Part shown: positions 1 to 64,000 of the stretch, one piece after another
How positions within the stretch are numbered: position 1 is the first letter of the stretch
How the letters are laid out: every line of letters begins with the position of its first letter
The notes under the pieces: generated by a model
The model's database searches: none
Told to the model about the DNA's origin: nothing
Seen by the model: only the letters and a program-made list of their open reading frames with translations
Assembly (NCBI RefSeq): GCF_021032705.1
Contig: NZ_JAHVXI010000001.1
Location: forward strand, 1,178,001-1,242,000
Reading direction: 5' to 3'
Origin: Psychroserpens luteolus
Lineage (GTDB): Bacteria; Bacteroidota; Bacteroidia; Flavobacteriales; Flavobacteriaceae
Length of the DNA: 64,000 nt
Position numbers and translations under genes: made by a program

Positions 1-1245
1 AAAGAAAAACCTGGTAAAGGCTATTTAAGCAGAGGTTCTGGTTTTATTGTGACTAAAGATGGTTATGTTTTTACCAATAAGCATGTCGTGGAAACAGCTG
101 TTAAAGGGTATTTAGACTACGACTATAATGTTGGTAAAACCAAAAAATCTAAAATTGATGTATATTCTGAAGACATTGTAAATGATAAGAATTTAGTTAA
201 AGTTTATCGAGTTGGACATACAGTTCCTGTAATTCAGGTGTTTAATGGGAAGAGTGAAAATGACTATAAATTATATAAAGCTAAGGTTGTTTCAATAGGA
301 GCAGGTGCTTTTGATGGCGCGCTATTAAAAATAGTTAGTGATCTAAATGATAATCCAGTAAATATGAATTTTACCAAGTTGCCTGTTGGAAATTCTGATA
401 CGGTATCACAAGGAGAAAAATTATGTGTGTTTGGATATCCAGCTCAATTTCAAGGCTCAGCAGACCTCATGTTAAGAGATTTAAGCACCCTAAGTGTTGG
501 TATTATGAGTGGTAATGATTTTGTGTTTAATTCTGATTATGGGTATATTAAAACTGATGCTGAAATTCACCCTGGAAATAGTGGAGGACCTGTTTTTGAT
601 GAGAATAATAAAGTTATTGGAATTGCAACTGCTAAAGGGAATAAAACAGGAATTGGACTTGTAGGTGGTATTAATGGAATGTACTATATTTCTGCTATTG
701 ATAATAAAGCTCACACAAAATTAATTGCAGATGGGTTAACATTACCTAATCGTTCATCATCAATAAATACGATTAAAGGGGATAAGCAATTAACAAAAAC
801 CAAAGCACAGATTAATGCGGCAATAGCCTTACGAGTTAAAAAGGAAAATGACCTAAAGAAACCACCTGCTAATTATGTGTCTTATTTAAGTTCTAAGGTG
901 TTTTTCTCAAATGTTTCTGCAAAAAAGAACAATAATCTAATACCAGATGCCTCCAAACGATACTCTAGTTTTACAATAGATAAGTCTTTGGGAGGCATAA
1001 TTTGGATATATGTTGAAAATAAGCCTTATAAACTAGGAACAGACAGAATGAAAGTGTATGTAGATTTAATGGATGAAAATGGTAATTATAAGCAAGTTAA
1101 AACCTTTAATGTCACTGAAGTTAACAGCAGTTCATCTATAACGCATTTCTCCAATTCATTTTACAAATCGGGTAAGTATAAAATCAGTGTTTATTCTGAT
1201 ACTAAATTTATAAACTCTGGATATATGACGCTTTCTTATAAATAA
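1..1245 (+). CDS. Trypsin-like (HtrA/S1-type) serine protease, 5'-truncated by the window edge
   Basis: The reading frame is open back to base 1. The GTG at base 49 is an internal valine of a conserved motif (GSGFIVTKDGYVFTNKHVV spans about bases 37-93), so the true start lies before the window. The full chymotrypsin-fold triad is visible, numbered from base 1: His28 in TNKHVV, Asp105 in FDGALLKI and Ser194 in HPGNSGGP. The first half therefore looks like an active trypsin-like protease of the HtrA style. No PDZ domain is evident; the last 170 or so residues are Lys/Ser/Asn-rich and I do not recognise them, though the end (SGKYKISVYSD) has the look of a beta-sandwich strand. Location is probably periplasmic or secreted, but the signal region is missing. 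A hairpin follows directly after the stop. Confident as protease, unsure of subfamily and substrate. Confidence 0.85.
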   Translation, partial: KEKPGKGYLSRGSGFIVTKDGYVFTNKHVVETAVKGYLDYDYNVGKTKKSKIDVYSEDIVNDKNLVKVYRVGHTVPVIQVFNGKSENDYKLYKAKVVSIGAGAFDGALLKIVSDLNDNPVNMNFTKLPVGNSDTVSQGEKLCVFGYPAQFQGSADLMLRDLSTLSVGIMSGNDFVFNSDYGYIKTDAEIHPGNSGGPVFDENNKVIGIATAKGNKTGIGLVGGINGMYYISAIDNKAHTKLIADGLTLPNRSSSINTIKGDKQLTKTKAQINAAIALRVKKENDLKKPPANYVSYLSSKVFFSNVSAKKNNNLIPDASKRYSSFTIDKSLGGIIWIYVENKPYKLGTDRMKVYVDLMDENGNYKQVKTFNVTEVNSSSSITHFSNSFYKSGKYKISVYSDTKFINSGYMTLSYK

Positions 1246-1277
1246 AAAAACCTCTCAAATTAATGAGAGGCTTCGTT
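1246..1277. terminator. Bidirectional intrinsic terminator between the protease gene and tsf
   Basis: A perfect 7-bp stem CCTCTCA/TGAGAGG (1251-1270, AATTAA loop) lies between convergent genes. Read on the minus strand it is followed by seven T residues, so it best terminates the rplM-rpsI-rpsB-tsf operon; read on the plus strand it is followed by CTTCGTTTTA and could also end the protease transcript. Confidence 0.8.
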
Positions 1278-1298
1278 TTATATTGAGAATAAAATAGA

Positions 1299-2273
1299 TT
1301 ATCCTACTGTAGCACGTTTAAACCCAGTAACAGTAACGTCACCGTAAGACTCTACATACTGAGCAACAGTTTTCTTTTCATCTTTAATGAACTTTTGATC
1401 TAATAAACATTGTTCTTGATCTAAAGTTGTGTTATCAGAAATGAAACGCTCCATTTTACCTGGTAAAATTCTATCCCAGATTTGTTCTGGTTTACCTTCT
1501 GCTTTTAATTCGGCTTTAGCGGCTTCTTCAGCTTGTGCTAATACTTCAGGAGTTAATTGTGCCATTGAGATGTACTGTGGTACATTCTTTAAGGTCTTAC
1601 CTAAACGTCCTAATTCGATATTATCTTTTTCGATTACAGCAATTCTTGCTTCAGTTTCAGAAGCAACGTATGCAGGATCAAAATCTTTGTAAGATAATGT
1701 TGTAGCTCCCATAGAAGCCACTTGCATAGCAAGGTCTTTTACCAACACTTCAGCGTTATCTACGTTTGCAGATAACCCTACTAATGCAGCAATTTTATTG
1801 ATATGAACATATTGTCCAACATAAGGTGCATCTAATTTTTCAAATGCAGTGATGTCTAATTTTTCACCAATAACTCCTGTTTGTTCTGTTAACTTTTCAG
1901 CAACAGTCATTCCACCAAAATCGGCAGCTAAGAATTCTTCCTTAGTGTTATAGTTTAATGCAATTTCTGCAAATTGATTAGCTAATGCTACGAAGTTTTC
2001 ATTTTTCCCAACGAAATCAGTTTCACATCCTAATACAATAGCAACACCAGATGTGTTGTCTGCATTAATTTTTGCGATTGCAGCACCTTCAGATGAATCT
2101 CTGTCGGCTCTTTTTTCTGCAACTTTTTGTCCTTTTTTACGAAGTACTTCAATGGCTTTGTCGAAATCGCCTCCAGCTTCAACTAAGGCTTTTTTACAAT
2201 CCATCATACCAGCGCCTGTGGCTTGTCTTAATTTATTTACTTCTGCGGCTGTAATTTTTACAGTATTTTCCAT
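1299..2273 (-). CDS. tsf: Elongation factor Ts
   Basis: EF-Ts is the guanine nucleotide exchange factor that recycles EF-Tu during translation, in the cytoplasm. The 324-residue protein starts with the N-terminal UBA-like module (VNKLRQATGAGMMDCKKAL, about residues 13-31) and contains the TDFVGKN segment near residue 85 that contacts EF-Tu, followed by the dimerisation/core region. It is longer than the E. coli protein (about 280 residues), as is usual in Bacteroidota. It is the last gene of the minus-strand ribosomal operon, 87 bp after rpsB, and an internal hairpin in that gap probably tunes its expression relative to rpsB. Confidence 0.97.
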   Translation of the reverse strand: MENTVKITAAEVNKLRQATGAGMMDCKKALVEAGGDFDKAIEVLRKKGQKVAEKRADRDSSEGAAIAKINADNTSGVAIVLGCETDFVGKNENFVALANQFAEIALNYNTKEEFLAADFGGMTVAEKLTEQTGVIGEKLDITAFEKLDAPYVGQYVHINKIAALVGLSANVDNAEVLVKDLAMQVASMGATTLSYKDFDPAYVASETEARIAVIEKDNIELGRLGKTLKNVPQYISMAQLTPEVLAQAEEAAKAELKAEGKPEQIWDRILPGKMERFISDNTTLDQEQCLLDQKFIKDEKKTVAQYVESYGDVTVTGFKRATVG

Positions 2274-2288
2274 TGTTTATAAAAATTT

Positions 2289-2337
2289 AAAAAAGTCGTT
2301 TAATTTATATTTCGTAATGAAAACAATTAAACGACTT
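2289..2337 (-). terminator. Attenuator-like hairpin between rpsB and tsf
   Basis: A perfect 13-bp inverted repeat (arms 2293-2305 and 2325-2337, 19-nt loop) lies in the 87-bp rpsB-tsf gap. On the minus strand the stem is followed at once by six T residues and then a second AT-rich run, so it has the form of an intrinsic terminator. Because tsf follows with no recognisable promoter of its own, partial termination (attenuation) is the likely role. This is inference from structure only. Confidence 0.65.
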
Positions 2338-2360
2338 AATTATATTGTGTAATTGTTTAT

Positions 2361-3176
2361 TTATTCTTCTTCGTTAGTTGCAACTGGTGCAACTACTTCA
2401 GCTTTTTTCTCAGCTTTTGCTTCAGTTTTCACTTCTTTTTTTGCTGCTGGTGATTTTTCACTTTTAGCATCTCTTTCCGCTTTTTCTGATTTTCTTTCAG
2501 CTAATCCATCTGCAACTGCCGATGTTACTACTGATAAGATTTTGTTAATTGACTTAGACGCATCGTCGTTTGCAGGAATTAAATAATCTACTTCACGAGG
2601 ATCTGAGTTTGTATCTACCATTGCGAAGATTGGAATGTTTAATTTCTGTGCTTCTTTAATGGCAATGTGCTCACGTTTGATATCTACTACAAAAAGTGCA
2701 CCAGGTAAACGTGTCATATCAGAAATAGATCCTAAGTTCTTTTCTAGTTTAGCTCTTTGACGATCTACTTGTAAACGCTCTTTCTTAGATAAAGAGTTAA
2801 ATGTTCCATCTTTCTTCATACGATCAATCATAGCCATTTTCTTAACAGCTTTTCTAATCGTAACAAAGTTAGTTAACATTCCACCTGGCCATCTCTCTGT
2901 GATGTAAGGCATGTTTACAGCGCCTGCTTTTTCAGCAACGATGTCTTTTGCTTGTTTTTTTGTAGCAACAAATAAGATTTTCTTTCCAGAAGCTGCAATC
3001 TTGTGAAGCGCTTCAGAAGTTTCTTGAATTTTTGCTGCGGTTTTGTAAAGGTTAATGATATGGATACCGTTACGTTCCATATAAATGTAAGGAGCCATGT
3101 TTGGATCCCATTTTCTTGTCAAGTGACCAAAGTGTACACCTGCCTCAAGTAAGTCTTTTACTTCTACTTTTTCCAT
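2361..3176 (-). CDS. rpsB: 30S ribosomal protein S2
   Basis: S2 is a structural protein of the small ribosomal subunit. The N-terminus is typical (LLEAGVHFGHLTRKWDPNM, about residues 9-27), followed by the conserved TERWPGGMLTNF and VDTNSDP segments. At 271 residues it is longer than E. coli S2 (241); the extra part is a Lys/Ala/Glu-rich low-complexity tail from about residue 225. It is preceded by a long leader of more than 300 bp with inverted repeats, the usual place for autoregulation of S2, and is followed by tsf as in most bacteria. Confidence 0.98.
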   Translation of the reverse strand: MEKVEVKDLLEAGVHFGHLTRKWDPNMAPYIYMERNGIHIINLYKTAAKIQETSEALHKIAASGKKILFVATKKQAKDIVAEKAGAVNMPYITERWPGGMLTNFVTIRKAVKKMAMIDRMKKDGTFNSLSKKERLQVDRQRAKLEKNLGSISDMTRLPGALFVVDIKREHIAIKEAQKLNIPIFAMVDTNSDPREVDYLIPANDDASKSINKILSVVTSAVADGLAERKSEKAERDAKSEKSPAAKKEVKTEAKAEKKAEVVAPVATNEEE

Positions 3177-3492
3177 TTTGTAATAGTTTACGTTCTGTTA
3201 AATTAGCAATGGTTGAGTGGTTGCTCTCGATAATCGAGGGATTAATTACTTCTCTATTTTTTTAAACCTTAAGGTTGTTTTATACAAACAATTTCAAAGT
3301 TTAATCTAAAGTAACTTGCTCGCCTTAACCATTTAGATGCTAAACTGTACCTGAACTCGTTCCAGGATTTTTTTAATTGTTGCCGAATGGAAATTCAGCG
3401 GTTTTAATTTAAAGCTGTTCTGAGGGTTAATCAGAACAGCTTTGATTTTTTTATATTCCGAAGAAAATTCAGAATAATAAAAAAGGATAGGA
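3177..3492 (-). promoter_or_regulatory. rpsI-rpsB intergenic region: probable structured leader of rpsB
   Basis: This 316-bp gene-free stretch holds several inverted repeats. A long one pairs AAAGCTGTTCTGA with TCAGAACAGCTTT (arms 3411-3423 and 3431-3443). Shorter ones are CTCGATaATCGAG (about 3226-3238) and AACCTTAAGGTT (about 3266-3277). No clear TAnnTTTG promoter was found; a TTAAACTTTG element read on the minus strand near 3295-3305 has a one-base spacing error. The long hairpin has its T-run on the plus-strand side, so it is not a standard terminator for rpsI; it may be a processing site or part of an r-protein binding leader. Function is inference. Confidence 0.45.
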
Positions 3493-3879
3493 TTAACGTT
3501 TCGAGAATTGGAATTTTTTCCTTGCTTTCTTCTGACCGAACTTTTTACGTTCAACCATACGAGGGTCTCTAGTTAATAATCCTTCTGGCTTTAATATTAG
3601 TCTGTTTTCTGCATCAAGTTCACACATAGCGCGAGATAATGCTAAACGGATCGCTTCGGCTTGGCCTGTAATGCCTCCACCGTAAACGTTTACTGTAATA
3701 TCAAAGTTGCCATCATTGTTAGTCATAGCTAAAGGTTGGTTTACCTTGTACTGCAATGTTGCAGTAGGAAAATAAACCGCCATGTCTTTTTTGTTCACCG
3801 TGATGTTACCTTTTCCTTTGGCAACGTACACACGAGCAACAGCCGTCTTTCTACGGCCAATTTTGTGAATTACTTCCAT
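3493..3879 (-). CDS. rpsI: 30S ribosomal protein S9
   Basis: S9 is a small-subunit ribosomal protein whose C-terminal tail reaches the P-site tRNA. The 128-residue protein shows the family's start (IGRRKTAVARVYV, about residues 6-18), the VYGGGITGQAEAIRLALSRA core and the basic C-terminus ending FQFSKR. Its ATG overlaps the rplM stop codon by one base (TAATG), so the two are translationally coupled, as is common for the L13-S9 pair. Confidence 0.98.
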   Translation of the reverse strand: MEVIHKIGRRKTAVARVYVAKGKGNITVNKKDMAVYFPTATLQYKVNQPLAMTNNDGNFDITVNVYGGGITGQAEAIRLALSRAMCELDAENRLILKPEGLLTRDPRMVERKKFGQKKARKKFQFSKR

Positions 3880-4334
3880 TAGTTAACTTTGTTTAAGTCA
3901 ATTGCTTTTGGCTTTTGAGCTTCATGTTTGTGCTCAGAACCTACAACAACATTTAAATTACGGAATAAATCTGCACCTAATTTGTTTTTAGGGAGCATTC
4001 CTTTTACTGATTTTTCTACGATTCTTGCAGGATCTTTTCCAAACAATTCATTCGCAGTTAAACTTCTTTGACCACCTGGATACCCTGTGTGACGAATGTA
4101 CGTTTTGTCATTCCACTTGTTTCCTGATAAGTTGATCTTTTCTGCATTGATAACAATAACGTTATCTCCACAATCAACATGTGGTGTGAAGTTAGGCTTG
4201 TGTTTACCTCTTAAAAGTATTGCTACTTTAGAAGCTAAACGACCTAGCGTTTGATTCTCAGCATCAACTAAAACCCACTCTTTATTAACAGTAGCTTTGT
4301 TTGCTGAAATCGTTTTGTAGCTTAATGTGTCCAC
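3879..4334 (-). CDS. rplM: 50S ribosomal protein L13
   Basis: L13 is an early-assembly protein of the large ribosomal subunit. The 151-residue protein has the conserved N-terminal [16 protein letters not shown] (about residues 21-36), the [16 protein letters not shown] segment and the RHTGYPGG motif. It is the first gene of the minus-strand operon rplM-rpsI-rpsB-tsf and follows a consensus promoter 48 bp upstream and a short leader with a small hairpin. Confidence 0.98.
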
Positions 4335-4360
4335 ACTTATTAATTTTGTTATTAAACATT

Positions 4361-4412
4361 CCTCTCTTAAAAAAGAGTTTGCAAATTTACGATTAAATAT
4401 TTGATTACCAAA
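4361..4412 (-). promoter_or_regulatory. rplM promoter and leader hairpin
   Basis: Read on the minus strand, TTTG (4409-4412) is followed after exactly 19 bp by TAAATTTG (4382-4389), a full match to the Bacteroidota sigma-ABfr pattern. Transcription should begin near 4377, giving a leader of about 43 nt. That leader contains a small CTCTT-TTTT-AAGAG hairpin (about 4364-4377) that could be a ribosomal-protein leader element; this last point is speculative. Confidence 0.75.
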
Positions 4413-4571
4413 TCCTATTTAGCCAATATTTTAAGTTGCATCCAAAATAATTTTCCTTTTGTATGAGATTGATAGCGAAGCCATTCGTTAAAATTTTCTC
4501 AAACATGATGATTTAATGTAACAAAGACTTTAAATTGAAGTCTTTACAACGAAGACTAATCAATCAAATCA

Positions 4572-7232
4572 ATGAAAATCTATTCACTAATTACTGCAGT
4601 ATTCCTATGCAGTTCATTTACTGTTTTTGCACAAAATGAGCCATCTATTCCAAAAAGAGTTTACACTACCGTGCCTATTAAAGATTTAGAAGCACCAACT
4701 ATTGATGGTGTTCTCGATGAAGCGGCTTGGGGCATTGTAGAGTGGACATCCGATTACGTAGAATTTCAGCCAGATGTAGGAACACCGCCTTCTGAGCAAA
4801 CCAAGATGAAAATAGTTTATGACGACAAAAACTTATATGTTGCTTTCAAATGTTATCAAGCAGATCCTTCAACTATCGAAAAACGCATGGGAAGACGTGA
4901 TGATTTTCCCGGAGATTGGGTTGAAATCAATCTTGGAAGTTATAATGATGACCGAACGGGATTTTCATTTACCATTTCAGCATCTGGAGTAAAAGGCGAT
5001 GAATTTATATCTGACAATGGAAATTTTGATGGCAGTTGGAATCCAATTTGGTATGCTGATACAAAAATTGATGATGACGGTTGGACTGCCGAAATGCGAA
5101 TTCCGTTAAGTCAGTTGCGTTTTGGAGACCTCGAAGATCAGGTTTGGGGCTTACAATCGACACGACGCTATTTTAATAATGAAGAACGATCTACATGGCA
5201 GCCTTTACCTGCAAATCCGCCAGGATGGGTAAGTGAATTTGGTGAGCTACGCGGACTTGTTGGATTAAAACCTCAAAAGCAATTAGAAATTCAACCCTAT
5301 ACTGTGGCACAATTAGATACCTATCAAGCCGAAGCAGGGAACCCATTTAGAGATGGAAGTGATACTAAACTTACTGGAGGATTGGATGCCAAAATTGGAA
5401 TTACAAACGACCTCACTGTTGATGTGACTATTAATCCAGATTTCGGACAAGTAGATGCCGATCCAGGAGCAATTGCATTAGATGGATTTGAGATTTTCTT
5501 TCAGGAACGACGACCATTTTTTGTAGAGAATAAAAATGTCTTTGACTTTAGAGTGGGAGGCGGAAGAGATAATGTATTCTTCTCAAGACGTATTGGTCGA
5601 ACACCGCAAGGCTTTACAACAGCCGAAGAAAGTTTAGGTGAATATGAGGACATACCAAATTTTACAACAATACTTGGTGCAGCAAAATTTAGTGGTAAAA
5701 CAAAAAATGGCTGGGCTATCGGACTTTTAGAAAGTATTACAGCTAAAGAATATGCCGAAATTGAGTTAGATGAGCGTGAAGATGTTATTAATAGTTTACC
5801 TCAAGTTGGCGAACGACGTGAAGAACTCGTTGAACCGTTTACGAATTATTTAGTAGCAAGAGCGCAGAAAGATTTTAATGATCGTAATTCGTACATAGGT
5901 GCCATTGTAACATCTACAAATAGAAAATTGGAAGGGAATTTAGATTTTCTAAGAAAGAGCGCTTATACAGGTGGTGTTGATTTCAGACATAACTGGAAAA
6001 ATCGTAGGTATTACATTCAAGGAAATCTCACATTGAGTACTGTTAATGGAAGTAAGGAAGCCATTACCAACACCCAAACCTCATTAACACATTTATTTCA
6101 ACGAACTGATGCCAGTCATGTCGATGTCGATCCTAATAAAACCTCATTAACTGGTTCGGGAGGACGACTAGAGTTTGGACAACGTGGTAGTGATAAATGG
6201 CGCTATACTATCGGCGGAAATTGGAAATCCCCAGAATTAGAACTTAATGATATTGGGTTTTTAAGACAAGCAGATATTATCTCTCAATACGCTAACGTGA
6301 GGCGCTTATTTAATAAACCTACAAGTTGGTTTAGGAGAGCAAATATTGGTTTAGAACAATTTACGCAATATGATTTTGAAGGTAATTATAATAGGATTCA
6401 GTATGAAATGAGCGGAAATATCAATTTCATAAATAACTGGTTTGCCGATTTTGGAGCTGCACACAAACCTAGAATATATAGTAATACGGTATTGAGAGGA
6501 GGTCCGAGATGGCGATGGAATGAAGAAAATTTTTGGTATATGTTTATAGGAACCGATCAGCGTAAAAAACTAAGTACGACCATCGGTTATGTGAACTCTA
6601 GAGCAAAACAAAACAACTTTTCATTGGACCGTTACGAATTAAGATTTAGATACCAGCCTTTAAATTCATTGAGCATGTCTTTAAATTTTGAGTACGAAGA
6701 AAATCCAAATAGAACTCAATATGTCACCGAATCAGAGTTTAACGGAACACCTCGTTATATCTTAGGTGAAATTGATAACGAAAGTTTGAGTGCTACCTTG
6801 AGAGTCAACTATAATATCAATCCTAATTTGACCATTCAATATTATGGACAGCCTTTTATATTCAAGGCGAAGTATTCTAACTTTAATTTTGTAAACAATC
6901 CTACTGCCGAAAACATTAACGACCGTGTCACTTGGTATGATTCTAATCAAATTTCAGAAGAAAATGGCTCGTACGTTGTAGATGAAGATGTAAACGGAAC
7001 ATCAGATTATAGTTTTGGAAATCCCGATTTTGCTTTCGTACAGTTTAGATCAAACCTTGTGGTGCGTTGGGAATACATTCCAGGATCAGAAATATTCTTA
7101 GTATGGTCTCAAGGCATTACAGGTCTTGGTGATGTAAATAATGATTTTGGAGCCATTATTGACAACCAAATTTTTAATCAGAAACCCGAAAACACCTTCT
7201 TAATTAAGGCGACATATCGATTTGTATTATAA
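4572..7232 (+). CDS. DUF5916 outer-membrane protein with N-terminal CBM9-like domain
   Basis: The 886-residue protein has a Sec signal peptide (about residues 1-20, cut near FAQ). It is followed by a CBM9-like beta-sandwich at roughly residues 38-230 (APTIDGVLDEAAWG, DDKNLYVAFKC, DDRTGFSFTIS, GWTAEMRIPLSQLRF). The rest fits the DUF5916 family, with PDFGQVDADPG and FFQERRPFFVENKNVFDF, and a C-terminal half of alternating aromatic/polar strands ending in FRFVL-like FVL, which suggests an outer-membrane beta-barrel. Proteins of this family are common in Bacteroidota and their function is not established; carbohydrate or peptide related roles have been guessed. It stands alone between the ribosomal operon and ygiQ. 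Confidence 0.85.
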   Translation: MKIYSLITAVFLCSSFTVFAQNEPSIPKRVYTTVPIKDLEAPTIDGVLDEAAWGIVEWTSDYVEFQPDVGTPPSEQTKMKIVYDDKNLYVAFKCYQADPSTIEKRMGRRDDFPGDWVEINLGSYNDDRTGFSFTISASGVKGDEFISDNGNFDGSWNPIWYADTKIDDDGWTAEMRIPLSQLRFGDLEDQVWGLQSTRRYFNNEERSTWQPLPANPPGWVSEFGELRGLVGLKPQKQLEIQPYTVAQLDTYQAEAGNPFRDGSDTKLTGGLDAKIGITNDLTVDVTINPDFGQVDADPGAIALDGFEIFFQERRPFFVENKNVFDFRVGGGRDNVFFSRRIGRTPQGFTTAEESLGEYEDIPNFTTILGAAKFSGKTKNGWAIGLLESITAKEYAEIELDEREDVINSLPQVGERREELVEPFTNYLVARAQKDFNDRNSYIGAIVTSTNRKLEGNLDFLRKSAYTGGVDFRHNWKNRRYYIQGNLTLSTVNGSKEAITNTQTSLTHLFQRTDASHVDVDPNKTSLTGSGGRLEFGQRGSDKWRYTIGGNWKSPELELNDIGFLRQADIISQYANVRRLFNKPTSWFRRANIGLEQFTQYDFEGNYNRIQYEMSGNINFINNWFADFGAAHKPRIYSNTVLRGGPRWRWNEENFWYMFIGTDQRKKLSTTIGYVNSRAKQNNFSLDRYELRFRYQPLNSLSMSLNFEYEENPNRTQYVTESEFNGTPRYILGEIDNESLSATLRVNYNINPNLTIQYYGQPFIFKAKYSNFNFVNNPTAENINDRVTWYDSNQISEENGSYVVDEDVNGTSDYSFGNPDFAFVQFRSNLVVRWEYIPGSEIFLVWSQGITGLGDVNNDFGAIIDNQIFNQKPENTFLIKATYRFVL

Positions 7233-7297
7233 TGGTTTAGAATACGATTTTAAATGCTCATATCTATAATTCTAGCATCAGCGCAGTAATTTTTAAT

Positions 7298-7305
7298 TAC
7301 TTTTG
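7298..7305 (+). promoter_or_regulatory. -7 promoter element of the YgiQ-family gene (possibly leaderless)
   Basis: TACTTTTG matches the TAnnTTTG -7 consensus. Its last base is only 7 bp before the ATG at 7313, so transcription would start within a few bases of the start codon. A matching TTTG at -33 is not seen. Confidence 0.5.
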
Positions 7306-7312
7306 CAAAAGG

Positions 7313-9268
7313 ATGAGTGAATTAAGACTTTCAAGTTGGTTGCCTACCACAAATAAAGAGGTTAAGATACGTGGGTGGGATGCGCTAGACGTTATTTTGT
7401 TTAGTGGAGATGCCTATGTAGACCACCCAACCTTTGGTCCTGCTGTTATTGGACGATTACTTGAAAGTTTCGGATTGCGTGTTGCCATTGTGCCACAACC
7501 TAGTGTAACTGATAATCTTCAGGATTTTACAAAGCTTGGTGCGCCAAAATTGTTTTTCGGCGTTACAGGTGGCTGTATGGATCCAATGATTAGCAATTAT
7601 AATGCAAATAAAAAACGTCGTGACAAAGATGCCTACACACCAAATGGCGATATCGGATTTAGACCAGATTATGCGACAACCGTGTATTCTAATATTCTGA
7701 AAGAGAAATGGCCAGATGTGCCTGTACTTATTGGAGGTATTGAAGCATCGTTGCGTCGTGTGACGCATTACGATTATTGGAGTGATAAGTTAATGCCTAC
7801 CATTTTAGAGAGTTCTAAGGCCGATTTATTGGTGTACGGAATGGGCGAACAACCGCTACGAGAAGTGGTGCGCTTAATGCAAAAAGGTGTTCCATTTTCT
7901 AGTATCACCACAGTTAAACAAACGGCAGTACTTTTAAATAAAGATGCAAAGATCCCGAAGAATAGTAATTGGGAAGATGTTGAAATCGCATCACATGAGG
8001 TGTGTATAAACGATAAGAAACAATATGCGTCCAACTTTAAAATCATAGAGCAAGAATCTAATAAGCTTGCTGCGCGACGTATTTTTCAAAAAGTTGGTGA
8101 TAGGACATTAATGATTAATCCGCCATATCCAACGATGACGGAAGACGAAATTGATGCGTCTTTTGAATTACCTTATACACGATTACCACATCCAAAATAT
8201 AATAAGCGCGGACCAATTCCTGCATATGAAATGATTAAGTTTTCCATCAATATCCATCGTGGTTGTTTTGGTGGTTGCAGCTTTTGTACCATTTCGGCAC
8301 ATCAAGGAAAATTTATAGCCTCCCGAAGTCAGGAATCTGTCTTGCGAGAAGTCGATACTGTGGCTAATATGCCAGATTTTAAGGGGTATTTGAGTGATAT
8401 TGGTGGACCAAGTGCTAACATGTATAAAATGAAAGGTAAGGTGCAGTCTATATGCGATAAGTGTGTGGCACCTAGTTGTATTTCGCCTGTGATTTGTAGC
8501 AATTTAGATACCTCACACAAACCCTTAACCGATTTATATCAAGCAGTTGATAGTCATCCGAAAGTGAAAAAGTCTTTTATTGGTTCAGGAATTCGTCATG
8601 ATATGCTAGTGCCAGAGTTTAATAAAAATGCCGATCCGAAAGAGCTCGATGACTATACCGAAGAAGTGATGACCAAGCACGTCTCTGGCCGACTTAAAGT
8701 TGCACCAGAGCATACCAGTGATCCTGTATTGAAATTAATGCGGAAACCGTCGTTTAAGTATTTTCATAAGTTTAAAGAGCGCTTTGATAAAATCAATATT
8801 AAGAAGGGTTTAAAACTGCAGTTGATCCCTTATTTTATTTCGAATCATCCAGCATGTGAAGCTGAGGATATGGCTAATCTCGCTGCCGAAACTAAAGATA
8901 TGGGCTTCCAGTTAGAGCAAGTTCAAGGGTTTACACCAACACCTATGACGGTTGCTACTGTCATCTACTACAGTGGTTATCACCCTTATACTTTAAAAAA
9001 GGTAAGCACACCTAAAACACGTCAAGAAAAAGATGAACAGCATCGTTTTTTCTTTTGGTATAAGGACGAGAACAAAGCGTGGATTAGAAAGACCTTAAAT
9101 AAACTTGGGCGTCAAGATTTATTGGATGTGCTACTGCCAAAAAAGGACGAGAAATGGCGTAAAAATAAACCCAAAGGTGAGGCTAAAAACACCTTTAATG
9201 ATGCCGTGCCTTTTAACCAACGGAAAAATAAGGTGAAGTATAAGGGGAAGAAGAAGCAGAGGAGGTAA
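7313..9268 (+). CDS. ygiQ: YgiQ-family radical SAM protein
   Basis: This 651-residue cytoplasmic protein matches the YgiQ/UPF0313 family throughout. The N-terminal region shows GDAYVDHPTFG and FFGVTGGCMDPMI, then GGIEASLRRVTHYDYWSDK. The radical SAM [4Fe-4S] motif is CFGGCSFC (Cys318, Cys322, Cys325), followed by SDIGGPSANMY and LKVAPEHTSD. The C-terminus is a Lys/Arg-rich tail, which is typical. It would bind a [4Fe-4S] cluster and S-adenosylmethionine; the substrate is not known. The start is fixed by a -7 promoter box immediately upstream. It ends 8 bp before the convergent polA gene. Confidence 0.93.
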   Translation: MSELRLSSWLPTTNKEVKIRGWDALDVILFSGDAYVDHPTFGPAVIGRLLESFGLRVAIVPQPSVTDNLQDFTKLGAPKLFFGVTGGCMDPMISNYNANKKRRDKDAYTPNGDIGFRPDYATTVYSNILKEKWPDVPVLIGGIEASLRRVTHYDYWSDKLMPTILESSKADLLVYGMGEQPLREVVRLMQKGVPFSSITTVKQTAVLLNKDAKIPKNSNWEDVEIASHEVCINDKKQYASNFKIIEQESNKLAARRIFQKVGDRTLMINPPYPTMTEDEIDASFELPYTRLPHPKYNKRGPIPAYEMIKFSINIHRGCFGGCSFCTISAHQGKFIASRSQESVLREVDTVANMPDFKGYLSDIGGPSANMYKMKGKVQSICDKCVAPSCISPVICSNLDTSHKPLTDLYQAVDSHPKVKKSFIGSGIRHDMLVPEFNKNADPKELDDYTEEVMTKHVSGRLKVAPEHTSDPVLKLMRKPSFKYFHKFKERFDKINIKKGLKLQLIPYFISNHPACEAEDMANLAAETKDMGFQLEQVQGFTPTPMTVATVIYYSGYHPYTLKKVSTPKTRQEKDEQHRFFFWYKDENKAWIRKTLNKLGRQDLLDVLLPKKDEKWRKNKPKGEAKNTFNDAVPFNQRKNKVKYKGKKKQRR

Positions 9269-9276
9269 TTGCTAAT

Positions 9277-12120
9277 TTAATGCGCCTCCAACCAATTATC
9301 ACCAATATCTAAATCGACATCGAGTGGAACCTCCAGTTTATAGGCATTTTCCATTTCCGTTTTGATAAGTGATTTCATGGCTTCCAATTCTGGTTTATAG
9401 ACATCAAATACCAATTCATCGTGCACTTGTAACAACATTTTTGATTTATAATCGCTAGCTTGTAGCTTCTCATGAATCTTGATCATGGCAATTTTAATGA
9501 TATCGGCTGCACTTCCTTGGATTGGAGCGTTTACGGCATTACGCTCGGCTGCGCCGCGAACGACTGCATTACGTGAGTTGATGTCTTTTAAATAACGACG
9601 ACGTCCTAAAACGGTTTGCACATAACCATTATCACGAGCAAAATCCACTTGCTCACTCATATAAGCACGCAATTTTGGATAGGTCGCATAATAGGTATCG
9701 ATAAGCTCTTTAGATTCACTTCGTGAGAGATTGGTTTGATTACTCAATCCAAAGGCAGACACACCATAAATAATTCCGAAGTTAACCGTTTTTGCATTAC
9801 CACGTTGCTCACGTGTCACTTCCGAAATAGGGACATTAAATACCTTGGAAGCCGTTGAGGCGTGAATATCTTCACCGTTTTTAAAGGCTTCTATCATCGT
9901 TTCTTCTTGGCTTAAAGCCGCAATAATGCGTAGTTCTATTTGTGAATAATCGGCAGCCAGCAAGGTGTGATCTTCATCTCTTGGTACAAAAGCTTTTCGC
10001 ACTTGACGACCACGTTCGGTACGAATAGGGATGTTTTGTAAATTCGGATTGTTACTACTCAAACGTCCTGTGGCTGCAACCGTTTGCATATAATCGGTAT
10101 GTACATGACCTGTTGTTTCATCAACCTGAAGCGGTAAAGCATCAACATAGGTGCTTTTCAGTTTTGATAAACCTCTAAAATCTAAAATATTCTGAATGAT
10201 CTCGTGATCTTTGGCAAGGTAACTCAAGACATCTTCAGCCGTAGAATATTGACCCGTCTTCGTCTTTTTAGGCTTATCGACCAGTTTCATTTTTTCAAAT
10301 AGAATCACTCCCAATTGCTTTGGTGACGCAATATTGAACTCTTCGCCAGCAGCATCGTATATTTTCTTTTCGAGTGTCGCAATATCGTTATTCAATTCTT
10401 CTGATAATGAATTGAGAAAGGCTTTATCCAGATTGATGCCTTCTAATTCCATGGCAGCAAGCACACGTAGTAAGGGTACTTCGATCTCATCAAATAGTTT
10501 TTGAGTGTTGGCTTCGCCTAGTTCTTTTTCGAAATGTTCTTTTAATTGGAGTGTAATATCTGCATCTTCAACCGCATATTCAGTTTGCTTATCTAATGGC
10601 ACCTCTCGCATCGACAATTGATTCTTCCCTTTTTTACCAATCAATTCGGTAATAGAAATAGGTGTGTAATTAAGATAAGTTTCGGCTAGCACATCCATAT
10701 TATGTCGCATATCGGGATTGATGAGGTAATGCGCTAACATGGTGTCAAAAAGTTTACCTTTAACTTCAATATTGTATTTGGCCAAGACTTTAATATCGTA
10801 TTTTAAATTCTGACCGATTTTTTCAATGTGTTCATTTTCAAAAAACGGACGTAACACTTCTATGAGTTCTTGTGCCTGCTCTTTTTCCTCCGGAAATGGA
10901 ACATAAAAGCCTTTCCCTGCTTCCCAAGAAAATGCGATGCCAACGAGTTCTGCTGTTAAAGGATTAAGCCCAGTGGTTTCTGTATCAAAGCATACCGATG
11001 TTTGATTCAATAAATTTTTGACAAACAATTTGGTGGCCATACCTGGAGCAATACTTTGATAAAAATGTGAAGTCGTTTCAGCTGTTTTTCTTGTGTATTC
11101 TGAAACAGTTTCGGTTGCATCAGCATCGTCGCCACCAAACAGTGAAAATTGTCCAGAGCCAGCAGAAGATTTTGTTTTAGGAATTGCCTTTGGTGCTTCT
11201 TTTTGAGCTGTAGCTTCAGTTGAAGCAGCAGTCGCTTCTGTAGCAAATGTTTTTAGGAAATTATCGGTTAATCTTCTAAATTCTAGATTCTGAAATATCT
11301 CTTTTACTTTTTCAACATCTGGATGATCCAATTCAAAGTCCTTAGCGTTGAATTCTACAGGAACATCAAGCATAATGGTAGCGAGTTTTTTTGAGAGTAA
11401 GCCTAGTTCGCCATTAGCTTCCACTTTCTCTTTCATCTTACCTTTAAGCTGATCGGTATTAGCAAGCAAGCCTTCCATACTTCCAAACTGATTGATAAAT
11501 TTCTTAGCCGTTTTTTCACCAACACCAGGAAGTCCTGGAATATTATCGGAAGCATCACCCATCATGCCTAGAAAATCGATGACTTGCATCGGACTCTCGA
11601 CTTCAAATTTTTTCTGAACTTCTGGAATACCCCAAGTTTCATAACCACCTCCAAAAACAGGTCTGTACATAAAAATATTATCGGTAACCAATTGCGCAAA
11701 ATCTTTATCAGGAGTCACCATATATGTTTTATAACCTTCTTTTTCGGCTTGACGAGATAAGGTTCCAATCACATCATCGGCTTCATAACCTTCTTTAACC
11801 ATAATTGGAATATGCATGGCTTTAAGAATCTCGTAGATATATGGAACAGCCGTTTTAATCCCTTCAGGCGTTTCATCACGATTGGCCTTGTAAGCTTCAT
11901 ACATTTCCACACGATCTGCGCTTCCACCTTTATCAAAACAAACGGCTAGATGATCTGGTCGCTCACGTTTAATCACATCAAGTAGTGAATTCATAAATCC
12001 CATGATGGCTGAAGTATCTTCACCTTTTGAATTGATTCTTGGGTTTTTTATAAACGCGTAATACCCACGGAAAATGAGTGCATAAGCATCAACTAGAAAT
12101 AGTCGTTTTTGGTCTGACAT
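9277..12120 (-). CDS. polA: DNA polymerase I
   Basis: The 947-residue protein has the three classical domains. The 5'-3' exonuclease (about residues 1-290) has KRLFLVDAYALIFRGYYAF and the DNIPGLPGVGEKTA helix-hairpin-helix. The 3'-5' exonuclease begins at CFDTETTGLNPL (about residue 378), keeping the first Asp-x-Glu metal ligands, so proofreading is likely active. The polymerase domain has LLAADYSQIELRI, RGNAKTVNFGIIYGVSAFGL and LQVHDELVFD. A low-complexity Thr/Ala/Glu linker (about residues 292-340) joins the first two domains. Role: Okazaki fragment processing and repair synthesis. It is convergent with ygiQ and divergent from the isoaspartyl peptidase gene. Confidence 0.97.
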   Translation of the reverse strand: MSDQKRLFLVDAYALIFRGYYAFIKNPRINSKGEDTSAIMGFMNSLLDVIKRERPDHLAVCFDKGGSADRVEMYEAYKANRDETPEGIKTAVPYIYEILKAMHIPIMVKEGYEADDVIGTLSRQAEKEGYKTYMVTPDKDFAQLVTDNIFMYRPVFGGGYETWGIPEVQKKFEVESPMQVIDFLGMMGDASDNIPGLPGVGEKTAKKFINQFGSMEGLLANTDQLKGKMKEKVEANGELGLLSKKLATIMLDVPVEFNAKDFELDHPDVEKVKEIFQNLEFRRLTDNFLKTFATEATAASTEATAQKEAPKAIPKTKSSAGSGQFSLFGGDDADATETVSEYTRKTAETTSHFYQSIAPGMATKLFVKNLLNQTSVCFDTETTGLNPLTAELVGIAFSWEAGKGFYVPFPEEKEQAQELIEVLRPFFENEHIEKIGQNLKYDIKVLAKYNIEVKGKLFDTMLAHYLINPDMRHNMDVLAETYLNYTPISITELIGKKGKNQLSMREVPLDKQTEYAVEDADITLQLKEHFEKELGEANTQKLFDEIEVPLLRVLAAMELEGINLDKAFLNSLSEELNNDIATLEKKIYDAAGEEFNIASPKQLGVILFEKMKLVDKPKKTKTGQYSTAEDVLSYLAKDHEIIQNILDFRGLSKLKSTYVDALPLQVDETTGHVHTDYMQTVAATGRLSSNNPNLQNIPIRTERGRQVRKAFVPRDEDHTLLAADYSQIELRIIAALSQEETMIEAFKNGEDIHASTASKVFNVPISEVTREQRGNAKTVNFGIIYGVSAFGLSNQTNLSRSESKELIDTYYATYPKLRAYMSEQVDFARDNGYVQTVLGRRRYLKDINSRNAVVRGAAERNAVNAPIQGSAADIIKIAMIKIHEKLQASDYKSKMLLQVHDELVFDVYKPELEAMKSLIKTEMENAYKLEVPLDVDLDIGDNWLEAH

Positions 12121-12220
12121 TGGTTTGTATTTTGAAGTTTATAAAGCTACAAAAACTTATGCGTTTATATGGAACAAATTGAACTACAATTTGTAATTTT
12201 CCGCAGTAAAAAATAATACG

Positions 12221-13150
12221 ATGAAAAATTTCTCAATAGCCATTCATGGAGGCGCTGGAACTTTGGTAAAAGGACTCATGACTCAAGAATTGGAAGCACA
12301 ATACAAAAAGGCCTTACAAATTGCTCTAAATAAAGGTTATGATGTTTTAAAAGAAGGAGGAAATGCCGTTGATGCCGTTGAAGTTGCTGTTAAATCTCTA
12401 GAGGATACACCATTGTTTAATGCAGGAAAAGGGTCTGTGTTTACTGCCGAAGGAACGCATGAAATGGATGCGAGTATTATGGATGGAAATACATTAAATG
12501 CAGGAGCAGTGTCTTTAGTGACTGGGATTAAAAATCCGGTGTCATTAGCACGAGATGTTATGGATAAAAGTTATCATGTGTTTTTGGCAGGTGAAGGTGC
12601 AATGCAATTTGCAAAACAGAACGGTTATGAGATTGAAACGCCGTCTTATTTTTATGATGAAGTACGTTATCAGCAATGGCAAGGTATTAAGGATAGTGAA
12701 GATTTTCAGTTAGATCACAGCGTTAAAAAGGATGGGAAATTTGGAACAGTTGGTGCTGTGGCCTGTGATCAAGATGGAAATATTGCTGCTGCGACTTCTA
12801 CAGGTGGTATGACCAATAAAAAATGGGGACGCGTTGGCGATAGTCCGATGATTGGCGCTGGTAATTATGCAAATAATGAAACATGTGCGGTGTCTTGCAC
12901 TGGAAGTGGTGAGTTTTTTATTCGAGGTGTCGTGGCCTACGACGTCTCTTGTTTAATGGAGCATAAAGGCATGAGCTTACAAGAGGCTTCGGAAGAAGTG
13001 ATACACAAACGTGTTCTTGATATTAAAGGTGATGGTGGTTTGATTGCTGTTGATTCTAAGGGTAATATTGCTATGCCTTTTAATACGGAAGGCATGTATC
13101 GCGCGAGCAAAACTTCTGACGGAACAGAACATATTGCCATTTACAAATAA
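12221..13150 (+). CDS. iaaA: Isoaspartyl peptidase / plant-type L-asparaginase
   Basis: An Ntn-hydrolase of the plant-type asparaginase family (309 residues). It begins with SIAIHGGAGTL (residues 4-14) and contains GGNAVDAVEVAVKSLED and FNAGKGSVFT. The autocleavage site is GTVGAVA with the predicted nucleophile Thr176, followed by ATSTGGMTNKKWGRVGDSP and GTGSGEFF-like CTGSGEFF. Such enzymes self-cleave into alpha and beta chains and hydrolyse beta-aspartyl dipeptides. There is no signal peptide, so it acts in the cytoplasm. Cyanophycinase and cyanophycin synthetase lie 2.4-7 kb downstream, which suggests that its natural substrate includes beta-Asp-Arg. The gene symbol is by function and is inferred. 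Confidence 0.88.
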   Translation: MKNFSIAIHGGAGTLVKGLMTQELEAQYKKALQIALNKGYDVLKEGGNAVDAVEVAVKSLEDTPLFNAGKGSVFTAEGTHEMDASIMDGNTLNAGAVSLVTGIKNPVSLARDVMDKSYHVFLAGEGAMQFAKQNGYEIETPSYFYDEVRYQQWQGIKDSEDFQLDHSVKKDGKFGTVGAVACDQDGNIAAATSTGGMTNKKWGRVGDSPMIGAGNYANNETCAVSCTGSGEFFIRGVVAYDVSCLMEHKGMSLQEASEEVIHKRVLDIKGDGGLIAVDSKGNIAMPFNTEGMYRASKTSDGTEHIAIYK

Positions 13151-13227
13151 TTGGTGCTTATAGTCATTCAGAATTGCTTAATTTTAGTTCGTATGTTTCA
13201 AATAAAACGCGAACTAAATTAGAATTA

Positions 13228-14358
13228 ATGCAACTTGATATTTGGTCTATTGGAATTATTATAATTGTATGTCAAGGACTATTTCTATTTTCTATATTAA
13301 TAACATCGAAAGATAAGCGACAACAGCGAGGAAGTGGCTATTTAATACTAACCATCTTAGTCCTTATTTGGTTTTTGGTTGAATTTTTTACAATAAGAAA
13401 CAAAATCGATATTGGATTCAATCTATTTTATGGAACACGTTACGGATCATGGTTTTTACTTGGGCCACTAACTTATTTTTATTTTAAATCCATAACCGAT
13501 TCACAGTGGAAATTTTCAAAGTGGCATTGGCTTCACTTTTTACCTTTTTTAATTTTTGTAATTATTATTCCTTATATCGCTTACAAAGGTTTAAATGACA
13601 GACAAATCAATTACGGCATGTTATCGGTATTTGATCATCGTAAAAAAGTACTGACGACGTTTCAATGGATGTATTCGTTTGTTTTTATTCTACAGTTTAT
13701 TCATTTAGGAAGCTTTTTAATTAGAAATCTGAGCATTGTTAGTAGATACTCTAAAGGTTTGAAAGCCGAATATTCTACTATTGATACTAAAACAAAATGG
13801 CTTAAATATTTCAATCTTGTTTTGCTTATCATCCTTACATTTTCAGCTATTTTCTTGTACATCTTATTGGTTACAGATATATACAGAAGACATCTTGATT
13901 ATATTTATGTGTTGCCCATTGGTGTACTTTTCTATTTCATCAGTTTTAAATTTATGCGTACCGAATGGAAGCATGTTGAACCTAATGATAAGTACTCAGG
14001 AAGTTCCTTAAATGCAGATGAAATTCCAAAACATACAGCCAAGTTAGACCAGTTAATCACTGAAGAAAAGGTGTATTTAAATCCTGCCTTAAGATTAAAC
14101 TACTTGGCAGAACGGTTATCTATTAGTAAGCATCATTTATCTCAGGTCATCAATCAGCATTATGGCATGTCGTTTTTTGATTTTATCAATCAGTATCGTA
14201 TCAATGAAGCTAAAACACTAATTTCAAATCATCCAGAATATACCTTGTTAAAAGTTGCATTCGAATCAGGATTCAACAATAAAACGTCCTTTGTAAATGC
14301 CTTCAAAAAATTTGAAAGCATGACACCTTCAAAATACAGGGATACTCTACGGTATTAA
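13228..14358 (+). CDS. Membrane-bound AraC-family transcriptional regulator
   Basis: The frame opens at a TTG at 13174, but the ATG at 13228 gives a sensible membrane N-terminus (MQLDIWSIGIIIIVCQG) and I chose it (376 residues). Roughly seven hydrophobic segments fill residues 5-240. The C-terminal AraC-type double helix-turn-helix spans about residues 270-376, with LNYLAERLSISKHHLSQVIN, FDFINQYRINEAKTLI and VAFESGFNNKTSFVNAFKKF. These 7TM-AraC proteins are widespread in Flavobacteria and are thought to sense an external or membrane signal. It reads toward two YceI genes and may control them. Ligand unknown. Confidence 0.85.
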   Translation: MQLDIWSIGIIIIVCQGLFLFSILITSKDKRQQRGSGYLILTILVLIWFLVEFFTIRNKIDIGFNLFYGTRYGSWFLLGPLTYFYFKSITDSQWKFSKWHWLHFLPFLIFVIIIPYIAYKGLNDRQINYGMLSVFDHRKKVLTTFQWMYSFVFILQFIHLGSFLIRNLSIVSRYSKGLKAEYSTIDTKTKWLKYFNLVLLIILTFSAIFLYILLVTDIYRRHLDYIYVLPIGVLFYFISFKFMRTEWKHVEPNDKYSGSSLNADEIPKHTAKLDQLITEEKVYLNPALRLNYLAERLSISKHHLSQVINQHYGMSFFDFINQYRINEAKTLISNHPEYTLLKVAFESGFNNKTSFVNAFKKFESMTPSKYRDTLRY

Positions 14359-14426
14359 TTTTTTCTTAAAATGAAGCAATCTTTATAAAAGTTGTCGTGA
14401 TTATAAGTCGATAATACTACTATTAT

Positions 14427-14444
14427 GGTTTTAATTCTAAAACC
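14427..14444 (+). repeat. Inverted repeat just before the first YceI gene
   Basis: GGTTTTA-attc-TAAAACC forms a perfect 7-bp stem with a 4-nt loop, ending 8 bp before the ATG at 14453. It could be an operator or an mRNA hairpin affecting translation start; no T-run follows, so it is not a terminator. Confidence 0.5.
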
Positions 14445-14452
14445 TATAATTC

Positions 14453-15034
14453 ATGAGAACCGTATTTACTTTTTTTACAATTTCACTTTTATTTATTTCT
14501 GAACTACATGCTCAAACTTATAGTATTGATGCAAGTCATAGCACAGTGCAAGTTAATGTTGAACGATTTGGGGTTGTTGATGTGTCGGGTCGATTTAAAA
14601 AAGTTGAAGGCACAATTACCTATGATAAGGAAGACAGTTCTAAAACAACTGCTCATGCAACAATTGCTGTAGATAGCTATGATGCTAATAATGTTGGTGG
14701 AGAGAGTGCTGTAAAAAGTAAAGCGTTTCTCGATGCCGAAACCTACCCAGATATTTCCTTTAAGGGAACAAAAGTGATATCAAAAAACAACAGTAATTAT
14801 TTAGTTGGTGATCTCACAATTCATGGTGTGACTAATTCAATTGAATTGCCTTTTACAATTAAAGGACCATTAGTTGATCTACCAACACGAAAACAATCTA
14901 TAGCGTTTAATGCTTCTATAACTATCAACAGACAGGATTATGGAATTACATTTGACAGGAAGTTACCTAATGGCACCAGTCTTGTGAGTAACGATATCAA
15001 GATTACACTTATGATTCTGGCTATAGCAGAGTAG
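14453..15034 (+). CDS. YceI-family periplasmic lipid-binding protein (first of a tandem pair)
   Basis: A 193-residue protein with a signal peptide (about residues 1-20, cut after ELHA) and a complete YceI domain. The sequence opens with YSIDASHSTVQVNVERFGVVDVSGRF, then FLDAETYPDISFKGTKV and VGDLTIHGVTNSIELPF, and ends with FNASITINRQDYGI. YceI domains form a lipocalin-like barrel that binds isoprenoid-type lipids. It is one base away from a second, diverged YceI gene, so the two form one transcript. The specific ligand is unknown. Confidence 0.9.
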   Translation: MRTVFTFFTISLLFISELHAQTYSIDASHSTVQVNVERFGVVDVSGRFKKVEGTITYDKEDSSKTTAHATIAVDSYDANNVGGESAVKSKAFLDAETYPDISFKGTKVISKNNSNYLVGDLTIHGVTNSIELPFTIKGPLVDLPTRKQSIAFNASITINRQDYGITFDRKLPNGTSLVSNDIKITLMILAIAE

Positions 15035-15035
15035 T

Positions 15036-15557
15036 ATGAAAACCTTAAGCCTAGTCATTATTGCATTTTCATTAATTGGACAACTATCTTTTGCTCAGAC
15101 TAAAACCTATAAGATTGATCCTAAAAGAGCCAGAGTTGAGTTTAAAATATCTCATCTTGGCGTCTTAACTGTAAATGGTGTTTTTACTGAATTTGATGGC
15201 GAGGTCGTTCTTAAAGGAGGAAAGGTGTCTATGTTAAAAGGACGTGTATATGTTAAGAGTATAAATACTAATGAAGATGCCAGAGACAAGATTTTGTTGA
15301 GTGAACCATATCTTGATGAAAACACCTATCCAATAATACATTATCAATCCAGTACTATTGATAAAGCTTCAAAAATGATTAGAGGCGAATTGACTATTAA
15401 AAATGAAAAAAGAAGTATTGAAATGAGCTGTGAAATTCTGGATAATCAAATAGATATAACGACTAGAATTAGCAGAAAAGACTTTAATTTAGATTTTGGA
15501 GCAATGAATGGCTTAATTGGAGATTCTATTGAGATAAAAATTCAACTAGCTATTTAA
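15036..15557 (+). CDS. YceI-family periplasmic protein (second of a tandem pair)
   Basis: A 173-residue secreted protein with a signal peptide cut after LSFAQ (about residue 21). The YceI signature is present but diverged: YKIDPKRARVEFKISHLGVLTVNGVFTEFDG at the N-terminal end, LDENTYPIIHY in the middle and RKDFNLDFGAMNGLIGDSIEI at the C-terminal end. Its ATG begins one base after the stop codon of the preceding YceI gene, indicating co-translation. The low identity between the two copies suggests an old duplication with separated ligand preference. Confidence 0.88.
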   Translation: MKTLSLVIIAFSLIGQLSFAQTKTYKIDPKRARVEFKISHLGVLTVNGVFTEFDGEVVLKGGKVSMLKGRVYVKSINTNEDARDKILLSEPYLDENTYPIIHYQSSTIDKASKMIRGELTIKNEKRSIEMSCEILDNQIDITTRISRKDFNLDFGAMNGLIGDSIEIKIQLAI

Positions 15558-15561
15558 AAAA

Positions 15562-16425
15562 TTAGATAAAAGGCGCTTCGATTGGAAGAACTGTTACCTT
15601 TCTGTTTTTAATATCATATTGATCACCATTTGAAAGAACATGAACTGTGAGATTGGCCATAGTCATTGGAGTGCCTTCTTGTAGTACTTTTTCATTGTTG
15701 TGCGTAAGCTGACTTCCGTCAAAAACGATAACCATTCCTGAACCAATAATAGTACAATCGTTTCCATTTTTTATAATAAGACCTGTGTCTTCGGCAAGTC
15801 CTAAACCAACTAAACTTGGAAATTTAGCAATAGCTTCACTTTGTCGTCCAAAACGTCCGCGTTTAATAAAATGGGTGTCAATAATTAAACTAGGAATCAA
15901 GCTCAGACCTTTATACATATTTACTGCACCTTTTATAAATGCTTCAGAAGCGCTTCCACCAGCAATCATTTCTTTAGCCATGACCATTGCTCCAGCACTA
16001 GTTCCTGCTATCACGAAGCCAGTTTCGTTGATATAACGATCTAAAAGAATATTATGAATAGTTGTACCTCCAATTTTATCGGTAATTTTAGATTGGTTCC
16101 CACCAGAGAACATGATGCAGTTAGCAGATTTAATAAGGTCTATAGATTCTTGTTTTTCAGAATCTTCCTTACTTCTAATATCCAAAACACTAACATTCTT
16201 ACAACCAAGAGTTTTGAATGCCGATAAATAATTGTCACCAACTTCTTCAGGAATACTTGAAGCTGTAGGAATAACTACAATATTCGCATCAACACCACCA
16301 GCTTCTTTGACAACATGGTATAAAATACCTTCGTCTATGAATTCCAGAGTGTACATTTCGTTGTCTTCTAGACCTTTGTCTTCATTTCCTCCAATAGGAA
16401 TAAGAGTTCCTTTTATCTTCTGCAT
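15562..16425 (-). CDS. cphB: Cyanophycinase
   Basis: Cyanophycinase is a serine exopeptidase of the S51 family that cuts cyanophycin (poly-Asp with Arg side chains) to beta-Asp-Arg dipeptides. The 287-residue protein has GTLIPIGGNEDKG (about residues 6-18), VVIPTASSIPEEVG, CIMFSGGNQSKI and the nucleophile elbow AGTSAGAMVM with Ser143. It then has the Asp/His/Arg-rich IDTHFIKRGRFGRQSEAI and GLGLAEDTGLIIKNG. No signal peptide is seen, so it acts on intracellular granules. It is divergent from cphA across a 97-bp spacer. Its end is 4 bp from the convergent YceI gene. Confidence 0.92.
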   Translation of the reverse strand: MQKIKGTLIPIGGNEDKGLEDNEMYTLEFIDEGILYHVVKEAGGVDANIVVIPTASSIPEEVGDNYLSAFKTLGCKNVSVLDIRSKEDSEKQESIDLIKSANCIMFSGGNQSKITDKIGGTTIHNILLDRYINETGFVIAGTSAGAMVMAKEMIAGGSASEAFIKGAVNMYKGLSLIPSLIIDTHFIKRGRFGRQSEAIAKFPSLVGLGLAEDTGLIIKNGNDCTIIGSGMVIVFDGSQLTHNNEKVLQEGTPMTMANLTVHVLSNGDQYDIKNRKVTVLPIEAPFI

Positions 16426-16454
16426 AAAAATCTTCCTGTAGATTGAATATTGAG

Positions 16455-16462
16455 CAAAAATA
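16455..16462 (-). promoter_or_regulatory. -7 promoter element of cyanophycinase
   Basis: On the minus strand TATTTTTG matches TAnnTTTG and would give a leader of about 25 nt before the ATG at 16425. The -33 region is T-rich without a clear TTG. The cphA-cphB spacer is only 97 bp, so promoters for both directions must share it. Confidence 0.5.
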
Positions 16463-16522
16463 AGCTAATTTTTTTATTGAAAAATGTTATATTTATAATC
16501 TTTCACTTAAAAAATCAACCAA

Positions 16523-19162
16523 ATGGATATACGTAGTATAAATGCAATGCGAGGACCAAATTACTGGTCTATTAGACGACACAAATTAATTGTTATGGTT
16601 TTAGACCTTAAAGAAATGGAGGAGTTACCATCTAATAAAGTTGATGGATTTTATGATCGTCTTAAAGCTATGTTTCCTGGTATGTATGAGCATCGTTGTT
16701 CTGTAGGTGAGCCTGGAGGTTTTTTTCAACGCGTAGAAGAAGGAACCTGGATGGGACATATTATAGAACATATTGCCCTAGAAATACAAACACTTGCTGG
16801 AATGGATGTTGGTTTTGGAAGAACAAGAGGTTATGGTGAAGAAGGTGTTTACAATGTTGTATTTGCCTATATGGAAGAATCGGTTGGTCGATATGCAGCA
16901 AAAGCATCAGTAAGAATATGCGAAGCTTTGATAAGTGGCGAAGCCTATGACTTATCAGAAGACATTCAAGAAATGCGAGAATTACGAGAGGCAGATCGTT
17001 TAGGACCAAGTACAGGATCTATAGTTGAAGAAGCGGAAGCTCGTGGCATTCCTTGGATTAGATTAAATAAATACTCACTATGTCAACTAGGATATGGTGC
17101 TAATCAAAAACGGATACAAGCTACAGTAACTAGTGAAACCAGCAGTATAGGTGTTGAACTCGCTTGTGATAAAGAAGATACAAAGTACTTATTAGAACAA
17201 GCCGAAGTAGAAGTGCCTCGTGGTGATATTATTCGTCGCGAACGAAGTTTAGAAGAAGCCTGTCGTTATGTGGGTTATCCTTTAGTGATTAAACCAATTG
17301 ATGGAAATCACGGACGAGGAATAACCGTAGATATTCAAAACTATGATGATGCACTTGTAGCATTTAGACATGCAAAAGACAGTTCGAGAAGTGGTGCTAT
17401 TATTGTAGAAAAATTTATTGTTGGTGAAGATTATAGGTTACTAGTTATTAATAACCAATTGGTTGCTGCTGCATTGCGTTCTCCAGCTCATGTTGTAGGT
17501 GACGGAAAGTCTACAGTTCAAGAATTGATTGATGAGGTTAATAAAGATCCGCGTCGTGGTTATGGTCATGAAAAGGTATTGACTCAAATTTCGGTTAATG
17601 AATTGACTAAAACGATTATTAAGGACGCAGGTTATACTTTAGATTCTGTAATTGCTGATGGTGAAAAACTTGTTTTGAAAGACACTGCTAATTTAAGTAC
17701 TGGAGGAACAGCAGAGGACGTGACAGATATTGTACACCCTGCAAACGTGTCTATGGCTGAACGTATTTCCAAAATTATTGATCTGGATATTTGTGGAATT
17801 GATATTATGACTACAGATATTTCTAAACCATTATCTGAAACAGGAGGAGCAGTTCTCGAAGTAAATGCTGGACCAGGGTTTAGAATGCACTTAGCACCAA
17901 CAACTGGACTCCCACGTAATGTCGCTGCACCAGTGATTGATAAATTATTTCCTCAAAAAGGAGATACAGGACGTATTCCTATTATTGCAACCTCAGGAAC
18001 CAATGGGAAAACGACCACTACAAGACTCATTGCTCATATTGCAAAAATGAAAGGGTATAGAGTTGGTTATACAACTAGTGACGGCGTGTATATCCAGAAC
18101 AGATTATTAATGACAGGAGATTGTACAGGGCCTGCAAGTGCTGAGTTTGTACTCAAAGATCCTACAGTCAACTTTGCTGTTTTAGAATGTGCCAGAGGTG
18201 GTTTGTTACGTGCAGGATTAGGATTTAAAAAATGTGATGTCGCTGTTGTAACTAATGTAGCTGCAGATCATTTAGGGTTAAAAGGAATTCATACTATAGA
18301 ACAATTAGCTAAAGTAAAAGCGGTGGTTCCAGAAACAGTATTACCAGACGGTTATGCGATATTAAATGCCGATGATGATTTGGTATATGATATGCGTCGT
18401 AATGTAGACTGTAATGTAGCGCTATTCTCAATGGATGAGAATAATCCTAGAGTAAAGGCATTACAACGTCTTAATGGTATTACAGCAGTATACGAAAATG
18501 GTTTTGTGACGATATGTAGAGGTGAATGGAAAATGCGCTTAATGAAAGCAGAGCATATTCCATTAACCTATGGAGGCAAAGCAAAATTTATGATTCAAAA
18601 TGTACTTGGAGCCGTTCTTGCAGCACATGTTCAAGGGATTAGTATTGAGGACATGAAAGCGGCTCTAGAAACATTTATTCCTTCGGCTTCGCAAACACCA
18701 GGGCGTTTAAATTTATTTGAATTTAATGATTTTACAATTCTTTTAGATTATGCGCATAATCCAGCAGGTATGAGAGCGCTTCAAAAATTCACCGATGAAT
18801 TAGAGGCTACTATAAAAGTTGGAATTATTGCAGGAATTGGAGATAGACGTGTTGAGGATAATAATGAAATGGGAGCAATTGCAGCTGAAATGTTTGACGA
18901 AATTATTATTCGTCAAGATAAACGTTTGAGAGGAAAAACTGAAGAAGAACTCATCAAGATGCTTAATGATGGTATCAAGATGAAAGATCCAAATAAGAAA
19001 ACAACTATCATTCCTTCAGAAAAAGAAGCGATTACCCATGCGGTAAAAAATGCAGTTAAAGGATCGTTGATTATATTGTGTAGTGATGTTATTCCTGATG
19101 CATTAGAATTAGTAAAGCAATTTAAAGAACAAGAGGCTAAAGGAGAATTAAACTTTGCCTAG
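16523..19162 (+). CDS. cphA: Cyanophycin synthetase
   Basis: CphA makes cyanophycin by ATP-dependent, stepwise addition of Asp to the backbone and Arg to its side chains. The 879-residue length is normal. The N-terminal domain starts DIRSINAMRGPNYWS and includes HIIEHIALEIQTLAGMDV. The ATP-grasp part (about residues 165-480) has YPLVIKPIDGNHGRGITVD and LEVNAGPGFRMHLAP. The C-terminal Mur-ligase-like domain (about 485-870) has the ATP loop ATSGTNGKTTTTR, LECARGGLLRAGLG and LLDYAHNPAGM. All three domains look intact. It is divergent from cyanophycinase and followed by a strong terminator, so it is probably monocistronic. Confidence 0.95.
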   Translation: MDIRSINAMRGPNYWSIRRHKLIVMVLDLKEMEELPSNKVDGFYDRLKAMFPGMYEHRCSVGEPGGFFQRVEEGTWMGHIIEHIALEIQTLAGMDVGFGRTRGYGEEGVYNVVFAYMEESVGRYAAKASVRICEALISGEAYDLSEDIQEMRELREADRLGPSTGSIVEEAEARGIPWIRLNKYSLCQLGYGANQKRIQATVTSETSSIGVELACDKEDTKYLLEQAEVEVPRGDIIRRERSLEEACRYVGYPLVIKPIDGNHGRGITVDIQNYDDALVAFRHAKDSSRSGAIIVEKFIVGEDYRLLVINNQLVAAALRSPAHVVGDGKSTVQELIDEVNKDPRRGYGHEKVLTQISVNELTKTIIKDAGYTLDSVIADGEKLVLKDTANLSTGGTAEDVTDIVHPANVSMAERISKIIDLDICGIDIMTTDISKPLSETGGAVLEVNAGPGFRMHLAPTTGLPRNVAAPVIDKLFPQKGDTGRIPIIATSGTNGKTTTTRLIAHIAKMKGYRVGYTTSDGVYIQNRLLMTGDCTGPASAEFVLKDPTVNFAVLECARGGLLRAGLGFKKCDVAVVTNVAADHLGLKGIHTIEQLAKVKAVVPETVLPDGYAILNADDDLVYDMRRNVDCNVALFSMDENNPRVKALQRLNGITAVYENGFVTICRGEWKMRLMKAEHIPLTYGGKAKFMIQNVLGAVLAAHVQGISIEDMKAALETFIPSASQTPGRLNLFEFNDFTILLDYAHNPAGMRALQKFTDELEATIKVGIIAGIGDRRVEDNNEMGAIAAEMFDEIIIRQDKRLRGKTEEELIKMLNDGIKMKDPNKKTTIIPSEKEAITHAVKNAVKGSLIILCSDVIPDALELVKQFKEQEAKGELNFA

Positions 19163-19185
19163 AGCTTACTTTTTAATTGAGGTAT

Positions 19186-19218
19186 AAAAAAATCCGAAAC
19201 ATATGTTTCGGATTTTTT
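19186..19218. terminator. Strong bidirectional intrinsic terminator after cphA
   Basis: A 14-bp stem (AAAAAATCCGAAAC at 19187-19200 and its complement at 19205-19218, ATAT loop) has an A-run before and a T-run after. It serves cphA on the plus strand and the convergent small-protein gene on the minus strand. Confidence 0.9.
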
Positions 19219-19238
19219 GAATCTATTTTTAAAACTAA

Positions 19239-19511
19239 TTAGCAAAGCTTTACTGTTTTTACTTTAATCTGTAAACTCTTTCTGTAAGCTCTAATACTAA
19301 TAATATCTGAACTCTTCTTTCTGTTTATTTTCAAAACTTGAGCTTTAACAGCAGAAGAAGATGTTGTTTCTTTTTTTATTTTTTGAGTTTTACTCTTATT
19401 TTCGACTACAGTTTCTACAGTATCATTATTTTTGATATCTACATTAGTGTCCTGTCCTACTGAAAGTAGAGGCAACATTGCAAAGGCTAATATGGTTAAT
19501 ACTTTTTTCAT
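19239..19511 (-). CDS. Small secreted basic protein, unknown function
   Basis: A 90-residue protein with a clear signal peptide (MKKVLTILAFAMLPLLSVGQ, cut near residue 19). The mature part is short, Lys/Thr/Ser-rich and strongly basic, and I recognise no domain. A start at ATG 19511 is supported by the signal peptide, and a shared terminator lies between it and cphA. About 170 bp separate it from the divergent aldehyde dehydrogenase gene. A real gene is likely because of the coherent signal sequence, but its role is unknown. Confidence 0.65.
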   Translation of the reverse strand: MKKVLTILAFAMLPLLSVGQDTNVDIKNNDTVETVVENKSKTQKIKKETTSSSAVKAQVLKINRKKSSDIISIRAYRKSLQIKVKTVKLC

Positions 19512-19684
19512 AATCGTTGAGGGTTTTTTGTTTTAAACTCAGTTCAAAGAAACGCAACAATTTGAGTGATTATGAATATTTTAGATAAAACGGATGATTT
19601 TTAGTTGAGATGAACTTGTTCGTAAAAAACATCGATGAAATGCACAAAAACGGCTCGCAGCCCAATAAAAACGTTAAGGATTAA

Positions 19685-21097
19685 ATGACAAATTATTCAG
19701 ATAACAAGTATTTTGAACTGTTTGAAACACAAAAAGCAAATCAATATCATATAGGAAATACAACTTATAAAGCTCGTATTAAAAAACTGAAAGCTTTAAA
19801 ATTTGCACTTGAACGCACCTATAAAAATGCTATTGAAGAAGCACTTTATCAAGATTTCAAAAAACCTAAAGTAGAAACAGGACTTACAGAAATTTATTTA
19901 GTTGTTAAGGAAATCAAATATGCCATTTCTAATTTAAGATCTTGGTTAAGTGATCAAAGAGTAAGTACACCTTTGACCTTATTAGGAACGTCATCTTATA
20001 TTAGGTATGAACCTAAAGGTGTGTGTTTAATTATTTCACCATGGAATTATCCTGTGAATCTTACATTCGGACCTTTAGTATCTGCAATAGCTGCTGGAAA
20101 CACTGTGATTTTAAAACCGTCTGAAATGACACCAAATACATCTGCTGTGATGGCTAAAATCGTTAAAGATGTATTTAGTGAAAATGAAGTGGCTTTGGTT
20201 GAAGGTGAGGTCGAAGTATCTCAAGAGTTATTGAAATTGCCTTTTAATCATATATTTTTTACTGGATCTCCTACTGTAGGTAAGATTATCATGTCTGCAG
20301 CTTCAAAGCATTTATCCTCAGTAACTTTAGAATTAGGAGGAAAGTCACCTACGATTATTCATGAATCGGTTGATTTGAAAGCCGCAATGAAGAATATAGT
20401 TTGGGGTAAATATTTAAATAATGGGCAAACCTGTATTGCTCCAGATTATGTATTTGTGCATGAATCTATTAAAGATGAATTCATTGAAGCATTCAAAGCA
20501 AAAGCTCTAGAGTATTACTCTGAAGATCCTAAAACTTCAGAATCGTATAGTCGAGTTGTCAATGAGAAACATTTTAACCGACTTGTAGCTAGCATTGAAA
20601 ATGCCAAAGAACAAAAAGCTACGATTGAGTTAGGAGGCGATTATGATGAGGCTTCAAATTACATTGCGCCAACATTAATATCAAACTTACCTGAAGAAGC
20701 AACATTGTTAGCCGAAGAAATTTTTGGTCCAATACTACCCATAAAAACGTATAAAGCAATTGATGAAGTTATTGATTATATCAATTCAAAAGAAAAACCG
20801 CTAGCACTTTATATTTACGCAAGACGTAAAAGAGTTATCAATAGGATATTAAAGTCTACACGAGCAGGTAGTACTTGTATTAATAGCAATGCACTTCAAT
20901 ATTCAAATCATCATTTACCATTTGGAGGCTCAAACAATAGTGGTATAGGTAAGGCGCATGGTTTTTTTGGTTTTCAAGAATTCACCAATGCACGCTCTGT
21001 TTTGAAAAGACACTTTCCTGGACCTTTATATTTACTATTTCCGCCTTATAATCGGTTTAAAGAGAAAATAACGAAAGCAGCGATTAAATGGTTTTAA
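19685..21097 (+). CDS. NAD(P)-dependent aldehyde dehydrogenase
   Basis: A class-3-like aldehyde dehydrogenase of 470 residues that oxidises an aldehyde to the acid. Visible landmarks are PKGVCLIISPWNYPVNL, which holds the catalytic Asn of the active site; FFTGSPTVGKIIM, part of the NAD-binding fold; the general base Glu216 in ELGGKSPT; and the catalytic Cys250 in NNGQTCIAPDY. EEIFGPILPI and the C-terminal LPFGGSNNSGIGKAHG follow. The compact length and the hydrophobic C-terminal tail resemble fatty-aldehyde dehydrogenases; the substrate cannot be fixed. Its last 4 bp overlap the end of the convergent glycosylasparaginase gene. An AAGGA stretch precedes the ATG. Confidence 0.93.
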   Translation: MTNYSDNKYFELFETQKANQYHIGNTTYKARIKKLKALKFALERTYKNAIEEALYQDFKKPKVETGLTEIYLVVKEIKYAISNLRSWLSDQRVSTPLTLLGTSSYIRYEPKGVCLIISPWNYPVNLTFGPLVSAIAAGNTVILKPSEMTPNTSAVMAKIVKDVFSENEVALVEGEVEVSQELLKLPFNHIFFTGSPTVGKIIMSAASKHLSSVTLELGGKSPTIIHESVDLKAAMKNIVWGKYLNNGQTCIAPDYVFVHESIKDEFIEAFKAKALEYYSEDPKTSESYSRVVNEKHFNRLVASIENAKEQKATIELGGDYDEASNYIAPTLISNLPEEATLLAEEIFGPILPIKTYKAIDEVIDYINSKEKPLALYIYARRKRVINRILKSTRAGSTCINSNALQYSNHHLPFGGSNNSGIGKAHGFFGFQEFTNARSVLKRHFPGPLYLLFPPYNRFKEKITKAAIKWF

Positions 21098-22107
21098 GCT
21101 TTATTAAAATAGTCTGACTGTATTTGCTCATTTACACCATCTTGAAATTTAGTCATACTAAACCACTGGTGGATAGAGTAACTTCCAGTCTCACCTTTTT
21201 TATTAACAGCAATATATCCAACTTGAAAATCTTTATAGTTGCTGTTGGGTTTATTCACAATTCTACTAATGGCTTCTTCGCAGGCTTCTTGAGGTGATTT
21301 CCCTTGTCGCATCAATTCTACGACCAAAAAACTACCGACAGTTTTTACCACTTCTTCACCAAGACCAGTTGCTACACAAGCTCCAATTTCATTGTCTACA
21401 AATAGACCCGAACCAATAATTGGCGAATCACCAACACGTCCTCCCATTTTATAAGCTAAACCACTCGTAGTACAAGCGCCAGAAATATCACCATTTTTAT
21501 CTATAGCTAACATTCCAATGGTATCATGATTTTCAATATTAATTATAGGTTTGTATTTGGCTTCTACTTTCCATTTTTTCCAAGCTTCTTTAGATGCTTC
21601 AGTAAGTAAATCTTCTGGTTCGAAACCTTTTGATACTGCAAATTGTTTAGCACCTTCACCAGCAAGCATGACATGAGGTGTGTCTTCCATCACTTTTCTT
21701 GCAACAGAAACGGCATGTGTAATGTTTTGGAGATATACCACCGAACCACAATTACCATGTTTGTCCATAATACAAGCATCTAATGTGACATTACCATCGC
21801 GATCAGGTAAACCACCTTTACCAACAGATTGACCTTTTTCATTTGCTTCTTCAACCATACAACCTTGTTCTACGGCATCTAAAGCATTGCCTCCAGCTTG
21901 TAATACTTCCATAGCTTTTGCAGTAGCATCAATGACATGCCATGTAGCAATAACTAATGGTAATGTTGCTTTAGAATGCGTTGAAGACGTCGCAGCAGTA
22001 GCTTTTTTCTCTTCGGAAGTTTTTTCAGCACAACCAACAAGTGTACTTCCAACTGCCAACCCAACGCTTGTTAATGAGGCATTTTTAATAAAGTGTCTTC
22101 GTTTCAT
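21094..22107 (-). CDS. N4-(beta-N-acetylglucosaminyl)-L-asparaginase (glycosylasparaginase)
   Basis: An Ntn-hydrolase that cleaves the GlcNAc-Asn bond left after glycoprotein breakdown. The 337-residue precursor begins with a twin-arginine-like signal (KRRHFIKNASLTSVGLAVG) followed by LVGC, suggesting a Tat-exported lipoprotein. The family pattern is clear: VIATWHVIDATAKAMEVLQ, GGNALDAVEQGCMVEE and GGLPDRDGNVTLDACIMD. The autocleavage site is HDTIGMLAID with the predicted nucleophile Thr196, followed by GRVGDSPIIGSGLFVDN. It is the last gene of the GH92-transporter-asparaginase operon (11 bp after the transporter gene). It differs from the isoaspartyl peptidase at 12.2 kb by its signal and by the aspartylglucosaminidase-type residues. 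Confidence 0.9.
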   Translation of the reverse strand: MKRRHFIKNASLTSVGLAVGSTLVGCAEKTSEEKKATAATSSTHSKATLPLVIATWHVIDATAKAMEVLQAGGNALDAVEQGCMVEEANEKGQSVGKGGLPDRDGNVTLDACIMDKHGNCGSVVYLQNITHAVSVARKVMEDTPHVMLAGEGAKQFAVSKGFEPEDLLTEASKEAWKKWKVEAKYKPIINIENHDTIGMLAIDKNGDISGACTTSGLAYKMGGRVGDSPIIGSGLFVDNEIGACVATGLGEEVVKTVGSFLVVELMRQGKSPQEACEEAISRIVNKPNSNYKDFQVGYIAVNKKGETGSYSIHQWFSMTKFQDGVNEQIQSDYFNKA

Positions 22108-22118
22108 AATTTAGTTTA

Positions 22119-23789
22119 TTAATATTCTACACCTTGTTTATCAAGTACAGTTTTTGTTCTAAATGCATAAAATAATAGGTAAGCAAAACAGGCTACAGCT
22201 ATCCAATAAGACGATTGAATTGTAAATACATCAGCCAGTTTCCCTTGTACAGGAGGAATAATAGCACCACCTAAAATCATCATGATTAAAAAGGCCGAAC
22301 CTTGAGACGTGTATTTTCCTAAGCCAGCAATACTTAATGTAAAGATACAAGGCCACATAATTGAGCAGAATAAACCTCCAGATAAAAATGCAAATAAAGC
22401 AACATTACCAGAAGAAAATAAACCAATCAGCATGCCTAAAATTCCTAAAAAGCTGAATATTTTTAGCGTTTTAACCGGATTATCCTTAGCCAAGAAAAAG
22501 CCTCCTATTTGAACGGCTACACAAATAGCGAAAAATAAAATTTCGTTGGTGGTAAAACTACTTTTAAATGAATTTGCTAAAAGAATAACACCAAAAGCTA
22601 TGTATGGGACAATGATAAGTAACACTTTCTTTAACCCTTTACTAGGATTAAACACGGTGATTGCTCCAACCCAACGTCCAATCATGAGTCCGCCCCAGTA
22701 CAATGAAATATATTTTCCAATTTCCGAATCATTTAATACGGGTAATCCAAGTGCATTGAGATTTGAACTGTCAATACCTTGTTTTAATAGTTCTCCGAGA
22801 TTACTACCAATAGTTACTTCTACACCTACATAGGTAAATATGGCTAACATTCCTAAAACCAATTGAGGGTATTTCATGGCGCCCCAACCCGATGATCGCT
22901 TTGAAGCCATAGAGTTGGCTATGAACACAGCAATTATAACGGCAAAAAGGGCAACAAATAGAATCATTAATCGTGTCTGCTCCAAGTCGTCAGTTACAGG
23001 AGTATCACCAGAATACGTACTAAAAATATAGCCAAAACAACCTACGATAACCAGTGTTAAAATAACGAGTAAGTTTCGTGCTTTGTTGGCAGGCTCAAAA
23101 GCGGTGTCTGACTTTAAAGATGGTAGTTTTTTAGAAAAATGAAATAAAGCTGCGGCTACTAAAAATAAGGCGCCAACACCAAGATATAAGGCTTGAACAG
23201 TCACTAAGGTAATTTCATTGTTAGTAATCATCTCAGCCAATTCATCAGTACTCCAAGTTGCAGATCCAAAAATGACTAAGCTTACAACAATTGGTCCTAT
23301 AGTAGTTCCGAAGGAATTAATACCACCTGCTAAATTTAGACGATGTGAACCTGTTTTCGGATCTCCAAGAGCTATGGCAAAAGGGTTAGCTGCTGTTTGT
23401 TGTAAAGAAAAGCCTAAACCAACAATAAAAAGTGCAATAAGGACTAAATAGAAAACACTAGTTTGACCTTGTTCAGCACCTGCTGTTGACGGATACATTA
23501 CAAATGCTCCTATAGCCGATAATAGCAGGCCATAGACAATACCAGCCTTATAGCCCCAGGTATTGAGAATATCTTTTTTAATCGTACTAGACATAATAAA
23601 AAGCAATAATGCACCAATATAATAGGCACCATAAAATGCAAAATCTACCAATTGAGATTGAAATTGATCTATATTAAAATAGGTTTTACAAAATGGAATA
23701 AATACGCCATTTGATGCTGCTATAAATCCCCAAAAAAAGAAGACAGTCACTAAAGTGGCTAAAGCAGATTTGTTGTTTTGATTTGTCAT
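22119..23789 (-). CDS. FucP-type MFS sugar transporter
   Basis: A 556-residue inner-membrane protein with about 12-14 hydrophobic segments. The start ([22 protein letters not shown]) matches the FucP/GluP family of sugar:proton symporters, as do [33 protein letters not shown], which is typed here only in part ([15 protein letters not shown]), and [21 protein letters not shown]. It is longer than E. coli FucP (438 residues) owing to extra membrane segments in the middle. It lies 36 bp after the GH92 gene and 11 bp before the glycosylasparaginase gene in one operon. The likely cargo is the mannose or GlcNAc released by the neighbours (inference). Confidence 0.88.
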
Positions 23790-23825
23790 AAGTTAATTGA
23801 TTAGTTATCTAATTATATTTATACG

Positions 23826-26774
23826 CTATTTAACTGAAATTTCATCTACAAACAACCAGCTTCTACCATCATGAGGATAGCCTAAATGCCACTCTGGGAG
23901 CTTGCCTAGTTTTTTTGCAATAATCTTTATGTACTGAAATTCCTTTGGAGTTTGTTTAAAAATAATAGTTTCAATCTCTACGTCTTCTGAAGGTTTTGCT
24001 GTATCGATAGTTCTTACAGCATCAATGGTTGTAAAGTTAACACCGTCTTTTGATCCAAGGCATTCGATACGTGTTGGGTAGAATATCCAAGAACGTTGAT
24101 CCTGAAGGAAGTTAACACTAACTGAATGTACCTGTTTTGTACTGCCTAAATCTACGGTTGCTATTAAATCTTCATCAAAATAACCTTGCCAAGTTCCTGT
24201 TCTAAAGTCCTGTGTTCCCAAAATGCCATCGATAAGCGCATCATTACCTCCAGCATTATATTGGTTGGCATATTTGGTTTCTAATTTAATAGACAAGTTT
24301 GGGTCTATTTTATAGAATTTAGTTTCAATGATAGGACTTTTTGTGCCGTTTTTTTCCGAGTAAACATTTAGGGTTGTTGGTTCCGAAATTTTGAATGGTT
24401 TATCATAAGTAATAAAATTTTGGTCATTAATGCTATATAAAATGGATGCATTTTTATCTACATTTTCTAATACAACTTCGGTATCACCTTTAAAAGCCAC
24501 ATCTCCTTTTGCAATAAATGGTGCCGCAACTATTACATGGTCATTAATTTCGGTTGTAGGCTCGTTCCCATCACGACTTCCCCAAACGGCCGGATTATCG
24601 GTCATTTTGAATTCTAAAGCACCACCAGACATGATGTCTTCGTGAGAAATAAATGTCTTATCAAGTGATTTTCCGTTGAGGTAAGCATATTCGACATAGA
24701 TATTTGTGTCACTTAAATTATCGGCTACAATAGTAAATTGTCTTCCATTTTCAAGATTAATAGTTGCTTTATCGAACAATGGTGTTCCAATAATGTATTG
24801 ATTACTTCCAGGCGTTACTGGATAGAATCCCATCGATGAAAATACATACCATGCACTCATTTGTCCACAATCTTCATTACCTGAAATTCCATCAGGTTCA
24901 TTGGTATATAATTCGGTTAAGATTTGATGGACTTTTTCTTGGGTCTTATGAGGTTTGTTTACAAAATTATAAAGGTAAGCCATGTGGTGACTAGGTTCAT
25001 TCCCATGAGCGTATTGTCCAATTAGCCCTGTGATATCAGCTTGGTTACGTCCCGAGGTTTCAGCATTTGCCGTGAATAATTCATCTAACTGAGCTTCTAG
25101 TTTATCTTTTCCGCCGAGAAGCTTTATAAATCCTGAAATATCCTGAGGCACATAAAAACTATATTGCCATGAGTTGGCTTCGGTATAGTTGAAATTGACT
25201 TCATAGGGATCAAAAGGTGCAAACCACGTATTGCGAAAACGCCCACGCATAAACTGGCTTTCGGGATCGTATATATTTTTATAGTATTGTGCGCGTTCAC
25301 TATATGTTTTATAGTCATCATCCTTACCCATGGCTTTTGCCATTTGCGCTATGGTCCAATCATCATAAGCATATTCTAGTGTTTTTGATACCGATTCACT
25401 TTCCTCTTCAACAGGAATAAAACCAAGTTCTTTATAGCTCTTGAGTCCTAATTTGTCTCTAGTAGCCGAATGCTTCATAGCTTCTAAAGCTTTTTCAGTG
25501 TCATAATTAGTGATGCCCTTTAAATAAGCATCAGAAATTACTGGAACCGCATGATAACCAATCATGCAACCTGTATAACAAGCCGAGAGATCCCAAATTG
25601 GCATAATACCGCCTTCGTCATATTTAGCCAAAAACGTATTTATAAAATCATTGGTTCGCTCTTGCTCAATAATAGTATACAAAGGATGTGCAGCACGATA
25701 CGTATCCCATAACGAGAACACAGTATAGTATTCAAAATCATTAGTTTCATGGATATCAAGATCCATACCTCGATATCTGCCATCGACATCCTGATAAAGA
25801 TTAGGTGCGATCATGGTGTGATACATCGCCGAATAAAAGTTAGTCTTGTAATCTTCATTTTGGGACTCAACAACTATTTTTTCCAGTTGGTTTTCCCAAG
25901 TTTGTTGTGCTTCAGTTTTAATTTGCTCAAAGGTCTTGTTTCCTATTTCTTCTTGCCTATTATTTTCGGCGCCATTTACATCAACAGCCGAAATTCCTAT
26001 CTTAACATAAACCGGGTCGTTATTAGGATTGTCAAATTCAATGGCAGCTTGCTTACTTTGATATTTATAATTTTTAGAGACTAAAATTCCATTTTCATTA
26101 TAGGTGATGTCTCTTATAGGCTTTGAAAACTGAATACTATAAAACAGTCTTTGGTCAGTTGCCCAAGCTTTAGAATGCCTAAAACCTGAAATGGTAGAAT
26201 CGTTTATTTTCTGAATTTTATAATCTAAGATTTCATCGCGATGATCTAAATCTAATATTACAATTTGATCATTTGAAGATGGAAATTGATACTTGTGAAT
26301 TCCACTACGTTTTGAAACCGTTAATTCTACATCAATGTTAGTAGAATCTAAATGTACCTTATAATAGGCAGGTTCTGCTATTTCATTATCATGAGAAAAG
26401 TGTGCGCGATAACCTGGTTTTTCGTCGCTACCATTATTGAAGTTAATGGCATTAGTTGGCATTAGTAGTATATCGCCATAATCGCTAACACCAGTTCCGC
26501 TCAAGTGCGTGTGCGAAAAACCGTAAATGTAGCTATCACTATAATGATAACCGGAGCAACCATCCCATCCATCTAGTCTTGTGTCTGGACTTAATTGCAT
26601 CATTCCAAATGGCATTGTTGCTCCAGGATAGGTGTGTCCGTGACCGCCAGTGCCAATAAACGGATTGACATATTCAATAAGTGGCTTGTCTTTTTTAGCG
26701 ATTTCTATTTGAGGTTTGGTTTCGCAACTCGTTAGAGATAGTGCAAGAAAAACGATAGAAAAAAGATATTTCAT
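23826..26774 (-). CDS. GH92 family alpha-mannosidase lipoprotein
   Basis: A 982-residue surface or periplasmic lipoprotein: signal peptide with lipobox LTSC (lipidated Cys17). The GH92 domain starts at YVNPFIGTGGHGHTYPGA (about residue 35) with PFGMMQLSPDTR and GFSHTHLSGTGVSDYGD. It carries GNEDCGQMSAWYVFSS (about residue 630), the conserved GH92 active-site segment that holds the predicted acid. A chitobiase/Fn3-associated domain (about residues 750-820, SILYSINDQNFITYDKP) and a discoidin-like sugar-binding domain (about 825-982) follow. GH92 enzymes are calcium-dependent exo-mannosidases acting mainly on alpha-1,2 links of high-mannose N-glycans. First gene of its operon; the linkage specificity is not predictable from this reading. 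Confidence 0.94.
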   Translation of the reverse strand: MKYLFSIVFLALSLTSCETKPQIEIAKKDKPLIEYVNPFIGTGGHGHTYPGATMPFGMMQLSPDTRLDGWDGCSGYHYSDSYIYGFSHTHLSGTGVSDYGDILLMPTNAINFNNGSDEKPGYRAHFSHDNEIAEPAYYKVHLDSTNIDVELTVSKRSGIHKYQFPSSNDQIVILDLDHRDEILDYKIQKINDSTISGFRHSKAWATDQRLFYSIQFSKPIRDITYNENGILVSKNYKYQSKQAAIEFDNPNNDPVYVKIGISAVDVNGAENNRQEEIGNKTFEQIKTEAQQTWENQLEKIVVESQNEDYKTNFYSAMYHTMIAPNLYQDVDGRYRGMDLDIHETNDFEYYTVFSLWDTYRAAHPLYTIIEQERTNDFINTFLAKYDEGGIMPIWDLSACYTGCMIGYHAVPVISDAYLKGITNYDTEKALEAMKHSATRDKLGLKSYKELGFIPVEEESESVSKTLEYAYDDWTIAQMAKAMGKDDDYKTYSERAQYYKNIYDPESQFMRGRFRNTWFAPFDPYEVNFNYTEANSWQYSFYVPQDISGFIKLLGGKDKLEAQLDELFTANAETSGRNQADITGLIGQYAHGNEPSHHMAYLYNFVNKPHKTQEKVHQILTELYTNEPDGISGNEDCGQMSAWYVFSSMGFYPVTPGSNQYIIGTPLFDKATINLENGRQFTIVADNLSDTNIYVEYAYLNGKSLDKTFISHEDIMSGGALEFKMTDNPAVWGSRDGNEPTTEINDHVIVAAPFIAKGDVAFKGDTEVVLENVDKNASILYSINDQNFITYDKPFKISEPTTLNVYSEKNGTKSPIIETKFYKIDPNLSIKLETKYANQYNAGGNDALIDGILGTQDFRTGTWQGYFDEDLIATVDLGSTKQVHSVSVNFLQDQRSWIFYPTRIECLGSKDGVNFTTIDAVRTIDTAKPSEDVEIETIIFKQTPKEFQYIKIIAKKLGKLPEWHLGYPHDGRSWLFVDEISVK

Positions 26775-26863
26775 GGAAGATTTTATTAATCGAAAGGGAA
26801 GATACTAAATCTTAAGGTATCGTTAAATATATTTTAACAACTAAGTTCCTTTTTAAAATGACT

Positions 26864-26871
26864 TATCTTTG
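26864..26871 (+). promoter_or_regulatory. -7 promoter element of the metallophosphoesterase gene
   Basis: TATCTTTG matches TAnnTTTG and lies 15 bp before the ATG at 26887. It overlaps the upstream in-frame TTG at 26869, which rules that TTG out as the start codon. The leader would be about 10 nt. Confidence 0.55.
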
Positions 26872-26886
26872 CAAAAACTTCATTAT

Positions 26887-28113
26887 ATGGTGCGTTGGAT
26901 TATATTTATTTTAATCTATAGTCTTTTTTCATTTTACGGATTTCAAGCTGTTAAGACAGTTACAAAAGCTACTTGGATACATTATTTATTTATTGCTATT
27001 GCACTTATTATTGCGGGGAACTTTATTTATCAATTTTCAATAGGTTCAGAAGGTAGAGTGCTTAATCCGGCAAAGAGCTATGCTTTTGGCTTTTTATTGG
27101 CTTTTATGTCATTAAATTTAGTAATCGTACCAATCCTTCTTGGTGAGGATATTGTAAGAAGTGTTCTTGGATTATATGATAAAGTGGTGACTAAAGAATC
27201 TTTTTACATGCCTTCAAGAAGAAAATTTATTAGCCAAATAGCTTTAGGATTGGCGGCAATTCCTTTTTCCTCTTTACTCTACGGAATGTATAAAGGTAAA
27301 TACAGGTTTAGAGTTTTAGATTACACCTTGCACTTTGAAGATTTGCCTGATGCTTTTGATGGTTATCGTATTACCCAGATAAGTGATATCCATTCAGGGA
27401 GTTTTGATAATCGAGAAAAAATAGAATATGGTGTTGATCTTATCAATCAGCAGCAGTCTGATGTAATCATGTTTACTGGTGATATGGTTAACAATAAAGC
27501 GTCTGAGATGGTACCATGGAAAGATGTTTTTGGAACTTTGAAAGCTAAAGATGGTGTGTTTTCGGTATTAGGAAATCATGATTATGGTGATTATGTAAGT
27601 TGGCAGTCTGAAAGTGATAAAACCAAAAATTTGGATGATCTTAAGGCACTTCAGAAAGAAATGGGATATGATTTATTACTAAATGAATCTCGGTTTATAG
27701 AAAGAAACGGACAGCGAATAGCTTTAGTTGGTGTTGAAAATTGGGGTAAAGGCGGCTTTAAAAAAGCAGGAGACCTAAAAAAAGCATCGCAAAATGTAAG
27801 TCCGGATGATTTTAAAATCTTAATGAGCCACGACCCAAGTCATTGGGAAGAAGAAGTTATAAAAGATGATTACCATTATCATCTCACGCTAAGCGGACAT
27901 ACACATGGTATGCAATTTGGGATTGAGATTCCAGGTTGGATTAAATGGAGCCCTGTGAAATGGCGTTATAAGTATTGGGCTGGTATATATCAGGAACTGG
28001 GTCAATACATTAATGTTAATAGAGGGTTTGGATATTTAGGATATCCAGGACGCGTTGGTATCTGGCCTGAGGTTACGGTAATCACACTTAAAAAAGGCAC
28101 AAATAATGCATAA
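26887..28113 (+). CDS. Membrane-anchored metallophosphoesterase (YkuE/calcineurin-like)
   Basis: A 408-residue protein with an N-terminal membrane part of about four hydrophobic segments (residues 2-125), then a cytoplasm- or periplasm-facing calcineurin-like domain. All metal-binding motifs are present: ISDIHSG, FTGDMVNN, GNHDYGDY, MSHDPSHW and SGHTHGMQFG. It should be a two-metal phosphoesterase; the YkuE subgroup is thought to act on lipid or nucleotide-lipid phosphates, but the substrate is unknown. I chose the ATG at 26887 instead of the TTG at 26869 because the promoter -7 box covers the TTG. Confidence 0.9.
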   Translation: MVRWIIFILIYSLFSFYGFQAVKTVTKATWIHYLFIAIALIIAGNFIYQFSIGSEGRVLNPAKSYAFGFLLAFMSLNLVIVPILLGEDIVRSVLGLYDKVVTKESFYMPSRRKFISQIALGLAAIPFSSLLYGMYKGKYRFRVLDYTLHFEDLPDAFDGYRITQISDIHSGSFDNREKIEYGVDLINQQQSDVIMFTGDMVNNKASEMVPWKDVFGTLKAKDGVFSVLGNHDYGDYVSWQSESDKTKNLDDLKALQKEMGYDLLLNESRFIERNGQRIALVGVENWGKGGFKKAGDLKKASQNVSPDDFKILMSHDPSHWEEEVIKDDYHYHLTLSGHTHGMQFGIEIPGWIKWSPVKWRYKYWAGIYQELGQYINVNRGFGYLGYPGRVGIWPEVTVITLKKGTNNA

Positions 28114-28216
28114 TAGTGTCGAAATGTTATTTTTACTCTGAAATTGTTTATTTTTATAAATATGTCAGAGTGAACCTAGTAGATTGGTTAATTTAAAGTA
28201 TTACCAAAAAATTGTT

Positions 28217-28224
28217 TAGGTTTG
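28217..28224 (+). promoter_or_regulatory. -7 promoter element of the thioredoxin-like gene
   Basis: TAGGTTTG matches TAnnTTTG and would give a leader of about 27 nt before the ATG at 28257. No TTG at the right -33 distance was found. Confidence 0.45.
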
Positions 28225-28256
28225 TATATACATATCTGATTTAAAAGTTTAAACGT

Positions 28257-28553
28257 ATGTCAAAATTTGGGGAACTTATAGACGTGGATATTCCAGTTCT
28301 GTTAGATTTTTTCACAGAATGGAATGAACAATCTACTGCAATGCATCCTGTGATGAGAGATGTGGCTGCAGCTCTAGGTGATAAAGCCAAAGTCATAAAA
28401 ATAGACGTTGATAAGAATAAGGAGTTAGCCGAAGCTCTTCGAGTAAAAGGTTTACCAACTCTTATTATTTACAAAAATGGCGAGATGAAATGGAGACATA
28501 GTGGGGAACAGGACGCTAACACACTAATAGGCATTGTTCAAGAGTATATCTAA
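28257..28553 (+). CDS. Thioredoxin-fold protein lacking the CxxC active site
   Basis: The 98-residue length and pattern are those of a classical thioredoxin: PVLLDFFTEW, then VIKIDVDKNKELAEALRVKGLPTLIIYKNGE. The cis-proline is kept (Pro67 in GLPT). However, the active site WCGPC is replaced by WNEQS (Asn23, Ser26), so both redox cysteines are lost and the protein contains no Cys at all. It cannot be a disulfide reductase; a binding or chaperone-like role is possible. The rest of the fold is well conserved and the frame is intact, which argues against decay. It is 2 bp from the convergent deacetylase gene. Confidence 0.88.
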   Translation: MSKFGELIDVDIPVLLDFFTEWNEQSTAMHPVMRDVAAALGDKAKVIKIDVDKNKELAEALRVKGLPTLIIYKNGEMKWRHSGEQDANTLIGIVQEYI

Positions 28554-28555
28554 GA

Positions 28556-29194
28556 TTACAAGGTTTTAAACACAAATCCTTTATCACTGAACAATTCTAA
28601 CACCTTTGGAAGCGTGTACATCAAATTTCTTGACGCTTTCACGCTATCATGAAACACAATGATACTTCCTTTTTTACTTTTAGACATAACATTCTCAAGG
28701 CACTTTTCTTCAGAAATTTCTTTTTCCCAGTCGAAAGACAGTACATCCCACATAATTATTTGATAGCCAAGATTGATGAGTTTTTTCCCTTGTTTTGGCT
28801 TTATTTGTCCATAAGGCGGACGAAAAAGAAGCTGAGTTTCAGAGTTTTTATAAGAATTAATAGCGGTTTGGGCAGTTTTGACTTCTTTTAAATAATCTTT
28901 GGTCTTAGTTGTCCAACCTTTAACATGATGTTGCGTGTGATTCCCAACTGTATGACCATTATCTATAATATTTTTAAATACATCAGGGTATTTTTCAACA
29001 TTAGAACCGATACAAAAAAAGGAAGCCTTTGCATTGTAATCGTTAAGCGTATTTAAAGTCCAATCTGTGATCTTTGGTGTTGGCCCATCATCAAAAGTTA
29101 AATATAACTCCTTATTATTTGTTGCCACATCCCAAACATAATTAGGGAACATTTTTTTAGCAACAATAGGTGTTTTTACCGGAGCTATTTTCAT
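28556..29194 (-). CDS. Polysaccharide deacetylase (NodB homology domain)
   Basis: A carbohydrate esterase family 4 protein of 212 residues. It carries LYLTFDDGPTPKITDWTL (about residues 30-47) with the catalytic and metal-binding Asp pair, NGHTVGNHTQHHVKGW with the metal His residues, LLFRPPYGQIKPKQ, and IIVFHDSV near the end. No signal peptide is evident, so the substrate (peptidoglycan or another N-acetylated glycan) would be reached from the inside or the protein is exported otherwise. Located 9 bp downstream of the DUF2723 gene on the same strand; a shared transcript is likely. Confidence 0.92.
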   Translation of the reverse strand: MKIAPVKTPIVAKKMFPNYVWDVATNNKELYLTFDDGPTPKITDWTLNTLNDYNAKASFFCIGSNVEKYPDVFKNIIDNGHTVGNHTQHHVKGWTTKTKDYLKEVKTAQTAINSYKNSETQLLFRPPYGQIKPKQGKKLINLGYQIIMWDVLSFDWEKEISEEKCLENVMSKSKKGSIIVFHDSVKASRNLMYTLPKVLELFSDKGFVFKTL

Positions 29195-29203
29195 CTCAAT
29201 ATA

Positions 29204-32200
29204 CTATTGTTGTACACCTAATATACTATCAATAGTATCTTTTTGGAGGTCTCGATCTTCTCTAACAGGCTTCGCGTCTGGTTCTTCCTCTCCAGTAAAA
29301 TGACTAAATCGTTGTAAATAATTGTTGAACTTTTTCGTTTCTTTTATGGCAAATTCTTCATCATTATATATAACTAGAATATCAACTAAGTTTCTATACC
29401 ATTCAATATCTGAAACAATTTCTTCTAGATAACGTTCTTGATTTTCAATAGAGAGTTCACTCCAATAGATGAGTTTTTCTTGATATTTCCCTGTGACATC
29501 TGTATAGAGTTGTCTCGCTTTTTCTTTATTACCTATTTCATAGTATCCTGTTATGTAGGGTTCTAGTAAGGTATAGAAACCAAACTTATCTACTGGCATT
29601 TTCTCTAGGGCTAAGTCGGCTACTTTTTCGGCCTTATCAAGCTGATCTTCATTGATTAACTGTTCCATAAGTCTTGCCAAATTGCCTCTATAGGTAATTC
29701 CATTTTTTCTAGTTTCTACGTCATGATAAATTTTGTCACTACCACTATTTCCCCAGTCCCAAGACATAACTTTTTCATACATTAAGTCACTATCAATTCG
29801 TCCCATATCAAATGGATTTGCTCGATTAACAGGTGTTTTAATTGGTACCAGTTTATAGCATAAACCATCGAGTTGTAAGTAATCTTTCATCCAGATATAA
29901 TCTTCGTCACCAAATGCTCCGCCAGTAAAGTATATTGGACGTTTCCAATCATTATTTGCTATGATGTCTAGCATTAACAATCGGTTTTTGTATAGAGCAT
30001 TACTAGTGATTTTGACATCAATGTAAGGTGCAATTTTATCTTTGTCTTTGTCTTTAACAACACCATTTTCTAAAACATTGTCTTTGTTGACAGGTATTCT
30101 AATATTTGATGTTGGCAGATAGTTTGAGTTTTGTAATTGCGCAGGATATGCATTTGGGTTTTCACCTCTACTTTGCATAGCGTATTTAACTTTATACCGT
30201 TTATCATCATTGGATATGAAATTCATGAAGTCTTTAATCATCATTGTATCTTGAGTAATCTCATATTTCATGACAACGTCACGTGTTCCAAATTTATATT
30301 GATCATGCGTCAACTGTGATGGTATAGGGTCACTCTCATAAGCTTTTCGCTTCATTTGATCTATGTACCAATCGGTTTGAAATAAACTTGTGTTCACGAC
30401 ACGTACATCTGTTCTCACACCTTCAATTTCTTGTAAATACCATAGCGGGAAACTGTCATTATCACCTATGGTAAATAAGATAGCATTGGGCGCGCAGGAT
30501 TCTAAATATTTCCGAGCCATGGCCTGCGCTGTATATTTTGCTGATCTATCATGATCGTCCCAATTTTCAGCAGCTAAAATCCCAGGCACTAAAATCAAGC
30601 AAACTACTGTAATTGCAGGAGCTAAGAATTTTGAATTTGCATATTTCCGAAGTAAATCAAAAATAGCATAGACTCCAAAACCAATCCAAATAGCAAACAC
30701 ATAAAATGAACCTACTACAGAGTAGTCTCTTTCACGAGGTTCAAAAGGTCTTACATTAGTATAAAATTGAATCGCTAGTCCGGTAAATAAGAAAAACACT
30801 AATAGGACCCAAAAACGCTTAGGATCTCTTGTAAGAACAAACAAAAAGCCAATAATCCCAAGTATTAACGGTAACATATAATAGGTATTTCTTGCTTTAT
30901 TATCGGCAACGTCGCTGGGTAAATTGTCTTGAGACATTCCTAAATGCCATTTATCTAAGGGACCAATTCCACTAATCCAATTGCCATGAAGATCATCGTA
31001 TTTTCCTTGGATATCATCTTGTCTTCCAGAAAAATTCCACATAAAATAACGCCAATACATATAACCTAACTGGTAATCTATCATGTAGTAAAGATTGTCA
31101 CCAAAGGATGGTTTCTCTATGTCCAAAAAGTCTCGACCAAATTGTCTCAGGAAATTATGGTAATCTTCATAATTTATCTTTCCTTGTGCGACTTCGCTTC
31201 TAAATTTATTAACCAAACCACGTATGTCGTTATCCATTTGATATTCGGGTTTGATTTTGAAATCTAACAAGCCAGTAAACATCATGTAATTTTCTGCGTG
31301 CTCAGTACTCCACATTCTTGGTAGCCACGATGCTTGAGTAGCGTTGTAATTTTGTTTAGATTTTTCCCAGTTGTTGACAATAACATACTCGCCTTTCTCA
31401 TGATCTTTCTCATATTTAGGTTTGTCGTCTAAATAAGGATTATCTTCATCTAATCCTGTGTATTGATCTGTAAATAGTGGTCCATAAAACAAATGAGTTT
31501 CTGGGTATTGTTCTAAATTGTAATAGGCCAAAAGTTCACGTGCACTTGACGGATTGTTTTCGTTAATTATAACATTAGCATTGGCTCTTATAGGTAGCAT
31601 TACCCAAGACGAAAATCCGATAAAAATAAAAATCAGGCAAAGTGTTAATGTATTAGCATATTTGTAGCCTTTATTTTTCGTGTATTTTAGTCCGAAGTAA
31701 AACAATGCTACAACGACAATTCCAGCAATTATTGAACCTGAGTTAAAAGGAAGACCGATAGTATTAACAAAGAAAATTTCCGAAGCACTAAATAATCTAA
31801 GTGCATTAGGCAGTAATAATTTAAATATAAATAATAAAATGGCGGCGGCAATAACATTAGCCAGAATAAAGTTTCCTACAGTGATATTTTTATAATTCTT
31901 AAAATAATAAATAAGAGCTAAAGCAGGAATGGTAAGAAGACCCATGAAATGAACACCAAACGATAGACCAATAACGAAAGCAATTAATATTAACCATCTA
32001 TGACCTCTAGGTTCATGCATGTCTTGTTCCCATCTTAAACCAAGATAAAAGAGGATTGCCATAATTAAAGTAGCCATAGCATACACTTCGGTTTCTACGG
32101 CATTGAACCAAAAGGAATCTGTAAATGTAAAGGCTAAACTACCAACCAAGGCACTACCTAAAATAGCAATATATTGATGCTTTGAAAGTACTTTATTGGT

Positions 32201-32551
32201 TTCATTTTCCTTTCTTGGATCGGCAATAAGAACAATCTTTCTTAATAATAAACTAATGGACCAAAACATGAATAGTATGGTAAATGCACTTGAAACAGCA
32301 CTCATCATATTTAGCATCATACCAATTTGAGCAGGTTCTAGAGCAAACATTGAGAAAAATGCGCCTAACATTTGAAATAGAGGTGCTCCAGGAGGATGCC
32401 CAACTTGTAGTTTTGATGACGTCAATATGTATTCTCCTGCATCCCAAAAGCTAACTGTTGGCTCTATTGTTAATGCATAAGTAATTAAAGCTATGGTAAA
32501 AGCTAGCCATCCTAAGATGGTATTCCATTTCTTGAAGTTGAAATGTGTCAT
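29204..32551 (-). CDS. DUF2723 family membrane protein with C-terminal TPR-like region
   Basis: A very large (1115 residues) inner-membrane protein. The N-terminal half has about a dozen hydrophobic segments and the family pattern EPTVSFWDAGEYILTSSKLQVGHPPGAP (only part cited: FWDAGEYI, VGHPPGAPLF), reminiscent of GT-C glycosyltransferases such as protein O-mannosyltransferases. The middle holds DNDSFPLWYLQEIEGVRTDVRVVN-type sequence (DNDSFPLWYLQE). The C-terminal 150 residues are helical and TPR-like (DKAEKVADLALEKM, NKEKARQLYTDVTGKY). These proteins are nearly universal in Bacteroidota; a role in protein or lipid glycosylation is suggested by similarity, not shown. Confidence 0.88.
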   Translation of the reverse strand: MTHFNFKKWNTILGWLAFTIALITYALTIEPTVSFWDAGEYILTSSKLQVGHPPGAPLFQMLGAFFSMFALEPAQIGMMLNMMSAVSSAFTILFMFWSISLLLRKIVLIADPRKENETNKVLSKHQYIAILGSALVGSLAFTFTDSFWFNAVETEVYAMATLIMAILFYLGLRWEQDMHEPRGHRWLILIAFVIGLSFGVHFMGLLTIPALALIYYFKNYKNITVGNFILANVIAAAILLFIFKLLLPNALRLFSASEIFFVNTIGLPFNSGSIIAGIVVVALFYFGLKYTKNKGYKYANTLTLCLIFIFIGFSSWVMLPIRANANVIINENNPSSARELLAYYNLEQYPETHLFYGPLFTDQYTGLDEDNPYLDDKPKYEKDHEKGEYVIVNNWEKSKQNYNATQASWLPRMWSTEHAENYMMFTGLLDFKIKPEYQMDNDIRGLVNKFRSEVAQGKINYEDYHNFLRQFGRDFLDIEKPSFGDNLYYMIDYQLGYMYWRYFMWNFSGRQDDIQGKYDDLHGNWISGIGPLDKWHLGMSQDNLPSDVADNKARNTYYMLPLILGIIGFLFVLTRDPKRFWVLLVFFLFTGLAIQFYTNVRPFEPRERDYSVVGSFYVFAIWIGFGVYAIFDLLRKYANSKFLAPAITVVCLILVPGILAAENWDDHDRSAKYTAQAMARKYLESCAPNAILFTIGDNDSFPLWYLQEIEGVRTDVRVVNTSLFQTDWYIDQMKRKAYESDPIPSQLTHDQYKFGTRDVVMKYEITQDTMMIKDFMNFISNDDKRYKVKYAMQSRGENPNAYPAQLQNSNYLPTSNIRIPVNKDNVLENGVVKDKDKDKIAPYIDVKITSNALYKNRLLMLDIIANNDWKRPIYFTGGAFGDEDYIWMKDYLQLDGLCYKLVPIKTPVNRANPFDMGRIDSDLMYEKVMSWDWGNSGSDKIYHDVETRKNGITYRGNLARLMEQLINEDQLDKAEKVADLALEKMPVDKFGFYTLLEPYITGYYEIGNKEKARQLYTDVTGKYQEKLIYWSELSIENQERYLEEIVSDIEWYRNLVDILVIYNDEEFAIKETKKFNNYLQRFSHFTGEEEPDAKPVREDRDLQKDTIDSILGVQQ

Positions 32552-32653
32552 AAAAATAGTCTATTTAATGCGAGCGAATTTACTAATAAATATGATAAAC
32601 GCTATAGATTTTAAGTAAACGTTACCATTTTTTAATTATTTTATAGAAATTTT

Positions 32654-32684
32654 TTTGCGCAAATCAAACTTTGTACTAAATTTG
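32654..32684 (+). promoter_or_regulatory. Promoter of tRNA-Gln
   Basis: TTTG (32654-32657), a 19-bp spacer and TAAATTTG (32677-32684) match the Bacteroidota consensus exactly, with the tRNA starting 17 bp further on. Confidence 0.85.
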
Positions 32685-32701
32685 CATCCTCATTTAGAGA
32701 A

Positions 32702-32774
32702 TGGCCTATGGTGTAACTGGCAACACGTCTGGTTTTGGTCCAGAAGAGTCTAGGTTCGAGCCCTAGTAGGCCAA
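32702..32774 (+). tRNA. tRNA-Gln (anticodon TTG)
   Basis: A complete 73-nt cloverleaf can be drawn. The 7-bp acceptor is TGGCCTA with TAGGCCA, the D arm contains GGTGTAACTGGC, the anticodon stem is TCTGG/CCAGA with loop TTTTGGT (anticodon TTG), and the T stem is CTAGG/CCTAG with loop TTCGAGC. The discriminator is A; the CCA end is not encoded. It is a single tRNA with its own consensus promoter and terminator. Confidence 0.97.
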
Positions 32775-32775
32775 C

Positions 32776-32808
32776 AAAAAGTCTTCCAATTTTGGAAGAC
32801 TTTTTCTT
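32776..32808. terminator. Intrinsic terminator after tRNA-Gln
   Basis: Stem AAAAAGTCTTCC (32776-32787) with GGAAGACTTTTT (32794-32805), followed by more T. It also fits as the terminator of the convergent universal stress protein gene ending at 32826. Confidence 0.9.
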
Positions 32809-32825
32809 TTTATTAAAATTTCAAA

Positions 32826-33650
32826 CTAAATCTTAAAGGTAATTACTGGTCTATTGGCATGATTTACTAAGTCTTCGCTAATACTTCCATTAAAGAAATG
32901 TGCTATGCCTTGTCTACCATGAGTGCTAATCCCTATTAAATCGGCATCGATTTGTTTAGAATAATTCAACACGCCTTTTTCAACAGACTCGTCATTATAG
33001 ATATTAACAGTGTAGTTTTTAAAACTATAGTCTTCTATAAAGTTGTTAATTCTGTCATTTGCTTTTTTGGTCGTTGTAAAATTACTAGCTGTATTTACCA
33101 TAAGCAAATGTAATTGTGCACCAAAAGCTGTAGCAAATTCTGTGGCTTGGCGATAGGTCTCTTTATTATCATTTTTAAAATCTGAAGCAAATACAATATC
33201 ATCTACACTAAAATCATCATGATTATTCTTAATCACTAATACAGGTACGTCTGAGTTGCGAACTGCTTTTTCGGCATTGGATCCAACAAACATTTCTTTA
33301 AAGCCACTAGCACCATGCGAACCCATAGTAATCATGGTAATACCGTGTTCTTTGCATATTTCTGAAATACCATTAAAAGACCCATCTGGTTTCACAATCT
33401 CGTGTACATTTAAACCTTCGAGATAAGGACTATTCATAATGTCTTCAAATTTCTGATGTGCCATTTTCATAAAAAACATGACCTCTGGCACTTCAGCTTG
33501 AGTGCTTACAGCATCAATCTCTTGTAATGGGATTTCTAGCATGTGTAATAAGTAAATCTCACTACCATGCTTTTTTGCAATTTGAGAGGCCACTTTTAAT
33601 GCATTTTCCGCCTCTTCTGAAAAATCAGTTGGAACTAGTATTTTTTTCAT
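32826..33650 (-). CDS. Tandem-domain universal stress protein
   Basis: A 274-residue cytoplasmic protein made of two UspA domains. The first (about residues 1-142) has KKILVPTDFSEEAENALKVA and the nucleotide-binding GSHGASGFKEMFVGSNAEKAVRNS-type stretch (ITMGSHGASGFKEMFVGSNA). The second (about 148-274) has IVFASDFKNDNKETYRQATEFA and ends GISTHGRQGIAHFFNGSISE. The G-x2-G-x9-G-S/T pattern, needed for ATP binding, is kept in the first domain and partly in the second. General stress survival is the family role. Its start lies 83 bp from the rimP promoter on the opposite strand. Confidence 0.92.
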   Translation of the reverse strand: MKKILVPTDFSEEAENALKVASQIAKKHGSEIYLLHMLEIPLQEIDAVSTQAEVPEVMFFMKMAHQKFEDIMNSPYLEGLNVHEIVKPDGSFNGISEICKEHGITMITMGSHGASGFKEMFVGSNAEKAVRNSDVPVLVIKNNHDDFSVDDIVFASDFKNDNKETYRQATEFATAFGAQLHLLMVNTASNFTTTKKANDRINNFIEDYSFKNYTVNIYNDESVEKGVLNYSKQIDADLIGISTHGRQGIAHFFNGSISEDLVNHANRPVITFKI

Positions 33651-33732
33651 ATTGATGTAGTTGATTTGTAGTATATAAATTTAATAATAAAAATCGACAT
33701 AGGCGCAGTTGTAAAAATCAATAAAATTGTTG

Positions 33733-33740
33733 TATATTTG
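33733..33740 (+). promoter_or_regulatory. Promoter of the rimP-nusA-infB operon
   Basis: TATATTTG matches TAnnTTTG; a TTG at 33709-33711 lies 21 bp upstream as a possible -33 element. Transcription would start near 33745, giving a leader of about 58 nt. Confidence 0.6.
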
Positions 33741-33768
33741 CAGCGTTGTTTGAAGAAAAAAGAATAAT

Positions 33769-33794
33769 GAGCGGACGAGAAGTCCGCTCTTTTT
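33769..33794 (+). terminator. Terminator-like hairpin (attenuator) in the rimP-nusA-infB leader
   Basis: A GC-rich perfect 8-bp stem, GAGCGGAC (33769-33776) with GTCCGCTC (33782-33789), GAGAA loop, is followed directly by five T residues (33790-33794). It lies after the operon promoter and only 9 bp before the rimP ATG, so it should stop part of the transcripts. Control of the operon by attenuation, possibly through its own product NusA, is the obvious reading. Confidence 0.75.
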
Positions 33795-33803
33795 ATACTA
33801 AAA

Positions 33804-34268
33804 ATGTTCAGAGAAACTGTAAAAAATTTATTAGAGGAAGGATTAAAACAACGTGAAGACCTGTTTTTGATCGATTTTGATGTGTTAGCAGATAACTCAA
33901 TAAAAATTGTAATTGATGGAGATAATGGTGTTTTAGTAGAAGATTGTATGTTTATTAGTCGTGCTATTGAGCACAACTTAGATAGAGAAGAACACGATTT
34001 TTCTCTTGAAGTATTATCCGCTGGAGCAACAGCGCCATTTACAAATAAAAGACAGTACAAAAAAAATATAGGGAGAACACTTAGTGTTAAAACCACCGAA
34101 AATGAAACCATCGAAGGGACGCTTACTGAAGCTAATGATGATAAGATCCTTTTAGAATGGAAAGCTAGAGAGCCTAAGCCCGTTGGTAAAGGCAAAGTAA
34201 CCGTAAAAAAGCAAGCTGAGATATTGTATGATACGATTTCAAAAGCTCAAGTTGTAATAAAATTTTAA
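33804..34268 (+). CDS. rimP: Ribosome maturation factor RimP
   Basis: RimP assists assembly of the 30S subunit. The 154-residue protein shows FLIDFDVLADNSIKIVIDGDNGV (DFDVLADNSIKIVIDGDNG), DCMFISRAIEHNLDREEHDFSLEV-type sequence (CMFISRAIEHNLDREEHDF), and LEVLSAGATAPFTNKRQYKKNIG, a variant of the family's EVSSPGLDRPL region, then the C-terminal SH3-like domain with GTLTEANDDKILLEW. First gene of rimP-nusA-infB, an order conserved across bacteria; it is 9 bp from nusA. Confidence 0.94.
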   Translation: MFRETVKNLLEEGLKQREDLFLIDFDVLADNSIKIVIDGDNGVLVEDCMFISRAIEHNLDREEHDFSLEVLSAGATAPFTNKRQYKKNIGRTLSVKTTENETIEGTLTEANDDKILLEWKAREPKPVGKGKVTVKKQAEILYDTISKAQVVIKF

Positions 34269-34277
34269 TTCATAGTT

Positions 34278-35510
34278 ATGGAAAATATTGCGTTAATTGA
34301 TTCTTTTTCAGAATTTAAAGACGATAAGTTAATAGATCGTGTAACGTTAATGGCGATTTTAGAGGATGTGTTGAGAAATGCACTGAAAAAGAAATATGGT
34401 GATGACGATAATTTTGATATTATTATAAATCCTGACAAAGGTGATTTAGAAATTTGGAGAAATAGAATTGTTGTTGCAGATGATGAAGTTGAAGAACCTA
34501 ATCAAGAAATTGCATTATCTGAAGCTCAGAAAATTGAGCCAGATTTTGAAGTTGGAGAAGATGTTGCCGAAGAAGTGAAGTTAGTTGATCTTGGTCGTCG
34601 TTCTATTTTAGCATTACGTCAAAACTTGATCTCTAAAATTCATGAACATGACAATACAAACATCTATAAGCAATTTAAAGAGCTAGAAGGTGAGATTTAT
34701 TCGGCTGAGGTTCATCATATTCGCCATAGAGCGATTATACTTTTAGATGATGAAGGTAATGAAATCATCCTTCCAAAGGATAAACAAATACCTTCCGACT
34801 TTTTTAGAAAAGGAGAAAATGTTAGAGGAATTATTGAAAGTGTTGAATTAAAAGGAAATAAACCTGCCATTATTATGTCTCGAACTGCACCAGCATTTTT
34901 AGAGAAATTATTTGAGCAGGAAATCCCAGAAGTATTTGATGGTTTAATTACAATCAAAAATGTGGTTAGAATACCAGGAGAGAAAGCTAAAGTAGCTGTA
35001 GACTCTTATGATGATAGAATCGACCCTGTTGGTGCGTGTGTTGGTATGAAAGGTTCTAGAATTCACGGTATTGTTCGTGAATTAGGTAATGAGAATATTG
35101 ATGTTATTAATTATACTAATAACTTACAATTATTTATTACTAGAGCACTAAGTCCAGCTCGAGTAACGTCTATTAAGTTAGACGAAGAAAACAAACGTGC
35201 TGAAGTATTACTAAAACCAGAAGAAGTGTCAAAAGCTATTGGTAGAGGTGGTCACAATATTAGATTAGCTGGTAAATTAACCGGTTATGAAATTGATGTA
35301 TTTAGAGAAGGTGCAGAAGAAGATGTAGAATTAACTGAGTTCTCAGATGAAATCGAAAGATGGATTATAGATGAATTTAGTAAGGTAGGTTTAGATACTG
35401 CTAAAAGTGTATTGGAACAAGATGTTGACGACCTTGTAAAACGTACCGATCTTGAAGAAGAAACAATATTAGATGTTATTAGAATTCTTAAAGAAGAATT
35501 CGAAGATTAA
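34278..35510 (+). CDS. nusA: Transcription termination/antitermination factor NusA
   Basis: A 410-residue cytoplasmic RNA polymerase-binding protein. Domains in order: N-terminal RNAP-binding domain (residues 1-125, including LMAILEDVLRNALKKKYG); S1 domain (about 130-200, GEIYSAEVHHIRHRAIILLDD); and two KH domains (about 205-345, with VGACVGMKGSRIHGIVRELGNENIDVI in part as GACVGMKGSRIHGIVRELG, and KAIGRGGHNIRLAGKLTGYEID in part as AIGRGGHNIRLAGKLTGYE). A short acidic C-terminal extension follows. It lacks the C-terminal acidic repeats of E. coli NusA, as in most non-proteobacteria. Second in the operon, whose leader has a terminator-like hairpin. Confidence 0.97.
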   Translation: MENIALIDSFSEFKDDKLIDRVTLMAILEDVLRNALKKKYGDDDNFDIIINPDKGDLEIWRNRIVVADDEVEEPNQEIALSEAQKIEPDFEVGEDVAEEVKLVDLGRRSILALRQNLISKIHEHDNTNIYKQFKELEGEIYSAEVHHIRHRAIILLDDEGNEIILPKDKQIPSDFFRKGENVRGIIESVELKGNKPAIIMSRTAPAFLEKLFEQEIPEVFDGLITIKNVVRIPGEKAKVAVDSYDDRIDPVGACVGMKGSRIHGIVRELGNENIDVINYTNNLQLFITRALSPARVTSIKLDEENKRAEVLLKPEEVSKAIGRGGHNIRLAGKLTGYEIDVFREGAEEDVELTEFSDEIERWIIDEFSKVGLDTAKSVLEQDVDDLVKRTDLEEETILDVIRILKEEFED

Positions 35511-35573
35511 TGCCAACTTAGTATTATAAAGTTAATTTGGTAGAATAGATTTTTAAGTTATATTACACAATTT

Positions 35574-38288
35574 ATGGCTCAAACGAGATTAAATAAAGTA
35601 TTAAGGGAATTAAATATCTCTATAGATCGCGCTGTTGATTTTTTAGAATCAAAAGGTGTCGAGATAGAGAAGAGTCCTAATACAAAAATATCAGAAGAGG
35701 TTTATACGATTCTTTCCAACGAATTTCAAACCGACGCGAGTAAAAAAGTAGCTTCTTTAGAAGTTAGCGAAGCAAAGCTAAAGGAAAAAGAAGAACTACG
35801 TGAGCAACGTGAGCGTGAATTGGAAGAAAAAGCTCAAAAAGAAGCAAAGAGTCGTGAAGTGGTTAAGGCTAAAGCAGAATTAAGTGGCCCTAAGCAAGTT
35901 GGAAAAATCGACTTAAATAAAGAAAAAGAGGACGCTCCAGCAGAGGAAGCACCTAAAGTAGAGAAACCTAAAAAGGAAGTAGCTCCAAAGGTTGAAAAAC
36001 CTAAGAAAGAAAAACCTGTTGAAGAAGCGCCTAAAAAAGAAGTGCCTAAAGCTGAAGACAAGCCAAAAGCAAAAGAAGCGCCTAAAAAGGAAGTAGAAGA
36101 GCCAGCATCTGAACCTGTAGAGGAAACGCTTAAAACAAAATACAAGAAACTTTCCGGACCTAAAATTGCTGGTGATAAAATTGACTTATCTCAGTTTAAT
36201 AAGCCGAAAAAGAAAAAAGAAGAAAAGAAACCTGATTCAGATTCTGATAATAAAAAGAAAAGACGCCGTATTAGTAAAGGGCCATCGGGAGGTGGAGATA
36301 ATAGATCTAATAACAGAGGTGGAAACCAAAGAGGTGGTTACAAAGGCAAAAATCAAGGCAAATCTGTTGTAAAAGAAGAGCCAAGTGCAGAAGAAGTACA
36401 AAAACAAGTACGTGAAACCTTAGAAAAACTTCAAGGTAAATCCAATAAAGGAAAAGGTGCAAAATACCGTAGAGAAAAAAGGGAGCAACATAGAGAGCAA
36501 ACTGAAAAGGATCTACAAGCTGAAGCAGCAGAAAGCAAAATTCTTAAAGTAACAGAGTTTGTTACAGCAAGTGAGGTAGCAACGATGATGAATGTGTCGG
36601 TTACCGAAATTATTTCTGCATGTATGTCATTGGGTATGATGGTGACTATGAACCAACGTTTAGACGCTGAAACCCTATCTGTTGTTGCAGATGAATTTGG
36701 ATATGAAGTTGATTTTGTCACTGCTGATATTGAAGAATCTATAGAAGAAGTTGAAGATAAGCCAGAAGATTTAATACCTCGAGCTCCTATTGTGACTGTT
36801 ATGGGTCACGTAGATCACGGTAAGACATCGTTATTAGATTACATACGTAAAGAAAATGTAATTGCTGGTGAATCTGGAGGAATTACTCAGCATATTGGAG
36901 CTTATGGAGTTCAGTTAGATAATGGACAAAAAATAGCCTTCCTTGATACGCCTGGTCACGAGGCCTTTACAGCCATGCGTGCTCGTGGTGCTCAAGTTAC
37001 CGATTTAGCAATTATTGTTATTGCAGCAGATGATGCCATAATGCCACAAACAAAAGAAGCAATTGCCCATGCTCAAGCAGCAGAAGTGCCAATTGTATTC
37101 GCGATAAACAAAATTGATAAACCTGGAGCAAATCCTGATAAAGTAAAAGAAGGATTAGCTAATATGAATTTATTAGTTGAAGATTGGGGCGGGAAAATCC
37201 AATCCCATGATATTTCAGCTAAAAATGGAACAGGTATTAAAGAATTATTGGAAAAAGTATTGCTAGAAGCCGAATTATTAGAGCTTAAAGCAAATCCTAA
37301 TAAAAATGCTAATGGTACTGTTGTAGAAGCGTTCTTAGATAAAGGTCGAGGATATGTGTCTACTATCTTAGTACAAGCCGGAACATTAAAAGTTGGTGAT
37401 TACGTACTTGCTGGTAAAAACAGTGGTAAAGTAAAAGCAATGCATGATGAACGTGGTAATGAAGTTGAAGCGGCTGGACCATCAACACCAGTATCGATCT
37501 TAGGATTAGACGGAGCACCACAGGCAGGTGATAAGTTCAATGTCTTTGAGGATGAGCGAGAAGCCAAGCAAATTGCTGCGAAACGTACACAGTTACAACG
37601 TGAGCAATCTGTTAGAACACAACGTCATATTACACTTGATGAAATTGGACGTCGTATTGCACTTGGTGATTTCCAAGAATTGAATATTATCCTTAAAGGT
37701 GATGTGGATGGTTCTGTTGAAGCATTGACAGATTCATTCCAGAAATTATCTACCGAAGAAATTCAAGTAAATATCATTCATAAAGGTGTTGGTGCTATTA
37801 CCGAAAGTGATGTGTTATTAGCAACCGCTTCAGATGCGATTATTATCGGGTTTAATGTAAGACCAATGGGTAATGCACGTCAAATTGCTGATAAAGAAGA
37901 AATCGATATCAGAATGTACTCGATTATCTATGATGCGATCAATGATCTTAAAGATGCAATGGAAGGTATGTTATCGCCAGAGCTTAAAGAAGAGATTACT
38001 GGTACTGCAGAAATTAGAGAGACATTTAAGATTTCTAAAATTGGTACTATTGCAGGTTGTATGGTAACCAACGGAAAGATTTACAGAAACTCTGGAATTC
38101 GCCTCATTAGAGATGGAGTTGTAATTCATACTGGTGAATTGGTATCATTGAAACGTTTTAAAGATGATGTTAAAGAAGTGTCTAAAGGATACGATTGTGG
38201 TATGCAACTTAAAGGTTATAATGATATTCAAGTTGATGACGTTTTAGAAGCCTTCCAAGAAGTTGAGGTTAAGAAAACACTCAAGTAA
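35574..38288 (+). CDS. infB: Translation initiation factor IF-2
   Basis: The GTPase that places initiator tRNA on the small subunit. The 904-residue protein starts with an IF2-N module ([20 protein letters not shown]), has a long Lys/Glu/Pro-rich charged region (about residues 60-330) and a second IF2-N module ([20 protein letters not shown]). The G domain (about 400-570) has [32 protein letters not shown] and SAKNGTG. Domains II-IV carry [21 protein letters not shown] and the C-terminal [14 protein letters not shown]. Last gene of rimP-nusA-infB. The low-complexity region explains several long antisense open frames there. Confidence 0.97.
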
Positions 38289-38395
38289 ATAGAGTTTTAC
38301 ATAGTTTTATAAATTTTCAAATTTTATTCTCCCTATAATATAGCTTTTGAAAATTCAAGCAATTTATGTTTATTACAACATTGATAGTTTAATAT

Positions 38396-41047
38396 ATGGG
38401 AGAAATAATTGAAAATCATGAAGGTTTATTTGTTGGTTTATCGTCAATACCAATTTATTCAAATGAGAAATTTGATATATCAAATTTCAGCAACAACATT
38501 ATAGATAAAACCTTTGCTCAGTTTAGAGAGGAGTTAAAAAATAATCTTAAGGATAAAGATCAGTTAGATGATGAGCTTTATAAGTCCATAAATTTTTATG
38601 CTTTTGGGTTCTTTAATTTAATTACGTTTAGTTTCATTGATGATTTTCACTTCGGAAACTTTTCTTTCAGACCTTATAATAAACATATTGGCGAGGGTGT
38701 CAATAATTCAAATTTTCAATTTCAAGTTGTTAATGGTTATAACTTAAGGTATAATAATGAAAACCTGACAACGCAACTTGAGGAGTCACCATTTATTTGT
38801 GTTTGTAAACTAAAAATTAATTCTTCTTTATTAATAGGAATTGGTCGTCAAGTTATAGAAGAGATAATTAATGAATTGAAGGCTACTTATTGTGATCAAA
38901 ATTGTAGATTAATTATTTCAGAATCTTTTTCGTGGCACGAAATCACGGTAATACTTATGAGTGATAACTTAACCTCGATTATGGAAAGGGTTAAGAAGAT
39001 GCGATTTCAAACTACAGATACTTTTCAATGGGATGTAGATTTAAAAAATAGTTTAGCAAGTTTCTTAACAAATGAGAATACTGAGGGGATAAATATATTT
39101 ACTGATACAGAATCTATTTTTGGGATTAATCCAAAATTTTTCGGAAACCAGCTAGGGAAGAAGACAGCGTTTTTTAAAAATTATGAGAAATTAAAAATTG
39201 ATGATGAGATAAAGATTTCTACTAAAATACAAATGAAAACGGGTCATGCTAGCCAGATTCAAAAGGAGTTTTTTGAAAATGAAAGCGTTAAAGCGTTAAT
39301 CGAAGAAGGCCTCAATATTACTAGTGGTAGAAGTGATTATACATTTAGGTATAAGCAAAATTCTATAATTAACTATATCAATTTTTGGGATTTAGTTATA
39401 AATGATAAAAGTATTAAGAATGTTATAAATTCTAATGTTAGGAAATTACATTCTAATATCAGTATGAAATTCAATGGTTCAGTTGATTGTAAGCTTAATA
39501 CTGATATGCATGCCAACTTGTTTAAGAAATTAAAATTTAGTGGAGTTGAGATAGGAGTCATCGAAAGCCAACTTAAAAAATTAAAGGTTTCAAAAGAAAT
39601 AAGTAATTCAGTTCTTACGCTATATACTAACTTTAATGATATTATATGCGATGTTAATTTATATTGTTTTTATATAGATCTTAAATCCTTATTGGATAGT
39701 TTAAAAGGTATTATTTATAGATTATCTAACTACTCCAGTAATCATGATCAAATGTTTTCTGGAAATAGTATCTTTCAATATAGAAAAGTTACCGAGATTT
39801 CAAAAATGTTACTATTGTATATCCGTAATTTTCAAACGGCTTATGGAAATAGGTTTTTAGATAGTAAGAGAAATGGTTACAATTTAGATACTAAAGGAGA
39901 GTTTAATGGAGGGGTTCATCAGGTTATACATGCTTATGATTCGCTGTTTAAGATTGCATCAGAATCTCTACGATTAGCAAACATCTCTAATTCTAAAGAT
40001 TATTTACCTATTGCTTCTTTTGGTGATTATGAAAATGGCATAAAGGCCTCTATTAACAATCTACACCTAAATTATTTTCAATTATTTCAACCCGAATTCT
40101 TCTTATTTAGTATGATAAAGGAGAGTATAAATGCGCTGTTAGATTTTTCTTGGTTGGAAAAGACTGATGATGGTATTCAAGCAGAAGAACTACTTGCACT
40201 TGGAAAACTCAAAAGAGAATTAGCTATTAGTATAAATAGTGAACCGAGTCTAAAAAACAAGGAGTTACTCTTTGAGTATTTGCCGCCGGAAAAAATAGAT
40301 AGAAAAATCAACTACTTTTTATATTATTCAACCTTTATAGAATTAATTTGGAAAGATGATATTGAAACGTTTACATTCTGGTTATGGAATGTGTACATTC
40401 AAACCTCAAATCTATACAATATAGATGGTACAATTAGGATAGATCTCTTCAAAGAACATTTTGCTGCTTATTATATATCTGTTAGACATTTATATCTTAA
40501 CCAGGATAATATAAATCAAGTCATAACAACTTTGATAAAAGATACGATTACTTCACCAGATTTACTGTTTTATATTTTTGATAAAACAGATGGTGAAGAC
40601 AGTGTTTTTGAAGAGTGTGATAAATTATACAATTACATTTTAAAAAATGATAATGAGTATAAAATATTACAGATATTAACAGTTTATAAAAATCATGCCA
40701 ATAAAATGAAGCTTGGTGATTTATCAGATAATGACTTTTTTAATAAGGTGTCTAAGCTGATTACAACCAATATAGTTTTGTTTAAAGATATGATTGAGAG
40801 CTCAGGAGATGGAGGTATAACATCCTACGTTAGAAAGCCTGCATCTGGGCACGGAATTTATAAAGATAACTATAGTGATGCTGTTTTTGATCCTCACGGA
40901 GGTCTTTTTGTCAGGGAACCCAATTTAAGAAAAAAGTTTTTATCCCTAAGGATGAACATCATTAATGAAGCCAGAGATATAAGTTATAAATATAAAATAG
41001 CGTTTTACAAAAAGGAGATAGAAAAAAATAAAAAGGAGGGAAAATAA
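38396..41047 (+). CDS. Large protein of unknown function in an accessory segment
   Basis: I do not recognise this 883-residue protein. It has no signal peptide, no convincing membrane segment, no Walker A, no nuclease or zinc motif that I can see, and just scattered cysteines. It is rich in Asn, Ile, Lys, Phe and Tyr, and its DNA is visibly richer in A+T than infB or the respiratory genes beside it. The C-terminal 80 residues are more polar and glycine-rich (SGDGGITSYVRKPASGHGIY, FDPHGGLFVREPNLRKKFLS) and end in a charged helix. It sits alone on the plus strand, tail to tail with a 100-residue gene. The long intact frame and the full-length composition argue for a real cytoplasmic protein; a conflict or defence role is only a guess from position. 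Confidence 0.75.
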   Translation: MGEIIENHEGLFVGLSSIPIYSNEKFDISNFSNNIIDKTFAQFREELKNNLKDKDQLDDELYKSINFYAFGFFNLITFSFIDDFHFGNFSFRPYNKHIGEGVNNSNFQFQVVNGYNLRYNNENLTTQLEESPFICVCKLKINSSLLIGIGRQVIEEIINELKATYCDQNCRLIISESFSWHEITVILMSDNLTSIMERVKKMRFQTTDTFQWDVDLKNSLASFLTNENTEGINIFTDTESIFGINPKFFGNQLGKKTAFFKNYEKLKIDDEIKISTKIQMKTGHASQIQKEFFENESVKALIEEGLNITSGRSDYTFRYKQNSIINYINFWDLVINDKSIKNVINSNVRKLHSNISMKFNGSVDCKLNTDMHANLFKKLKFSGVEIGVIESQLKKLKVSKEISNSVLTLYTNFNDIICDVNLYCFYIDLKSLLDSLKGIIYRLSNYSSNHDQMFSGNSIFQYRKVTEISKMLLLYIRNFQTAYGNRFLDSKRNGYNLDTKGEFNGGVHQVIHAYDSLFKIASESLRLANISNSKDYLPIASFGDYENGIKASINNLHLNYFQLFQPEFFLFSMIKESINALLDFSWLEKTDDGIQAEELLALGKLKRELAISINSEPSLKNKELLFEYLPPEKIDRKINYFLYYSTFIELIWKDDIETFTFWLWNVYIQTSNLYNIDGTIRIDLFKEHFAAYYISVRHLYLNQDNINQVITTLIKDTITSPDLLFYIFDKTDGEDSVFEECDKLYNYILKNDNEYKILQILTVYKNHANKMKLGDLSDNDFFNKVSKLITTNIVLFKDMIESSGDGGITSYVRKPASGHGIYKDNYSDAVFDPHGGLFVREPNLRKKFLSLRMNIINEARDISYKYKIAFYKKEIEKNKKEGK

Positions 41048-41048
41048 G

Positions 41049-41351
41049 CTATTCCTCATCAAACATACCAATATAAGTACTCAAGTTCTCCACTGAAGGA
41101 ACTTTAAATTTTAAATTTTCTTTTTGTTCTTTAAAGCGAGCAAGATCTTCATTTTGCAATGCTTTCATTTTGTCTGAATGCTTTTTGGTGAGTGCTTCAA
41201 TGATTTTTTTATTGCTAGGGTTTCCATACCATTTTCTAAGGTCTAAATACAGAGACCTATCATAAAAAGGAGGCAAACTTTCGACTTTTGATGCATAAAA
41301 ATCACCCCAAAAGGGGTAAATAGTGATATATTGTTCAAATAACTCTTTCAC
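41049..41351 (-). CDS. Hypothetical 100-residue protein
   Basis: A short cytoplasmic protein with no recognised domain. It starts at a GTG (KELFEQYITIYPFWGDFYAS) and is charged and helical in the middle (KKIIEALTKKHSDKMKALQ), with an acidic end. The gene is tail to tail with the 883-residue gene, one base apart, and is preceded by about 100 bp before the next gene on the same strand. No alternative ATG is available near the N-terminus. Function unknown. Confidence 0.6.
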   Translation of the reverse strand: MKELFEQYITIYPFWGDFYASKVESLPPFYDRSLYLDLRKWYGNPSNKKIIEALTKKHSDKMKALQNEDLARFKEQKENLKFKVPSVENLSTYIGMFDEE

Positions 41352-41454
41352 GACTAAAGTTTTGGTTAAACTATTCTATAAAGATACTAAAATTACACTT
41401 TTTAACTGAAATCTTAACGTTTATTAGCAATATTAATCGCTAACTACCAGTTTT

Positions 41455-42840
41455 TTACACTTTTTTTAACAAGCTTTGAAGCTCTTTTCTAATGTGTTTT
41501 GTAAGCATTGGATTTTTTAATAAATCTTGTTCTGTTAAATAAATCCCTTCAATTATATCATTTACTTTTTCATCATCGATTGTTTCAAATTGGTTTAAAT
41601 TCATTAGTGTTTCTTTTTTACGCTCAGAACCAGTTTTTGATAATCCGTTATTTAATTTTAAATCATAATAAAGATCAATGTTTGTATAATTGGAATTTAT
41701 TTTGTCTATGTATTTCTGATCTTTAAAGATTCGAATTCGTTTATTAATCTTGTCAAAATTATTTTTTAGTAAAGTTTTTAAAGGAATATCATATATAATA
41801 AAATACTTTCTAAATAGATCTACCTCAATTAAATTTACGCTACTAATCGAAGATTTCGATTGCTTGGTATAAACACCATTGCTAGTATAGTATGGAGGAT
41901 CAAAAAGTTTACCGTGAGTATGACCATTTAAAACTAAATCATTGTTACTAATTCGTTCATAAAAACTTGTGTTTTGTTTACAGACAAAATCTGTCGTTAA
42001 TTGAGTTTTAAAATAATTATTATACTCTTTTAAACTACTTTCATTGATTTTTTTTTGCACTTCTATTTCAATAGAGTTTTTATCATGCCAATTTAGAAGT
42101 CTTGGAAAATGATGAAAGAGTGAGAGGGAAAATGTCGTGTTATTTTCTTTATTCTCAATAGAAGGAAGCATTTTGTAGATTTCAGAATTGATTTTATTAC
42201 CAACTGAAATGTTTTCATAATCCGTTGGGTATATAGGAAGTTTTCCATCACTTAAATTTTTCCAATCTTTGTTTGACATAGACAACCACGATGTATTAAA
42301 CCAGCTTACTAAAACTTTACCATTTCCAATATTGAACTCATCGAAGCCAATAGTAGAATCCCCGTTTCGAATAGCGCCTATTTCACTACAAAAATGATTG
42401 TAAGCTTTGAAGGATGACTCAAGCTTGGTTTGAAATTCATCAACAATTTCATAATTAGGAATCCATTGCTCTTTTAATATGGAATTTTTATTTATTTTTT
42501 TTTCTAAAACTTCGAATGTATTATTAAAGTCTGAATCATGATTGCCAGGTGCACAGTAGATTTTTGTTATCTTATCTTTGCAGACTACTTTCGATAAGTC
42601 TTTAATTAATTCAATTGCAATGTTATGATTGGGCTTACTATTAAGATTTACTGAACCGTTTCTGTCCATCATATCACCTGTAATTGACAATATATCCAAG
42701 TGTTCTCTGTCTTTTGAGTTTAAGAAGTATTTTAAATTTTGGATTAAGTTTTTTTTTGTTGCTTTATATTCTTTTTTTTTAGAAATCTCTTCATTTAAAT
42801 GCCAGTCTGACAATTGAAGAATATATATAGGATTAGGCAT
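41455..42840 (-). CDS. Calcineurin-like phosphoesterase with C-terminal extension
   Basis: A 461-residue cytoplasmic protein. The two-metal phosphoesterase core (about residues 1-330) is complete: LQLSDWHLNEE (Asp-x-His), SITGDMMDRNG, CAPGNHDSDFN, SLFHHFPRLLNWHD and LNGHTHGKLFD. About 120 residues of charged, helical sequence follow (KNNFDKINKRIRIFKDQKY, ELQSLLKKV), without a known domain. Enzymes of this build, a calcineurin-like domain plus a C-terminal extension, have been described computationally in bacterial conflict systems, and they also occur as stand-alone proteins; I cannot decide which. Very AT-rich, with its own near-consensus promoter. Possible partner: the unknown genes beside it. 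Confidence 0.85.
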   Translation of the reverse strand: MPNPIYILQLSDWHLNEEISKKKEYKATKKNLIQNLKYFLNSKDREHLDILSITGDMMDRNGSVNLNSKPNHNIAIELIKDLSKVVCKDKITKIYCAPGNHDSDFNNTFEVLEKKINKNSILKEQWIPNYEIVDEFQTKLESSFKAYNHFCSEIGAIRNGDSTIGFDEFNIGNGKVLVSWFNTSWLSMSNKDWKNLSDGKLPIYPTDYENISVGNKINSEIYKMLPSIENKENNTTFSLSLFHHFPRLLNWHDKNSIEIEVQKKINESSLKEYNNYFKTQLTTDFVCKQNTSFYERISNNDLVLNGHTHGKLFDPPYYTSNGVYTKQSKSSISSVNLIEVDLFRKYFIIYDIPLKTLLKNNFDKINKRIRIFKDQKYIDKINSNYTNIDLYYDLKLNNGLSKTGSERKKETLMNLNQFETIDDEKVNDIIEGIYLTEQDLLKNPMLTKHIRKELQSLLKKV

Positions 42841-42860
42841 AAGCGTTGAGTTAGTTTAGT

Positions 42861-42891
42861 TAAATTTAATAAAACCTTATACTATAACAAA
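42861..42891 (-). promoter_or_regulatory. Promoter of the calcineurin-like phosphoesterase gene
   Basis: On the minus strand TTTG (42888-42891), 19 bp, then TAAATTTA (42861-42868), one base off the -7 consensus. The predicted leader is about 16 nt. The -33 element overlaps the terminator of the SPOR gene. Confidence 0.5.
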
Positions 42892-42922
42892 AAAAAGCAA
42901 CTTAATTAAGTCGCTTTTTTTT
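42889..42922 (-). terminator. Intrinsic terminator downstream of the SPOR gene
   Basis: An imperfect long stem (eight A, GC, then ACTT on one side and AAGT, GC, eight T on the other) centred on AATT at 42904-42907, with an unpaired A and C. It lies 26 bp after the stop of the SPOR-domain gene and separates it from the accessory segment. Confidence 0.8.
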
Positions 42923-42947
42923 GTTATATCTATTGAATATCAATCGT

Positions 42948-43328
42948 TTAATTGTCCTTTTTTGGTTCAAAAACCATAGCTTTCGAAAACTTCTTCTTAA
43001 TTTTTAAAAGTGCTATATCTGCTTCTAGTCGCGTGCTGAAATTACCAACCCAAACTTTATAATTTGGTGTTTCATATACCACATCGGTTGGCCATTGAGA
43101 AAATGTATTGCGAAACTTCTGCTCTAATGCCATCGCTTTTGAACGTGACCCAAAATCTAATTGAATCTTATATAAATCGACCGTCTTTACATCTTTTTTA
43201 TATTCTAATAGCTTAGTAATATCACTATCTTGGTCAATAGTAACAGTACCTTCCTGAGCAAATGCTTGATTTCCAACTGCCAAGAACACCAAAATTAAGA
43301 CTACTATTTTAAGGATATTTGCTTTCAT
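42948..43328 (-). CDS. SPOR-domain-like periplasmic protein
   Basis: A 126-residue secreted protein with a signal peptide cut after NQAFA (about residue 24). The rest shows a SPOR-type repeat: VDLYKIQLDFGSRSKAMALEQKF followed by VVYETPNYKVWVGNFSTRLEADIALLKIKKKF (shown in part: NYKVWVGNFSTRLEADIALL). SPOR domains bind peptidoglycan lacking stem peptides and often mark division sites. It is divergent from the respiratory operon and has a consensus-like promoter. In other Flavobacteria an equivalent gene commonly stands between infB and the act operon, which I use to define the edge of the accessory segment (from general knowledge). Confidence 0.8.
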   Translation of the reverse strand: MKANILKIVVLILVFLAVGNQAFAQEGTVTIDQDSDITKLLEYKKDVKTVDLYKIQLDFGSRSKAMALEQKFRNTFSQWPTDVVYETPNYKVWVGNFSTRLEADIALLKIKKKFSKAMVFEPKKDN

Positions 43329-43384
43329 ATTTTTTGAAATTTAGTACAAAGAAAACGATTTTTTTTAACTGTTGTTTCCTTAGT

Positions 43385-43413
43385 CAAAATTAATAACTAA
43401 ATTGGGTGCCAAA
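43385..43413 (-). promoter_or_regulatory. Promoter of the SPOR gene
   Basis: On the minus strand TTTG (43410-43413), 17 bp, then TAATTTTG (43385-43392), a full -7 match with a slightly short spacer. The leader would be about 52 nt. Confidence 0.55.
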
Positions 43414-43483
43414 TTATTATTTAGAATCCTTATAAATTATCAATTAACAGTTCTGTAACATTTTCAAAATCGACTTTATATGT

Positions 43484-43491
43484 TATTTTTG
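43484..43491 (+). promoter_or_regulatory. -7 promoter element of the act-cox respiratory operon
   Basis: TATTTTTG matches TAnnTTTG. It covers the upstream in-frame ATG at 43480, so that codon cannot be the start of actA; translation must begin at 43528 or later. Confidence 0.6.
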
Positions 43492-43527
43492 CATGAGATT
43501 TTACAAACGTTTTTTTCAATAGCAATA

Positions 43528-44880
43528 ATGAAAAAATCATACCAAAGTTTAGAAGATAATTCAACTAACAATATGATACAGGTGATTTACCGTCAACTAG
43601 CCTCAAAGATTCCTTATTTAGGACTGGTTATTTTACTCACGTTTACTACTTCACTTAACGCTCAAGAAGGTGATCCTGCAAAAGGAAAAGCTTTATTCAA
43701 TACCAATTGTGCTTCTTGCCATAATCTTGATAGAGATATGACAGGACCAAAACTTCGATATGTTGAGTCGAGACTTGAAGAAGAGCAAGGTTTAGATAGA
43801 GAGTGGTTAACAAAATGGATTAGAAACAGTGCAGGTCTTATTAAATCTGGAGATGCATACGCTAATCAGGTATTTAACGAATGGAATCAAACACCAATGA
43901 CTGCATTTGCAGCTTTAGAAGATCAAGATATTGCAGATATTTTGGCTTGGACAGCAACTGATCCAATTGTTACTGAAGATGATGGACCAGATACTCCAAA
44001 AGAGCCAGTTGAAGGTGGAATCTCAAACAAATTAATTCTTGGTGCTTTAGCTGTTTTGTTTGCATTATTGGCTATGGCTTTAGTGTTGGTAAGACGTACT
44101 TTAAATCGTTTTGCTGAAGAAAAAGGAATCGAAGCCGCTTCAAAAGACAAGAGTATTTCAATATGGAAGGCGTTTGTACAAAACCAATTCTTAGTATTGG
44201 TGACAGCAATTTTCTTCTTATTGGCAAGTGCTTATTTTGTATATGGTTATTTATCTCAAATAGGTACAGATCAAGGTTACGAGCCTGTGCAACCAATACA
44301 TTATTCACATAGAATTCATGCTGGAGCAGCTGAAGATGGTGGTAATGGTATTGACTGTAAATACTGTCACTCTTCTGCTAGAGTAAGTAAGCATTCAGGT
44401 ATTCCTTCATTAAATATCTGTATGAACTGTCATAAAACGATTTATCAAGTATCTCCTGAAACGCAAAAGCAAGGTTTAGAAGAATTTGGTAAAGATTACA
44501 ATGCCGAAATTCAAAAACTATACAAAGCTGTTGGTTGGGATGAAGCAACACAATCGTATACAGGAGAAACTGAACCAGTAAGATGGGTTAGAATACATAA
44601 CCTTCCAGATTTCGCTTATTTCAATCACTCTCAACACGTTGAGGTGGCTGGAGTACAGTGTCAAACATGTCATGGCCCTGTTGAAACAATGGAAGTGATG
44701 TATCAGCATGCGCCTTTAACTATGGGATGGTGTATCAACTGTCACAGAGAAACAGAAGTTAACGTAAAAGATAATGCGTATTACACAAAAATACATGAGC
44801 AATTATCTAAAAAATATGGTGTAGATAAACTTACAGCTGCTCAAATGGGTGGACTAGAATGTGGTAAGTGTCACTACTAA
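43528..44880 (+). CDS. actA: Alternative complex III subunit ActA: multihaem cytochrome c with fused monohaem domain
   Basis: Alternative complex III oxidises quinol and passes electrons to cytochrome c or the oxidase. This periplasmic, membrane-anchored subunit has six CxxCH haem sites: CASCH near residue 61 in an N-terminal class I cytochrome c domain, then CKYCH, CMNCH, CQTCH, CINCH and CGKCH in the pentahaem part (about residues 270-450). Hydrophobic segments lie at about 32-45 (signal), 168-188 and 215-240. I chose ATG 43528 (450 residues) because the -7 promoter box covers the ATG at 43480; ATG 43573, which starts right at the signal peptide, is also possible. First gene of actABCDEF-coxBA. 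Confidence 0.92.
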   Translation: MKKSYQSLEDNSTNNMIQVIYRQLASKIPYLGLVILLTFTTSLNAQEGDPAKGKALFNTNCASCHNLDRDMTGPKLRYVESRLEEEQGLDREWLTKWIRNSAGLIKSGDAYANQVFNEWNQTPMTAFAALEDQDIADILAWTATDPIVTEDDGPDTPKEPVEGGISNKLILGALAVLFALLAMALVLVRRTLNRFAEEKGIEAASKDKSISIWKAFVQNQFLVLVTAIFFLLASAYFVYGYLSQIGTDQGYEPVQPIHYSHRIHAGAAEDGGNGIDCKYCHSSARVSKHSGIPSLNICMNCHKTIYQVSPETQKQGLEEFGKDYNAEIQKLYKAVGWDEATQSYTGETEPVRWVRIHNLPDFAYFNHSQHVEVAGVQCQTCHGPVETMEVMYQHAPLTMGWCINCHRETEVNVKDNAYYTKIHEQLSKKYGVDKLTAAQMGGLECGKCHY

Positions 44881-44914
44881 TAAAATTTAATAAGAAGTAA
44901 TTCAATTATATAAT

Positions 44915-47900
44915 ATGTCATCAAACAAGAAATACTGGAAAAGTGTTGAAGAGCTAAAAGAGAATAGCTCTATTGTTGAGACGCTAAAACAAAATGAATT
45001 TGTTGAAGAGATTCCTACTGATGAATTTTTAGGAGATAAAAAAACATTAGAATCGTCTTCTACAACGCGTCGTGACTTTTTGAAGTATGTAGGTTTTAGT
45101 ACTGCTGCTGCATCTTTAGCAGCTTGTGAAGGACCTGTAATTAAATCAATTCCTTATGTGGTTCAGCCAGAATCTATTGTTCCTGGTGTTGCCAACTATT
45201 ATGCAACAACAATTGCAAATGGTTTTGATTTTGCTAGTGTTTTAGTAAAAACACGTGAAGGTCGTCCAATCAAAATTGAAAACAACAACTTAGCAAAAAC
45301 AAACAATAGTGCTAATGCAAGAGTTAACGCTTCTGTGTTAGGATTATATGATAGCTTAAGAGTTCAAGGTCCAATGAAAGGCGGCAGCGCTATTTCATGG
45401 GAGACTTTTGATGCTGAAACAAATCAAGCCTTAAACAATGTAATGACAGCTGGTAAGGAAATTGTATTGTTAACACAAACATATGCAAGTCCTTCTACCT
45501 CTAAGTTGATTTCTGAATTTAAAGCGAAGTACGGAAATGTACGTCATGTTGTGTATGATGCTGTTTCAGAATCTGCTGCGTTAGATGCTTTTGAAGCGAA
45601 GTATAATACTCGTGGAATGGCAAATTACGATTTTTCTAAAGCCATGACAATTGTTTCAGTTGGAGCAGATTTCTTAGGAGATTGGCAAGGTGGTGGATTT
45701 GATGCTGGATATGCACAAGGACGTGTTCCGAAGAACGGAAAAATGTCTCGTCACATTCAGTTTGAATCAAATATGTCACTTACTGGTGCAAACGCAGACA
45801 AGCGTGTGCCATTGACGCCAACACAACAAAAACATGCTTTAGCAAAACTACATAGTTTAGTGGTTGGTGGAGCTGCATCTACAGATTTACCAGAGCATAT
45901 AGATCAAGCTGTTCAAAAAGCAGCTTCAGAATTGAAAAGAGCAGGAAGCAATGGTGTTCTTGTTACTGGTATTCAAGATGTAAATGCACAAACAGTTGCA
46001 TTAGCGATTAATGAATCACTTGGAAGCAAGGCATTCGATCCAAATACTCCAATTTTAACAAGACAAGGTAATAATGCTTCGGTTACTAAATTAGTAGCAG
46101 ATATGAAAGCTGGTCGTATTGGTGGTATCATCATGAGTGGTGTTAACCCAATGTACACATTGCCTAATGCTTCAGATTTTGCTGAAGGTCTTGGTAAAAC
46201 AGACTTATCAATAGTATTTTCAATGAAAGCAGATGAAACGGCTTCTCTTGAAAGCGTTGATTATATTGCAGCAGCACCTCACTACCTAGAGTCTTGGGGA
46301 GATGTTGAATTTAAAAAAGGACATTATAGTTTAATGCAACCAACGATTCGTCCGTTGTTTGATACACGTCAATTTCAAGACGCTTTATTAAAGTGGACAG
46401 ATAATGGCATGAACTATCGTGAATATATTAAAGAGGCTTGGGGAAGTAGTATCCTTACTGGATCATCTTTCAACAAGGCTTTACAAGATGGTGTTTATGT
46501 TGGTAGCATTGCTACTGAAACTGTAGATACAACATCAGATACTGATTCTTCTATAGATGATTTATTAGGTGAATCTGTAACAGCAGTTTCTGCAGGAAGT
46601 GCGGCAAGAGCATTAGCGTCTTCTAAGTCTTCTGGAGATTTAGAATTAGTTCTATACACTAAAACAGGAATGGGTGATGGTCAACAGGCTAATAACCCAT
46701 GGTTACAAGAATTCCCAGATCCTATTACAAGAACATCTTGGGATAACTACTTAACAATGTCTGCAAAAGATGCAGAAAAGTATCAGGTTAAGAATTATCA
46801 TGTAGCAGATGGAGGCTTAAATTCTAGCTTCGTAGAATTAACTGTTAATGGAATTCCTGTTACGATTCCTGTTATTATTCAACCAGGACAAGCACAAGGT
46901 TCTATAGGTTTAGCCTTAGGATATGGTCGCAAAAATGGATTGAAACCAGAAATGCAGACTGGAAAGAATGCATACCATTTCTATAAAGATTTTAATACAA
47001 CTCAAACAGACGTTTCATTAAAAGATATTGGTGGAGAACACGAATTTGCATGTGTTCAATTACAAAATACCTTAATGGGTCGTGGAGACATTATAAAGGA
47101 AACAACTTTAGAAATCTTCAATACTGAACATAGAAATGTTTGGAATAAAGTACCAACAGTATCTTTAAATCATGAAGAGGTTGAAGTCACATCTCCTGAA
47201 GTTGATTTATGGGATGAGTTTGACCGTTCAATAGGACATCACTTTAACTTATCTATAGACTTAAATTCTTGTACAGGTTGTGGTGCATGTGTAATTGCAT
47301 GTCATGCCGAAAACAATGTCCCTGTAGTTGGTAAAGAAGAAATTAGACGTAGTCGTGATATGCACTGGTTACGTATTGATAGATATTACTCTTCTAATGA
47401 TACATTTGAAGGTGATGTTAAAGAAAAGGAAAGTGCAGATGGATTAGGCTTAGGAAACTTCGTATTTGGCGATGGTGAAGGCGATGGTTCTTTATCTACA
47501 TTTGCTAGATTAGAAGATCCAGCTGATAATCCGCAAGTAGCTTTCCAACCAGTAATGTGTCAGCATTGTAACCATGCACCTTGTGAAACTGTATGTCCTG
47601 TGGCTGCAACATCACATGGTCGTCAAGGTCAAAACCATATGGCATATAACCGTTGTGTTGGTACACGTTACTGTGCAAATAACTGTCCGTATAAAGTACG
47701 TCGTTTCAACTGGTTCTTATACGCTCAAAACGATGAGTTCGATTACCACATGAATGACGATTTAGGTCGTATGGTATTGAATCCAGATGTAACAGTTCGT
47801 TCACGTGGTGTTATGGAAAAATGTTCTATGTGTATTCAAATGACACAGAAAACAATTCTTGATGCGAAACGTGATGGACGTCCAGTTAAAGATGGTGAAT

Positions 47901-48082
47901 TCAAAACAGCATGTTCTGCAGCTTGTAGTAGTGGCGCTATGGTGTTTGGAGATATCAATAACAAAGACAGTAAAGTTGCGAAACTTAAAAAAGATGATCG
48001 TATGTATCACTTATTAGAAAGTGTTGGTACTAAACCTAATGTTCAGTATCAGACTAAAGTGAGAAATACTAAAGAAGCATAA
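44915..48082 (+). CDS. actB: Alternative complex III subunit ActB: molybdopterin-oxidoreductase-like and iron-sulfur protein
   Basis: A 1055-residue periplasmic subunit. A Tat-type signal lies inside the N-terminus (TTRRDFLKYVGFSTAAASLA, about residues 50-69). The middle is a molybdopterin oxidoreductase-like fold (ActB1 part) that in this family carries no cofactor. The C-terminal ferredoxin-like part (ActB2, about 780-1040) has the cluster ligands CTGCGACVIACHAENNVP, CQHCNHAPCETVCPVAATSH, CVGTRYCANNCPYKVRRFNW and CSMCIQMTQ...CSAACSSGA, enough for three [4Fe-4S] and one [3Fe-4S] cluster. It passes electrons within the complex. It lies 34 bp after actA and 30 bp before actC. Confidence 0.96.
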   Translation: MSSNKKYWKSVEELKENSSIVETLKQNEFVEEIPTDEFLGDKKTLESSSTTRRDFLKYVGFSTAAASLAACEGPVIKSIPYVVQPESIVPGVANYYATTIANGFDFASVLVKTREGRPIKIENNNLAKTNNSANARVNASVLGLYDSLRVQGPMKGGSAISWETFDAETNQALNNVMTAGKEIVLLTQTYASPSTSKLISEFKAKYGNVRHVVYDAVSESAALDAFEAKYNTRGMANYDFSKAMTIVSVGADFLGDWQGGGFDAGYAQGRVPKNGKMSRHIQFESNMSLTGANADKRVPLTPTQQKHALAKLHSLVVGGAASTDLPEHIDQAVQKAASELKRAGSNGVLVTGIQDVNAQTVALAINESLGSKAFDPNTPILTRQGNNASVTKLVADMKAGRIGGIIMSGVNPMYTLPNASDFAEGLGKTDLSIVFSMKADETASLESVDYIAAAPHYLESWGDVEFKKGHYSLMQPTIRPLFDTRQFQDALLKWTDNGMNYREYIKEAWGSSILTGSSFNKALQDGVYVGSIATETVDTTSDTDSSIDDLLGESVTAVSAGSAARALASSKSSGDLELVLYTKTGMGDGQQANNPWLQEFPDPITRTSWDNYLTMSAKDAEKYQVKNYHVADGGLNSSFVELTVNGIPVTIPVIIQPGQAQGSIGLALGYGRKNGLKPEMQTGKNAYHFYKDFNTTQTDVSLKDIGGEHEFACVQLQNTLMGRGDIIKETTLEIFNTEHRNVWNKVPTVSLNHEEVEVTSPEVDLWDEFDRSIGHHFNLSIDLNSCTGCGACVIACHAENNVPVVGKEEIRRSRDMHWLRIDRYYSSNDTFEGDVKEKESADGLGLGNFVFGDGEGDGSLSTFARLEDPADNPQVAFQPVMCQHCNHAPCETVCPVAATSHGRQGQNHMAYNRCVGTRYCANNCPYKVRRFNWFLYAQNDEFDYHMNDDLGRMVLNPDVTVRSRGVMEKCSMCIQMTQKTILDAKRDGRPVKDGEFKTACSAACSSGAMVFGDINNKDSKVAKLKKDDRMYHLLESVGTKPNVQYQTKVRNTKEA

Positions 48083-48112
48083 AAATTAATTAAGAAACAA
48101 TTATAATAGATT

Positions 48113-49849
48113 ATGGCGTCTCATTACGAAGCACCTATTAGAAGACCCTTAGTTACAGGAGAAAAATCATATCACGATGTATCGGTAGATGTGGCTGCAC
48201 CTGTTGAAGGAAAAGCAAATAAATCTTGGTGGATTGTATTTTCAATAGCACTTGTCGCTTTCCTTTGGGGAATTGGGTGTATTATCTATACAATTTCTAC
48301 AGGTATCGGAACTTGGGGTTTAAATAAAACCGTAGGTTGGGCTTGGGATATTACTAACTTCGTTTGGTGGGTTGGTATTGGTCACGCAGGAACCTTAATT
48401 TCTGCTGTACTTTTACTTTTCCGTCAAAAATGGAGAATGGCGATTAACCGTTCTGCAGAAGCAATGACAATTTTCTCGGTAGTTCAAGCAGGTTTATTCC
48501 CAATTATTCACATGGGTCGTCCATGGTTAGGATACTGGGTATTACCAATTCCAAACCAGTTTGGTTCATTATGGGTTAACTTTAACTCTCCATTACTTTG
48601 GGATGTATTTGCGATCTCTACGTATTTATCGGTATCATTAGTTTTCTGGTGGACTGGTTTATTACCTGATTTTGCGATGATTCGTGATAGAGCTGTAAAA
48701 CCATTCCAAAAGAAGATTTATTCATTATTAAGTTTTGGATGGTCTGGTCGTGCTAAAGATTGGCAACGTTTTGAAGAAGTATCATTGGTACTTGCAGGTT
48801 TAGCAACACCATTAGTACTTTCTGTACATACTATTGTATCGTTTGACTTCGCCACATCGGTAATTCCTGGTTGGCATACAACCATTTTCCCTCCATACTT
48901 TGTTGCTGGAGCGATTTTCTCAGGATTTGCTATGGTGAATACCCTTCTTATTATCATGAGAAAAGTATGTAGCCTTGAAGATTATATTACAGTACAACAC
49001 ATCGAGTTAATGAACATCGTCATCATGATTACGGGTTCTATTGTTGGTGTGGCATATATTACTGAGTTATTTATCGCTTGGTATTCTGGAGTAGAATATG
49101 AACAATATGCATTCTTGAATAGAGCAACAGGTCCTTATGCTTGGGCCTACTGGATGATGATGTCTTGTAACGTGTTCTCACCTCAGTTTATGTGGTTTAA
49201 AAAATTAAGAACGAGTATTATGTTCTCATTCTTTATATCTATTGTAGTAAACGTAGGAATGTGGTTTGAGCGTTTCGTAATTATCGTAACATCATTACAC
49301 AGAGATTATTTACCATCATCTTGGACAATGTTCCAACCAACATTTGTTGATATTGGAATATTTATTGGAACCATAGGATTCTTCTTTGTATTATTCCTAT
49401 TATATGCTAGAACATTCCCAGTAATTGCTCAAGCTGAAGTGAAGACAATATTGAAATCTTCAGGTGAACGTTATAAGAAAATTAGAGAGCGTGGTGATAG
49501 TTTAGTTGGAACAGGTGCAGATACAAGAACATCAAATGCTACAGCCGATGTTAAGACTGAAGTAGTTAAAGATGTTTCAGATGAAGATAATTCAGCTAAA
49601 GTTGACGATTTATTAGGAAGCATTGGTGCTTTTGATCCAAATACGCAAACTGCTGATGACTTGAAAAAAGTAAATGGTATTGGTCCAAAAATGGAAGAAG
49701 TACTTAATAGTATTGGGATCTATACATTTTTACAGGTTAGCAAGATGACAAAAAGAGAATATGACTTGTTAGATTCAATTACAGGTTCTTTCCCAGGAAG
49801 AGCAGAACGTGATGACTGGTCTGGACAAGCTAAAAAATTAATAAACTAA
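48113..49849 (+). CDS. actC: Alternative complex III subunit ActC (NrfD-like) with C-terminal helix-hairpin-helix domain
   Basis: A quinone-binding membrane subunit of the NrfD/PsrC family with about ten transmembrane helices in residues 35-440 (WWIVFSIALVAFLWGIGCI, HMGRPWLGYWVLPIPNQFG, FFVLFLLYARTFPVIAQ). Unusually it continues for about 120 residues: a Thr/Asp/Lys-rich linker (about 465-510), then a soluble module DLKKVNGIGPKMEEVLNSIG (starting near residue 520) through WSGQAKKLIN. This is a helix-hairpin-helix fold seen in DNA-binding proteins and as a tail on some respiratory subunits. Its role here is unclear. It lies in the middle of the act operon, 10 bp before actD. Confidence 0.95.
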   Translation: MASHYEAPIRRPLVTGEKSYHDVSVDVAAPVEGKANKSWWIVFSIALVAFLWGIGCIIYTISTGIGTWGLNKTVGWAWDITNFVWWVGIGHAGTLISAVLLLFRQKWRMAINRSAEAMTIFSVVQAGLFPIIHMGRPWLGYWVLPIPNQFGSLWVNFNSPLLWDVFAISTYLSVSLVFWWTGLLPDFAMIRDRAVKPFQKKIYSLLSFGWSGRAKDWQRFEEVSLVLAGLATPLVLSVHTIVSFDFATSVIPGWHTTIFPPYFVAGAIFSGFAMVNTLLIIMRKVCSLEDYITVQHIELMNIVIMITGSIVGVAYITELFIAWYSGVEYEQYAFLNRATGPYAWAYWMMMSCNVFSPQFMWFKKLRTSIMFSFFISIVVNVGMWFERFVIIVTSLHRDYLPSSWTMFQPTFVDIGIFIGTIGFFFVLFLLYARTFPVIAQAEVKTILKSSGERYKKIRERGDSLVGTGADTRTSNATADVKTEVVKDVSDEDNSAKVDDLLGSIGAFDPNTQTADDLKKVNGIGPKMEEVLNSIGIYTFLQVSKMTKREYDLLDSITGSFPGRAERDDWSGQAKKLIN

Positions 49850-49858
49850 AAATAGTAC

Positions 49859-50389
49859 ATGGAAGCTTCAAAAGTAATTCACGCTATTTATACAGATGAC
49901 GATGTTTTAATGGCTGCCGTTAAAAAGGTAAAGTCTGCGCATCATCATATTGAAGAAATTTACACGCCTTTTCCAGTTCACGGATTAGACAAGGCAATGG
50001 GATTAGAGCCAACAAGAATAGCTATAGCATCATTTATCTATGGTTGTATTGGTTTAACAGTAGCAATTGTCATGATGAATTTTATCATGATCGAAGATTG
50101 GCCTCAAAACATTGGTGGAAAGCCAAGTTTTAGTTATATCGAGAATATGCCTGCGTTTGTACCAATTATGTTTGAGCTTACTGTATTTTTTGCAGCTCAC
50201 CTAATGGTTATTACATTTTACTTAAGAAGTAGAATGTGGCCATTTAAAAATGCAGAAAACCCAGACCCAAGAACTACAGATGACCATTTCTTAATGGAAA
50301 TTGCAGTTCATGATAACGAACAGGAACTCTCTAATTTGTTAAAGGAAACGGGAGCAGTAGAAATTAATTTAATTGATAAAGCGCATTAA
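49859..50389 (+). CDS. actD: Alternative complex III subunit ActD (DUF3341)
   Basis: A 176-residue membrane protein with two transmembrane helices (about residues 55-78 and 103-123). The N-terminal cytoplasmic part shows HAIYTDDDVLMAAVKKVKSA and EIYTPFPVHGLDKAMGL, the standard start of this family (they sense distance to the quinol domain), and the end is DDHFLMEIAVHDNEQELSNLLKETGAVEI. Conserved small subunit that packs against ActC. Spaced 9 bp from actC and 9 bp from actE. Confidence 0.95.
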   Translation: MEASKVIHAIYTDDDVLMAAVKKVKSAHHHIEEIYTPFPVHGLDKAMGLEPTRIAIASFIYGCIGLTVAIVMMNFIMIEDWPQNIGGKPSFSYIENMPAFVPIMFELTVFFAAHLMVITFYLRSRMWPFKNAENPDPRTTDDHFLMEIAVHDNEQELSNLLKETGAVEINLIDKAH

Positions 50390-50398
50390 TTTATACAG

Positions 50399-50980
50399 AT
50401 GAAAAGCTTATTTAAAATAATAGTGGTATTAATGGTATTTGCAAGTGTTGTGGCCTGTAAGAATGACACAAGACCTAACTATCAGTTTATGCCAAACATG
50501 TACGAGCCTGTAAGTTATGAAGCTTACCAAGAGGCTGAAATTGTAGTTGATGGTCAACAAATGCTCATTGAGGATATGGAAGCACAATTACCTGCCGAAG
50601 GTAGTATTCCTAGAGGTGGTCACATGCCATTTGAAATTGAGAATACTAATGAAGGTTATATCCTAGCTAAAGAAACATTAACCAATCCTTTAGACTCTAC
50701 GCAAATTGATAACCCTAGAGGAGGGAGATTATACGATATTTATTGTGGTATTTGTCATGGTAAAAAAGGAGATGGTCAAGGGAATTTAGTTAAGCGTGAG
50801 AAAATATTGGGTGTGCCAAGTTATGATGATGCTGGGAGAGCAATTACTGTTGGAAGTATTTATCATACCATTTACTATGGAAAGAATTCAATGGGTTCAT
50901 ATGCTAATCAATTAAATGAAGAAGAACGTTGGCAGGTTGTTGATTATGTGTTGAAGTTGAAAGCTGATTTAGAAAAATAA
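50399..50980 (+). CDS. actE: Alternative complex III subunit ActE: monohaem cytochrome c
   Basis: A 193-residue lipoprotein (signal with FASVVAC, lipid Cys at about residue 20). It carries one haem c site, YCGICHGKKGDGQG (about residue 116), and an axial Met in KNSMGSYANQL. The conserved MPNMYEPVSYEAY motif just after the lipidated end is typical of the ActE family. It takes electrons toward the oxidase. The gene lies between actD and actF. Confidence 0.95.
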   Translation: MKSLFKIIVVLMVFASVVACKNDTRPNYQFMPNMYEPVSYEAYQEAEIVVDGQQMLIEDMEAQLPAEGSIPRGGHMPFEIENTNEGYILAKETLTNPLDSTQIDNPRGGRLYDIYCGICHGKKGDGQGNLVKREKILGVPSYDDAGRAITVGSIYHTIYYGKNSMGSYANQLNEEERWQVVDYVLKLKADLEK

Positions 50981-51001
50981 GATTTAGTTAAAGATTATAT
51001 A

Positions 51002-52393
51002 ATGGAATACAAAATTTCAAATAGACTAAGATTAACTGCTATTGTTTTAATGATAGTTGGAGTACTAGGTGTATCATACAGCTTTGTAACTTCAGGCAAA
51101 ACATTTGAACAAGTAGAAACGATGTTGGCTAACGAATCTCATCATGGTGGAGGTCATGGAGAAGAAGCCGGTCATGATAAGGAAGCAGATCACGATACTC
51201 ATGCATCAGAAGAATCTCATGCTGAAACAGCTGGTCATGATAATGCAGAAAGTCATGGAGCTCATGCTGAAGTAGATGAACATACTAAGCACGTTAACCA
51301 TGTTATGCATGCTATGCACAAAAGACCTTGGGCTGCAATTTATGTAGCTGCATTTTTCTTTTTTATGATTGCACTTGGTGTATTGGCATTTTATGCTGTA
51401 CAATATGCTGCTCAAGCAGGATGGTCACCATTACTTTTAAGAGTGATGGAAGGTATTACCGCATATATGCTGCCTGGAGCCTTAATCGTTTTAGGTATAG
51501 CAATTGCTTCTGGTTTGATAGGTCATTATGGCTTATTTGTATGGATGGATCCAGATGTAGTAGCTCATGATAAATTAATTCAAGGTAAATCAGGATGGTT
51601 GGATATCACTTGGTTTGGAGTTAGAGGATTAATATTTATTGCTGGTTGGTGGTTATACAGACACTTCTCTCGTAAATTCTCGATTGCTCAAGATAATGCA
51701 GACGACAATAAAAACTTTAAAAAGACATTCCGTATCTCGGCAGCATTTTTAGTATTCTTTTTATATACAGAATCTATGATGTCTTGGGATTGGATTATGA
51801 GTGTTGATCCTCACTGGTTCTCAACATTATTTGGATGGTATGTATTGGCAGGAATGATGGTTTGTGGTATCACTGTAATTGCAATGATTACTATTTATTT
51901 GAAATCAAAAGGATTGTTACCAAAAGTAAACGATAGTCATATCCATGATTTAGCGAAATTCATGTTTGGATTTAGCATTTTCTGGACGTACCTATGGTTC
52001 TCGCAGTTTATGTTGATATGGTACTCTAACATTCCAGAAGAGGTGACTTATTTCATAGCTAGATTTAACGATTATCAACTACCATTTTTAGGAATGGTGG
52101 CTATGAACTTTGTGTTCCCATTATTGATATTAATGAATAGTGATTATAAACGTATTCCATGGTTTGTGATCATGGCTGGTATCGTTATTTTAGTAGGTCA
52201 CTATGTAGATATATTTAATATGATTATGCCAGCTACAGTGGGAGACCAATGGGCAATTGGCATACCAGAAATTAGCTCAATATTGTTATTCGCTGGATTG
52301 TTCATATTTATTGTATTTACAGCATTAACTAAAGCACCTTTAGAACCAAAACGAAATCCGTTCATCAAGGAAAGTGAACATTTCCATTATTAA
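51002..52393 (+). CDS. actF: Alternative complex III subunit ActF with histidine-rich insert
   Basis: A 463-residue membrane protein with about ten transmembrane helices, related to ActC but without the quinone-site signature. Residues about 42-100 form a soluble loop very rich in His, Glu and Asp (HHGGGHGEEAGHDKEADHD and so on), between the first membrane helix and HKRPWAAIYVAAFFF. Such a loop may bind copper or another metal, perhaps for the oxidase that follows; this is inference. Conserved parts include SWDWIMSVDPHWFSTLFGWY and FWTYLWFSQFMLIWYSNIPE. It is followed 27 bp later by coxB. Confidence 0.94.
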   Translation: MEYKISNRLRLTAIVLMIVGVLGVSYSFVTSGKTFEQVETMLANESHHGGGHGEEAGHDKEADHDTHASEESHAETAGHDNAESHGAHAEVDEHTKHVNHVMHAMHKRPWAAIYVAAFFFFMIALGVLAFYAVQYAAQAGWSPLLLRVMEGITAYMLPGALIVLGIAIASGLIGHYGLFVWMDPDVVAHDKLIQGKSGWLDITWFGVRGLIFIAGWWLYRHFSRKFSIAQDNADDNKNFKKTFRISAAFLVFFLYTESMMSWDWIMSVDPHWFSTLFGWYVLAGMMVCGITVIAMITIYLKSKGLLPKVNDSHIHDLAKFMFGFSIFWTYLWFSQFMLIWYSNIPEEVTYFIARFNDYQLPFLGMVAMNFVFPLLILMNSDYKRIPWFVIMAGIVILVGHYVDIFNMIMPATVGDQWAIGIPEISSILLFAGLFIFIVFTALTKAPLEPKRNPFIKESEHFHY

Positions 52394-52420
52394 TAAAAAT
52401 TATAAAGAACAGAAACGACA

Positions 52421-53488
52421 ATGACTGCTTTTTTAACAATTATAATAGTAATTTTCATAGCTGTTGCCATTTGGCAAATGGTTAAGATATTTGATTTGGC
52501 TCAAGTAGGCGCTTCAAACGATCAAGTAGCTACAGATAAAGACAACAAGATTAATGGATATTTAATGATGGGGTTCTTAGTCTTCATTTATGCCATCACT
52601 ATTGCTAGTTTTTGGTATTTAGGAGATTTACCTTTGATGTCTAATTCTGCTTCAGAGCACGGACCGCAACTTGACAATTTAATGATTATCTCTATGGTAA
52701 TCATATTCATTGTTCAAACATTTACGCAATTCTTATTGCATTACTTTGCTTACAAGTACAAAGGAGAAAAAGGACGTAAAGCATTATTTTATGCAGATAA
52801 TAATACATTAGAAGCGATCTGGACGTTTATTCCAGTGATTGTTTTAGCAGGTTTAATTATTTATGGTCTATTCACTTGGACAAGCATCATGAATATTGAT
52901 GAAAGTGAAGATCCATTGGTAGTCGAATTATATGCACAACAGTTTAACTGGAAAGCACGTTACGCAGGTGATGATAATGTTTTGGGTATGGCTAATGTTA
53001 GATTGATTGATAATGACAGAGCAAATATCTTAGGTTTAGATGAGTCTGATCCTAATGCTCAAGATGATGTTATTACAACAGAACTACATTTACCAGTTGG
53101 AAGACCTGTATTATTTAAAATGCGTTCTCAAGATGTTTTACACTCTGCTTATATGCCGCACTTTAGAGCGCAAATGAACTGTGTACCAGGTATGATTACT
53201 CAGTTTGGGTTTACACCAACTGTAACTACCGCAGATATGCGTAAAAATCCTGATATTATTGAGAAAGTAGAGAATATCAACGCCATAAGAACAAAGAATA
53301 GAAAAGAAATAGAAGCTAAGGGAACGCAAGAAGTTATATATGAGTTTGATTACTTATTACTATGTAATAAAATTTGTGGAAAATCACACTACAATATGCA
53401 AATGAAGATTATTGTAGAAACTCAAGAGGAGTATGATGCTTGGATTAAAGAGCAAAAAACGTTCAAAAATTCTTTAACTAACAACTAA
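52421..53488 (+). CDS. coxB: Cytochrome c oxidase subunit II
   Basis: The CuA subunit that receives electrons from cytochrome c. The 355-residue protein has extra hydrophobic segments at the N-terminus (about residues 2-22 and 47-70) in addition to the two usual helices (about 84-108 and 128-150). The CuA site is intact: the His in RSQDVLHSAYMPHFRAQMN, and CNKICGKSHYNMQMK (about residues 314-328), which supplies the two Cys, His and Met ligands. Upstream of it are VVELYAQQFNWKARYAGDDN and LPVGRPVLFKMRSQDV. In an operon with the act genes, so complex III and oxidase are probably made together and may form a supercomplex. Confidence 0.96.
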   Translation: MTAFLTIIIVIFIAVAIWQMVKIFDLAQVGASNDQVATDKDNKINGYLMMGFLVFIYAITIASFWYLGDLPLMSNSASEHGPQLDNLMIISMVIIFIVQTFTQFLLHYFAYKYKGEKGRKALFYADNNTLEAIWTFIPVIVLAGLIIYGLFTWTSIMNIDESEDPLVVELYAQQFNWKARYAGDDNVLGMANVRLIDNDRANILGLDESDPNAQDDVITTELHLPVGRPVLFKMRSQDVLHSAYMPHFRAQMNCVPGMITQFGFTPTVTTADMRKNPDIIEKVENINAIRTKNRKEIEAKGTQEVIYEFDYLLLCNKICGKSHYNMQMKIIVETQEEYDAWIKEQKTFKNSLTNN

Positions 53489-53511
53489 AAGATTAAAAAA
53501 GAAAATAGATT

Positions 53512-55302
53512 ATGTCAGCACACGCAGATACTCACGCACACGACGATCACGGACATCATCATAAAGAGACTTTTGTAACTAAATATATATTTAGTCAAGA
53601 TCATAAAATGATTGCTAAGCAGTACCTAATAACTGGTACTATTATGGGTGTTATTGGAGTTTTGATGTCAATAATGTTCCGTATGCAGATTGCATGGCCT
53701 GAGGAACCTAATGTATTGTTTGAAGCATTACTTGGAAAATGGGCTCCCGAAGGTGTTATGGATGCAGATATTTATTTGGCATTAGTAACCATTCATGGTA
53801 CCATAATGGTATTCTTTGTATTAACTGCAGGATTGAGTGGTACATTTAGTAACTTATTAATTCCGTTGCAAATTGGAGCACGAGATATGGCATCTGGTTT
53901 CCTTAATATGGTGTCGTATTGGTTATTCTTCTTATCTAGTGTAGTGATGATTATTTCACTATTCGTAGAAGCTGGACCAGCGGCAGCAGGATGGACCATT
54001 TACCCACCTTTAAGTGCGTTACCAATGGCACAAGGTGGTTCAGGAATGGGTATGACCTTATGGTTAGTATCTATGGCTATCTTTATTGCATCCTCGCTAC
54101 TAGGATCGTTAAATTATATCGTAACAGTTATTAATTTACGTACTAAAGGAATGTCTATGACAAGATTACCATTAACAATCTGGGCATTCTTTGTAACAGC
54201 TATTATTGGTGTGGTGTCTTTCCCAGTATTATTATCTGCTGCTTTATTATTAATCATGGATAGAAGTTTTGGAACATCATTCTTCTTATCTGATATTTTC
54301 ATTCAAGGTGAAGTATTGCATTACCAAGGAGGTTCTCCAGTATTGTTTGAACACTTATTCTGGTTCTTAGGTCACCCTGAAGTATATATTGTATTACTAC
54401 CTGCATTAGGTATTACGTCCGAAATTATTGCTACTAACTCCCGTAAACCTATTTTTGGTTATCGAGCGATGGTAATGTCAATTTTAGCCATTGCCTTCTT
54501 ATCAACGATAGTTTGGGGTCACCATATGTTTATCTCAGGAATGAATCCATTCTTAGGTTCTGTATTTACTTTTACAACCTTATTAATTGCAATTCCTTCT
54601 GCAGTAAAAGCATTTAACTATATCACCACACTCTGGAAAGGTAACCTCCAGATGAACCCAGCAATGCTATTCTCAATTGGTTTAGTATCTACGTTCATCA
54701 CAGGTGGTCTTACAGGTATTATCTTAGGTGATAGTGCATTAGATATTAACGTTCATGATACGTACTTCGTTGTAGCGCATTTCCACTTAGTAATGGGTAT
54801 ATCTGCGCTTTACGGAATGTTTGCAGGAATCTACCATTGGTTCCCAAAAATGTTTGGTCGTATGCTAAATAAAAACCTTGGATATTTACATTTCTGGGTA
54901 ACGGCAATATGTGCTTATGGTGTATTTTTTCCAATGCACTTTATAGGTATGGCAGGTTTACCAAGACGTTATTATACAAACTCTAACTTCCCATTATTTG
55001 ATGACACCGCAAATGCTAATGTTGTGATTACAATATTTGCAATTGTAGGTGGTATTTTCCAATTGGTATTCTTATGGAATTTCTTCTACTCTATTTTCTA
55101 CGGAAAGAGAACAGTACAGAATCCTTGGAGATCAAATACATTAGAATGGACTGCTCCAATAGAGCATATGCATGGTAACTGGCCAGGAGAAATTCCTCAT
55201 GTACACCGTTGGGCTTACGATTATAGTAAACCAGGACATGATGAAGATTTCGTGCCTCAAAATGTGCCATTATATGATGGAGAAGAAGAATTGCAACATT
55301 AA
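53512..55302 (+). CDS. coxA: Cytochrome c oxidase subunit I
   Basis: The haem-copper core subunit (596 residues, about 12 transmembrane helices). Haem a ligand His lies in ALVTIHGTIMVFFVL. The CuB/Tyr site is FWFLGHPEVYIVLLPALG, the other CuB His pair is VWGHHMFISGMN, and haem a/a3 His residues are in DTYFVVAHFHLVMG. The proton-channel Lys-type region is near the middle. The N-terminal 18 residues are His-rich (HADTHAHDDHGHHHKE), echoing ActF. It ends the operon; a strong terminator follows and no subunit III gene is present beside it. Confidence 0.97.
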   Translation: MSAHADTHAHDDHGHHHKETFVTKYIFSQDHKMIAKQYLITGTIMGVIGVLMSIMFRMQIAWPEEPNVLFEALLGKWAPEGVMDADIYLALVTIHGTIMVFFVLTAGLSGTFSNLLIPLQIGARDMASGFLNMVSYWLFFLSSVVMIISLFVEAGPAAAGWTIYPPLSALPMAQGGSGMGMTLWLVSMAIFIASSLLGSLNYIVTVINLRTKGMSMTRLPLTIWAFFVTAIIGVVSFPVLLSAALLLIMDRSFGTSFFLSDIFIQGEVLHYQGGSPVLFEHLFWFLGHPEVYIVLLPALGITSEIIATNSRKPIFGYRAMVMSILAIAFLSTIVWGHHMFISGMNPFLGSVFTFTTLLIAIPSAVKAFNYITTLWKGNLQMNPAMLFSIGLVSTFITGGLTGIILGDSALDINVHDTYFVVAHFHLVMGISALYGMFAGIYHWFPKMFGRMLNKNLGYLHFWVTAICAYGVFFPMHFIGMAGLPRRYYTNSNFPLFDDTANANVVITIFAIVGGIFQLVFLWNFFYSIFYGKRTVQNPWRSNTLEWTAPIEHMHGNWPGEIPHVHRWAYDYSKPGHDEDFVPQNVPLYDGEEELQH

Positions 55303-55322
55303 AAATTCTTTATATAATATTG

Positions 55323-55355
55323 AAAAGCCTTTCGTAACTATCGAAAGGCTTTTTG
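55323..55355 (+). terminator. Intrinsic terminator of the act-cox operon
   Basis: Perfect 12-bp stem AAAAGCCTTTCG (55323-55334) with CGAAAGGCTTTT (55342-55353), TAACTAT loop, and a T-run. It ends 17 bp before the ruvB start codon and contains the -33 region of the ruvB promoter. Confidence 0.92.
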
Positions 55356-55357
55356 TT

Positions 55358-55365
55358 TATATTTG
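55358..55365 (+). promoter_or_regulatory. -7 promoter element of ruvB (possibly leaderless)
   Basis: TATATTTG matches TAnnTTTG. Its end is 6 bp before the ATG at 55372, leaving room for almost no leader. It overlaps an in-frame TTG at 55363, which is therefore not the start. Confidence 0.55.
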
Positions 55366-55371
55366 TGTTAT

Positions 55372-56394
55372 ATGAACGAAAACCTAGATCCAACAAATGA
55401 TAATTTTTCTCCAGAAGAACTGGATGTAGAAAAAAAATTAAGACCACTATCCTTTGATGATTTTACTGGTCAGGATCAGGTGTTGGAAAATCTTCAAATT
55501 TTTGTTCAGGCTGCGAATGGTAGAGATGAAGCTCTAGATCATACCTTGTTTCATGGACCTCCTGGACTTGGTAAGACAACATTAGCCCATATCCTAGCTA
55601 GTGAACTTAATGTAGGTATAAAGGTAACCTCTGGACCAGTTTTGGATAAACCAGGAGACTTAGCGGGACTATTGACGAACCTTGACGATCGTGATGTATT
55701 GTTTATTGATGAGATCCATAGGTTAAGTCCTATTGTTGAAGAGTATTTATACTCGGCAATGGAAGACTACAAAATCGATATTATGATCGAGTCTGGACCA
55801 AATGCTAGAACGGTTCAAATTAATTTAAACCCGTTTACCTTAGTTGGAGCAACAACACGCTCAGGGTTACTAACTTCGCCTATGCGAGCACGTTTTGGAA
55901 TTCAAAGCCGACTTCAATATTACAACACCGAATTGTTAACGACCATCGTACAGCGTAGTGCTTCCATTTTAGATGTACCCATTTCTATGGAGGCCGCTGT
56001 CGAAATTGCTGGGCGAAGCCGAGGCACACCTCGAATTGCTAATGCATTACTTCGAAGAGTTCGTGACTTTGCACAAATAAAAGGAAACGGAAATATTGAC
56101 ATAAAGATCGCTAAGTTTGCTTTAGAGGCGCTTAATGTAGATGCACATGGTTTAGACGAAATGGATAACAAAATTTTAGAAACCATCATTGATAAATTTA
56201 AAGGTGGCCCAGTTGGGATTACCACATTGGCTACTGCTGTTAGTGAAAGTGCCGAAACCATAGAAGAAGTATATGAGCCCTTTTTGATACAACAAGGGTT
56301 TATAATGCGAACACCTCGCGGACGGGAAGTGACAGAACTGGCTTATAAACATCTTGGAAAAATTAAAGGTCCAATACAAGGCGGTTTGTTTTAG
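55372..56394 (+). CDS. ruvB: Holliday junction branch migration ATPase RuvB
   Basis: RuvB drives branch migration with RuvA during recombination. The 340-residue protein has [19 protein letters not shown], Walker [13 protein letters not shown] (about residue 62), Walker [13 protein letters not shown] and the sensor 1 element [18 protein letters not shown], then the C-terminal winged helix ending [16 protein letters not shown] set the start at ATG 55372 because the -7 promoter box covers the earlier TTG. It follows the terminator of the respiratory operon and is independent of it. Confidence 0.97.
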
Positions 56395-56450
56395 TATAAC
56401 ACTTCAATTGGTTTTAAAACGTATTATACTATCAAAGGAAATCATACATA

Positions 56451-57788
56451 ATGAATCCAAAAAAAGAAATACCTACTGTTCCTTTAAAACGTTTCTTGAA
56501 GCATTCATTAGATATTTTAAAAAACCCATTACCATTTCATCATCGCAACTTTATAGAACAAGGCGATGTGTTTAGATTGAAAATTGGATTCAATACTAGC
56601 GTATTTTTTTGTAGAGATGCTGCTTTGGCCGAGTATGTCCTTCAAAAGAATCAACGCAATTATGTCAAGTCTAAAATTCAAACCGAAGATTTAGTAAAAT
56701 ATGTTGGTAAAGGATTATTAACTTCAGAGGGAGATCATTGGCGTAAGCAACGAAAACTCATTCAGCCTGCGTTTCATAAAAAACAATTAGAAAACTTATT
56801 GGAATCTATTCATGATGCAATTACTTCAGAGTTTCAACGAATACAGCCTGGTGAAGTCTTAGATATATTTCCAATTTTAAATGATCTCGCATTTCAAGCT
56901 GTCGTAAAATCCTTATTTAGTAGTGCTGCAAATCAAGATGATATAAGCCGTTTACAGCATATTACCGAGACAGCTCAAAAAATGCTTGTCAAAGAATTAC
57001 GTCAACCTTATCTAGGTTGGTGGTTTAAAGCAAGTGGTGAAATTAAAAAACACATTGGCTTAACTCGGGAAGCTAGAGACATATTAAAGCGTATTGTTCA
57101 TGAAAGACGCAAATCCAATACACGAGAAAATGATTTATTAGATATACTTCTTGATGCTAAATATGATGATGGTAAATCAATGAGTGAGGAGCAACTTATA
57201 GATGAAATTTTAATTTTATTTACAGCAGGGCACGAGACGACATCTAATTCGTTAACATTTACATGTCAACTTCTAGCTTTACATCCCGAATGGCAAGAAA
57301 AAATATATGAAGACTATATAGCCATACACCAAAAGGCGGACGATTTGATGACTATCGTTACGCAATCTAAAGTTTGTCAACAAGTTATTGAAGAATCAAT
57401 GCGGCTATATCCTCCAGCCTATTTTATTGATCGTGTAAATGTTGCAGAAGACCATTTCAATGGCATGCAATTTAAAGCAGGCTCCAATATCTTGTTTTCA
57501 GTTTACGAAATGCATCGCCATCCAAATTTGTGGGATAAGCCAAACGAATTTATACCTGAGCGATTTTCGGAAGGTGGACGGAAATTTTCGTCGCAATATT
57601 TCCCATTTGGCGCAGGACCAAGAAAATGCATAGGAAATAATTTTGCTATGTTTGAAATGATTATGGCCATGTCTGAATTAGTAAAGACTTTTAAAATATA
57701 TCCAGATTTTGAAGCAATAGACATAACACCATTAATTACCTTAAAGCCTAAAAATGCGTTTTTAAAATTTGAAAAGCGAAACAAATGA
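56451..57788 (+). CDS. Cytochrome P450
   Basis: A 445-residue monooxygenase. The I-helix oxygen-binding motif AGHETTSNS (about residue 260), the K-helix EESMRLYPP (ExxR), the PERF-like [10 protein letters not shown] and the haem loop [14 protein letters not shown] with ligand Cys393 are all intact. The N-terminus lacks a membrane anchor, so it is a soluble, class I or III type resembling the CYP4/CYP102-like group. No reductase or ferredoxin gene lies beside it, so electrons must come from elsewhere. The substrate is unknown. Its stop overlaps the queG start by 4 bp (ATGA), indicating a translationally coupled pair. Confidence 0.95.
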
Positions 57789-58711
57789 CTGCAAATAAAT
57801 CTAAATACAGCAAGTTTATAAAAACAGAAGCCAAACGTCTTGGTTTTTTATCTTGTGGTATTAGTAAAGCAGAGTTTTTAGAAGAAGAAGCACCACGATT
57901 GGAAACATGGCTTAAAAATAACGCGCATGGTGAGATGCGGTATATGGAAAATCATTTTGATAAACGCCTTGATCCAACCAAATTGGTTGAAGGTTCTAAA
58001 AGTGTGGTGTCTTTATTATTAAACTATTTTCCTTCGGAAATTCAAAATACCGAAAGTTATAAACTCTCTAAGTATGCCTTTGGAACCGATTATCATTTTG
58101 TGATTAAAGATAAGTTAAAACAACTATTGCACAGTATTCAGAATGAAATAGGAGATGTTCATGGTCGAGCCTTTGTAGATTCGGCACCTGTGCTAGATAA
58201 AGCTTGGGCAGCAAAATCAGGTTTGGGGTGGATTGGGAAGCACAGTAATTTATTAACGCAGCAAGTAGGATCGTTTTATTTTATTGCTGAATTGATTATT
58301 GATCTGGATTTAGAATATGATCATATTGTTTCAGATCATTGTGGTACATGCACAGCATGTATTGATGCTTGTCCTACGCAAGCCATTACTGAGCCTTATG
58401 TTGTGAATGGAAGCAAATGTATCTCTTATTTTACGATTGAATTAAAAGATAATATTCCTTCAGAATTCAAAGGACAATTCGATGATTGGATGTTTGGTTG
58501 CGATGTGTGCCAAGATGTTTGTCCGTGGAATCGTTTTTCAAAAGCACATAGTGAACCATTGTTTAATCCGCATCCTGAGTTATTATCAATGACAAAAAAG
58601 GATTGGGAAGAAATTACTAAGGATACATTTAATAAAGTATTTAAAAAATCTGCTGTAAAACGCACTAAATTTGAAGGTTTAAAGCGTAATATTAGCTTTT
58701 TAGATACTTAA
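57785..58711 (+). CDS. queG: Epoxyqueuosine reductase QueG
   Basis: QueG reduces epoxyqueuosine to queuosine in tRNA using cobalamin and two [4Fe-4S] clusters. The 308-residue protein has [45 protein letters not shown] in part ([20 protein letters not shown]), and the cluster motifs [12 protein letters not shown] and [11 protein letters not shown]. It is shorter than E. coli QueG (379 residues) because it lacks the C-terminal HEAT-like extension. Start is fixed by the ATGA overlap with the P450 gene; the pairing looks accidental, since the functions are unrelated. Confidence 0.96.
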
Positions 58712-58716
58712 TACTT

Positions 58717-58724
58717 TAATTTTG
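58717..58724 (+). promoter_or_regulatory. -7 promoter element of the histidine kinase/response regulator operon
   Basis: TAATTTTG matches TAnnTTTG and gives a leader of about 27 nt before the ATG at 58757. No TTG at the -33 position is seen. Confidence 0.45.
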
Positions 58725-58756
58725 ATAAGACCTCTATAACACTTAAAAGATAAAAA

Positions 58757-60598
58757 ATGCTAAGACAATTTTATTTTATTCTTTTTCTATTATTGATTGG
58801 TTGTGGTCAAAAAAGCCATGATGAACGGCTTAAAAATGATATCAATACATTAAAGAAATTACAAGATTTATCTAGTAAAGAGGTTAACGATTCAACATTA
58901 TTATATCTCAATGAAGCTAAAAGAATCATAGATGCTAATGATGACATACCAGATACGCTTCGGCTTGAGAATATATTTTTAAAAGGATATTATTATAGGC
59001 GTATTAATAAGATAGATTCGGCATCTTATTATTTTCATAAAACAATAGATTTAATTGAAGCACCAAATTCAAGATATAGAAACTTGGTATATTATAGAAA
59101 TACTTGGGAAACAGATGAAAATAATAGCAAACTCGCAAATGCAATTAGCACAGCACAAAAGTTTGTTGATATTTCTGATGAAGATAAAAATGCTAAAGGA
59201 CTCACCTATGCCTATAATTTTCTTGAACGTGTTAATTTAGATCTTGGCAACTACGATAAAGCATTATATTTTAATGCCAAAACCTTAAAAGCTGCTAAGA
59301 AATCTTCAGATACAGCAATGTATGTGATCACATCAATTTCTAGAGCTCACCAATTGTATAGTTTAGGAAAAAAAGAGCAGGCTTATAAGCTTCTTGACAG
59401 TGTAGATCATATCAAAACAGTTCCTAAAGATGTAAGGAGGCAGATATTTCGAAATTATGGAGCTCTGTATTTTTATGATGGAGAATATACTAAGGCTATA
59501 GAGAAATATAAACATGCCATAGAATTTTCTAAAGCCACAGAGGGTAATAAAAATTATAATTTGATTGAATCTTATAATAATATTGCTGAGGCTTATATAG
59601 AAAAAGGAGATTACCCATTAGCTAAAATATATTTAGATTCTACTCGGGCTATAATTCAACCTAATTCATTTCCTGACTATGTTACTTTTTATCATGAATT
59701 AAGGTTTAAACTCAATTATCTAACTAAAACTAATGAGGATGAAATACTCGAAGAGTATTTGGGTTTAATAGCAGGTAATAATAAACAGCATGAAGAAAAA
59801 ATAAAAGAAGAACTCATAGCGTTAAAATTATCTAACGAAAAAGAGCAAGATGCATTAACGAAAAAGAAAGAAGCTGAGATTACTAATGTAAAGTTAATGT
59901 CTCTATTAGGGTTTTCTATATTGTTGCTTTTGATTGGGTATTTGTTTTACAGACAAAGACGATTTAAATTTGAAAAGCAAGACTTACAAATGCAACAGCG
60001 CTTATTACGATCTCAAATGAGTCCGCATTTTATGTTTAACACGTTGTCTGCAATTCAAAATCAAATAAAAGGGAATCAAAAAGGTGCAGTGAATTATCTA
60101 ATGAAATTTTCTAGATTATTGAGATTGATTTTAGAAAATTCATTACATAATTATGTTGAAATAGACAGTGAGTTAGAATCACTGCGGAAGTATATAGATT
60201 TACAATTATTACGATTTCCTAATCAGTTTGAGTATACAATTTCATTAGAAAATTTTGAAGAAGATGAAGGGGTTTGTATTCCTCCAATGCTACTTCAACC
60301 TTTTGTTGAGAATAGTATCGAACATGGATTTTTAGGAATTAATTACAAAGGACAAATACATATAAAATTAGAATTACAAGACAAACATATACTATGCGAA
60401 ATAGAAGACAATGGTATTGGCTTACAACCTCTTAATAAAGCTTATCGAAAATCGGTGTCTACACAATTGATTTCAACGTTTATTTATAAAACAACTAAAC
60501 AGAAAGTTATAACTTTAGATAAGAAAAATGAAAACCTTTCCAGTTCAGGAGTCATTGTTAAATTTTTAATTCCATATAAATTTTCAGAACATGATTAG
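58757..60598 (+). CDS. LytS-type sensor histidine kinase with lipoprotein signal and TPR sensor domain
   Basis: A 613-residue membrane kinase. The N-terminus is a lipoprotein signal (FILFLLLIGCGQKS, lipid Cys16), and the periplasmic part up to about residue 370 holds TPR-like repeats (KALYFNAKTLKAAKKSSDTA, GEYTKAIEKYKHAIEFSKA, GDYPLAKIYLDSTRAII). A transmembrane helix (about 378-398, LMSLLGFSILLLLIGYLFY) follows. The kinase part is the LytS/YehU type: LRSQMSPHFMFNTLSAIQNQ with the phospho-accepting His424, and an ATPase domain with LLQPFVENSIEHGF. The 8-bp overlap with the next gene shows it is one operon with its response regulator. Confidence 0.93.
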   Translation: MLRQFYFILFLLLIGCGQKSHDERLKNDINTLKKLQDLSSKEVNDSTLLYLNEAKRIIDANDDIPDTLRLENIFLKGYYYRRINKIDSASYYFHKTIDLIEAPNSRYRNLVYYRNTWETDENNSKLANAISTAQKFVDISDEDKNAKGLTYAYNFLERVNLDLGNYDKALYFNAKTLKAAKKSSDTAMYVITSISRAHQLYSLGKKEQAYKLLDSVDHIKTVPKDVRRQIFRNYGALYFYDGEYTKAIEKYKHAIEFSKATEGNKNYNLIESYNNIAEAYIEKGDYPLAKIYLDSTRAIIQPNSFPDYVTFYHELRFKLNYLTKTNEDEILEEYLGLIAGNNKQHEEKIKEELIALKLSNEKEQDALTKKKEAEITNVKLMSLLGFSILLLLIGYLFYRQRRFKFEKQDLQMQQRLLRSQMSPHFMFNTLSAIQNQIKGNQKGAVNYLMKFSRLLRLILENSLHNYVEIDSELESLRKYIDLQLLRFPNQFEYTISLENFEEDEGVCIPPMLLQPFVENSIEHGFLGINYKGQIHIKLELQDKHILCEIEDNGIGLQPLNKAYRKSVSTQLISTFIYKTTKQKVITLDKKNENLSSSGVIVKFLIPYKFSEHD

Positions 60599-61328
60599 AG
60601 CAATAATAATTGATGATGAAGCTTATGTAAGAACTATCGTGAGTGATAAATTATCACAATACTTCAGTAATGAAATTGAAATTATTAGCGAGGCTGATAG
60701 TGTTGAATCTGGAGTGAAAATCATTGAAGATAAGAACCCAGATTTACTTTTTCTAGATATTCAGCTGAGAGATGGAACCAGTTTTGATATGTTAAATACA
60801 ATAAAAGATAAAAATTTTGATGTCATATTTATAACAGGTTTTGATGACCATGCTATTAAAGCAATAAAGGTTGGAGCCTTAGACTATATTTTAAAACCTA
60901 TTGATGATGAAGAGTTTAAAGAAGCGGTAAAGAAAGCCATCGATAATAGTAAAGAGGAAAATAATATCGAAAAACTGGTTGAAATATCAAGTGAATATTT
61001 TCAAGGAGTAAAAAAGAAACGGATTGTTTTAAAAACACTAGAAAATGTATATGCAGTGTATGAAGATGATATTTTATATTGTAGATCTGAAGGTAACTAT
61101 ACTACATTCTATACCAAACAATCTGAGAAAATATTAGTATCTAAGTCTATGAAAAAAGTATTAGAGTTGTTATCCGAAGATATTTTTATTAGATGTCATC
61201 AATCATATTTAGTTAACAAAAAACATGTGTTAAGATATAATAAACAGGGCGTTTTAGTAATTATTAATGAGATTAAAGTTCCTGTTTCTAGTCGAAGAAA
61301 GGATTACGTTATTGAAAAAATTTTTTGA
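60591..61328 (+). CDS. LytTR-family response regulator
   Basis: A 245-residue cytoplasmic transcription regulator. The receiver domain has the acidic cluster IIIDDEAYVR, phospho-acceptor Asp56 in PDLLFLDIQLRDG, and the Lys in DYILKPIDDEEF. The C-terminal LytTR DNA-binding domain (about residues 145-245) has ILYCRSEGNYTTFYT, SKSMKKVLELL, FIRCHQSYLVNKKHV and VPVSSRRKDYV. It is co-translated with the histidine kinase. LytTR domains bind pairs of direct repeats with two-turn spacing, and such repeats occur 10 bp after this gene. Confidence 0.95.
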   Translation: MIRAIIIDDEAYVRTIVSDKLSQYFSNEIEIISEADSVESGVKIIEDKNPDLLFLDIQLRDGTSFDMLNTIKDKNFDVIFITGFDDHAIKAIKVGALDYILKPIDDEEFKEAVKKAIDNSKEENNIEKLVEISSEYFQGVKKKRIVLKTLENVYAVYEDDILYCRSEGNYTTFYTKQSEKILVSKSMKKVLELLSEDIFIRCHQSYLVNKKHVLRYNKQGVLVIINEIKVPVSSRRKDYVIEKIF

Positions 61329-61331
61329 GAT

Positions 61332-61383
61332 ACGAATTTGAAATCAAAGCCTACGAATTTGAATTTAGTAATGGTCGAATTTG
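61332..61383 (+). promoter_or_regulatory. Three direct repeats: predicted LytTR operator
   Basis: ACGAATTTG (61332-61340), ACGAATTTG (61353-61361) and TCGAATTTG (61375-61383) are separated by 12 and 13 bp, that is 21 and 22 bp from start to start. A 9-bp box at two-turn spacing is the layout bound by LytTR regulators such as AgrA and ComE. The boxes lie between the LytTR gene and the lipoprotein gene, about 60 bp before its ATG. Confidence 0.75.
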
Positions 61384-61442
61384 AAATCTTCATTTTTAAA
61401 AGTGATTATTTATTAAATTACAAAGAAAAATAGCTATCCATC

Positions 61443-62222
61443 ATGAAAAAAAATCACAAATTATTAGTCGTATTCTGCCTACTCATTAGTTTCAACTCTT
61501 GCGAAAAAGAGACTGTAAATGACTACGAAATAAATAGTAAAAATACACAAATAACAGATGTGTATTCTAGAGCAAAAGCTCAAACACAAACACAAACAAG
61601 CGATTCAGAAGCATTAGAAAATAACATGCAATGGGTAGCCTATATGACGGCACAAATATTAATAAAGGACGTCAATGCTACAAATCAATTTATGAGCAGA
61701 TATAATTCTGGAATGATTAATAATGATTACTCAATTATTAGATTATCGGAGTTATTAAACAATCAACAAACAAATCAATCCTTTCGGGATGCTTTTGAAA
61801 ATGAGTTCAATATTTTTACTGGAGAGATACATAATCCATGTGATAATCAAGGCAAGCCAAAATTACGCCCAACTCCTCCACCATGTAGTCCACCTCCATG
61901 TGTTTTACCAAATGAAGATATATTTGAAATCTATGTAGATTATTTAATATCAGAGCATTGTTTGGAGATTTATGTGAGTGGTGGTCTTGATTTATCGCAA
62001 AGTATAACGTCTTCTGCTCATCCATTGAATACGACCAATATTAATGCTGGATTTGAGCATTTTAATTTGAATCAATGCTTGGTTAATGAAGTCACTATAG
62101 ATGGTAATGGAGTAGGTAATCTGTATACCAATTTAATTGTTGTAAGACCTTATAGAGAAATACATGAATGTGATTATCTTCAATTTCCAAACATCCCTGA
62201 TTTCTCACAATTCCCGTATTAA
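61443..62222 (+). CDS. Secreted lipoprotein with six cysteines, unknown function
   Basis: A 259-residue lipoprotein (signal peptide and lipobox SFNSC, lipid Cys20). It has a short Gln-Thr repeat (QTQTQT, about residue 47), a helical part (about 57-125), a proline-rich linker with two of its cysteines (TPPPCSPPPC) and a C-terminal domain with three more; apart from the lipid Cys, six cysteines are present in the mature protein, an even number suited to disulfide bonds. I recognise no family. The gene has its own terminator and stands directly behind three LytTR-type repeats, so it is a probable target of the adjacent two-component system. The next gene encodes a disulfide-forming protein. Confidence 0.75.
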   Translation: MKKNHKLLVVFCLLISFNSCEKETVNDYEINSKNTQITDVYSRAKAQTQTQTSDSEALENNMQWVAYMTAQILIKDVNATNQFMSRYNSGMINNDYSIIRLSELLNNQQTNQSFRDAFENEFNIFTGEIHNPCDNQGKPKLRPTPPPCSPPPCVLPNEDIFEIYVDYLISEHCLEIYVSGGLDLSQSITSSAHPLNTTNINAGFEHFNLNQCLVNEVTIDGNGVGNLYTNLIVVRPYREIHECDYLQFPNIPDFSQFPY

Positions 62223-62244
62223 GAATTCTAAACACTCATACTCT

Positions 62245-62277
62245 AAAGCTTTTTGATTCATGTCAAGAAGCTTTTTT
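62245..62277 (+). terminator. Intrinsic terminator after the cysteine-containing lipoprotein gene
   Basis: AAAGCTTTTTGA (62245-62256) pairs with TCAAGAAGCTTT (62263-62274) with one G-T pair, 6-nt loop, followed by a T-run to 62277. It isolates the lipoprotein transcript, so the next gene needs its own promoter. Confidence 0.85.
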
Positions 62278-62298
62278 ATTTAAAACTATTTCCATTCA

Positions 62299-62334
62299 AC
62301 GAATTTGAAATGGTTACGATCACTTATGAATTTA
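62299..62334 (+). promoter_or_regulatory. Predicted LytTR box before the VKOR-fusion gene
   Basis: ACGAATTTG (62299-62307) repeats the upstream boxes exactly, and a weaker copy ATGAATTTA (62326-62334, 7 of 9 matches) follows 27 bp later. The box begins 113 bp before the ATG at 62412 and lies after the terminator of the previous gene. Spacing of the second copy is off, so this site is less certain than the triple repeat. Confidence 0.5.
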
Positions 62335-62411
62335 CAGTAGCATAGTGCTGTTTTTTTTATGATTTTCAACATAGCAAATGACATATAATTCATAATCAAA
62401 AGTGTATAGCT

Positions 62412-64000
62412 ATGCAAGATCAACTCTATAAGATACTTGAGAAACTGATTGTTAAAACTAATATTCAAGTTAATAAGGAAGAACTTAAACTTCAATTTTC
62501 AAGCCATCCGTCCTATCCAAGCTTACATGCTCTAACAGGTGTTTTAGACCATTTTAATATACCAAACCTAGCACTGCGTTTAGCTGTTAATGAAGACATG
62601 TTACAACAGCTTCCTAAACACTTTATTGCAAACATTGAGAGCGATCAAAAGGATATTTTGGTATTAATTGAAAAGAAAAAAAATGGAATTAAAATAACAA
62701 GCAACCCTAGAGAAAATAAAATAATTACTAACGAGGAATTTTTAAAACGATGGAATGGGATTGTTGTCGCCATAGAAAAAGATGAAACCGTAAAAGAAAC
62801 ATTTGAGAGCCCAACTAAAAAAATGGCTAAATGGATCTTATCTGGACTTGGGATATTACTAGTTGGATATCTTATATTATCAAATAACAGTGTATTTGCC
62901 AGCACACATTTTTTACTAAGTATTGTAGGTTTAATAATTAGCGTGTTTATATTAAATCATGAACTGGGATTACAATCAAATACAACAAATAATTTTTGTA
63001 ATCTATCAGAACATACAAGTTGTGATGCCGTATTAAATTCTAAAGGAGCTTCATTTTTTGGCATATTAAAATTGAGTGATATTAGTATCATTGTCTTTTC
63101 TTGCTATTGTTTATGTTGGTTATTATTCTTTGTAAGTGGAACTTCCAATTATTCAATACTGTCAATAGCTACGTTATTGGCATTTCCTTTTGTAGTTTAT
63201 TCGTTATACTATCAATATAGCGTTGTAAAAAAATGGTGTCCATTATGCTTGAGTATAGCATCAGTTTTAATACTACAAATTACAGCTTTAGTTGTCTTTG
63301 GTGCTTTTTTTAAAACGATAAGGATTGATGTACAAACAATGGTTTTGTTTTCTATGGCGACATTAACTTCAATAGGAGTATGGAGCTTTATAAAACCATT
63401 ATTAAGAAAAAAAGAAGTCCTAGAAAAAACAGAAATAGCCCATTATAAGTTCAAACGTAATTTTTCATTATTTAATGTACTTCTTAATGAAGGGGATGCT
63501 TTTAGCGCTTTTAATTCAATACCAGGTGAAATAGTTCTAGGTAATAAAGATGCAAAGATTGAAGTGGTATTAGTAACAAGCCCTTTTTGTTACTACTGTA
63601 AAAAAGCCCACAGAGATATTGACCAGCTTTTACATAGAATAGGTGACAAAGTCAAGCTAATCATAAGGTTTAATGCAAATGTTAATAATCCAGATGATCA
63701 ACTCTTTCAAGTTGCGTCGAGACTTCTCAAAATATATAATACTCAAAGCAAAAACGAAATTTTAAAAGCTCTTAATGAAGTATATAGTGATGATGTTAAT
63801 CTTGAACATTGGATAAATCACAAACCATATGAAGTTTCGGTCTTTTATAATACAATTTTAAAGATCCAAAGCGATTGGTGTCAAACTAATGCGATTAATT
63901 TCACGCCTGCTTTATATATAAATAACAAACTATTTCCGAAAGAATATGATAGAAAAGATCTCATCTATTTCATTGATGATCTCACAGAACAACTTGATAC
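62412..64000 (+). CDS. C39-like/VKOR/DsbA-like fusion protein, 3' end outside the window
   Basis: This frame is open from ATG 62412 to the window end (529 codons, no stop). Residues about 1-135 resemble a C39 peptidase-like domain (SHPSYPSLHALTGVLDHFNI, residues 31-50) but without a visible catalytic Cys. A membrane region (about 140-340) is of the vitamin K epoxide reductase type: paired Cys196 and Cys204 (FCNLSEHTSCDAV) and the active WCPLC with Cys276 and Cys279. A thioredoxin/DsbA-like domain follows with SPFCYYCKKAH (Cys393, Cys396) and a FTPALYINNKLF segment that carries the cis-proline. VKOR enzymes make disulfides and pass electrons to quinone. The fusion with a C39-like domain is known in Bacteroidota near peptide export genes. 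It has an LytTR-type box upstream. Confidence 0.88.
   Translation, partial: MQDQLYKILEKLIVKTNIQVNKEELKLQFSSHPSYPSLHALTGVLDHFNIPNLALRLAVNEDMLQQLPKHFIANIESDQKDILVLIEKKKNGIKITSNPRENKIITNEEFLKRWNGIVVAIEKDETVKETFESPTKKMAKWILSGLGILLVGYLILSNNSVFASTHFLLSIVGLIISVFILNHELGLQSNTTNNFCNLSEHTSCDAVLNSKGASFFGILKLSDISIIVFSCYCLCWLLFFVSGTSNYSILSIATLLAFPFVVYSLYYQYSVVKKWCPLCLSIASVLILQITALVVFGAFFKTIRIDVQTMVLFSMATLTSIGVWSFIKPLLRKKEVLEKTEIAHYKFKRNFSLFNVLLNEGDAFSAFNSIPGEIVLGNKDAKIEVVLVTSPFCYYCKKAHRDIDQLLHRIGDKVKLIIRFNANVNNPDDQLFQVASRLLKIYNTQSKNEILKALNEVYSDDVNLEHWINHKPYEVSVFYNTILKIQSDWCQTNAINFTPALYINNKLFPKEYDRKDLIYFIDDLTEQLD

Follow-up and report, generated by a model that had tools for sequence, protein, structure and literature searches.

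Four consecutive plus-strand open reading frames close the 64,000-nucleotide stretch of flavobacterial DNA analysed here (the window), and they raise the question of why a sensor kinase, a LytTR response regulator, a lipoprotein and a C39-like/VKOR/DsbA-like fusion should stand side by side. All four were located where the initial annotation had placed them. Its expectation that a peptidase-containing ABC transporter, an HlyD-type adaptor and GG-leader cysteine peptides would follow past position 64000 was borne out on the extended host contig, which carries two such peptides, a C39-peptidase ABC exporter (PCAT) and an HlyD adaptor (Table 1). We consider it likely that the locus serves the regulated production of GG-leader peptides that are small, disulfide-bonded and putatively bacteriocin-like. 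In the four open reading frames, curated Pfam cut-offs were exceeded for His_kinase, Response_reg, LytTR, VKOR, Thioredoxin_4 and Peptidase_C39. The exporter scored 119.9 bits for Peptidase_C39, as an ABC exporter with an N-terminal catalytic C39 peptidase. Peptides A and B are short precursors with a GG-type leader and a cysteine core, and the leader of A resembles NCBIfam NF047798 (leader_Chryseo) at 20.1 bits, below the cut-off of 23.5.

Table 1 Features of the locus. Unprefixed positions are window positions; an L005 coordinate is the position on the host contig (C11) minus 1235999.
Feature	Position	Strand	Remarks
Sensor histidine kinase, LytS-like, His_kinase PF06580 and HATPase	58757..60598	+	Pfam profile
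LytTR response regulator	60591..61328	+	8-nt overlap with kinase; Pfam profile
LytTR-type box 1, TACGAATTTGAAAT	61331..61344	+	16.5 bits
LytTR-type box 2	61352..61365	+	15.4 bits; 21 bp past box 1
LytTR-type box 3	61374..61387	+	14.7 bits; 22 bp past box 2
Lipoprotein of the kinase-regulator-lipoprotein triad	61443..62222	+	conserved mature Cys 173 and 243
LytTR-type box before VKOR fusion	62298..62311	+	17.2 bits, matrix from other loci
Weaker partner box, ATCACTTATGAATT	62319..62332	+	10.3 bits; 21 bp downstream of the fusion's box
C39-like/VKOR/DsbA-like fusion, 546 aa	62412..64000	+	runs 52 bases beyond window end
Stop of fusion	64052		C11:1242052; L005:6053
RNA element copies	L005 6054-6111, 6391-6448		past window; both were used to train the model
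GG peptides A and B	L005 6137-6313, 6473-6640		past window
PCAT exporter	L005 6702-8891		past window
HlyD adaptor	L005 8910-10202		past window

Related loci were collected from samples of 397 genomes of the family and of 198 and 247 genomes of the phylum, one search being represented by its best 80 matches; 12 of the 74 places with a VKOR match lie outside the locus set. Between the VKOR and PCAT genes, 61 GG peptides were found in the 45 loci with a PCAT downstream, and the same peptide finder returned none on the reverse strand as a control. The number of core cysteines was even in 56 of these 61, and a looser count over all peptides behind RNA elements gave a weaker figure (77 of 98). The peptides are small and cysteine-rich and probably antibacterial, as putative bacteriocin-like products.

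The VKOR domain of the fusion (PF07884) scored 58.2 bits against a cut-off of 27.5, and, in an alignment from which VKOR open reading frames of 450 aa or less were excluded, the redox cysteines 196, 204, 276 and 279 were present in all 65 fusions, with Cys 393 and Cys 396 also invariant. A search of PDB sequences with the single fusion gave no match. The N-terminal C39-like domain is homologous to the C39 domain of the exporter (hhalign, 97.6%), and a DCG-like motif was found in only one of the 65 fusion N-terminal domains versus 45 of 46 related exporters; none was seen by eye in the fusion of this locus. Loss of the catalytic cysteine box suggests that the domain is catalytically dead and is not a peptidase. 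The C39-like domain of HlyB also lacks the catalytic cysteine and recognises its transported substrate. The double-Gly protease domain of LahT is a further C39 fold that recognises a leader (PMC6363468). The domain described here differs from both in being fused to an oxidase and not to an ABC transporter.

The active site of the usual bacterial VKOR members is periplasmic. Six transmembrane helices were predicted for the fusion, as in its AlphaFold2 (AF2) model; the model is poor (pLDDT 60.2, pTM 0.34), and the topology therefore rests on charge counts. An excess of Lys and Arg on the active-site side was observed in 65 of 65 fusions (median 17, minimum 11), whereas 25 ordinary VKORs of the phylum, left after removal of L221, L238, L239 and L240 with their C39-like N-termini from 29 loci, showed the opposite loop charge pattern. 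The oxidase and dead C39 domains are therefore predicted to face the cytoplasm, where disulfides would be formed before export. A simple loop score without the C-terminal stretch was above zero in 47 of the 65 fusions, below zero in 6 and zero for the fusion of this locus. We regard it as doubtful, although a real possibility, that the fusion acts after export as an ordinary VKOR-DsbA oxidase of the periplasm, the charge pattern being a family quirk. Known bacterial VKOR/DsbB-DsbA pairs do act in the periplasm, the AF2 model is not good enough to settle the matter, and part of the charge signal is due to a single conserved KKWC motif and to the linker at the C-terminus. However, the excess is found in every fusion and reversed in the ordinary VKORs, and a periplasmic orientation with six helices would require the N-terminal domain of about 130 aa to be moved across the membrane without an evident signal peptide. 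For the topologically inverted VKOR of the archaeon Aeropyrum pernix, membrane topology is reportedly tied to the making of disulfides in two cell compartments (Hibender 2017); we know of no C39-like domain or peptide-exporter link for it.

A strongly covarying RNA pseudoknot was found about 25 nt before the start of most peptide genes. It precedes 42 of the 61 peptides of the VKOR-PCAT set, and 46 of 64 loci together carry 107 copies; the RNA model gave no match at the other 19 peptides, at any GG peptide of L122 or L138, or at three of the four in L123. The model was built from 40 of 43 element sequences, excluding L112, the second L109 copy and the near-repeat L077:13086. Scanning Rfam 15 with E up to 1 over L005 1-10300 and six further element loci revealed no same-strand match over the element; one chance match lay on the opposite strand in L253. 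By ordinary folding with a program that ignores pseudoknots, the two leaders of this locus were not unusually stable (z of -0.77 and +0.46).

Whether the element acts as RNA was judged from its structure and position. Copies stand before many variable peptide genes, much as a cassette boundary would, and P0 also reads as a palindrome at the DNA level (TTCGCGAA, CTTGCAAG), both of which would suit a recombination site of the attC type or an operator for a protein. Such a role as DNA is nevertheless very unlikely in our view: the P1 and P2 sequences co-vary between species, and the P2 covariation recurs in 25 held-out copies, which exclude training copies though some share genomes with them, even though P2 is absent from the model. 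Moreover, the element matches an H-type RNA pseudoknot in geometry (6 bp, 3 nt, 6 bp, 8 nt), and 98 of the 107 copies are followed by a same-strand open reading frame accepted by a loose GG pattern, in 89 cases at 23-28 nt. The pseudoknot structure is thus supported by covariation, and the RNA may act in mRNA stability or translation.

As for the regulatory genes, the regulator comprises a receiver and a LytTR domain, adjoins the kinase, and is 61-67% identical to the regulators of five other complete loci. The kinase has a lipobox-like Cys16 at its N-terminus, a TPR region and, by eye, an apparent transmembrane segment before the kinase domain; Cys16 and Pro423-His424 are invariant across 6 homologues. 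The initial annotation had assigned three LytTR-type boxes to the region before the lipoprotein and a fourth to that before the fusion, and exact copies of CGAATTTGAA were located at L005 3334, 3355, 3377 and 4301, that is, at window positions 61333, 61354, 61376 and 62300. A fifth exact copy lies inside maeB, and enrichment of the single 10-mer is mild: allowing one mismatch, 7 matches were counted in 20 kb versus 3.08 expected, and 9 of 200 shuffles were equally high. The tandem pattern CGAATWTGAA-N9..14-AATWTG has only two matches in the 3.84-Mb genome, which overlap and lie at the lipoprotein promoter; read backwards as a control, it matched once in the whole genome.

Comparison with other species, where an absence of matching boxes would have counted against the proposed system, did reveal them. 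Tandem boxes 21 bp apart also occur between regulator and lipoprotein in relatives, and the spacing was 21 bp in 19 of 22 neighbouring box pairs, a helical spacing of direct repeats. When a matrix was trained on 15 VKOR-free triads, it found boxes before VKOR in 7 of the 9 triad-linked loci, with scores of 14.3-17.3 bits, and an eighth (L135) has a box of 14.9 bits before a later start codon; the same matrix scan gave no box at 4 of 24 triads (L120, L122, L124 and L128). Among unlinked VKOR genes none of 56 had a box, the best score being 10.1 bits. These boxes are putative operator sites of the LytTR regulator, identified by comparison.

The four genes of the window were also considered as an obligate unit, and this was rejected because triad and VKOR are mostly apart. 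Within the stretches of DNA examined for these loci, 15 of 24 triads lack the VKOR fusion and 55 of 64 VKOR loci lack the triad, the triad counts excluding L133 and L134 as duplicates of L125 and L121. Fusion and two-component genes were linked in 6 of the 61 loci found by the fusion and in 9 of 64 after three found by the regulator (L131, L132 and L135) were added, which biases the latter figure towards linkage. The same chromosomal site occurs with and without the cassette, GG peptides were found near 12 of the 24 triads and not near the other 12, and the system as a whole is patchy because neither fusion nor lipoprotein was found in the two same-genus genomes searched. The idea that the VKOR fusion and the two-component genes would stay together in relatives thus failed for most loci, while the linked ones do share the box. 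Kinase, regulator and lipoprotein form a separate module, and these counts would also suit an independent neighbour that exerts no control over the cassette. We consider this quite unlikely, since in linked loci the gene that follows the lipoprotein carries the box of the lipoprotein promoter as well, since this box is missing from the 56 unlinked VKOR promoters, and since the triad precedes GG peptides without VKOR in L122, L123 and L138. Because the box occurs in linked loci and in none of the unlinked ones, a regulatory link is supported, as a plug-in rather than an obligate unit.

The lipoprotein had been proposed as a cysteine-rich substrate of the oxidase. It does contain, besides the lipobox Cys20, the six further cysteines ascribed to it (133, 148, 153, 173, 212 and 243), but of these six only Cys173 and Cys243 are conserved without exception among 11 homologues, and the substrate role was rejected on this ground. 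Its AF2 model (pLDDT 76.6) matched no PDB fold at E<=0.001. The lipoprotein belongs to the regulatory triad and not to the peptide cassette, and its most probable role is that of an envelope partner or a protective protein rather than a substrate. A more specific role, as the immunity protein of the peptides, is tentative and rather less probable than not: the lipoprotein heads the cassette under the same boxes, and in a second cassette of the same genome (L075) a gene for a weakly similar lipoprotein (profile E 6e-4) lies behind an RNA element. Against it, the lipoprotein is absent from 55 of the 64 VKOR loci and is kept in many triads without a cassette, and bacteroidetocin loci are reported to have no obvious immunity protein (PMC6671954).

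These observations can be arranged into a working scheme. The TPR-type LytS-like kinase would sense an envelope or peptide signal and activate the LytTR regulator, which may bind the tandem 21-bp-spaced boxes before the lipoprotein and the VKOR fusion. Precursors would be translated from mRNAs carrying the pseudoknot about 25 nt before the start, with a possible effect on stability or translation. The C39-like domain of the fusion, having lost its catalytic cysteine box, may hold the GG leader. Meanwhile, as expected from these families, the core cysteines would be oxidised by the DsbA-like domain, with the VKOR domain handing the electrons to quinone. The charge pattern of the fusion, its helix number and its N-terminal domain without evident signal peptide predict an inverted orientation in the membrane, and oxidation would therefore take place on the cytoplasmic side before export. 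Finally, the PCAT exporter would cleave after GG and export the peptide via the HlyD adaptor, again as its family does.

Three elements make up the reading at issue: quinone-linked oxidation of the peptide cores on the cytoplasmic face before they enter the exporter; a 58-nt cis RNA, consisting of a hairpin and an H-type pseudoknot, that marks most peptide genes; and cassettes that in some species came under the LytS/LytTR/lipoprotein module by gaining 21-bp-spaced boxes. Taken as one claim, namely that the inverted VKOR and dead C39 domain constitute a leader-guided pre-export disulfide machine, that the cis RNA is a new class and that the boxes were gained, we favour it by a slight degree.

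In Gram-positive bacteria, regulated loci for class II bacteriocins combine GG peptides and a PCAT with an accessory protein with a LytTR regulator and direct repeats spaced by about 21 bp, and the present locus resembles them in all these respects. It differs in its Gram-negative host, its lipoprotein component and its kinase, which is of the TPR/His_kinase PF06580 type and binds peptide only putatively. Bacteroidetocins, proposed class IIf bacteriocins of Bacteroidetes, share the GG leader and the C39-peptidase ABC exporter, as well as four cysteines in A and B (PMC6671954). The same paper reports a thiol oxidoreductase whose deletion attenuates activity, an oxidase being likewise present here, and states that Bacteroides have no general disulfide machinery (PMC6671954). 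The present locus instead has its oxidase in the form of the C39-like/VKOR/DsbA fusion and contains an HlyD adaptor; it differs further in its two-component control, its pseudoknot leader and the several different peptides that loci often carry. The words two-component, LytT and HlyD are absent from the main text of that paper (PMC6671954). Open-licence literature on C39, double-glycine or bacteriocin together with VKOR was not found, and among the open-licence matches listed, judged by titles and the starts of abstracts, neither such a fusion with bacteriocins nor the pseudoknot was described, which is a weak negative.

A dedicated inverted oxidase, if true, would show how a bacterium forms disulfides on the cytoplasmic side for peptides destined for export. 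The pseudoknot offers a genome-mining handle for hypervariable peptide genes, its model having held on copies outside the training set, and the boxes provide a defined, testable regulon for a LytTR regulator of the Bacteroidota.

The genome of Psychroserpens luteolus comprised 3.84 Mb in 56 contigs, and the window corresponded to positions 1178001-1242000 of C11 (NZ_JAHVXI010000001.1). The four ORFs of the initial annotation (a LytS-like kinase, a LytTR regulator, a lipoprotein, and a C39-like/VKOR/DsbA-like fusion of 546 aa), their domains, and the LytTR-type boxes were all borne out as described. The VKOR fusion ended at 64052, past the window end at 64000. The predicted precursors with GG-type leaders (GG peptides), the ABC exporter with a C39 peptidase domain (PCAT), and the HlyD adaptor were all found when the genes downstream of 64000 were read in the extended locus, L005; therefore, the main prediction was correct. 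HlyD is followed by genes resembling maeB and ruvA and by one for an apparent surface protein of great length. The overall interpretation was only partly right, as described below.

Features of L005 and other loci (L005 position + 57999 = window position)
Locus	Position	Feature
L005	6054-6111	58-nt leader
L005	6137-6313	GG peptide, 58 aa, 4 core cysteines
L005	6391-6448	58-nt leader
L005	6473-6640	GG peptide, 55 aa, 6 core cysteines
L005	6702-8891	PCAT
L005	8910-10202	HlyD adaptor
L097	8944-9038	leader around AGCGGAAGCCGAAAAGCTATAACAGAGTAGGC
L099	8873-8967	leader around AGCGGAAGCCGAAAAGCTATAACAGAGTAGGC
L099	7289-7383	leader around AGCGGAAGCCGAAAAGCTATAACAGAGTAGGC
L115	7271-7426	small GG peptide, opposite strand to VKOR
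L110	7241-7396	small GG peptide, opposite strand to VKOR
L113	12141-12296	small GG peptide, opposite strand to VKOR
L132	11434-11871	145-aa exported cysteine protein

The four genes had been proposed as one system, which held for the linkage in some loci; they formed two modules, not one. Among 397 sampled genomes of the family (P. luteolus included), the fusion was present in 55 and the lipoprotein in 15, and neither gave a match in the two same-genus genomes searched. For the fusion, 60 further stretches were fetched, which brought the coverage, counting our own locus and a double match, to 62 of 74 match places; other loci were sampled around lipoprotein matches (14) and around relatives of the regulator (best 80 named loci). 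Among the best 80 listed, the closest named relatives of the regulator came from Winogradskyella and from an unclassified genome of the Flavobacteriales, at 76-78% identity. The kinase, regulator, and lipoprotein (triad) adjoined in 24 distinct loci, in nine of which the VKOR cassette was linked; six of the 61 loci found via the fusion showed this linkage, and the regulator search added three. Within the stretches examined, full-length PCAT and HlyD were each present in 46 of 64 VKOR loci. Between queG and maeB, the triad stood without the cassette in L126, L127, and L130 and with it in our genome and L131 (a Winogradskyella MAG). The same chromosomal site with and without the cassette indicates that the cassette would have been either gained behind the triad or lost from there.

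The lipoprotein belongs with the kinase and regulator. Two or three copies followed one regulator in L120, L124, L121, L138, and L117, the first four by tandem duplication. Two mature cysteines were conserved, and the AF2 model (pLDDT 76.6) had no PDB fold match at E<=0.001. The lipoprotein may be a signal partner or a protective protein.

The boxes were not confined to this species, since the same motif recurred in tandem in the regulator-lipoprotein gap of relatives. A matrix (consensus AACGAATATGAAAT) was trained solely on the 15 VKOR-less triads. With it, 20 of 24 triads (those 15 being in-sample) showed one or more sites of >=7 bits, among them all nine linked triads, which were held out from the matrix; shuffled sequence would give 0.04-0.21 sites per region. 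Neighbouring sites were spaced by 21 bp in 19 of 22 pairs (22, 15, and 42 bp in the rest). L120, L122, L124, and L128 (4/24) had no box recognisable with this matrix, and elsewhere in our genome the tandem pattern of the lipoprotein promoter did not occur. When 240 bases around VKOR starts were scanned with the same matrix, seven of nine linked loci scored 14.3-17.3 bits, whereas 56 unlinked genes scored <=10.1 bits (Mann-Whitney p = 1.1e-4, uncorrected for relatedness among loci). Linked locus L135 had 7.7 bits before the first VKOR start codon, and a later start codon was preceded by a box of 14.9 bits; in linked L132, where the module order is reversed, only 1.1 bits preceded VKOR, and a 16.5-bit box lay behind the lipoprotein, where it preceded an RNA element and the gene of an exported 145-aa protein. 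These scores and placements suggest that the box tends to flag the gene position following the lipoprotein. The cysteine-containing L132 protein, with its own box and RNA element, may belong to the same regulon as a member lacking a GG leader.

Both peptide genes in L005 shared a 58-nt leader consisting of a hairpin (P0) and pseudoknot helices P1 and P2 (6 bp each). In an unfiltered alignment of 61 peptide leaders, both-side changes occurred at all 12 P1/P2 pairs, 82.5% of cells were paired, and the covariation score was 0.393 versus 0.178 in shuffles and <=0.158 when slid. Including P0, double changes were observed at 16 of 18 pairs in 40 selected copies, where P0 was the weakest helix (71.4% paired). 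The covariance model R1 covered P0 and P1 alone, with P2 outside it; in 25 held-out copies, P2 complementarity was 5.32 against 4.18 by chance (sd 0.20; 0/5000 permutations). No Rfam family matched the element on the same strand of L005 1-10300 and six further element loci.

Our genome contained five model matches (E about 1e-4 or better; two were training copies), all in its two VKOR cassettes, and under stricter filters matches occurred in nine genomes, ours included, among the 247 searched from the phylum. The 25 copies outside training preceded a GG-type peptide (21, by eye), the VKOR fusion (1), or lipoproteins (2), and the last sat between VKOR and PCAT. Of the 64 VKOR loci, 46 together had 107 copies (training copies included). 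Behind 98 of these copies lay an ORF that carried a GG-like motif (loose pattern, with at least one false call, behind L132 11352), at a distance of 23-28 nt in 89 cases. Because the distance to the start codon is fixed, the element may act in translation or mRNA stability. A copy preceded 42 of the 61 GG peptides between VKOR and PCAT; the 19 copy-less peptides included ones with a related knot (L096) or another leader (L097, L099). The 19 VKOR-less loci (around triad, lipoprotein, or regulator) had one copy, upstream of a GG peptide in L123.

The L096 pseudoknot leaders, quite different in sequence, had a longer P1 and P2 CCTTTC/GAAAGG; that model R1 missed them suggests a wider RNA class. 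The conserved leader of L097 and L099 is not this pseudoknot and is possibly a second leader class. The second VKOR-PCAT-HlyD cassette of our genome (L075, G000:C53:86000-105500), without triad or strong box, carried elements upstream of a GG peptide and of a lipoprotein of 211 aa; PCAT was preceded by a degenerate copy. One further genome, G320, had 14 R1 matches on seven contigs (L252, L260, L262, L264-L274), nine of them on contigs other than that of its sole VKOR-fusion match.

Across 65 fusion sequences, Cys 196, 204, 276, 279, 393, and 396 were invariant. The N-terminal domain was homologous to the exporter C39 domain (hhalign probability 97.6%); a DCG-like motif was present in only 1/65 of these domains versus 45/46 exporters. 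C39-like domains provide the basis for reading this one as a leader binder, and as the catalytic box is missing, it probably binds leaders instead of cutting them. Six hydrophobic helices were supported by the alignment and an otherwise poor AF2 model. On the active-site side, K+R per residue was 0.192 (N flank), 0.121 (loop 1-2), 0.185 (loop 3-4), and 0.266 (C flank), whereas the three loops on the other side had 0.028, 0.024, and 0.045; an excess on the active-site side was seen in 65/65 fusions. Mean K+R in loops 2-3, 4-5, and 3-4 was 0.20, 0.62, and 1.85 in fusions, the reverse of 25 ordinary VKORs of the phylum (2.48, 2.24, and 0.32). The separation was weaker with loops alone: omitting the C flank, the score was positive in 47 fusions, zero in 12 (ours among them), and negative in six, whereas ordinary VKORs were negative in 23/25 and positive in 1/25. 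On these sequences, the most straightforward interpretation would be an enzyme inverted in the membrane, with its redox domains toward the cytoplasm; the archaeon Aeropyrum pernix reportedly offers an apparent precedent. This apparently inverted oxidase and the new covarying pseudoknot were both rated above the original claim.

Although cysteines were not a criterion of the GG-peptide finder, the 61 peptides (from the 45 loci in which PCAT lies downstream; the reverse strand gave none), whose cores all differed, had at least two core cysteines in every case and an even number in 56; in the looser set of ORFs behind all RNA elements, the count was even in 77/98. In L132, GG peptides were located elsewhere in the cassette. 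The VKOR-less triads L122, L123, and L138 had GG cysteine peptides behind the lipoprotein, bringing the triads with such peptides to 12/24. A near-identical small peptide in L115, L110, and L113, from three genomes, ended in ANVNPSACCCP or close to it. The cysteine counts and the peptides behind triads support products that would be disulfide-bonded. The closest known system is the bacteroidetocins, whose toxin activity, according to a passage of PMC6671954, was attenuated when a thiol oxidoreductase was deleted. By analogy with that system, we infer that the peptides may be antibacterial.
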